33,139 nt of DNA from Rickettsia typhi (GTDB taxonomy: Bacteria; Pseudomonadota; Alphaproteobacteria; Rickettsiales; Deianiraeaceae). The position numbers and the translations under genes were made by a program. The DNA lies in NCBI GenBank assembly GCA_945889175.1, contig CAMDBF010000010.1, positions 1-33,139 on the forward strand. Reading direction: 5' to 3'. The number at the start of each line of letters is the position of its first letter. Position 1 is the stretch's first letter. Under the pieces are notes generated by a model. The model saw only the letters and a program-made list of their open reading frames with translations. It was not told the DNA's origin and ran no database searches. This document shows positions 1-33,139 of this stretch, piece by piece.

Positions 1-474
1 CTAAACCAATCCCTAAGCACAAAATCATCTTTTATGATTGATTATATTTTTGAAAGCTTTGCAAAATATCACAAGCCTAAAACTAAAAAACAAGCCCTAG
101 AAGACTTTAATGCCTTAAAAACAGATACAGACTATGATAAATCAATACCAGAGATTAACCGTGTTGCTAATTATAATATGGCATTAGCAAAAAAGCTTGA
201 AAAACAAACAAGCTTAAACCCCGAACCAAAGATAACAAAGGTAATAAAAAATTGGTACGAGTATAGCTCTGCAGATATTTTAACAGAGCTTGAAAAACAA
301 AACATCTTTGTACCAAGCACCATAGCCTTTGAATTTAAACAACTCTTTGATTCCAAAGCCAAAGAATGCCAAAACCTAGCAACCCAAATCTCTGTTTTAG
401 ACAAGCAAATAGATGCAATGGTCTACAATCTTTACGGCCTAACAGCTGAGGAGATTGAGGTTGTGGAGGGGTAG
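1..474 (+). CDS. C-terminal fragment of a type IIG restriction enzyme/N6-adenine methylase (5' end outside window)
   Basis: The frame is open from base 1 to the stop at 472-474. The first in-frame ATG (34) is therefore probably internal, and the gene begins outside the window. The visible 157 residues are hydrophilic. They end with an alternating helical stretch and the signature IDAMVYNLYGLTAEEIEVVE. Eco57I/BREX-PglX-like type IIG restriction-methyltransferases typically end with this kind of 'D-x-x-V-Y-x-L-Y-G-L-T-x-E-E-I' tail, after the target-recognition domain. Catalytic methylase and nuclease motifs would lie upstream and cannot be seen. The protein would methylate adenine at, and cut near, a specific site, protecting against foreign DNA. 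The assignment rests on the C-terminal motif alone. A fragment left by gene decay is also possible. Confidence 0.6.
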   Translation, partial: LNQSLSTKSSFMIDYIFESFAKYHKPKTKKQALEDFNALKTDTDYDKSIPEINRVANYNMALAKKLEKQTSLNPEPKITKVIKNWYEYSSADILTELEKQNIFVPSTIAFEFKQLFDSKAKECQNLATQISVLDKQIDAMVYNLYGLTAEEIEVVEG

Positions 475-532
475 GGGTGTTTAGTAAAAATCATTTAAAA
501 CATAAAATTTAAACGAAGTTTGTCATTTACTT

Positions 533-602
533 AAAGGCTTTAGATGCCCGAGCCTTGCCCAAAAAATCTTTTCAAGATTTTTCCCGCCCATCTAAATCCT
601 TT
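533..602. terminator. Long two-tier hairpin between convergent genes, probable bidirectional terminator and repeat copy
   Basis: The outer arms 533-546 and 589-602 pair with one mismatch in 14. An inner 9-bp stem (562-570 with 574-582, loop ttc) is A-rich on one side and T-rich on the other, so either strand would give a stem followed by U residues. It lies between the restriction fragment (+, stop 474) and the ThiF-like gene (-, stop at 601), where a shared terminator is expected. Bases 549-563 (CGAGCCTTGCCCAAA) recur exactly at 27579-27593, so it may also belong to a dispersed repeat family. Confidence 0.5.
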
Positions 603-1371
603 AAGCCGAGCAGGTTTTGCATTTTTGGTCCTTGGTTATTTTTACATCTTTTAATTGCATGCTGATTGCATTTAAAATTGTAATTGTATAGCCTTGCTCT
701 TGGTTGTTGTTTAAATCTAAAATATCTTTTAGTAAATCATTTGCAAGCATCGACCCGCTTATTGCAACAGCTGAAGGTAAAACCCCGCTATTGGCACAGG
801 TTTTGATGTCATCTGGGTCGCTAAAAAGACAGTGATAGCAAGGCTTATTATGCTTATAGCCTTCAAATCTATAAAGATGAATATGAACACCTATGCAAGC
901 AGATGAAAATAACGGCACTTTACATGCAATGCTAAGCTTGTTTGCAAAGCTTCTTGAAGTAAAATTATCCGTTGTGTCAATAATGTAAGTAATTTTATTG
1001 CTTGTAATAAGATTTAAAAAGTAATCAAAGCTTTCAATGCTAAGTTTTTGATTGATTGTTTGACATCTTACAAAGGGGTTTAGATTTTTTACAAATATTC
1101 CAGCAAGTTCCACTTTTGGTTTAAGTATATCTTGGTAACGATAAATAACTTGCCTTTGGAGGTTTGACGCGCTTAAGTTATCAAAGTCGGCAATAAAAAT
1201 ACTACCAACTCCAGAGCTTGCAAGTACTGGTAAGGTAAAGCTTGCAATACCGCCAGCACCAAGAATTAATATTTTAGTATTTTTTAATTTTACCTGCCCC
1301 TCAATGCCAATCTCGTTTAATATTATCGATCTAGAGTAAACCTCTAACTCCTCATCGCTAAGCCCCTGCAT
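601..1371 (-). CDS. ThiF/MoeB/HesA-family E1-like adenylyltransferase
   Basis: This family activates the C-terminal glycine of a ubiquitin-like sulfur carrier (ThiS or MoaD) by adenylation, for thiamine or molybdopterin synthesis. Visible features are the nucleotide-binding loop GAGGIAS (38-44), the acidic strand with D62/D64, the N-L-Q-R-Q motif (70-74), and DTTDNF (132-137). Two zinc-binding CxxC pairs are present (C178/C181 and C251/C254). A candidate thiol-acceptor cysteine, C192, sits in the TCANSGVLPS segment. The length of 256 residues matches MoeB/ThiF without a rhodanese domain. The ATG overlaps the photolyase stop as TAATG, so the two are translationally coupled. No ThiS or MoaD gene is in the window, so the pathway cannot be decided. 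Confidence 0.88.
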   Translation of the reverse strand: MQGLSDEELEVYSRSIILNEIGIEGQVKLKNTKILILGAGGIASFTLPVLASSGVGSIFIADFDNLSASNLQRQVIYRYQDILKPKVELAGIFVKNLNPFVRCQTINQKLSIESFDYFLNLITSNKITYIIDTTDNFTSRSFANKLSIACKVPLFSSACIGVHIHLYRFEGYKHNKPCYHCLFSDPDDIKTCANSGVLPSAVAISGSMLANDLLKDILDLNNNQEQGYTITILNAISMQLKDVKITKDQKCKTCSA

Positions 1372-2726
1372 TATTGCTGTATTAAAGAATATAATCTTTG
1401 AGCCTTGCCCCTTTGAATTGAATGATTAACTATTCGCATATTAAGATTGTCAAAATATTCTTCACCAAGCCATTTTTTGCAATAGATAAAATCAGGGTCA
1501 AATCTTTCCCTTTGGGTATCTGGATTAAAGATTCTAAAATAAGGTGAAGCATCATAACCGCTACCAAAAACCCATTGCCACGAAAAAGGGTTGACAACTG
1601 GGCAGGCATCAACTAATGTATCCCAAAAGTATTGCTCCCCTAGTTTCCAGTCAATAAGTAAGTCTTTGATTAAAAAAGAGGCGGTAATCATACGCACCCT
1701 GTTGTGCATCTGTCCTGTTGCGTAAAGTTCCTTCATACCTGCATCGACTATTTCAAAGCCAGTTTGTCCATCTTGCCAAGCTTTTAGATTTTCACCTTTC
1801 TCTTCCCATTTAAAATTTGCAAAATGGGTTTTTAGTTCTTGCTGGTAAAGATTAGGATTTACAAAGGCAACATGATAAGCAAATTCACGCCAGCCAAGCT
1901 CTGCTAAAAATTGGTCAGACGTACTATCGCTTGCCAAGACTTTATTGAACACATACCTAGGACTAACAAGTCCAAATCTAAAGTAAGGCGAGAGCCTAGA
2001 GCATCCATCTATGTAAGTTAAATTACGATTATTTGCATAATCCTTTGCTTTATGATTGATAAAATCATCTATGTTATTTTCAATCTCTTTATAATCAAAT
2101 GTCCAGTGTGCTGCAATTTCTTTGTGCCAGTTACCTTGGTTTGTTGGTAATAAGCCAAGGTCTTTAATATTAAGGCTTTGAATTGAAACTTTTGCCTGTT
2201 TTGCAAATTTACTATCTTTTGCTAAAAGGGTTTGACCTATTTTGTCTATATTTTTTAAACAAGCCTTCCAAAACGGCGTAAAAACTTTAAAATCCTCCCC
2301 TGAGCCATTTTTTATAGAACCATAACTAAATAATGTTTGTGCTTTAAAATGATTACACTGTATTTTAAAGTTGTCACTTAAGAACTTTTTAGTATCAAAT
2401 AATGTGTCATTGTAATTTTTTATATAGGATTCGTTGAAATAAAATTCATCAAATTGGTAATTATTACAAACATCTTGCAGTACATCGCTTATATTACCTG
2501 TTGTTATAAGTAAATCAATATTGTAGCTATCTTTAAGAAGCTTGCAAAAACTTACAAGGCTATGATGTAAAAAAACCTTTGAAGCAGCCCCAAGAGGTCT
2601 GCCTGCATAGTCTTGATTATAAATGTAAATGACCAATATTTCATCGTTATTTTGCATTGCATTTAGCAGAGCGGGGTTGTCGTTTATTCTAAGGTCGTCG
2701 CCTATTAAAACTAAAGCTTTGGTCAT
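1371..2726 (-). CDS. phrB: Deoxyribodipyrimidine photolyase (class I/cryptochrome family)
   Basis: Light-driven repair of cyclobutane pyrimidine dimers, using FADH- and an antenna chromophore. The C-terminal FAD domain is clear: WREFAYHV, GFEIVDAGMKELYATGQMHN, the R-V-R-M-I-T-A-S-F-L-I-K-D-L-L-I-D-W segment, SWQWVFGSGYDASPYFRIFN and the following NPDTQ. The Asn four residues before the first Trp of SWQW, equivalent to the Asn contacting flavin N5 in E. coli PhrB, is present. The N terminus reads VLIGDDLRINDNPALL where most relatives have W-F-R-R-D-L-R, so the antenna domain has diverged. Length is 451 residues against about 470 in E. coli. It is the first gene of a two-gene unit with the ThiF-like gene and is divergent from the giant secreted protein gene. 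Confidence 0.93.
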   Translation of the reverse strand: MTKALVLIGDDLRINDNPALLNAMQNNDEILVIYIYNQDYAGRPLGAASKVFLHHSLVSFCKLLKDSYNIDLLITTGNISDVLQDVCNNYQFDEFYFNESYIKNYNDTLFDTKKFLSDNFKIQCNHFKAQTLFSYGSIKNGSGEDFKVFTPFWKACLKNIDKIGQTLLAKDSKFAKQAKVSIQSLNIKDLGLLPTNQGNWHKEIAAHWTFDYKEIENNIDDFINHKAKDYANNRNLTYIDGCSRLSPYFRFGLVSPRYVFNKVLASDSTSDQFLAELGWREFAYHVAFVNPNLYQQELKTHFANFKWEEKGENLKAWQDGQTGFEIVDAGMKELYATGQMHNRVRMITASFLIKDLLIDWKLGEQYFWDTLVDACPVVNPFSWQWVFGSGYDASPYFRIFNPDTQRERFDPDFIYCKKWLGEEYFDNLNMRIVNHSIQRGKAQRLYSLIQQ

Positions 2727-2829
2727 TTTTTATGTATTACTAAGGGTTAAGGTTGATATTTACATAGCTTTTATCAATTTACTGTTTTTGCAAGATATTT
2801 TAAAAAAAGATGTTTAGAAAAAAATATTG

Positions 2830-2849
2830 TATAATTAGAATTTTATAAT
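2830..2849 (+). promoter_or_regulatory. Candidate -10 elements upstream of the giant secreted protein gene
   Basis: Two perfect TATAAT hexamers (2830-2835 and 2844-2849) lie 55-75 bases upstream of the GTG start at 2904, within the 177-bp divergent intergenic region. No convincing -35 box is found at 16-18 bases spacing. Such hexamers also arise by chance in DNA this AT-rich. Confidence 0.25.
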
Positions 2850-2903
2850 TAATATTTATTTTAACAAAGATTTTTGTTTATTTAGCATTAATATTAATTA
2901 GGT

Positions 2904-5900
2904 GTGCTTACTTGTTTTTGGCATAAAGTTTGCAAATTTACATTAAGTATTTCCCTAATTTTATTATGTATAAATGCTCAGGGTGCATCAACACCGCAAA
3001 TTGGTGAAATTCTTGTTGTCAACGGACAAGATTCTACGACTCCAGAAAGCTCTTATTACAAAGGTTTTGTGTGCGGTGCTACACCTGCAAATTCAAATCC
3101 AGACGAACAGAATGGTAAAGACAGAACTTATACTATTGCTATGGCATCGGATATTAGCAATACTCCTGCATCAGTAACTCCAAAATGTACCCCTGTTATC
3201 TCTAGCTATAATTGTAATGGCTCTATTGATCCTAAGCCAGTTACTTATACTTGTATTACACAATGGCAAAATTGCTTCGATCCCACTAAGCCATCAAATT
3301 ACAACAAAACTCCATCAACTGAAAGTGCTGTTTATGTTAATAATAACGATATTAAGGGTGAATGTGTCTACAAACCAGTGTCAATGCTTATAAAGAATTC
3401 CAGTAATACAGGGACAACGACAGTTACCGAAAGTAATTATGTTTGCTTAGCTACAACACCTAAGGTCAGTATTGGTCCAATAAATTGTACTACAGTAGCT
3501 GATTGCAACACTAAAACAAATGGCTGGAGTTCTAAAATCTGCACCCCTATTGAAAGTGGTTACTACAATTGTACAATCTGCATTAACGGTACTTGTAGAA
3601 ACAATACTGGCTGCTTTTACAATTATAGCAATCGTTTGGTATGCTCAAGCGACACAAGCGGATGCACATATGATAAAGTAACCGGTCAGCCAAGTGGTTC
3701 TGGCTGTTATTATCTTGGCGGAGGATTGCAATTTATTAGTGGATTTCCAAATTATCAAACAATATATTCAACACTTAGTTTTAATACATCTTGTAAAAAA
3801 GCACTAAGTGCAACTAATGGTTACGGAAAGGTAAAAACTGTAGCTTCAACACCTATTGGTATAATATCTAACAACGATACTTTTGGAGCAAAGTTAGTGA
3901 ACGATAGAGTAAATATGAAATGTATAGTCAATCAAAGAGAAATAGCTGGCAGTTATATTAATTCTCCTGGCAATCTTCTTTTTTCAACAACAAATATACT
4001 TTTTACACCAGTTAGTAACTCGTACCTTAAGAGTCAGCAAAATGAAAGTGGCAAAGATTTATTTAGATGTATTTATGGAGATGGATGCTTTATTTGGGGT
4101 GGAGATGATAATGATTTTTTGGCAAATACTAAGTATGATAATAAGTTATTGTTTTTGAAAAACCTTAGTAACTTTCCTACAAATGATATATACGATTATA
4201 TTGAGTGTAAGGATGGATATTTTCCTCAATCAAATCCAGATGGAACAAGAATTAAGATTTCCTGCACAGCTAAGTTAGCAACCATAAAATCTCCATCTTA
4301 CTTTGTTAAAGACGCTCAGCCCTTTGCTGAAACTTGTCAAAAAGGTTGTAAGCAAACAAATGCAAACAAAGAACTGCAAAATACGGAGTATGAAAATAAA
4401 GAATACATAGGAGTCTTAGATCAAGGTAGTAGAACGATCAATTGCAAGGATAGTTATGAAGTTGATGCAAATTACGATAAGCCAAGTCTACCAAGTAACT
4501 TTAACTGCACAATTAGCAAAAATGGTGACTTTTCTTCTTTAAGTGACGATATGAATCTAGGATCACTTCGAATAGATAGTGCAACTCGAAAATCATGTCA
4601 TTTTGGATATATAGAAACAAAATCAGTGGAGATAACTTCTGATGGATGGTTAAAAACATGTGAATCAAGAGTTAGGGATGTCAACTGGGACGACCCTTTT
4701 CTTAATATTGGAAGCGTTGATATTTTTGATAGAGTGATGATTGACTCAATTAGCAACGAAGTCATGAAAATGCCAACATGTGGTTTTTGGGATTATTTTG
4801 ATCCTATAAAGATTGGGGATTGTACTCAAAGAGATCTTTGTGGAACATGGACTGGTTGTTCTTTTATTGGCATAAGTGAAATTTCGCGTTACTACATAGG
4901 TGACGATAAGATAAAGTACTTGACATCACTTGCACCATCCCATGTAACAAAAACATGCACCTCAACAAAGGCTAATAGAAAGAAAATAGATGTAACGACA
5001 TACACTAAAAAATATTGTAAAGACAGTTATGATGAGAAGAAGTCTGGTTGGTTTAGTAGTTCCTCTGGTAATTCGCCTTTTTGCAATTCTTTGATGTCTA
5101 ATGGAATGACTCTTGTTAAATATAAAGCAAACCTTCAACAAAATATTGACTCTTTAAACGATTTCAAAAAAAATTGCTACTGGACTGATTCAACTTTATT
5201 AACGGGTCAAGATGGAAGCCTTATGACGCAACCAACTTCATTAGCTAATTTTAATCAAGTAATTGGTTCTTTTGTGCAAGGCACAAAATCTGGATCTGTT
5301 CAATATTACCCATCGCCTTGGACAACTCTTACAAAATACTACTCCTACTTGGGTAAAATAGATAGTTTTAATGTAGGTTTTATTACAGATTATAATCGTA
5401 CTTTACAAAAATATTGCTCCTCTATTCCAAAAGATAGAGCTGTGGGAGATTACAGGGAATCTGATAGTAACACTAAGTTTGACGGAATTACTTTAAAAAC
5501 TCTTTTAGATAGATATTGGCAAGTGCAATCTGACATGCAGATTCCAATCGATATATTAACTCAGGCACTTCAAGATAGCGATAGTAGATGGGGTGAATGT
5601 TTGGAGTATAAAGCTAATGGTAACTCATTTGTTTGTAATACAGATAACTCAACAGTATCAAGTATTCAATCTACTGGTGGTAGCACAGCTGAGACAAAAT
5701 TTGCAATAACCTGTAATAATGGATCTATAACGGGACTGCAAAAGTGTATTCCTTCCTATTGCAATTTATCAACACAGTCTAACTATTTAACAACAAAAAT
5801 AATGAACGGAGATCAGGATGTTGCAATTAATTGCATAGATGGTTATTCAATATTGCCAAGCAGGCAAACTGGCTTTTTAGCAAGCTGTATAAATGGTGAA

Positions 5901-8837
5901 TTAAGTTACAAATCTAAAAATGGCGATCCTATTAGTAAAGAGGCAATTAAGAGCTATGTATGTGTAAGACCGTGTTACACTGATGTATTTAAAAATGTTG
6001 ATTCTTCGACGGTTAAAATTTACTACAATAATCAACCTTTACTTGATTCAGCTGGAGCAGTTAGTGTTGATTATTTATTTGAAAAGCAAAAAGTTGTCGT
6101 TAAGTGCGTTGACAATAAGAATGTAGAATTTGATTCATATGAGTCATTCTGCACTAATAATGGAACCTTTGATGATTACAGAGGCTGTGGAAAAACTACA
6201 ATTCAATGTAAAGGAGCGGATGGGGTTATTGGAAGTAGTAACGATTTTTTTGCAGCTACGAGTGATAGTCAAACTCTTGCAAATAACCAAGCTTACACAA
6301 TACAATGCTCTGATGGTTATTACAACAATACCATTAACAGCACTATAAGTAATTTTACCGTTAGATGCGTTGATGGAAAGTTGTTTAAAGATGTAGGCGG
6401 AAAGCTTGTAGATAGTCTACCTAAGTGTATAAAAAAATGTAAAGCAAGCTCTTTATCAAGCTTTGGCGAAATTGATGCAACACTTGATGGTAAGCCTTTA
6501 AAATTAGCAATGGATTCACCTAGTATAGTCGATCCTTTTTCAAAAGTAAAAGTTACATGTCAAGAATTTAGCGGTAACGAATATGGCTTTGTTGATAGTG
6601 ATGGCACCTATACTAAAACATTGTCTTCAACATGTAAGGTTAATGGAACATTTGGTGTTTTGGATTTTTCAGGTATGCCGATATGTAAAAAAGTTGGATG
6701 TCCTATTAGTGAAATTACTTTTGTTGATACAGTTAGCTATCCTTTGTCTGTGGATTACATTACGAGTTATACCACAAACTTTCACCAGTTAGAGTGTCCA
6801 TCTGGATATGAAAGATTTATGACACCTTCGAAAATTCCTTTGTGTAAAAATGGCAAATGGATAGGTGATAAAATATTAGGATGTAGACCAAAGGAAGATC
6901 CTGAGGATAAAAAGCCTCAAACTGCTGCTAATTTTAATAAAAGTTTAACTTTAAAAATTAATGTTAATGCGGTTGCAAATGCAGTGTTAAATGGTGGAAC
7001 ACGAGTTATTGACAGCAATGGTGCTCCAACAGGTTTTGTTAAACTAAAAGAAAATGAAAGTATTATTGCAACATGTAATCAAGATTATTACTTTGCAACG
7101 CCAGATGGTCAGAAATCTCAAACAAGAACATTTACTGCCTTAAGTGGTAAAATTGGTTTTACATCATTTGACAAGTGTCGTAGATTTTTATCAGTTGATA
7201 GACTGGCTGTTAGTGCTAATATTAATGTATATACAAAACCATCGAGTACATCGCAGATGGTTCTTGTGCCAAAAGGTACAACCGTGCCTGCTGGTACTCA
7301 GCTTACTGTAAAATGCGAGTCTGTTGATGGTAGTGATATGGGCTTTTTACAATCAAGCTCGACTCAGTATGATGTGACAGCTCTTGAAAATGGTATGTTT
7401 GACAAAGAATATGGTGATTGTATAAAAAGTTATAAACAATGTAGCAATGCTAGTCTTACTACTTTTATAGATTCTACATCGATAAATATGACAGACTTTA
7501 ATACAAGGATAGCGAAAGTTCCTTATACCCCAAATGGAGAAAGCTTTCCACTAAAGGCAAATAACGGATATAACAGTCCACTTCAACCAAAATGTCAAAA
7601 TGGTAATTGGGATAGGGTAAGTCAGGCTCAGTTGACAAAGACACCAAAGCCTTACAGGGCTTTTAAAAATTGCACATCGGATGCCTTTAGCGGTAACTAT
7701 CAAACCGCAAATAAATTATTTAACAAATATACTAAGCCTTACGAAGGTACTAAAATAACTTTTATGGAGGGTGAAAGTATCTATCTTGCTTGCAATACTT
7801 CAAATACTGATTTAATTGAGCATGCAAATGATCATTTTGATTCCTGTCCAAATACAAAAATTCTTGGTAAATGTGCCGCGTCAACTTGTCACAATGGTGT
7901 TTGGTCAAACAAAATAGCGTGTCAAAAATGGATTAAAATTGCACTTGGTGTTTTAGATAGTAACAATCAACCTACAAATAATATTCGCAATCCAACACAA
8001 TACTTTATTAGCAATCCTATTATTATCCCAAAAAACTCATTAGCCATTGCATCTGCAATGCAAAACTCGGACAGCAACGAGTTTGATACATATGATGATA
8101 CGATAGGTTACGGTACTCAAAGAATGTATGTAAATAACAATGTTCAATCGGATACATTCTTAAATTCTCAGCCAACATATAATCCGCCAGCATCTTTAGC
8201 AACATCTATAACAAACTGGAGTACTCGTGCAGGAGGTGTGAGTCACTGCTCTAGTCCACCTCCTGTACAAGGGTATTATTTAATGCTGAATTTTGGCAAA
8301 TCTAATGAGATTATTGAAAATTTAAAAACAGATTATCCAAATAAAATCAAGGATGGAGATGGAGAGAGTATTTATTTCTCAAGTTTACTACTTGAAAATG
8401 ACCAAATAAAATTAAGATGTAACGATTCAAATGCTTATTTAGCTTTAAGGGCATCTAGGTTTTCAGGTACTACAGTTGGTTTTGCCAGATATTCGGCAGC
8501 TGGTTATTATTGTGCTCTTGGAGGTTGTTTTGATTATGATGCTAGAGAGTTTAGAACTATCTTGGATAGTGTTTCAATGACTCCCGATAGGCAAAATGAA
8601 ACATTTCAATTAACACCAAACAAATCAAGTTATTATACCGATGGTCATGTTTATGAGAGTAAGGTTGCTCATTTACTTTATGTTCATTGTCTTGATAGCA
8701 GATCTTGGACAGATAGAACATTTTCTAATTTTGTAGGCTATTATAGATGCGATGATGTTAAGGAGAATAATGCTTCTTCTTGGGGTGTTGGATATACTGG
8801 GAGTTACACTACTGGTTATATATCAGAGTGGTGGTAA
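2904..8837 (+). CDS. Giant exported cysteine-rich protein with repeated sushi/CCP-like modules (1977 aa)
   Basis: No specific family is recognised. The start is GTG. An in-frame stop at 2895-2897 excludes any longer start. Residues 1-28 look like a Sec signal peptide: positive N-region, hydrophobic LSISLILLCINA, and AQGA before the mature STPQ. The mature part carries about 80 cysteines. From about residue 430 to 1680 it repeats a pattern like sushi/CCP modules: a C-x-D-G-Y or C-P-S-G-Y motif (about 435, 979, 1135, 1299), a later cysteine followed by N-G-x-W or N-G-x-F, and a closing cysteine. The first about 260 residues are Cys- and Asn-rich with short loops. There is no C-terminal membrane segment, autotransporter barrel or sorting motif; the protein ends SEWW. 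It probably acts in the periplasm or on the surface, with many disulfides, in adhesion or interaction with other cells (inferred). Confidence 0.8.
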   Translation: MLTCFWHKVCKFTLSISLILLCINAQGASTPQIGEILVVNGQDSTTPESSYYKGFVCGATPANSNPDEQNGKDRTYTIAMASDISNTPASVTPKCTPVISSYNCNGSIDPKPVTYTCITQWQNCFDPTKPSNYNKTPSTESAVYVNNNDIKGECVYKPVSMLIKNSSNTGTTTVTESNYVCLATTPKVSIGPINCTTVADCNTKTNGWSSKICTPIESGYYNCTICINGTCRNNTGCFYNYSNRLVCSSDTSGCTYDKVTGQPSGSGCYYLGGGLQFISGFPNYQTIYSTLSFNTSCKKALSATNGYGKVKTVASTPIGIISNNDTFGAKLVNDRVNMKCIVNQREIAGSYINSPGNLLFSTTNILFTPVSNSYLKSQQNESGKDLFRCIYGDGCFIWGGDDNDFLANTKYDNKLLFLKNLSNFPTNDIYDYIECKDGYFPQSNPDGTRIKISCTAKLATIKSPSYFVKDAQPFAETCQKGCKQTNANKELQNTEYENKEYIGVLDQGSRTINCKDSYEVDANYDKPSLPSNFNCTISKNGDFSSLSDDMNLGSLRIDSATRKSCHFGYIETKSVEITSDGWLKTCESRVRDVNWDDPFLNIGSVDIFDRVMIDSISNEVMKMPTCGFWDYFDPIKIGDCTQRDLCGTWTGCSFIGISEISRYYIGDDKIKYLTSLAPSHVTKTCTSTKANRKKIDVTTYTKKYCKDSYDEKKSGWFSSSSGNSPFCNSLMSNGMTLVKYKANLQQNIDSLNDFKKNCYWTDSTLLTGQDGSLMTQPTSLANFNQVIGSFVQGTKSGSVQYYPSPWTTLTKYYSYLGKIDSFNVGFITDYNRTLQKYCSSIPKDRAVGDYRESDSNTKFDGITLKTLLDRYWQVQSDMQIPIDILTQALQDSDSRWGECLEYKANGNSFVCNTDNSTVSSIQSTGGSTAETKFAITCNNGSITGLQKCIPSYCNLSTQSNYLTTKIMNGDQDVAINCIDGYSILPSRQTGFLASCINGELSYKSKNGDPISKEAIKSYVCVRPCYTDVFKNVDSSTVKIYYNNQPLLDSAGAVSVDYLFEKQKVVVKCVDNKNVEFDSYESFCTNNGTFDDYRGCGKTTIQCKGADGVIGSSNDFFAATSDSQTLANNQAYTIQCSDGYYNNTINSTISNFTVRCVDGKLFKDVGGKLVDSLPKCIKKCKASSLSSFGEIDATLDGKPLKLAMDSPSIVDPFSKVKVTCQEFSGNEYGFVDSDGTYTKTLSSTCKVNGTFGVLDFSGMPICKKVGCPISEITFVDTVSYPLSVDYITSYTTNFHQLECPSGYERFMTPSKIPLCKNGKWIGDKILGCRPKEDPEDKKPQTAANFNKSLTLKINVNAVANAVLNGGTRVIDSNGAPTGFVKLKENESIIATCNQDYYFATPDGQKSQTRTFTALSGKIGFTSFDKCRRFLSVDRLAVSANINVYTKPSSTSQMVLVPKGTTVPAGTQLTVKCESVDGSDMGFLQSSSTQYDVTALENGMFDKEYGDCIKSYKQCSNASLTTFIDSTSINMTDFNTRIAKVPYTPNGESFPLKANNGYNSPLQPKCQNGNWDRVSQAQLTKTPKPYRAFKNCTSDAFSGNYQTANKLFNKYTKPYEGTKITFMEGESIYLACNTSNTDLIEHANDHFDSCPNTKILGKCAASTCHNGVWSNKIACQKWIKIALGVLDSNNQPTNNIRNPTQYFISNPIIIPKNSLAIASAMQNSDSNEFDTYDDTIGYGTQRMYVNNNVQSDTFLNSQPTYNPPASLATSITNWSTRAGGVSHCSSPPPVQGYYLMLNFGKSNEIIENLKTDYPNKIKDGDGESIYFSSLLLENDQIKLRCNDSNAYLALRASRFSGTTVGFARYSAAGYYCALGGCFDYDAREFRTILDSVSMTPDRQNETFQLTPNKSSYYTDGHVYESKVAHLLYVHCLDSRSWTDRTFSNFVGYYRCDDVKENNASSWGVGYTGSYTTGYISEWW

Positions 8838-8928
8838 AAAATATTTACTGTATTATTATGATTGATTTATTTTACTAGTTCTGTCTTTTGTTAAGTACAA
8901 ATTAATTTGTTAATTTATTTAAAACTCT

Positions 8929-9378
8929 ATGGATTTATTTTTAGTTGCCATTATTGGTTTGATTGTTGTAACATCATTTTTTGTTTTCAAAAGAATGGTA
9001 AAAGTAATTGTTAAAAATCTTGACGATGTTAAAGAAGGTGATACAAATGTTAGCAAAAGCTACAACAAGCCAGAGGACGCAATTGCAAGTATTGATAACA
9101 AATATAATGTAAAAAAAGGCACAGATGGTTTGCCTAAAAAACGCAGAGGGACGGATATAGAAGTAGCTGGTTTTGAAGAGGTTTATAAAGAGGTTGCTGA
9201 AAAAAAAATTACAGCTTTAAAAAAGCATGATATTGATGCCTTAAGAGATTCAAGCCATTTTGCAGACATAGTTGACGATCTAAACGAGAATATGAGAAGG
9301 GGAACGAATAATGCTCTTGATGGTCATTATATTGAAAAAAAGTTAAAATCCGAAGGAAAGGATTTTGGCAGATTTTAG
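8929..9378 (+). CDS. Small protein with N-terminal membrane anchor, weakly Tim44-like
   Basis: This 149-residue protein starts with a hydrophobic segment, FLVAIIGLIVVTSFFVF (about residues 4-20), followed by basic residues, so the rest should face the cytoplasm. The remainder is charged and helical. A segment around residues 80-125 (VAGFEEVYKEVAEKKITALK, then HDIDAL and DIVDDLNENM) faintly resembles the start of the Tim44-like domain of alphaproteobacterial proteins, where a helix is followed by G/H-D-x-x-x-L and an F-x-x-x-I helix. The rest of that domain is missing. It lies 91 bases after the giant secreted protein and before the DsbA-like gene, on the same strand. The gene is credible from its clean frame and context. 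Function is unknown and the Tim44 resemblance is tentative. Confidence 0.65.
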   Translation: MDLFLVAIIGLIVVTSFFVFKRMVKVIVKNLDDVKEGDTNVSKSYNKPEDAIASIDNKYNVKKGTDGLPKKRRGTDIEVAGFEEVYKEVAEKKITALKKHDIDALRDSSHFADIVDDLNENMRRGTNNALDGHYIEKKLKSEGKDFGRF

Positions 9379-9539
9379 TACTTAGTGTGTTTTTTAAGAA
9401 AAATCATAATAAGTATTGACTATATTTAAAATGCAAATAGAAATTATTATACATCCTTAGTAGAATGCTATTTTTTTGGGAGCTAATTCGCAGGATATAA
9501 AGTCTTTTTTTGTTATATTATTTGTTTTCTTGTTTTTGT

Positions 9540-10226
9540 ATGAATTACATTGCAATAGTCGCTCTTGTGCTGTCAATCGGCTCATATGGGTTTTCCTTCT
9601 TTACAACAAAGTTTTTTACCAGTCCTGATAGAGTCTACGAATCAATCGTAAAAAACATGGAACATAAGCAAAAAAAACAAATGGAAGATGTAAAAGAAAA
9701 AGCAAGTAAATATGTTGAAAAAAACTACGATGAAATCATAGCTAACTCCCCAGTCTACGGTAATGCAAGTGCTACAAACATAATCGTTCAATTTTCTGAT
9801 TATAACTGTGGATACTGTAAAGCTGCACATCAGTTTCTTTCTGGTGTTGTTAAAAGCAGATCTGATATCAAAATTGTTATAAAAGAACTTCCTATTTTAG
9901 GTCAGGATTCAAAAGATGCTGCAAAAATAGCTTTATTTATCAATTCTAAAGACCCTAGCAAGTATCAAGCTTTTCACTCTAAAATGCTATCTTCTAAAAC
10001 TAAAGAGAGTGCTGTAAAAGTAGCTGTTTCCCTTGGCTTTAAGGAGTCTGATGTTAAGGCTGCAATTAAGTCTGATGTTTTTGAAGAGGAAATCAAAAAC
10101 ACATACAAACTTGCTCAAGAGCTTGGCATAGGCGGAACCCCTTCATTTATTATAGGTAAGGAGTTTGTTCCTTCTTTTATGCCTGAGGATAAGTTTCAGG
10201 AACTTATTAATAAAAACTTTAAATAG
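9540..10226 (+). CDS. DsbA-family thiol:disulfide oxidoreductase
   Basis: A periplasmic thioredoxin-fold protein that would introduce or rearrange disulfides in exported proteins. It starts with a hydrophobic signal or anchor (MNYIAIVALVLSIGSYGF), then a charged helical linker, then the thioredoxin fold. The active site is C-G-Y-C (residues 90-93 from this start) within FSDYNCGYCKAAHQFL. A cis-proline loop is seen at GIGGTPSFIIG (Pro about 201). The sequence resembles the DsbA/Com1-like proteins common in Rickettsiales. A TTG at 9510 would add ten residues. The ATG at 9540 places the hydrophobic segment at the N terminus and is preferred, though neither has a convincing ribosome binding site. 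The gene ends two bases before the aroQ ATG. The 80-cysteine protein just upstream is an obvious potential substrate (inferred). Confidence 0.9.
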   Translation: MNYIAIVALVLSIGSYGFSFFTTKFFTSPDRVYESIVKNMEHKQKKQMEDVKEKASKYVEKNYDEIIANSPVYGNASATNIIVQFSDYNCGYCKAAHQFLSGVVKSRSDIKIVIKELPILGQDSKDAAKIALFINSKDPSKYQAFHSKMLSSKTKESAVKVAVSLGFKESDVKAAIKSDVFEEEIKNTYKLAQELGIGGTPSFIIGKEFVPSFMPEDKFQELINKNFK

Positions 10227-10228
10227 TT

Positions 10229-10684
10229 ATGTTAAAAAAATTACCATTAATAGCAATCGTTAATGGTCCAAATCTTAACTTACTTGGACTTAGAGAGCCA
10301 CAAACTTATGGCTCTCTAACCTTGCAACAAATCAACTCCGACCTTACCTCTGTTTTTAACACAAAAGCTAGTTTAAGCTTTTTTCAATCGAATCACGAGG
10401 GTGAAATTATTGACTTTATACAATCCTTTAAAGGTGATGGCTTAGTGTTAAACCTAGGTGCCTTTACTCACACATCAATAGCAATAAGGGATGCTCTTGT
10501 GCATTGCTTAAACATTAGTAAATGTAAGGCCGTCGAGGTTCATATTTCTAATATTTACAAAAGAGAAAAGTTTAGAAAAACATCTTACATATCAGATGTT
10601 GTTGATGGTGTCATCTGCGGACTTGGTTCAAATGGTTACAATGCTGGGGTAATGTATTTATTGTCAGTTCTAAATACTATTTAG
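10229..10684 (+). CDS. aroQ: 3-dehydroquinate dehydratase, type II
   Basis: Catalyses the dehydration of 3-dehydroquinate to 3-dehydroshikimate, step three of the shikimate pathway, as a cytosolic dodecamer. The type II hallmarks are complete: NGPNLNLLGLREPQTYG (12-28, catalytic Tyr27), QSNHEGEIIDF (53-63), LNLGAFTHTSIAIRDAL (74-90, catalytic His81), EVHISN (103-108) and the Arg112-containing lid YKREKFR. Length of 151 residues is typical. The ATG is two bases after the DsbA-like stop, so the two are probably co-transcribed. The gene is notable because most obligate intracellular Rickettsiales lack shikimate enzymes. It implies aromatic or folate precursor synthesis in this organism. Confidence 0.96.
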   Translation: MLKKLPLIAIVNGPNLNLLGLREPQTYGSLTLQQINSDLTSVFNTKASLSFFQSNHEGEIIDFIQSFKGDGLVLNLGAFTHTSIAIRDALVHCLNISKCKAVEVHISNIYKREKFRKTSYISDVVDGVICGLGSNGYNAGVMYLLSVLNTI

Positions 10685-10771
10685 AGGCTAGATTGTTAAT
10701 ATAGTCTTTTTGTACAATAATAGTAAATAAATATCCTGAGGTTAATAACATCATTTATATTGCTTTAGATG

Positions 10772-10987
10772 TTAAACCATTTCCACATTCTAAATAATGT
10801 TATTAAATTTTTGATCCATAGACAACCAAATATCCCTTGTTCTCCGTATAAATCCAATTACAATCCCTGCTTTCTTTAAAACAAGGTCAGATCTCCAGCA
10901 CCCATGCCGCCTAAAAGCCAGCTGGCGTGGCGAGCCTATTTGGTGTAATGTATCAATAACATTATTTAGAATGTGGAAATGGTTTAA
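10772..10987. mobile_element. 216-bp element with perfect 33-bp inverted ends (MITE/palindromic-element-like)
   Basis: Bases 10772-10804 and 10955-10987 are exact reverse complements over 33 bp, enclosing a 150-bp centre. The ends begin TTAAACC. The centre holds the 10-bp palindrome GCCAGCTGGC (10917-10926). It also holds a 20-base module at 10917-10936 whose reverse complement matches 27532-27551 with one mismatch. On the minus strand one frame is open through the whole element (10993 to the TAG at 10790, about 67 codons) but lacks an early ATG. No transposase is present. It fills most of the 409-bp gap between the convergent aroQ and cca genes. A clear target-site duplication is not seen. 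Confidence 0.7.
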
Positions 10988-11009
10988 TATATCTCACCCA
11001 CCCAAGCCA

Positions 11010-11029
11010 TCCCTCTAAATGGAGAGGGA
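11010..11029. repeat. Short perfect hairpin in the aroQ-cca intergenic region
   Basis: A 7-bp perfect stem, TCCCTCT with AGAGGGA, around the loop AAATGG, followed by a purine-rich stretch. It lies between convergent genes and could help end transcription, but no T-run follows on either strand. It is clearly more G-rich than its surroundings. The rest of 10685-10771 and 11030-11093 shows nothing recognisable. Confidence 0.4.
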
Positions 11030-11093
11030 GAAGAAGGAATCAATATTTTACTGTAAGTGCAATTTAAATTGGAAATGATATGAGAGAATATCG

Positions 11094-12497
11094 CTAAATC
11101 AAGGATTTCTTAATAATTTCTAATTGTACAAAATCTATGGCCTCTGATATTGCTGGACCTTTTAGTTCTTCAATATTTTTTGCAAAAGAATGTGAGAGTT
11201 GAAAATACTTTTTAAGATATTTTTGATATTTAGTTAGAGAGTCAAAAGTAACTTTCTCAATATGGTCAATATTTGTATCTTTAATAAAATTATAAAACTC
11301 ACTAAACATATCAAAGCTTTTTACATTGCAATCTAATCCAAAGAGTAAGAGCAAGGCTTTACAAATGCTTTGCCTATCTTTTTTTATGACCAAGTGCAAA
11401 AGTTTTGTTTTAATGCTTAGGTTGGTATCTATTTTGCATTTTGATTTTTGTGAATTAAAGTTAAAATCGCAAAAAGCATAATGTTTTGTTTTTATGTAAT
11501 TGTTAATTATTATATAATCGGCATTTGTAATTGGTATAAGCCTTTTTGTTGCGTCAAGACCGCAGATTGTTAAAAGTAATATTATCGAGTCAATATTTGC
11601 ATCTAAGGTTTTAATTTGTTCAGTTTTTTGCATACCAATTGCTACATCTTCCTGTGATGAAGCTCTTAAAAGTATGTGCAAAAATCCTTTATCGCTTGCT
11701 TGCTGCAATAGCTTTAGACCACCATTTATATCAATAATTTGCAGTATCTCATCTCTAACTCTTTCCTTTGCAAGAATAACATCGCCTTGAGCATTTGGTA
11801 GGCAGGCTTTTGCAAAATCTGGGGCCAGAATTTTACAAAATCTAAATCCTTCGTGATTTGGTTTTATTGCAAACCTTGCGGTAAAACGAAAAAATCTTAA
11901 TAGGCGAAGGTAATCTTCTTGAATTCTATCCTTTGGAAAACCAATGAATTTGACAATCTTTGTTTTTAAGCAAGCAATTCCACTCTGTAGGTCGTATAAT
12001 CTAAAATCGTAAGACTTGTCCTCTAGTATTGTAAAGTCAAGATAGATTGCATTGATTGTAAAATCTCTTCTGCGAGAATCATCTCTAATGTCAGTTGAAT
12101 AGCTAATCTTCGTCTGTCTACCATCCTGCTCGTAATCGTTACGCAAAGTAGTTATTTCAGTTTTTAAGCCGTGTTTTACAATTATATTTGTTGCAAGGGT
12201 TGTTTTTGCGGTATAACCTTTTTGGGCAAAAAGCGATTGCACTTTATTTGGTAGTAGTGTGGTTGTTATATCTATGTCTTTGTTATTTTTAATGCAGTAT
12301 TCGAAAAAAATATTCTCTGCAAATTTTGCTTTTACTTCACAGCTCCAAACTTTTCTAAATTTTTTCAAAATCTCAGGGTTTTCAAGTAAAAAATCCCTAA
12401 CAGCACCGCCAACAAATTTAGGTTCGCCATCTTTGTGTTTAAGCATTGTAAAAATATCATTTAGGACTGATAATTTTATCTGCTGTTCTTCGGTCAT
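11094..12497 (-). CDS. cca: CCA tRNA nucleotidyltransferase (class II, poly(A) polymerase family)
   Basis: Adds or repairs the 3' CCA of tRNAs without a template. The nucleotidyltransferase head is clear: FVGGAVRDFLL (28-38), the catalytic DID (74-76) in KDIDITTTLLPNKV, the third acidic residue Glu114 in TEITTLRND, and the RRDFTINAIYLD motif (143-154). The neck follows: YDLQSGI, FPKDRIQEDYLRLLRFFRFT. About 35 residues (36-70) sit between GGAVRD and DID, longer than the usual 10-15, so there is an insertion in the head. Length of 467 residues is above the roughly 400 usual for alphaproteobacterial enzymes. The C-terminal body is poorly conserved. It lies upstream of the inverted-repeat element and 68 bases from the phosphatase gene. 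A poly(A) polymerase role is less likely. Confidence 0.88.
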   Translation of the reverse strand: MTEEQQIKLSVLNDIFTMLKHKDGEPKFVGGAVRDFLLENPEILKKFRKVWSCEVKAKFAENIFFEYCIKNNKDIDITTTLLPNKVQSLFAQKGYTAKTTLATNIIVKHGLKTEITTLRNDYEQDGRQTKISYSTDIRDDSRRRDFTINAIYLDFTILEDKSYDFRLYDLQSGIACLKTKIVKFIGFPKDRIQEDYLRLLRFFRFTARFAIKPNHEGFRFCKILAPDFAKACLPNAQGDVILAKERVRDEILQIIDINGGLKLLQQASDKGFLHILLRASSQEDVAIGMQKTEQIKTLDANIDSIILLLTICGLDATKRLIPITNADYIIINNYIKTKHYAFCDFNFNSQKSKCKIDTNLSIKTKLLHLVIKKDRQSICKALLLLFGLDCNVKSFDMFSEFYNFIKDTNIDHIEKVTFDSLTKYQKYLKKYFQLSHSFAKNIEELKGPAISEAIDFVQLEIIKKSLI

Positions 12498-12565
12498 TAA
12501 ATAATAAGAAAAATATTTTACTACAATAAAAAATGATGCAGTTTAAATATTGATGATTTTATGCT

Positions 12566-13381
12566 TTACCCGATGTACTTTGCTGCTATTGCCTCAACTT
12601 GCTTTTCAATAGCGTAGTTATAAGCAATAATACCAAACTTGTCACTATTTTTGTAAGAGTTTTGTATACTCATATTTACAAGGCAAAAATCTTGAAAGTC
12701 AAGAGTTTTTATTTTGCAACCAGAGTTCTGAATGAGTAATACTAAAGGTGCTATATCGTAAATTGCAAGACCTTCGTCAAAAACAATATCAAGCCCACCC
12801 ATTGCAAGCTGACAATATAAGTAGGCATCACCACCATAAATACTGGCACGACAAGAGGATTCAAGCTCGCTAAAGAAATCTTTAGACCTTGGGGTTGTTA
12901 TGTATCTTGGCGAGCAACTTGCTATGTAGCAATCTTGTAAATTTTGTCTTGAAGAAGACTTAATTATTGCCCCATTAAGGTAACTGTGCTGACCTATAGA
13001 ATAGAATGCTTCATTTAAAATAGGTTGGTAGGAGAGGCTAAAAATTTGTGTATCCCCTTTAAAAAGTGTAATTAAAAAGCAAAAGCTTGCCCTTCCACTT
13101 GCAAAGGATGTGGTGCCGTCTATGGGGTCAATAACCCAGAGATATTCGTGATTGTTATTTTGTAAGCCTGTTTCCTCACCCACAAAACTATGCTCTGGAA
13201 AGTGTTTATTTATTGTTTGTTTGACAAAAAGCTCTATTTCTCTGTCGGCTATAGTCACTATCGTATTATCAGATTTTATAGAGGTAGAGAAATTGCTTCT
13301 AAAATATTTAAGGCAAATGTCTCTAACAATTGGGCAGATTTGCTTAAGCGTAAATTGCAATATGCTTTCCGCCTGATTCAT
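12566..13381 (-). CDS. Inositol-monophosphatase-family phosphatase, HisN-like (possible histidinol-phosphatase)
   Basis: A Mg2+-dependent phosphomonoesterase. Metal ligands are visible in VGEETG, the signature WVIDPIDGTTSFASG, and the C-terminal acidic site in LAIYDIAPLVLLIQNSG. The segment YGGDAYLYCQLAMGGLDIVF is especially like HisN-type histidinol-phosphatases, which have Y-G-G-D-C-Y before the last metal ligand. SuhB-type inositol phosphatases differ here. 3'(2'),5'-bisphosphate nucleotidase (CysQ) is another relative. No other his gene is in the window, so the substrate is uncertain. The ATG overlaps the stop of the trcR-like gene as TAATG, giving translational coupling. Length of 271 residues is typical of the family. 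Confidence 0.85.
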   Translation of the reverse strand: MNQAESILQFTLKQICPIVRDICLKYFRSNFSTSIKSDNTIVTIADREIELFVKQTINKHFPEHSFVGEETGLQNNNHEYLWVIDPIDGTTSFASGRASFCFLITLFKGDTQIFSLSYQPILNEAFYSIGQHSYLNGAIIKSSSRQNLQDCYIASCSPRYITTPRSKDFFSELESSCRASIYGGDAYLYCQLAMGGLDIVFDEGLAIYDIAPLVLLIQNSGCKIKTLDFQDFCLVNMSIQNSYKNSDKFGIIAYNYAIEKQVEAIAAKYIG

Positions 13382-13995
13382 TATTTATCAAGATGAACAA
13401 CCTTGTAAGATTTGTTTTGTTCTGCAAAATCTTTAAGCTCTTCGGTTGTACATAAATTTAGCAAAACTGGATCTTTTGCTTCAAGATTGTAGACATTTTT
13501 GTAGGTTTTGTTTTTAATTGATTCTGCAATATTTTTTGCAACAGATAAAAACTTCATTACATTTTGTGCTGGAATTTTAGGGAATTCGTTAAAAAGCCAC
13601 ATAGCACCGCTTATCCTGTTGTATCTAACGACGACAGGAGTATATTGAAATTTTGCTTTTTTTCTTACAATGTCAAATAAATGAGTTGCATCCCCTATGT
13701 AGCTTGGAACAAAGCTAGGGTCTTGCTCAGCCTTTTTGATATCCGATGCTAAAAAATAGCCTCTTGCAACGGGATCAACATCGGCAACTGAGTTGCCAGC
13801 AAAGCCGTCAGCTATTGCACTAACTTCAATTTCGCTAAGTTCTGTTATTTTTCCAATTTGGTCAAAAGTTAGTCCTGTTTTGGAGAACAGCCATTTTGCA
13901 ACCGAAATTGGATTTGGTAGCTTACTTTGTTGGTCGTTAGGCACTGCAGCTCTTTTTTTAGCGGAAGCAGATTTAGAAACTTTTTTAAAACTCAT
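13381..13995 (-). CDS. trcR: TrcR-like DUF1013 putative cell-cycle transcriptional regulator
   Basis: Matches the alphaproteobacterial DUF1013 (COG3820) family. The first helix-turn-helix-like unit covers residues 31-65 (AKWLFSKTGLTFDQIGKITE, then LSEIEVSAIADG). DVDPVARGYF and IKKAEQDPS follow. After YTPVVVRYNRISGAMWLF (about 117-134) a second unit reads IPAQNVMKFLSVAKNIAESI, then DPVLLNLCTTEEL. The two W-L-(x)n-I-(x)n-I-A-D-G/I-K-N-K units alternate as in the family. The N-terminal 25 residues are Lys/Ser-rich. Family members are annotated as the cell-cycle regulator TrcR. DNA binding is inferred from the helix-turn-helix-like repeats. It lies 19 bases downstream of atpA and is coupled to the phosphatase gene. 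Confidence 0.82.
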   Translation of the reverse strand: MSFKKVSKSASAKKRAAVPNDQQSKLPNPISVAKWLFSKTGLTFDQIGKITELSEIEVSAIADGFAGNSVADVDPVARGYFLASDIKKAEQDPSFVPSYIGDATHLFDIVRKKAKFQYTPVVVRYNRISGAMWLFNEFPKIPAQNVMKFLSVAKNIAESIKNKTYKNVYNLEAKDPVLLNLCTTEELKDFAEQNKSYKVVHLDK

Positions 13996-14014
13996 TTTTT
14001 ATATCTTACAACAA

Positions 14015-15553
14015 TTAAAGTTTAGAAATAAAACTTGCAACAATGCCAGAAATAATAATCTTTATATTGGCAATTAGGTCTTGCGATAATTGCTTTGTTT
14101 TTGTAATCTCAGCAAGTATGTCAGCGTGGGATGATTTAAAGTTATTAAGCAATATTCTTTCAAACTCCTTAACTTTCGACAGAGGAATATCCTTTAGATA
14201 GTTGTTTGTGGCAGCATAAAGAACTATTACCTGCTCAGCAACTGGCAGTGGAGAGTACTGGTCTTGCTTAAGAATTTCAACCAATTTTTCACCTTTAAAC
14301 AAAACTTGTTTTGTTGCTTCGTCAAGATCTGATGCAAATTGCGAGAAAGCCTCAAGCTCCCTATATTGAGCGAGGTCAAGTTTTAATGTGCCTGCAACTT
14401 GTTTTGTTGCTTTAATTTGAGCAGCTGAACCAACACGGGATACGGATATACCAACATTTACAGCTGGTCTAACACCTTTGTAGAATAAGTCACTTTCAAG
14501 AAATATCTGTCCGTCGGTAATAGATATTACATTTGTAGGAATATAAGCAGATACATCACCAGCCTGAGTTTCGATAATTGGAAGAGCAGTTAGTGAGCCA
14601 GCTCCTTTTTCATCACTCATTTTTGCTGCCCTTTCAAGAAGCCTTGAGTGCAGATAAAATACATCCCCTGGGTAAGCCTCTCTACCAGGTGGTCTTCTTA
14701 ATAATAAAGAAATTTGCCTGTAAGCAACAGCTTGTTTTGATAAATCGTCATAAACTATTAGAGCATGCATTCCATTGTCTCTAAAAAATTCACCAATAGC
14801 ACATCCTGTGTAAGGGGCTAAAAATTGCAAGGTTGGAGAATCCGATGCTGTAGCCGATACAATGATTGTGTACTTTAATGCACCAGTTTCCTCAAGAGTT
14901 TTGATTGTTCTTGCAAGAGTGGATTTTTTTTGCCCTATGCAAACATATATTGAGTAGACTTTTTGTTTGTCGTCCTCTAAAGTTTCGTTTATTTTTGCTT
15001 GGTTTATGATAGTGTCAATAGCAATTGCAGTTTTACCTGTTTGTCTATCGCCTATTATAAGCTCTCTTTGACCTCTACCGATTGGTATAAGTGAGTCTAT
15101 AGATTTAATACCTGTAAAGAGCGGTTCGTGAACAGACTTTCTGTCAATAATACCAGGTGCTATTCTTTCAATCAAGTAATGTTCCTTAGCTTTAATATCG
15201 CCAAGACCGTCAATAGCGTTACCAAGTGCGTCAATAGTTCTACCCAAAAGTTCCTTTCCAACTGGAACTGTTGCTAGCTTACCAGTTCTTTTTGCACTGT
15301 CACCTTCCTTAACTTTATCAACGCCACTTAACACAACCACACCAACGAAGTCTTCTTCAAGGTTTAGAGCTATACCAAGTGCACCGCTTGAAAATTCAAT
15401 CAGCTCTCCAGAAAATACCTTTGCAAGCCCACTTACAGATGCGACCCCGTCTTTAAAAGAAATTACATCACCAGTTTCTTCAGCCTTAACCTCAATGCTT
15501 AAGTCAGCAAAAGCACGGGATAGGATTGAGGATAATTCACTAATTTCAGCCAT
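14015..15553 (-). CDS. atpA: F1F0 ATP synthase subunit alpha
   Basis: Non-catalytic nucleotide-binding subunit of the F1 head. The 512 residues match the normal length. The Walker A loop [13 protein letters not shown] spans 168-180, [17 protein letters not shown] holds Walker B, and [20 protein letters not shown] follows. The signature [14 protein letters not shown] includes the arginine that reaches the neighbouring beta catalytic site. The ATG is preceded by AT-rich DNA with no Shine-Dalgarno. Usually atpH lies directly upstream and atpG downstream. Here sucB lies upstream and trcR downstream, so the atp operon has been split. Confidence 0.98.
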
Positions 15554-15636
15554 AAATCAAAAATTTATAAATTTTATTTTATTTTTTACAACATTATATT
15601 AAACTCTTATTTTTAAAACTCAAGTAAATTAATATA

Positions 15637-16818
15637 TTACACATCAAGAACCAACCTTTTTGGATCCTCAATAGCTTCCTTAACCTTAACTAAAAAGGTT
15701 ACAGCCTCCTTGCCGTCAATAATTCTATGATCGTAAGATAGAGCAATGTACATCATGGGTCTAATTTCAACCTTGCCGTTAATGGCGACTGGTCTATCCT
15801 GTATTTTATGCATACCCAAAATACCAGATTGTGGTGGGTTAATAATTGGCGTTGAAAGTAAAGATCCATAAACACCACCGTTAGATATCGTAAATGTTCC
15901 GCCAGCCATATCCTTCATGTCAAGTTGACCGTCTCTTGCCTTAACTCCGTATCCGTAGATTGTTTTTTCAATCTCGGCAAAGTTCATAGTTTCAGCATTA
16001 CGAATGATTGGCACAACAAGACCTTTTTCAGTACCAACGGCAACACCTATGTCGCAGTAGTTTTTGTAGATAATTTCATCACCGTTTATTTCGGCATTTA
16101 CAGCTGGAATCTCGGTAAGGGCATTGGTTACAGCCTTAACAAAAAATGACATAAAACCAAGTTTAACCTTATGTTTTTTTTCAAAAGCATCCTTGTATTC
16201 GTTTCGCATTGCCATAACAGCACTCATGTCAACCTCGTTGAATGTAGTTAAAATAGCAGCATTGTTTTGGGATTCTTTAAGTCTTCTTGCAATTGTCTGT
16301 CTTAATTTTGTCATTTTCACTCTTGTCTCTCTGTCCTGAGAGTTTTGCTGACATTGCTTAACAGGAGCAGTATCCTGAGTTTTTGCAACAGGGAATAAAA
16401 CATCGCCCTTAGTTAGTCTGCCATCTTTACCTGTACCAAGTATGTTTGAAGTATCAAGATTGTTTTCGTTGACGATTCTGTTGACAGCAGGGGAGAAAAC
16501 TTGATTATTATCTGTTTTAACATCAATAACTGCAGGTTTTACAGCCTCTACAGGTTTAGCCTGAGCAGCAGCGGCACCTTCAAGAACTCTACCAATTATT
16601 TGACCCACTCTAACCGTATCACCAGGTTGAACTATAAGCTCCGAAAGTGTTCCATTTGCAGGTGCGTTTATCTCAAGAGTTACCTTTTCAGTCTCAAGCT
16701 CAACAACTAATTCATCTGCTTTTACAGAATCTCCTACTTTTTTTGAAAAAGATAATACAGTGGCCTCTTGCACGGACTCTCCCAAAGGGGGAACAATAAT
16801 ATCGATAGACATATCCAA
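15637..16818 (-). CDS. sucB: Dihydrolipoyllysine-residue succinyltransferase (E2 of 2-oxoglutarate dehydrogenase)
   Basis: Transfers the succinyl group from E1-bound lipoamide to CoA in the TCA cycle. The lipoyl domain (about 4-80) has the lipoylated Lys45 in [13 protein letters not shown] linker follows, then the E3/E1-binding domain (about 108-143: [20 protein letters not shown]). The catalytic domain from about 167 ends with the active-site motif [13 protein letters not shown] (His364, Asp368). [12 protein letters not shown] at the N terminus and the single lipoyl domain indicate the 2-oxoglutarate rather than the pyruvate enzyme. A second Met two codons later is an alternative start. The sucA gene is not adjacent. 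lpdA, the E3 partner, lies at 23405. Confidence 0.96.
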
Positions 16819-16941
16819 CTTAGATGTACAATTTACAATATAATAATTAAAGTATAAGCCTAAAGGCAGTCTATAAAGTATAAAATATCATTGTTTTTTT
16901 TGCAACAAAAAATAAAGAAAATAATTCTTTTTTGGCTTGTG

Positions 16942-16970
16942 TTGATTTTTTTATTGAAATTTACTATATC
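16942..16970 (+). promoter_or_regulatory. Candidate sigma70 promoter for the frr-gap run
   Basis: TTGATT (16942-16947) and TATATC (16965-16970) are separated by 17 bases, each matching four of six consensus positions. They lie about 54 bases upstream of the frr ATG in the 205-bp divergent region between sucB and frr. In DNA this AT-rich it is only a candidate. Confidence 0.35.
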
Positions 16971-17023
16971 TGTATTTAAAGTAGTTTTGTGTATTATTAA
17001 TTGTTTGTTTATATAAAGATATT

Positions 17024-17572
17024 ATGAGTTTTGACAAGAAGGTTTTTAACGACAAATTAGAGCAGGCTATTAACAAATTAAAGGACAACCTTGGTACCAT
17101 AAATACAAGAGTTTCGGCAAATATTTTAAATCCAGTAAGGGTTGATGCATATGGCGATATGAAGCCTCTTAATCAGGTTGCATCAATTAATGTCTCTGGC
17201 ACAAACGCTCTTAGCGTGCAACCTTGGGACAAAAGCCTTGTTTCGGCAATTATCAAGGCAATACAAACAAGTGGTCTTAATTTAAATCCAATTAGCGACT
17301 CTGGCAATGTTAGAGTGCCTATACCACAAATGACTGAGGACAGAAGAAAGGAGCTCGCCCACCTTTGCAAACAATATCTTGAACAGGCAAAAATTGCCAT
17401 GCGTAATATAAGAAACGCCGAGAGGGAAAGCATAAAAGCAATGCAAGTTGCAAAGGAGATATCGGAGGATGATTTAAAAAGACAGGAAAAGGAGCTTCAA
17501 AAAATCTTTGATGAGCAAAATATTGCAATTGAAAAACTTGCAGATGCCAAGGCTAAGGAAATATTAGGGTAA
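17024..17572 (+). CDS. frr: Ribosome recycling factor
   Basis: Splits the post-termination ribosome together with EF-G. The 182 residues have the usual three-helix-bundle plus beta-domain layout: N-terminal helix ending GTINTRVSANILNPVRVDAY, the core PLNQVASINVSGTNALSVQP with W-D-K-S, and the conserved N-x-S-D-x-G-N-x-x-R-V-P-I-P-Q-M-T-E-D-R-R-K-E-L block near residues 90-112. The C-terminal charged helix ends in AKAKEILG. Usually pyrH or tsf lies upstream in alphaproteobacteria. Here the gene begins a new + strand run, 22 bases before gap. Confidence 0.97.
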   Translation: MSFDKKVFNDKLEQAINKLKDNLGTINTRVSANILNPVRVDAYGDMKPLNQVASINVSGTNALSVQPWDKSLVSAIIKAIQTSGLNLNPISDSGNVRVPIPQMTEDRRKELAHLCKQYLEQAKIAMRNIRNAERESIKAMQVAKEISEDDLKRQEKELQKIFDEQNIAIEKLADAKAKEILG

Positions 17573-17594
17573 TATTTTATTTTTAATTTTAAAA

Positions 17595-18611
17595 ATGACG
17601 ACAAAAATAGCAATTAACGGTCTAGGCAGAATAGGTAGATGTATTTTAAGGGCTTTTTTTGAATATAACTTTGCCGCCAAAGGGCTTGAAATTGTTGCCG
17701 TTAACGGTCCTGCCGATGTCAATCAACATATTCACTTACTTAAATACGATTCTTCGCATGGTGTTTTTAATAAGGATGTAAAAGCAATAGGTGAGGATGT
17801 TATAGATATTGATGGAACGAAAATTCGTTTATTTCGTGAAAGAGATGTGTCAAATATTAACTGGGCTGAGTGCGGGGTTGATATTGTTTTGGAATGTACC
17901 GGAGCTTTTGTTTCAAGATCGCAGGCTAGTTTGCATTTAAAAAGTGGTGCAAAAAAAGTAATAATATCAGCTCCAGCTAAGGAAAAAGATGTTAAAACAA
18001 TAGTCTACGGAGTCAACCACGATATTTTATCAAAGGACGATAATGTAATTTCCATAGGGTCATGTACAACAAACTGTCTTGCACCTCTTGCAAAGGTTAT
18101 TAACGATGAGTTTGGTATTGTTAATGGATTTATTACAACGATTCACTCTTATACTGGGGATCAAAATGTTTTGGATGGCTCGCACTCAAAAGGCGACATG
18201 CGTAGGGCAAGAAGCTGCGGAACATCAATGATTCCAACATCAACAGGGGCCGCTAAGGCAATAGGGCTTGTAATTCCAAGTCTTGAAGGTAAAATGGACG
18301 GCCTTGCGGTAAGAGTGCCTACACAAAATGTTTCATTAGTGGATTTAAGTGTGAATATATCAAAGCCTGCAGATGTAAAAGCTATTAATCAAGCAATAAA
18401 ATATGCAAGTGAGACTAGCTTAAAAAATGTGCTTGGTTATCAAACATTACCTCTTGTTTCAATTGATTTTAACCACGATCCAAGAAGTAGCATTTTTGAC
18501 TCGCTTGAAACGAAAATGCTAGGTGAAAACTTTGTAAAAGTTATGTCTTGGTATGATAACGAATGGGCATTTTCGGTTAGAATGCTTGATGTTGCAAAAA
18601 TTTTCCATTAA
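17595..18611 (+). CDS. gap: Glyceraldehyde-3-phosphate dehydrogenase with NADP-type cofactor residues
   Basis: Interconverts glyceraldehyde-3-phosphate and 1,3-bisphosphoglycerate. NGLGRIGR lies at 8-15, catalytic Cys157 in SIGSCTTNCLAPLAK, and His184 in TTIHSYTGDQ. PTSTGAAKAIG and the C-terminal WYDNEWAFSVRMLD follow (usual NEWG-F-S is NEWA-F-S here). The Asp that normally follows V-N and holds the adenosine ribose of NAD is replaced: the sequence reads VAVNGPAD, with Gly38. The usual Leu-Pro after the Y-T-x-D-Q loop is Gly-Ser (LDGSHS, 195-196), as in NADP-using plastid-type enzymes. NADP or dual use is therefore inferred. It lies 15 bases upstream of fabZ, and pgk follows. Confidence 0.96.
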   Translation: MTTKIAINGLGRIGRCILRAFFEYNFAAKGLEIVAVNGPADVNQHIHLLKYDSSHGVFNKDVKAIGEDVIDIDGTKIRLFRERDVSNINWAECGVDIVLECTGAFVSRSQASLHLKSGAKKVIISAPAKEKDVKTIVYGVNHDILSKDDNVISIGSCTTNCLAPLAKVINDEFGIVNGFITTIHSYTGDQNVLDGSHSKGDMRRARSCGTSMIPTSTGAAKAIGLVIPSLEGKMDGLAVRVPTQNVSLVDLSVNISKPADVKAINQAIKYASETSLKNVLGYQTLPLVSIDFNHDPRSSIFDSLETKMLGENFVKVMSWYDNEWAFSVRMLDVAKIFH

Positions 18612-18626
18612 TTTGTTATTTATAAA

Positions 18627-19124
18627 ATGAGTAATCAAAATATTATTAAGGCTGAGCCTAATGTAATTTATATAGACGAAATAATGAGGCTTTTGCCTCA
18701 CAGATATCCATTTTTATTAATTGATAGAGTTCTTGATTACAATGTTGAGGAAGGTACTATATCTACATTAAAAAATGTAACAATTAACGAGCCTTTTTTT
18801 CAAGGTCACTTTCCAAGTGTGCCTATAATGCCGGGAGTTTTAACGCTTGAAATGATGGCACAGGCCTGCGGAATACTTGGCATTAAAACTCTTGCAAGAT
18901 TGCACGGTGACGATGCTTTTGAAAGATTTGTTTATCTTTTGTCAATAGATAATGCAAAGTTTAGAGTACCAGTTAAACCAGGGGACACAATTATTACAAA
19001 AGCAATATTTACTAAGCAAAAAAAAGATATTTGTGTTTTTTCTACATCTAGCTTTGTTGATGGCAAGCTTATTGCATCGGCTGATATTACCGCAAAAGTT
19101 AATTTTGTAAAAAAAGAAAACTAA
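18627..19124 (+). CDS. fabZ: 3-hydroxyacyl-[ACP] dehydratase FabZ
   Basis: Dehydrates 3-hydroxyacyl-ACP to trans-2-enoyl-ACP in fatty-acid elongation. The hot-dog fold signature is complete: LLPHRYPFLLIDRV (22-35), NEPFFQGHFPSVPIMPGVL (54-72) with catalytic His61, and LEMMAQACGIL with catalytic Glu75. Length of 165 residues includes a short N-terminal extension. In many proteobacteria fabZ sits with lpxD and lpxA. Here it is between gap and pgk instead, with 15 and 19 base gaps. Confidence 0.96.
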   Translation: MSNQNIIKAEPNVIYIDEIMRLLPHRYPFLLIDRVLDYNVEEGTISTLKNVTINEPFFQGHFPSVPIMPGVLTLEMMAQACGILGIKTLARLHGDDAFERFVYLLSIDNAKFRVPVKPGDTIITKAIFTKQKKDICVFSTSSFVDGKLIASADITAKVNFVKKEN

Positions 19125-19143
19125 ATTTTTTTAATAATTTTTT

Positions 19144-20334
19144 ATGCCTTACAAAAAGCTGTCGGTTGACTTTGCAAATGATGACCTAACTGGTAAAAAA
19201 GTTATCTTAAGGGTTGACTTAAACTTGCCAATTCAATCTGGCTTTATATCCGACAAAACAAGGCTCGTCAACATCATTCCAACAATTAACTTTTTAAAGG
19301 AAAAAGGTGCTGCAATTATATTGATATCTCATTTTGGCAGACCAGATGGTGAGGTTAATCAAAAATACTCTCTTAAGCAAATTCTGCAATGTGTTAAGGA
19401 TGAACTGAAGTGTGATGTGGCTTTTGCAAATGATGTTTTGAAAGCAGACAAAGAATGCTCGGAGCTTAAGCCAATGGATGTTCTACTTCTTGAAAATTTA
19501 AGATTTTACAAGGAAGAGGAGCAAAATGATTCATACTTTGCAAGCAAGATTGCTCAGTATGGCGATATTTATGTTAACGATGCCTTTGGCTGCTCACACC
19601 GTAAGCATGCCTCCATACATTCTATAACAAAATTTTTACCATCTTATGCTGGCTTGTTGCTTGAAAAGGAAATTGACAATGTTGAAAAAATCTTGCTATC
19701 AAAGGATTCTATTACCTGCCTTGTTGGTGGGTCAAAAATTTCAACTAAAATTGATTTACTAAAAAATTTAGTAAAAAAGACTTCAAACTTAGTCATAGGT
19801 GGTGGAATGGCAAATACTTTTTACTATGCAATGGGACACTCTATTGGTAAAAGCCTTTATGAGCCTGATTATAAAGATATTGCAAATGCTATACTTAGTG
19901 ATGCAAAAAAATATAATTGTAATGTAGTTTTGGCAAAGGATGTTTTTGTTACCAAGGATGTTTCAAATCCTAGTGATTGCCGAATAATTGATATTAAAGA
20001 TATAAAGGCAGATGAAATGATTGTTGATATAGGTTTTAACGCCCTTAGAGAGATTGAGACTGCTATATTGGCTTCCAAAATTGTTGTGTGGAATGGACCT
20101 TTTGGAGTCTTTGAAAAAAGACCCTTTAACATAGGTACCGAAAGTATAGCCCGAATAATTGCCTATAATACTTCCATTGGCTCTATATATTCAATTATCG
20201 GTGGGGGTGATGTTGTATCTGCAGTTGCTGCAAGCTGTTTATCCGCTAACTTTTCATACATATCAACAGGTGGGGGATCTTTTTTAGAATATCTTGAAAA
20301 AAACTCTCTTCCTGGGATTGATGTTCTTTGCTAA
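19144..20334 (+). CDS. pgk: Phosphoglycerate kinase
   Basis: Transfers phosphate between 1,3-bisphosphoglycerate and ADP. The start domain reads GKKVILRVDLNLPIQSG with SDKTRL. SHFGRPDG follows, then LLENLRFYKEEE, VNDAFGCSHRKHASI, and VGGSKISTKIDLLKNL. The nucleotide-binding domain shows VVWNGPFGVFE and IIGGGDVVSAV, and STGGGSFLEYLE at the end. Usual sequences read STGGGASLE, so S-F replaces A-S. Length of 396 residues is normal. With gap it forms the reversible triose-phosphate module, which reduced Rickettsiales sometimes retain for gluconeogenic supply of precursors. Confidence 0.97.
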   Translation: MPYKKLSVDFANDDLTGKKVILRVDLNLPIQSGFISDKTRLVNIIPTINFLKEKGAAIILISHFGRPDGEVNQKYSLKQILQCVKDELKCDVAFANDVLKADKECSELKPMDVLLLENLRFYKEEEQNDSYFASKIAQYGDIYVNDAFGCSHRKHASIHSITKFLPSYAGLLLEKEIDNVEKILLSKDSITCLVGGSKISTKIDLLKNLVKKTSNLVIGGGMANTFYYAMGHSIGKSLYEPDYKDIANAILSDAKKYNCNVVLAKDVFVTKDVSNPSDCRIIDIKDIKADEMIVDIGFNALREIETAILASKIVVWNGPFGVFEKRPFNIGTESIARIIAYNTSIGSIYSIIGGGDVVSAVAASCLSANFSYISTGGGSFLEYLEKNSLPGIDVLC

Positions 20335-20372
20335 AGTAATTAAATTTTGCACTTTGTAAAATTATTCATTTT

Positions 20373-21701
20373 ATGATTAAACAATTAACATGGCCAAACC
20401 CCATTGGTAAGCAGGACGGTGAGTTTAAGCTTGATAGAACCTACAAAGCTCTTGAAATACTAGGCGACCCTCAAAAACAGATTAAAAACATTATACACAT
20501 CGGCGGAACAAACGGCAAGGGGTCGACTCTTGCTTTTTTGGAAAAAATTTTATTAAAAGCATCATTTACAACTTTCTCCTACACTTCACCAAGCCTGCTT
20601 TGTTTAAACGAAAGATTTAAGCATAATTCAATTAATATTAGCGATAAACTCTTTAGCGATTCTATTGATGAGGTTAGCGAAAGGATAAAAACTGTTGATA
20701 GCACTTTACACTCGGAGCTTACATTTTTTGAAGGTCTAACTGTGCTTTATTTTTATACTGCAAACAAGCTACAATGCGATTTTCACTTGCTTGAGGTTGG
20801 GCTTGGCGGAAGGTACGATGCTACAAATGTTGTTCAAAATCCTATATTGTCAATCATTACACAGGTATCACTTGATCATGTTGAGTATCTTGGTAATACT
20901 CACAGGCTTATAGCCTTGGAAAAAGCTGAGATAATGAAAAATAACTCCACCACAATAATCGCAAAACAGGAAGATGATAGTGTAAAAGATGTATTTTTGC
21001 AAAAATCACAAGCACTTACAAATAATAATATACTACTTTACGACAAAGATTTTAAGCTTGGGCAAATAAATAATGATTGTTTTAATTTAAATGTGCAAGG
21101 GCAATTATTTACCTTTGCACATCCATCTTTGCAAGGCTTGCATCAGTATTTTAATGTGTCAAATGCCATAATTGCCGCAATGCAAATTGCAAAAAAACTT
21201 AATATTAAAAGCCTTAGCGATATTGCTTTAATTAACGAGGCAATTACAAGCACACAATGGATTGCAAGGATGCAAACAGTTTATCAAAAAGATAATATAA
21301 AAGTGATTGTTGATGGCGGACACAATCAAGGTGCAATTAAGTACATTGCCGATAAAATTACCCAGTTGCATCAATCTGGGGTTAAGGTTTATATTTTATA
21401 CTCTGCTTTAAGGCGTAAAGACATAGGGCAAACTACTAAGGAGATTGCAAATCTTGTTAAAACTAAGATTGTTGAAGATGTTTATATTGCAAAAATTCAA
21501 TCTTGCGAAGATTCCTACGACGCAGATGAAATTGTAGCCTTGATTGAAGATATAAAACCAATTGTAAAATCAAATATTAAAGATTGCTTTGCGGATTTTG
21601 TAAATAAAAATCAACATCACACAAAGCAATCAGTATTATTTATTTACGGCTCACTGTATTTAGCAGCAAATGCTATAGAATTTTTTGCATCATTATCTTA
21701 A
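20373..21701 (+). CDS. folC: Folylpolyglutamate/dihydrofolate synthase
   Basis: Adds glutamate to dihydropteroate and/or to reduced folates with ATP. The P-loop IHIGGTNGKGSTLAFLEK spans 41-58. SYTSPSLLCLNERF (substrate loop), FEGLTVLYF, LEVGLGGRYDATNV with the Mg-binding acidic residues, ITQVSLDHVEYLGNT, and the C-terminal domain start WIARMQTV with VDGGHNQGA all fit Mur-ligase-like FolC. Length of 442 residues is typical. accD and trp genes are frequent neighbours in alphaproteobacteria, but here it follows pgk by 38 bases. Confidence 0.95.
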   Translation: MIKQLTWPNPIGKQDGEFKLDRTYKALEILGDPQKQIKNIIHIGGTNGKGSTLAFLEKILLKASFTTFSYTSPSLLCLNERFKHNSINISDKLFSDSIDEVSERIKTVDSTLHSELTFFEGLTVLYFYTANKLQCDFHLLEVGLGGRYDATNVVQNPILSIITQVSLDHVEYLGNTHRLIALEKAEIMKNNSTTIIAKQEDDSVKDVFLQKSQALTNNNILLYDKDFKLGQINNDCFNLNVQGQLFTFAHPSLQGLHQYFNVSNAIIAAMQIAKKLNIKSLSDIALINEAITSTQWIARMQTVYQKDNIKVIVDGGHNQGAIKYIADKITQLHQSGVKVYILYSALRRKDIGQTTKEIANLVKTKIVEDVYIAKIQSCEDSYDADEIVALIEDIKPIVKSNIKDCFADFVNKNQHHTKQSVLFIYGSLYLAANAIEFFASLS

Positions 21702-21834
21702 ATTTATCTTGCATTTATCTCAATGTAGGTTTAAATAATTGATACAGAGGTAATTATGGTTATCTTTGTTAAAAAAATTAAATTTAATTGTAGGTTTGGA
21801 TATTAAAATTCTTTATTTTTTGTTTTACTAAGCT

Positions 21835-22179
21835 ATGGCTGGAATGTTGCATGTTAGGGAAAAATTTACATCATTGTTAATTATCCTTTCAAGTGGTTTT
21901 TTATTAACCAAAACTATATTGTTTATTATCAAAGCAAAGTTTGGTAAAAGCTTGCTTGAAAATACAACATCGCTTGGTTTGTTCATTGTTATTGCTTTTT
22001 TTGCGATATTCTTGTTTAGTGTTATTTATTACGCTAGTTTAAGGTTTAAAGTCGTTTGTGAAGATTATATTTCAAATGCTAAATATCGAAATTTAGCTAT
22101 TACTTTTTGCAATATTTTTTGTGTATTAAATTTTGCAATCTTTTTTGTTGCTATATTAAATTTTATCTCTAAAATTTAA
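21835..22179 (+). CDS. Small membrane protein of unknown function, three predicted transmembrane segments
   Basis: Not recognised. The 114 residues contain three hydrophobic stretches: about 11-31 (SLLIILSSGFLLTKTILFII), 45-66 (SLGLFIVIAFFAIFLFSVIYYA) and 85-112. They are separated by short charged loops (FKVVCEDYISNAKYRN). No catalytic motif is visible. The gene lies 134 bases after folC and 36 bases before rpmH on the same strand. A plausible start ATG and the clean hydrophobic pattern support a real gene. Confidence 0.55.
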   Translation: MAGMLHVREKFTSLLIILSSGFLLTKTILFIIKAKFGKSLLENTTSLGLFIVIAFFAIFLFSVIYYASLRFKVVCEDYISNAKYRNLAITFCNIFCVLNFAIFFVAILNFISKI

Positions 22180-22215
22180 TAGCAGTTTTTATAGTTTTTT
22201 TATTAGCCTTAATTT

Positions 22216-22353
22216 ATGAAACGTACATACCAACCTAGTAAGATTAAAAGAAAAAGAAAATTCGGCTTTAGAGCTAGAATGAGCGACAGAAACGGTCGTA
22301 AAGTGCTTACAAGAAGAAGACAAAAAGGTAGACACAAACTTGCAGTTGCTTAG
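22216..22353 (+). CDS. rpmH: 50S ribosomal protein L34
   Basis: A 45-residue, very basic protein, too short for most gene-length cutoffs. It begins [20 protein letters not shown] and continues [20 protein letters not shown], which is the universal L34 pattern (K-R-T-Y-Q-P-S...R-x-x-R-x-x-G-F-x-x-R-M). The reading frame runs from ATG at 22216 to TAG at 22351-22353. rnpA, the usual downstream partner, is absent. panC begins 8 bases later. Confidence 0.97.
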
Positions 22354-22361
22354 TATTGGCA

Positions 22362-23354
22362 ATGAATATTGCAAACACACTTAGCGATTTGCAAAAATTT
22401 ATAAAACACTACAATCCGTTACTCCTTGTCAGTTCAAAATTAGTTTTTGTACCAACAATGGGTAATTTGCATCTAGGTCATATATCCTTAATTAAAAAAG
22501 CATTGCTTTTTGGTGATTTTGTTGTTGTATCGATATTTGTCAACAAGCAACAATTTGCCGAGCACGAGGACTTTGACACCTATCCAAGAAGCCTTGATGG
22601 CGACATAAATTTAATTAAAAACTCCTTTGACTATTCCAGTTTAAAAAAAATTGTAATATATTCTCCAGATTACAATCAAGTATATCAATCAAAACCTTTA
22701 CTTCAGTTTAACATTCCAAGTCTTACATCTAAGCTTTGTGGCATTTCAAGACCTCATTTTTTTAATGGTGTAACACAGGTATTGTTAAGATTATTTTTGC
22801 AAGTTAAGCCTAGCATTGTCATTTTGGGCGAAAAAGACTATCAACAATTTTTAGTTGTAAAGCAATTTGCCTCAGAGGTGTTTCCTGAAATATCCATTAT
22901 TTCCGGCAAAACACAAAGAGAGGAAAGTGGGCTTGCTTTGTCATCACGAAACTCCTATCTTAACCAAGAACAAAAACAAATAGCATCCTTGATTTTTAAA
23001 AGCATAAGCTTAATTGCTGATATTTTAAAACATACAAATCAGGAGAAAAAGCTAAATTCTTTTGTAAAACTTTTTAGCCTATATGGTAAATTTAATGGTT
23101 TAAATGATGTAATCTTAAATTTAAAACTTGATTTAGCTAGAATACAAGAAGATAACTTGTTAAGCAATTTTGCTATTATTAAAAATCATTTTATTGAGAT
23201 TTTTAAATTATTTAGCTTTGAGGTCGACTATTTAGAGATTTATAACCAAGAGGATTTAAGTTGCGATAATGTTAAAAAAGATAATGCAAGAATCTTTATT
23301 GCATGCAAGTATCAGGGTGTAAGGCTAATTGATAACCTTGGTGTTATAGATTAA
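22362..23354 (+). CDS. panC: Pantothenate synthetase (pantoate-beta-alanine ligase)
   Basis: Joins pantoate and beta-alanine with ATP for CoA synthesis. The start is FVPTMGNLHLGHISLIKKAL with the nucleotide-binding H-L-G-H (37-40). VVVSIFVNKQQF, EDFDTYPRSLDGD, GVTQVLLRLF and GEKDYQQF (156-163) follow, then the REESGLALSSRNSYL motif (about 186-200). The enzyme is 330 residues against about 280 usual. An extra helical stretch of about 45 residues occupies roughly 235-280. The ATG at 22362 is preferred to a TTG at 22356. It lies directly after rpmH. panB is not in the window. Confidence 0.92.
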   Translation: MNIANTLSDLQKFIKHYNPLLLVSSKLVFVPTMGNLHLGHISLIKKALLFGDFVVVSIFVNKQQFAEHEDFDTYPRSLDGDINLIKNSFDYSSLKKIVIYSPDYNQVYQSKPLLQFNIPSLTSKLCGISRPHFFNGVTQVLLRLFLQVKPSIVILGEKDYQQFLVVKQFASEVFPEISIISGKTQREESGLALSSRNSYLNQEQKQIASLIFKSISLIADILKHTNQEKKLNSFVKLFSLYGKFNGLNDVILNLKLDLARIQEDNLLSNFAIIKNHFIEIFKLFSFEVDYLEIYNQEDLSCDNVKKDNARIFIACKYQGVRLIDNLGVID

Positions 23355-23404
23355 ATTTTATATTAAATTTTATTTTTATTTCTTAATTTTTGCTATATAA
23401 AAAT

Positions 23405-24817
23405 ATGTCAAATAATTACAATGTGTGTGTTATAGGCGGAGGCCCGGGGGGCTATGTTGCCGCAATAAGAGCCTCCCAGCTTGGCTTAAAAGTATGCTTG
23501 GTCGAAAGAGAGCATTTGGGCGGAATTTGCCTTAACTGGGGATGTATTCCAACAAAGGCATTACTTAAAAGTGCAGAGGTTTATAAAACTATTACTCAGG
23601 CTGAAGAATATGGTCTTAAGGTTGATAGTAAAAATATATCTTTTGACATGAAAGAGGTAGTGAAAAGATCAAGGGGAATAGCCGAAAAGCTATCGGGCGG
23701 TATTAAAGGTCTTATGAAAAAGCATAAGATTGAAGTAGTAATGGGCGAGGCAAAATTTGCAAGCTCAGGTCAAATCTTGGTTGCTGAGCAAAAAATTACC
23801 GCAGATTATTTTATCATTGCAACAGGTGCAAGAGCCAGAATGGTTAAAGATTTTGAAGCTGATGGCAAACTTATTTTAACATACAAGGAGGCTATGGTGC
23901 AGGAATCTCTTCCACAAAGATTGCTTGTTGTTGGCTCTGGTGCTATAGGTATTGAGTTTGCAACTTTTTACAACACATTTGGCTCAAAAGTTACTGTTGT
24001 CGAGATGGTTGACAGAATAGTTCCCTCCGAGGATATTGAGATATCAAAGCTTGCCGAAAAAAGCTTTAAAGCTCAGGGATTAACAATCTTTACATCGGCA
24101 TCTTTAGTTAAGTTTGAAAAAAAACAAAACACTGTATTAGTAACTTACAAACTGTCAAGTGGTGATGTTAAAACAGAGGAGTTTGATAGAGTTATAATGG
24201 CAACTGGGGTTGTTCCTAATACTGATTCATTGGGACTTGAAAAAACAAAGGTCGCAAAAGACGAAAGAGGAATTATTACAACAACAAAATATCTGGAAAC
24301 AAGCGATGAAAAAATTCTTGCAATAGGCGATGTAACTCAGGGCCCTTGGCTTGCACACAAGGCTAGTCACGAGGGAATTATTGCAAGTGAGATTATAGCC
24401 TCAAAGCTTGGTAAATACGATAAATCGCAAATACATGCAATTCACAGGCTTAACATACCAGGTTGTATTTATACATCGCCGCAAATGGCATCTGTCGGCT
24501 TAACTGAGGCAAAGGCTAAGGAGCTTGGATACGATGTTAAGATTGGTAGGTTTCCATATGCTGCAAATGGCAAGGCTATAGCAATAGGCAAAACTGAGGG
24601 ACTTGTTAAAACAATCTTTGACAAAAAAACAGGGGAACTCTTGGGGGCACACTTAATTGGTGCTGATGTTACCGAGTTTATTTCAACCTTTCTAATTGCA
24701 AAAACAATGGAGGGTACCGAGCTTGATTTTATACAAACAATCTTCCCTCATCCAACACTTAGCGAAATGATTCACGAGTCCGTTCTTGATAGTCAGGAAA
24801 GGGTCGTGCACATTTAG
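23405..24817 (+). CDS. lpdA: Dihydrolipoamide dehydrogenase (E3)
   Basis: Reoxidises dihydrolipoamide of the 2-oxoacid dehydrogenases, passing electrons to NAD+ through FAD. The FAD fold is VCVIGGGPGGYVAAIRASQL, the redox disulfide is C42-x4-C47 in GGICLNWGCIPTKALL, the NAD fold is LLVVGSGAIGIEFATFY, and the second FAD motif is ILAIGDVTQGPWLAHKASHE. The catalytic His lies in FPHPTLSEMIHES near the C terminus. The ATG at 23405 gives 470 residues with the standard N terminus. A TTG 15 bases upstream is a less likely start. sucB encodes its likely partner. Confidence 0.97.
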   Translation: MSNNYNVCVIGGGPGGYVAAIRASQLGLKVCLVEREHLGGICLNWGCIPTKALLKSAEVYKTITQAEEYGLKVDSKNISFDMKEVVKRSRGIAEKLSGGIKGLMKKHKIEVVMGEAKFASSGQILVAEQKITADYFIIATGARARMVKDFEADGKLILTYKEAMVQESLPQRLLVVGSGAIGIEFATFYNTFGSKVTVVEMVDRIVPSEDIEISKLAEKSFKAQGLTIFTSASLVKFEKKQNTVLVTYKLSSGDVKTEEFDRVIMATGVVPNTDSLGLEKTKVAKDERGIITTTKYLETSDEKILAIGDVTQGPWLAHKASHEGIIASEIIASKLGKYDKSQIHAIHRLNIPGCIYTSPQMASVGLTEAKAKELGYDVKIGRFPYAANGKAIAIGKTEGLVKTIFDKKTGELLGAHLIGADVTEFISTFLIAKTMEGTELDFIQTIFPHPTLSEMIHESVLDSQERVVHI

Positions 24818-24837
24818 CATATCTGATTATTTTTTAC

Positions 24838-25434
24838 ATGACTTACACTTTATTAAAAAATTATTCAGGCATTTTTGCAATAATTATTACAATTGTTGCC
24901 TTTGTGCCTTATATTAAGTCAATTTTACAAAACAAAATTAAGCCCCATGTTTTTACTTGGGTTATTTGGTCTTCAGCAACTTTAACAGTATTTTTTGCAG
25001 AACTTTTTAGTGGCGGCGGCATGGGGTGTTGGGCAATAGGCCTGTCGGGCTGTATTAGCGTAGTTATAGCCTTGTTGTCTTTGATTAAGAAATGCGACAA
25101 GCATATTACGAAATCCGATTGGATATGTTTTATTTCCGGCATTCTTGCAATTCCCATATGGATAGTTACAAAAGATCCTCTTTGGTCAGTATTGCTTTTA
25201 ACTGCTATAGATGTTACGGGCTACATTCCAACAATTAAAAAAGTAAGCAAGGATCCCTACAGCGATAGCGTTGCAATGTTCACATTAACATCCTTAAGAA
25301 ATGTCTTTTCTATTATCGCTTTGGACGAGAAAATTTTAACAAATATAATCTTTCAAGCCGCCACCATCACGGGTAACATGCTAATTGTTTGTATAATTGT
25401 CTACAAAAAATATTTAAAGAATAGTCAAAAATAG
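24838..25434 (+). CDS. Multi-pass membrane protein with PQ-loop/SemiSWEET-like repeats
   Basis: About six or seven hydrophobic segments are seen in 198 residues. Two related motifs stand out: FVPYIKSILQNKIKPHVFTW (about 22-41) and TGYIPTIKKVSKDPYSDSVA (about 127-146). Both have a proline-tyrosine/isoleucine helix start, a basic loop, and then a Pro or Ser/Trp-containing segment, as in PQ-loop/SWEET-type transporters. The substrate is not known. Tyrosine, tryptophan and charged residues in the middle are conserved-looking. It begins 20 bases after lpdA and is probably co-transcribed. A hairpin overlaps its stop codon. Confidence 0.6.
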   Translation: MTYTLLKNYSGIFAIIITIVAFVPYIKSILQNKIKPHVFTWVIWSSATLTVFFAELFSGGGMGCWAIGLSGCISVVIALLSLIKKCDKHITKSDWICFISGILAIPIWIVTKDPLWSVLLLTAIDVTGYIPTIKKVSKDPYSDSVAMFTLTSLRNVFSIIALDEKILTNIIFQAATITGNMLIVCIIVYKKYLKNSQK

Positions 25435-25449
25435 ATTCTACCTATTTTT
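25427..25449 (+). terminator. AT-rich hairpin overlapping the stop codon of the PQ-loop-like gene
   Basis: AAAAATAG (25427-25434) pairs with CTATTTTT (25442-25449) around a 7-base loop, and a further T follows. The stop codon lies in the left arm. It is weak but well placed before the 118-bp gap to era. Confidence 0.4.
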
Positions 25450-25552
25450 TGTAAATTGATGGCTTTTAATTTTTCTTCAAAATTTATATCTTGCAATTAG
25501 AAAGAAATTTTATAAAATGCAGTAAAGATTTTTCTATTTTGTAATATCTAAA

Positions 25553-26563
25553 ATGAACACTACACAGACCGAAAAGTATTGCATTACAGTTGCCATAGCC
25601 GGCGAGCCAAATGTTGGTAAATCGACAATTGTCAACCTTATATCAGGCAAGGATGTGTCCATAGCTACAAGTAAGCCGCAAACCACAAGGTTTAATGTTA
25701 AGGGTATTTATAGCGACCAAAGCCATCAAATTGTATTTGTTGACACACCCGGTGTTTTTAAATTTAAGGGGCGTAGCGGGCTTGAAAAATACATTATTGC
25801 AAATGCTTGGTCTGGCATTAGAAGTGCCGAAAAGATGATAATTGTTGTTGACCCAAATAAAAAACTTTTTGATGGCTTTAAGTACTTACAATCAGAGCTT
25901 GAAAGAAGCGAGGAAAAGGCAATTCTTGTAATAAACAAAATTGACACAACAACCCCAGAGGAGCTCGAGGCTTTTGAGGAGTCGATTCCAAACAAAGATT
26001 TGTTTGAAAAAACCTTTAGGCTATCAGCAAAAGCAGATATTGGTGTTGTGCCTTTAATTGACTATCTTAAGGAAATTAGTCCTAAAGCACAATGGATTTT
26101 TAACCAAGGCGAGGTAACCGACCTTGACCTTAGCGAAACTTTTGCCGAGATTACAAGAAAGCAAATTTTTTTAAACTTCAAGCAGGAGATTCCTTATAGC
26201 AGTAAGGTTGAAACAGTTTTAATATCCGAGCCAAAGCAAGTTACCTTAAGTATAAGAGCCCCTAGGGCAAAAAGTATTAAAAAAATTGACGACCTATTTG
26301 ACGATGACATAGAGGAAAATGTTGCCTTTGTTAATGAAGAACCTGAGCTTAAAACCCTTAATATTATTGAGGTTGTGCAAAATATTATTGTTGACAAGGA
26401 TAATCATAAAAAAATTGTCATAGGTAAGCAGGGTGCAATGCTTACAACTTTACTAAAGGAAGCATCTGCCGAAATGCAAAGCTTTTTAGCAGATGGTTCA
26501 AGAGTTAAGCTAAAGTTAATTGTTAAAGTTAAACCAAACTGGCAGGACAAGCTTAGAGTATAG
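25553..26563 (+). CDS. era: GTPase Era
   Basis: A GTPase needed for 16S rRNA maturation and 30S assembly. G1 is GEPNVGKSTIVNLI (17-30), the effector loop is SKPQTTR, G3 is VDTPG (63-67), and G4 is NKID (128-131). The C-terminal KH domain carries KKIVIGKQGAML (G-K-Q-G at 291-294). The 336 residues exceed the usual 300. An acidic insert of about 30 residues (about 238-267, with D-D-L-F-D-D-D-I-E-E) lies at the start of the KH domain. rnc, its usual upstream partner, is absent. map follows 20 bases later. Confidence 0.96.
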   Translation: MNTTQTEKYCITVAIAGEPNVGKSTIVNLISGKDVSIATSKPQTTRFNVKGIYSDQSHQIVFVDTPGVFKFKGRSGLEKYIIANAWSGIRSAEKMIIVVDPNKKLFDGFKYLQSELERSEEKAILVINKIDTTTPEELEAFEESIPNKDLFEKTFRLSAKADIGVVPLIDYLKEISPKAQWIFNQGEVTDLDLSETFAEITRKQIFLNFKQEIPYSSKVETVLISEPKQVTLSIRAPRAKSIKKIDDLFDDDIEENVAFVNEEPELKTLNIIEVVQNIIVDKDNHKKIVIGKQGAMLTTLLKEASAEMQSFLADGSRVKLKLIVKVKPNWQDKLRV

Positions 26564-26582
26564 TATTTGTTTTTAGATATAG

Positions 26583-27371
26583 ATGGCTATAAAAATTCAC
26601 TCTAAGGAAGTTTTTGAACAAATGCAAAAAGCTGGCGAACTTGCCGCAAAAACCTTGGACTATATTGAAGATTTTGTAAAAGTAGGAGTCTCGACCTTAG
26701 AGCTTAACGACCTTTGCCACTCTTACATTGTAAGCAATAACGCAATACCAGCACCTTTAAATTATAAGGGATTTCCTAAGTCAATCTGCACCTCTGTTAA
26801 TCATGTTATTTGCCACGGCATTCCTTCGGCAGCAAAAATACTAAAGGATGGCGATATTATCAACATAGATGTAACTGTTATATTAAATGGCTACTACGGA
26901 GATACTAGTAGAATGTTTATTGTTGGCAAAGGGCGAAACGATGGCATAAAGCTGTGCCAAGTAACTCTTGAAGCAATGATGCTTGGCATTGAGGCTGCAA
27001 AACCCGGTAATGCTATAAGAGATATAGCAATAGCAATTGAAAGTCATGCAAAAAAATATTCCTATTCAGTTGTTAAGGACTTTTGCGGGCACGGTATATC
27101 AACGGTTTTTCACGAGGATCCGCAAATTGTTCACTATAACGAAAAATTCAGTCCTTACCAAAATCTACAAATTAAGGAGGGTATGATATTTACAATAGAG
27201 CCTATGATAAATCAAGGCACCTATCATGCAATTGTTAGTAAAATTGACGGATGGACAGCAATAACAAAGGACAAAAAGCTCTCTGCCCAATACGAGCACA
27301 CAATAGGCATTACATCTGATGGTAATATAATATTTACAAAGTCGCCAAAACACGGGCTTTACTACAAGTAA
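26583..27371 (+). CDS. map: Methionine aminopeptidase, type I
   Basis: Removes N-terminal methionine from new proteins. The five metal ligands of the pita-bread fold are visible: Asp96 in INIDVTVI, Asp107 in GYYGDTSRMF, His170 in FCGHGISTVFHEDP, Glu206 in FTIEPMI, and Glu238 in QYEHTIGI. His79 in VICHGIP and His177 are the substrate-side histidines. The 262 residues fit type I without an N-terminal zinc domain. The gene is the last of the + strand run, and its stop lies just before the degenerate repeat region. Confidence 0.97.
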   Translation: MAIKIHSKEVFEQMQKAGELAAKTLDYIEDFVKVGVSTLELNDLCHSYIVSNNAIPAPLNYKGFPKSICTSVNHVICHGIPSAAKILKDGDIINIDVTVILNGYYGDTSRMFIVGKGRNDGIKLCQVTLEAMMLGIEAAKPGNAIRDIAIAIESHAKKYSYSVVKDFCGHGISTVFHEDPQIVHYNEKFSPYQNLQIKEGMIFTIEPMINQGTYHAIVSKIDGWTAITKDKKLSAQYEHTIGITSDGNIIFTKSPKHGLYYK

Positions 27372-27442
27372 AGTCATAATAAGTTTTATTTCACTTTTTT
27401 ACGCCTTTGCAGGTTTTGTTTTACCTGCCTATCTTGAATTAT

Positions 27443-27672
27443 ATTAGACCTCCAGCATAATCCGATTAACATCTACTAAAAAGCCATACTTAACAACCAT
27501 TAAGTAAGTTATCTGCTACCATCCATCTTCAGGCTCGCCACGCCAGCTTGCCTTTGGCAAGCAGGGGGGGGTGGCGTGCGAGCCTTGCCCAAAGTGCCTT
27601 GCATTACAGAGAGTTTTATTTTTAAGAAAAGAAAGTATTATTATGTAGTCAAGATTATGCATGAGGTCTAAT
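27443..27672. mobile_element. 230-bp MITE-like element with 20-bp terminal inverted repeats
   Basis: The ends 27443-27462 and 27653-27672 are inverted repeats with 18 of 20 positions matching, including 10 exact bases at the tips (ATTAGACCTC). The insertion is independently shown because the flanks join to match the uninterrupted flavoprotein 3' end at 28941-28945. It has no open reading frame for a transposase. Its centre forms a long GC-rich hairpin (27532-27584). The exact target duplication is ambiguous (AT or none). Confidence 0.75.
27532..27584. repeat. GC-rich two-tier hairpin inside the MITE-like element
   Basis: The outer arms, GGCTCGCCACGCCA (27532-27545) and TGGCGTGCGAGCC (27572-27584), pair with one bulged base. 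The inner arms GCTTGCC (27546-27552) and GGCAAGC (27556-27562) pair exactly around TTT. A run of eight G (27564-27571) lies in the right-hand loop. The first 20 bases match the reverse complement of 10917-10936 with one mismatch, and 27579-27593 matches 549-563. Confidence 0.75.
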
Positions 27673-27758
27673 GTTTTGACTAGTTTTACCTCCCTCTTTC
27701 AGTTCTAATAAAACTAACTATTTTTTGAATTTAATCTAGGGCAATGCTACCTTCCGAT

Positions 27759-28754
27759 TTACTTAAGATTAGTTTTGCATCTATTTTTAAACCATTCTTG
27801 TAATTCAGCGAGGACTTTAAACTTTGGAATTGAGTTTAGCTCTATTGGATTTTGTTGCATTCGAGTCTCAAATAACGCTCTCGTTGTGTTTCGTGGATAA
27901 TGATAAATCAAACTATCTTCAATCTGTCTGGGGTAGAAATAACAATCCTCGGAAAGCGTATAAGTTACATTTCGCATACTCTGGGGAAGTGTCCAAAACT
28001 TTTTCCAAGATTTATCTAATTCTTTTTTTGGCTTTATGTCTATAACTTCTATTGCTGCAAATTCTCTATGATCTTTTCGATTGTGCAATTTTAAAAAAAC
28101 ATCCATCGCCTCACTGTCACTTTTAGGAGCGGAGTAGCCGTATATTGTGGTTATAAAAGATTTCTCTATTGCAAGATGAAGGCGATTCCAAGCATCTTTG
28201 ATATACTGATTTTCAGTGTAGTCTTTTTTGCCGATCGGATAAAGCAGTGGAATTTTTCTCATAGGTTTTTGACAATTGCTACACAAAAAACCAAGTTCGC
28301 CATTTATTCTACACTTATAACAATGTCCAGCTTTAACATTACCGTGCAAAAATAGTAATATTGGATTATCGTTTGGAAAAACTTGATGGTTTCTTTTTGC
28401 AGCTTGCCATAAAAAAGGATCCCAATTAAATGTTGCTATAACATCTTTCTTTGTTAAAGATAAGAATAAGTAATCATAAGCATTTGGTTTGTCTGTTAAT
28501 TCTAATTTAGAAAAATAATTAAATATCTTATCGTTAATTATTTCTATTAGTCTTGCATAACTATCATCATTGTATATTTTAGAATAAAATTCTTCAAAAT
28601 TTACAATCTCAGTAGGATTTATGTCGTAATGCCTAATGTCTTCTTGTAAGCCACAAGTTTCAATAAGATTATTCATTAATGGCATATTTTTATCTACAGA
28701 CTTTGATGCACCAGCTCCAAGGATAACTAAATGAGCTTTTTCGTATAATTTCAT
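27759..28754 (-). CDS. SIR2-family protein, candidate NAD-hydrolase defence effector
   Basis: The SIR2 fold is recognisable. VILGAGASKSVDKNMP (10-25) contains the NAD-binding G-A-G-A-S. IATFNWDPFLWQA (106-118) holds the N-W-D motif equivalent to the sirtuin Q-N-I-D. LFLHGNV (134-140) carries the catalytic-type His137. CYKC (145-148) and CSNC (158-161) form a zinc-ribbon pair. IYGYSAPKSDSEA (204-216) corresponds to the G-x-S/G-Y-S loop. The classic deacylase segment S-G-I-P-T-F-R is absent and FNWD replaces QNID. This combination is typical of SIR2-like domains in anti-phage proteins (Thoeris ThsA, DSR, SIR2-HerA, short-pAgo partners), which destroy NAD+. The C-terminal about 100 residues are unrecognised and could sense a trigger. 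It lies alone between two copies of the flavoprotein gene's 3' end. A noncanonical deacylase is possible. Confidence 0.75.
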   Translation of the reverse strand: MKLYEKAHLVILGAGASKSVDKNMPLMNNLIETCGLQEDIRHYDINPTEIVNFEEFYSKIYNDDSYARLIEIINDKIFNYFSKLELTDKPNAYDYLFLSLTKKDVIATFNWDPFLWQAAKRNHQVFPNDNPILLFLHGNVKAGHCYKCRINGELGFLCSNCQKPMRKIPLLYPIGKKDYTENQYIKDAWNRLHLAIEKSFITTIYGYSAPKSDSEAMDVFLKLHNRKDHREFAAIEVIDIKPKKELDKSWKKFWTLPQSMRNVTYTLSEDCYFYPRQIEDSLIYHYPRNTTRALFETRMQQNPIELNSIPKFKVLAELQEWFKNRCKTNLK

Positions 28755-28843
28755 ATATCATTATTTATAATAATAAAAGATATTGTAATATTTAATTATT
28801 TGATGGGTTTTATTTTTTTTATACAACAACAAAGCAAAAAGTA

Positions 28844-30607
28844 TTATTTTTTATTTTTACGCCTTTGCAGGTTTTGTTTTAACATCCTAGCTCTTGGTTG
28901 TTTTGCAGTTGGTTTTTGTTTTACCTGCCTATCTTGAATTTCATTGTTTTGACTAACTTCACCGCCCTCTCTTTTAGTTCTAATAAAACTCCCTATCGAC
29001 TCCCTTCTTTTCAACGACGCAAGGCAAATAGTTTTACAGATTTTTAAAAGGCACAGAGAATTAATGATATCATTAAAATCCATTACATCCTTAACTTCAA
29101 GATCGCAAGTTACAAAGATTGATAGATGATTATTAATTATTTTTAAAATTTCCGTCATTCCAGCCCTGTCTTTTACAATTCCAAGATGCTTATCCATTAG
29201 ATATTTTACTTCGCTAGCAATTGTATTTGCAATCTCGCTATTTATTAAAAACTTTGTATCTAATGTCTTAATGGTATCGCCACTCGTAAGCTCTTTAATT
29301 TTTTGCCTGCACAAATCTATTATATTAAATTCTTTATTGGTACTTAACTTAACCGAATCATCGCTACCAGACCTCAATTGTTTTTTTAAAGCAAATACTG
29401 CATAAAGAGAGGATGTAAGTAACTCAAGTAGCGAGTTGCAGCCCAGCCTATTTGCACCGTGTAACGATGCACAAGCTGCCTCGCCTACACAGAAAGCGTT
29501 TGTAAAATTATTTAATCTGTAATTCTCGTCCACTGCAAGCCCACCCATTGAATAATGGGCTACTGGTCTTATTTTTATTCTATCTTGAGTTAAATCTTTT
29601 GAGCAAAAAAACATTGCATTTTTATAAGCATTTGCAAGCTTTGTTTTAATAACATTACTGTCAATGTGCTTTAAGTTTAAATAAACAAAATCACTTTTAT
29701 CTATTTGCATTTGGGTAAAAATTGCTTTTGAAATTACATCTCTTGAAGAAAGCTCCATGTTCTCTGGACTATAATATTTTAAAAATCTTTCGCCGTCTTC
29801 AGTTTCAAGATAAGCACCTTCGGCCCTGCAAGCCTCGCTTATTAAAATGTTTGATGGATATAAGCCAGTTGGGTGAAACTGCACAAACTCGGCATCCTTA
29901 AAATCCGCCCCAAGAGTATTAAGTAAAACAAGGGGAACACAAGAGCTAGAACCACCGGATGTTGCACTTGAGTACACGCACGAATACCCGCCGCTTGCAA
30001 TAATAATATACTTAAAATTAAAATTCACTAGGCAATCGTCTTTAATGTTTGTAAAGATGGCATTATTTAACATCTTATCGCTAGCATCAATACTCACAAG
30101 GTGCAGGTTGCTATGTAGACTAATATTTTGATGCTCCGTAACTTTATTTTTTAAAGCATTAATAATGCTAGCTCCCGTAGTGTCCGACTTAAAACAAGCT
30201 CGCCAAGCAAAATCGCCCTTGCCGTAATCAAGCCTTTGCCCGCCGTATTTTCTTTGCATTATTTTGCCGTTTTCGTCTTTATCAAAATCAACCCCAAGCT
30301 TGTCAATAGCCTTAATAAGTAAAGGAGCTATGCGACATGTTTTGTTGACAACCGCCTCATTACAAAGCCCCTGACCGGACTTTATGGTATCAAAAGCATG
30401 CCATTGCCATTTGTCCTTAGTAACATTTGCAAGGGCAGCGTTGATTCCGCCCTTTGCCGACATAGTTGCCCCAGCCCCTATGTTAAAAGAGGATGCTATT
30501 GATATATTTAATTTACTGCAGTTTTTTGCTAAAAGATAAGCACTAAATAAAGCCGAGCCACCAGAGCCAATAATTAAAACATCGGTACTAATATTTTGAA
30601 TCTTCAT
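28844..30607 (-). CDS. Fumarate reductase/succinate dehydrogenase-type flavoprotein lacking the covalent-FAD histidine
   Basis: An FAD flavoprotein of the SdhA/FrdA/NadB superfamily. Seen are the dinucleotide fold VLIIGSGGSALFSAYLL, FVQFHPTGLYP (His245), SEACRAEGAYLETEDGERF, LSSRDVISKA (Arg289, the proton-shuttle Arg), PVAHYSMGGLAVD (His351), and HGANRLGCNSLLELL (Arg387). All substrate residues are kept. QRKYGGQ resembles the succinate enzyme (QRxFGGQ) and lacks the Glu of aspartate oxidase. The His carrying 8-alpha-histidyl FAD is Ala47 (GAGATMSAKGGI). The final about 50 residues (KREGGEVSQNNEIQDRQVKQ to NLQRRKNKK) are basic and unlike the SdhA C terminus. No sdhB or sdhC/D partner is adjacent. 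Fumarate reduction or aspartate oxidation are the candidate reactions. Confidence 0.82.
   Translation of the reverse strand: MKIQNISTDVLIIGSGGSALFSAYLLAKNCSKLNISIASSFNIGAGATMSAKGGINAALANVTKDKWQWHAFDTIKSGQGLCNEAVVNKTCRIAPLLIKAIDKLGVDFDKDENGKIMQRKYGGQRLDYGKGDFAWRACFKSDTTGASIINALKNKVTEHQNISLHSNLHLVSIDASDKMLNNAIFTNIKDDCLVNFNFKYIIIASGGYSCVYSSATSGGSSSCVPLVLLNTLGADFKDAEFVQFHPTGLYPSNILISEACRAEGAYLETEDGERFLKYYSPENMELSSRDVISKAIFTQMQIDKSDFVYLNLKHIDSNVIKTKLANAYKNAMFFCSKDLTQDRIKIRPVAHYSMGGLAVDENYRLNNFTNAFCVGEAACASLHGANRLGCNSLLELLTSSLYAVFALKKQLRSGSDDSVKLSTNKEFNIIDLCRQKIKELTSGDTIKTLDTKFLINSEIANTIASEVKYLMDKHLGIVKDRAGMTEILKIINNHLSIFVTCDLEVKDVMDFNDIINSLCLLKICKTICLASLKRRESIGSFIRTKREGGEVSQNNEIQDRQVKQKPTAKQPRARMLKQNLQRRKNKK
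28854..28990 (-). repeat. Direct repeat A: 3' end of the flavoprotein gene, matching the degenerate copy at 27396-27715
   Basis: Together with the degenerate copy it brackets 27716-28853, a 1.1-kb segment whose only gene is the SIR2-family one. Exact matching blocks of 28, 27, 11 and 15 bp lie in the same order. A 33-37 base segment present here (about 28882-28917) is missing from the other copy, as expected from slippage between two GTTTTGTTTTA words. Confidence 0.8.
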
Positions 30608-30618
30608 TTTAAGATAGT

Positions 30619-31443
30619 CTAAATATTGTGAAAGGGTTTGATTTTAAAAAGGCTACAGATGCAAACAAATATTCCACCAGCTATCATTAATAGGCATAAA
30701 ATTTGCCCCATTGATACTAAGTTCAAAAAGAGCCCAAGTTGCTGGTCAGGCTCACGAAAGAACTCAATAAAAAACCTAAACAATCCGTATAAAAATAAAA
30801 ACAATCCTGATATAAAACCTTTGACAACAAGAGCATGTTTTTTGTAAGCTGCGGTAAATAATATCAAGAATAATATAAAACCCTCAAATAAAGCCTCGTA
30901 GAGCTGGCTTGGGTGGCGTGGTTGGTAGCTGCCACTTGTTAAAAATGGTATGCAAATTTTGCAGTCGCTGACTCTGCCCCAAAGCTCCCCGTTAATAAAG
31001 TTTGCAATTCTACCAAAGCAAATACCAATAGGTGCTGTAAGGCAAAACATGTCTGTTATGCGTAAAAAAGATATTTTTTCAATTTTTGTGTAAATTAATG
31101 CCGAAAAAAACATTGCAATCATAGCACCGTGAAAGCTCATTCCGCCGTGCCAAACCTGCAAAATTTCGGATGGGTTTTGCAGGTAGTAATGAAGATTGTA
31201 AAATAAAACATAGCCAAGTCTACCCCCAAGTAAGGTTGATATTACTGTTATATTAAGAAGAGCATCAAGTCTTTTTTGCGTAATGATTTGATTATGGGGG
31301 AAGGTTCTTTTTTCAAAAAATTTAATCAAAAAATAAGCGGCAGCAAAGCCAAATATGTAAGCTAAGGAGTACCATCTTATGGCAAGAGGGCCAACTTGAA
31401 GTAAGACTGGGTTTATCCAAGGATATAAAGTTTCTTCATTCAT
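30619..31443 (-). CDS. lgt: Phosphatidylglycerol-prolipoprotein diacylglyceryl transferase
   Basis: Transfers diacylglycerol to the lipobox cysteine of prolipoproteins in the inner membrane. Several transmembrane helices surround the Lgt signature GRIANFINGELWGR (144-157), with the usual G-N replaced by A-N. WHGGMSFHGAMIA (98-110, His105), RWYSLAYIFGF (Tyr25) and RHPSQLYEALFEG (176-188) match the family's essential residues. Length of 274 residues is typical. It begins 23 bases downstream of the DciA-like gene and ends 11 bases before the flavoprotein. Confidence 0.96.
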   Translation of the reverse strand: MNEETLYPWINPVLLQVGPLAIRWYSLAYIFGFAAAYFLIKFFEKRTFPHNQIITQKRLDALLNITVISTLLGGRLGYVLFYNLHYYLQNPSEILQVWHGGMSFHGAMIAMFFSALIYTKIEKISFLRITDMFCLTAPIGICFGRIANFINGELWGRVSDCKICIPFLTSGSYQPRHPSQLYEALFEGFILFLILFTAAYKKHALVVKGFISGLFLFLYGLFRFFIEFFREPDQQLGLFLNLVSMGQILCLLMIAGGIFVCICSLFKIKPFHNI

Positions 31444-31465
31444 AGTATTCTGTAAATAATATAAA

Positions 31466-31825
31466 TTAACGCTCTCTTATGCAATCTGCCTCGTCGTAGA
31501 CCTTGCGACCAAAGTAAAGATTTATACGATTTATAATGTCTGTTTTAATATAGTCAAACTTATAATACATTGATTCATCTAAGATGGTTACAAAAAGCAC
31601 CAAGAGAAATGTTTTTTCGTTTTCAAGGCTGTATCTTGGCCGTGGAATGGGCTTGTATTTTACCGAGTGAGGAATAAATTTGGATGCAAGCTCGATGCCT
31701 ACTATCTCCTTCCATTTAAAAATAATTTCAAGATTGTAAAAGCCCCGTTTTTCAAGGTCATGGTAGATATTTGTAGGTATAGATTTGCTGGCTCTGTAAA
31801 AGCTCTCCCTATACTTAATCGTCAT
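31466..31825 (-). CDS. DUF721/DciA-like protein
   Basis: This 119-residue protein has the DUF721 pattern: LEKRGFYNLEIIFKWKEIVG (25-44), then ELASKFIPHSVKY, a short strand FLLVLFVTILDESMYYKF, and IINRINLYFGRKVYDEADCI near the end. DciA, the founding DUF721 protein, loads the replicative helicase in most bacteria lacking DnaC, so a replication role is inferred. Alphaproteobacterial members are divergent in the middle, as here. Its ATG overlaps the upstream MFS gene's 3' end by 11 bases, and lgt follows. Confidence 0.75.
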   Translation of the reverse strand: MTIKYRESFYRASKSIPTNIYHDLEKRGFYNLEIIFKWKEIVGIELASKFIPHSVKYKPIPRPRYSLENEKTFLLVLFVTILDESMYYKFDYIKTDIINRINLYFGRKVYDEADCIRER

Positions 31826-33139
31826 ATCTTAATAGAGATTTTTTTAGTCTTAAATTGCAAATAACTGCAGAGATGATTGTAAGTATACAAACTGGTAGTA
31901 TGTAGTATCCTAAAGCAACAACGCTTGAAGTTGATTTTATAATTTGCATTGCAATAATTGGCGCCGTGCCAGCAAAAAATATCGATATAAAGCTGTAGAC
32001 AGTGGCAACGGCTGTTGATCTAATATTTACAGGAAAGAGGTCAACAACAAAAACTGCAAAGGGCGATTGTATAAATGCAATAGAGGAGCATAGAATTATG
32101 TAGAGTGTAACTGAAATTTTAAAGTTAAGTAGGCTTAAATTGTAAAGTAAAAATGGGGTTAAAAAGCTAACGCAAAATGCCCCTGCTATTATTAAGTAAA
32201 GAGGGTTAATTTTATCGGCAAGATAGCCAGAAACAAAGGCTGCTACAACAAAGGCTATCATGGCTAGGATAACCATAACATTTGCTTCAAAAATAGAAAA
32301 ACTTAACACTGAAGAAAGCATTGTTTTTGCAAAGAGCCCAAAGGTGTAAATTGATACCGCTCCTGCCGCAAAAATAAAAACTGCAAGAATTAAATTTATA
32401 AAATGATTTGCAAATAATTGACCCAAAGGATGTCTTTGTTTTAAATGTTTGTTTTGTATTTTTTGATAATCGTTAGACTCGGGCAAATGCTTACGAATGT
32501 AAAAACCTAGTATTCCAACGCTAAAGCATGCAATAAATGGAATCCGCCAAGCATAGCTATGCACCTGTTCCTTTGTAAATGTGGCTTCAATTATTGCAAC
32601 GGTAATAATACTCATTAAAAAGCCTATGCCAACACTAGCTATTGAAAAACTCCCAACAAAGCCCCTTTTCCCCCTAGGGGCGGACTCAGTTAGATATACA
32701 ATTGAAGTGCTAAACTCACCCCCAACGGACAGTCCCTGAAGAATTCTTAGTAAAATCATAATCAATGGTGCAGCTATGCCAATTGTTTGGTAACTAGGTA
32801 AAATACCTATTAAGCCAGTAGGTATTGCCATAAGTAGTATTGAGGCTGACAGAACAGACTTTCGCCCAACCCTATCGCCAATGTATCCAAAGATTAAGCC
32901 ACCAAAAGGTCTTGCTACAAAGCCTACAAAAAATACGCAAAATGTCATCAAAAATGATATATGACTGCTTGTCGCTGGAAAAAAATTAGAGCCTATTACG
33001 CTTGCAAAATAGGCATAAAGAGTGTATTCAAACCATTCAAGCGAGTTGCCAAGGGTTGTTGAAGTGATAATTTTTGATATAGATTTAAAGCTATCTGCAG
33101 AAGAGTGAGAGTGATGTTTAACTTTATAACTTTTATTAC
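31815..33139 (-). CDS. MFS metabolite:H+ symporter, ProP/KgtP-like (5' end outside window)
   Basis: A proton-coupled inner-membrane transporter for small polar metabolites. The reading frame on the minus strand stays open to base 33139, so the start lies beyond the edge. The portion before the first Met-like codon (32951) reads TLGNSLEWFEYTLYAYFAS, the helix 1 motif of the metabolite:H+ symporter family. Then GFVARPFGGLIFGYIGDRVG with R-K holds the MFS loop 2-3 signature, and GLSVGGEFSTSIVYLTESAP with RGKRG is the second family signature. About 440 residues are visible, close to the full length of 430-500. The substrate is not predictable. The very His/Ser/Lys-rich first residues (KVKHHSHSSAD) precede the first helix. 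Confidence 0.9.
   Translation of the reverse strand, partial: NKSYKVKHHSHSSADSFKSISKIITSTTLGNSLEWFEYTLYAYFASVIGSNFFPATSSHISFLMTFCVFFVGFVARPFGGLIFGYIGDRVGRKSVLSASILLMAIPTGLIGILPSYQTIGIAAPLIMILLRILQGLSVGGEFSTSIVYLTESAPRGKRGFVGSFSIASVGIGFLMSIITVAIIEATFTKEQVHSYAWRIPFIACFSVGILGFYIRKHLPESNDYQKIQNKHLKQRHPLGQLFANHFINLILAVFIFAAGAVSIYTFGLFAKTMLSSVLSFSIFEANVMVILAMIAFVVAAFVSGYLADKINPLYLIIAGAFCVSFLTPFLLYNLSLLNFKISVTLYIILCSSIAFIQSPFAVFVVDLFPVNIRSTAVATVYSFISIFFAGTAPIIAMQIIKSTSSVVALGYYILPVCILTIISAVICNLRLKKSLLRYDD

Follow-up and report, generated by a model that had tools for sequence, protein, structure and literature searches.

The window, which is the whole stretch of 33,139 nucleotides analyzed here, encodes a giant exported protein of 1,977 amino acids (positions 2904 to 8837; GTG start), 83 of which (4.2%) are cysteines; features of the window lie on the plus strand unless noted. 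The gene has an intact paralog and an intact ortholog, and the open reading frame is real and intact. At its N terminus the protein carries a predicted Sec signal peptide (approximately residues 1 to 28; 2904 to 2987) with a basic start, a hydrophobic core, and the sequence AQGAS, and inspection by eye found a hydrophobic N-terminal signal sequence in all three homologs. An earlier reading of this DNA (the sequence-only reading) had described an open reading frame with about 80 cysteines and a signal peptide, followed by a 149-codon open reading frame and a DsbA-like gene, and this layout is confirmed. The 149-amino-acid protein (8929 to 9378) has a single transmembrane segment; it is followed by a DsbA-family enzyme (9540 to 10226) that matches DSBA/Thioredoxin_4 (PF01323, E = 8.7e-20) and by aroQ (class II dehydroquinase; 10229 to 10684), a conserved neighbor of the Dsb gene. 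Promoter and terminator scans were uninformative. Elsewhere in the window, open reading frames of 331 amino acids (27759 to 28754, minus strand) and 198 amino acids (24838 to 25434, plus strand) have no Pfam match at E ≤ 1e-5.

Searched as a whole, the giant protein has no match in Pfam or NCBIfam (E ≤ 1) or, by phmmer, in the PDB. A whole-protein profile run against the PDB returned only lipase A and a ROS kinase, both at E values of at least 0.58, and these were rejected. The same Pfam, NCBIfam, and PDB searches revealed no recognizable binding or catalytic domain, and the protein has neither an outer membrane anchor nor a known adhesin domain.

Distribution and divergence of the giant gene

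The genome that holds the window (G000) comprises 1.16 Mb in 54 contigs and is 86% complete. Its gene content includes aroQ, panC, and hisB; because of these genes and an MshL-like secretin, neither this genome nor a close relative, the MAG L036 (deposited as "Rickettsia typhi isolate ME-21oct19-56"), is likely to be R. typhi. Type IV pili, the small genome size, and genes for amino acid synthesis made Deianiraeaceae, or a neighbor within that clade, a possible but unproven assignment for the family. Two homologs of the giant protein were found, a paralog in the same genome (contig C27; 1,617 amino acids, 49% identical to the window protein) and an ortholog in a sister genome, G001 (contig C10; 1,955 amino acids, 32% identical). 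No homolog was detected in any other genome of the order (263 searched in all), and viral contigs yielded no relative. A scan of a collection of 85,000 species, which was seeded by short conserved peptides and which distant relatives can escape, found the giant only in the sister genome. Among the genomes searched, then, it is confined to one genus.

Both the C27 paralog and the G001 ortholog are encoded divergently from lpxA and a polyprenyl synthetase gene. This shared slot beside lpxA is therefore the ancestral one, and the window copy is a displaced, diverged duplicate of the ancestral lpxA-adjacent gene. The giant gene also lies in the lpxA slot in MAG CAMCVL010000010.1 (L036), which is filed as Rickettsia typhi and matches the same-genus sister genome; this MAG is clearly not R. 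typhi.

Although the three giants are only 30 to 49% identical to one another, 48 cysteine columns are invariant among them, and the best-conserved stretches span residues 390 to 590 and 1510 to 1680. Other parts come and go in the alignment of the homologs (A1): an N-terminal cysteine-rich region (approximately residues 95 to 268; 3186 to 3707) is present in the ortholog and missing from the paralog, and a segment at approximately residues 711 to 905 (5034 to 5618) is missing from the paralog and mostly from the ortholog. The C-terminal region (residues 1680 to 1977; 7941 to 8834) has few cysteines and no Pfam or PDB match. Between G000 and G001, LpxA is 77% and the Dsb enzyme 70% identical; the far lower identity of the giants indicates rapid evolution, which is common among surface proteins.

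This rate bears on one alternative, in which the giant would form a coat with a structural or protective role, or a scaffold in the periplasm, and its modules would be stiff spacers with no part in binding. Its predicted secretion and richness in disulfides would suit such a role, as would the lack of a recognizable binding or catalytic domain in the searches above, but a gene that is duplicated and diverges far faster than housekeeping genes is less expected of a scaffold, and we consider this explanation unlikely.

The Dsb enzyme and the 149-residue protein form no conserved unit with the giant

The Dsb gene more likely starts at the ATG at 9540 than at the TTG at 9510 from which it was revised, because the sister protein begins MNYIAI. 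Its product contains the motifs DYNCGYCKAAH and GGTPSF. A CXXC motif with G or P at Cys+1, together with a GTcP cis-proline motif, marks disulfide isomerases (PMC6450060), and the enzyme has both CGYC and GTP. Its best PDB relatives include ScsC-type proteins (4xvw) and 6eez, the structure of Wolbachia α-DsbA2 (PMC6450060). Given these motifs and relatives, "isomerase-like" describes it better than plain DsbA: the neighbor belongs to the DsbA family, as the sequence-only reading had it, and looks like an ScsC/α-DsbA2-type isomerase rather than a DsbA oxidase. A DsbB gene is present in both G000 and G001, and with the isomerase-like enzyme also encoded, the oxidative folding machinery that had been postulated for the giant is available. 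An isomerase would suit a protein with dozens of predicted disulfides, yet this enzyme appears to be a general housekeeping partner and not a dedicated one.

The close spacing of the giant, 149-residue, and Dsb genes on one strand had suggested that they form one dedicated surface system. Comparison with relatives speaks strongly against this proposal, which we regard as very improbable. In the sister genome the three genes lie on three different contigs: the Dsb gene is between pepP and aroQ on C1, the 149-residue homolog is beside purH on C6, and the giant is on C10. Neither lpxA-linked giant, paralog or ortholog, has a Dsb gene nearby, an arrangement that the sequence-only reading had itself named as refuting evidence. 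The Dsb gene instead pairs with aroQ and is widespread where the giant is absent, with homologs in 17 of 19 relatives searched, in nearly all of which no giant was found.

The giant protein contains CCP-like modules

Division of the giant protein at its cysteines gives approximately 10 modules of the form C1-x(23-43)-C2..G[YF]-x-C3.(x)NG.[W/F/L]-x-C4, with short linkers from C4 to the next C1. The first, module a (4086 to 4337), has cysteines at residues 395, 435, 454, and 478; it is followed by an irregular cysteine module, b (residues 482 to 586; 4347 to 4661), which has no confident assignment. Five four-cysteine modules follow farther along: c (5760 to 5963; cysteines 953, 977, 995, and 1020), d (5973 to 6188; 1024, 1068, 1083, and 1095), e (6207 to 6428; 1102, 1135, 1155, and 1175), f (6438 to 6686; 1179, 1219, 1244, and 1261), and g (6699 to 6884; 1266, 1298, 1314, and 1327), the last of which comes nearest to the sushi consensus (LECPSGYE...CKNGKWIGDKILGC). 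Module h (6936 to 7178; 1391 and 1425) and module i (7179 to 7421; 1471 and 1506) retain cysteines 2 and 4 only, and module j (7440 to 7670; 1513 and 1564) retains cysteines 1 and 3 only. Module k (7671 to 7922) has all four (1590, 1630, 1662, and 1673) and an additional pair (1648 and 1657). Module d of the sister protein (L009) is enlarged by an insertion that includes a short internal repeat (CDSNGKVNPLDSGIC / CDSNGNPKVANSGIC), which may be a sign that the modules are still changing.

Nonoverlapping modules of the giant match one another by profile (54 columns, E = 7.8e-7). The motif C..G[YF] occurs 5 times against 0.58 expected and the motif C.{1,2}[ND]G.[WFLIY] 10 times against 0.38 expected, each above all of 2,000 shuffles in which cysteine positions were held fixed; the motifs were relaxed after the sequence had been read, so these counts do not carry strict P values. 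To compare the modules with known folds, we searched the PDB with a profile (A4) of 17 module sequences picked for the four-cysteine pattern. All 29 of the 29 sequences matched at E ≤ 10 are CCP proteins, among them factor H, FHR, MASP-1, CD46, and CR1, with a best E value of 6.3e-7; single domains reach a weaker i-Evalue, 2.4e-4 at best, and the alignments cover mainly the half from cysteine 2 to cysteine 4. Two control profiles, one with residues shuffled and cysteines kept and one with columns shuffled, gave 1 and 2 unrelated PDB matches (best E values of 1.6 and 0.25) and no CCP protein. The Pfam Sushi model (PF00084) matched neither the whole giant nor single modules, and a search of the gene translated in six frames gave no match either. 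Matches to herpesvirus UL73 (E = 0.0044) and to a phage tail protein (E = 0.26), each for 1 of the 17 modules in the Pfam scan, were rejected as chance.

The cysteines lost from modules h, i, and j are informative in another way. Four cysteines can pair in three ways, of which 1-3/2-4 alone leaves no half-pair in these modules, and the chance that three random two-cysteine losses would all fit this pairing is approximately 0.04. The losses thus fit the CCP arrangement of predicted disulfides.

An AlphaFold model of residues 945 to 1345, built from alignments of two sequences only with the paralog left out, has a mean pLDDT of 47; modules c and e reach approximately 60 to 88 and are modeled, with moderate confidence, as all beta. 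The 11 top PDB matches of this model in Foldseek are complement proteins, including C1s, CR1, Crry, and MASPs, none of them significant (E = 0.08 to 0.66), and in a viral fold library no complement-type protein appeared in the top 50. The model of residues 1335 to 1977 (pLDDT of 27) was unusable. The 945-to-1345 model, with its low overall confidence, is consistent with a CCP fold, which the sequence-only reading had proposed to check by structure prediction, without proving it.

Together, the profile, the controls, and the pattern of cysteine loss give good support to modules that are CCP-like; because the Sushi model does not match, we do not call them members of the Pfam family. The original description of sushi/CCP-like modules stands in this form: A4 finds only CCP proteins and its shuffles lose them, while the Sushi model itself finds nothing in the giant.

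The modules could also be a four-cysteine beta repeat of independent origin, which came to resemble CCP modules by convergence and works as a CCP array without eukaryotic homology, a reading to which we give somewhat less than even odds. It draws on the missing Sushi match, on the restriction of the giant to one genus, and on the confinement of strong PDB alignment to the cysteine 2 to cysteine 4 half. Length points the same way: the modules measure 62 to 84 residues between cysteines 1 and 4 and are mostly longer than a usual CCP module of about 60 residues. Convergence accounts less readily for a profile that picks out CCP proteins from among all the cysteine-rich folds in the PDB and for a cysteine pairing logic that is apparently the same as in CCP modules.

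Pseudopilins with a sushi-like module

The proteins with the highest Sushi-model scores across G000 and G001, all below the cutoff, are not the giant but resemble pseudopilins: they begin with a methylation motif at the N terminus and carry at the C terminus a four-cysteine module ending in C-x-x-x-G-[ED]-W. Four type IV pseudopilin-like genes with such a C-terminal sushi-like module were recorded, at L054:4382-5713 (minus strand), L055:4224-6305 (plus strand; this one additionally matches a phage tail collar weakly), L056:5120-6925 (minus strand), and L071:1465-2784 (minus strand). Homologous pseudopilins occur across the whole family. In genome G006 (L086:3294-7053), one with a cysteine-rich tail containing CQNGNW has a prepilin peptidase and an MshL-like secretin as neighbors. 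Both G000 and G001 have secretin genes.

These proteins raise the idea that the giant forms the tip of an MshL-type type IV pilus in place of PilY1 or MshQ, with the module-bearing pseudopilins as anchors. The presence in the same genomes of pseudopilins with a four-cysteine, tryptophan-containing C-terminal module speaks for it, as does the gene neighborhood in G006. We nevertheless find it doubtful, since the giant is not genetically linked to pilus genes, has no match to the Neisseria_PilC domain of PilY1/PilC in Pfam or NCBIfam at E ≤ 1, and was found in one genus only while the pseudopilins are family-wide. The two sets of modules also match each other weakly by profile (8.6% probability), and their common origin may be taken as a lead. 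A broader version of this idea, in which a probably extracellular Rickettsiales lineage uses homologous CCP modules both to cap pseudopilins and to build the giant array of ten, as a bacterial CCP attachment system that either derives from the eukaryotic fold or gave rise to it, is likewise improbable in our estimate.

Extracellular Rickettsiales are believed to use type IV pili for attachment to their hosts (PMC10847448). The ATP/ADP translocase (PF03219) was found in 11 of 18 genomes of the family and in none of G000, G001, and the four g6 genomes. Since none was found in the giant's genus, nothing here points to dependence on a eukaryotic host; G000, G001, and the g6 genomes may be less host dependent, and the binding partner of the giant might just as well be prey or a surface.

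Discussion

The giant is a genuine and unusual protein, as are the CCP-like modules in it, and their linkage to the Dsb gene is incidental. We favor, with a probability of roughly 55%, a genus-restricted giant exoprotein with about 10 CCP-like modules that is exported by Sec, folded by Dsb enzymes, and displayed on the surface as a long modular adhesive. The protein would pass to the periplasm by Sec, where DsbB-linked oxidation and the ScsC/α-DsbA2-like isomerase would make and correct its disulfides. The modules would fold as tandem CCP/sushi-like beta units held by disulfides 1-3 and 2-4, with some units keeping only one of these. The likeliest onward route to the surface would be the MshL-type secretin together with the pseudopilins, and once there the long modular protein would adhere to other cells. 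Export by Sec, folding by Dsb enzymes, the export route, the surface location, and adhesion are all steps that we infer.

CCP modules are best known as recognition rods in animal complement and cell adhesion, and our literature searches found no description of a long tandem CCP array in a bacterium. If confirmed, the giant would represent a modular bacterial adhesive of a new kind, and it would allow transfer of the CCP fold from one kingdom to another to be tested against two separate origins. How host association began in the Rickettsiales is still unsettled (PMC9352585, PMC10847448).

Several known systems offer comparisons. The Dsb enzyme shares CGYC, the GTP cis-proline motif, and an extended N terminus with the trimeric isomerases ScsC and Wolbachia α-DsbA2; this putative isomerase is no specific partner of the giant. 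Large putative adhesins are also known from a related clade, the extracellular Rickettsiales, as FhaB-like proteins and other exoproteins (PMC10847448, PMC9352585), but the giant has no Pfam match to a haemagglutinin-type repeat or a two-partner secretion signal. Like PilY1- or MshQ-type proteins, the giant is large, exported, and cysteine containing, and the genomes that carry it also encode pseudopilins and an MshL-like secretin; it differs in having no PilY1 sequence match and no linkage to pilus genes. Compared with the CCP/sushi/SCR proteins (the factor H family, C4/C3b regulators, and MASPs; PF00084), the giant is bacterial, lacks a Pfam Sushi match, has modules that are mostly longer and in some cases carry a single cysteine pair, and is flanked by unique N- and C-terminal regions. 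What it shares with them is a tandem array of four-cysteine, predicted beta modules on short linkers, the C2..G-Y and C3..N-G-x-aromatic motifs, and a pattern of cysteine loss that fits the 1-3/2-4 pairing logic.
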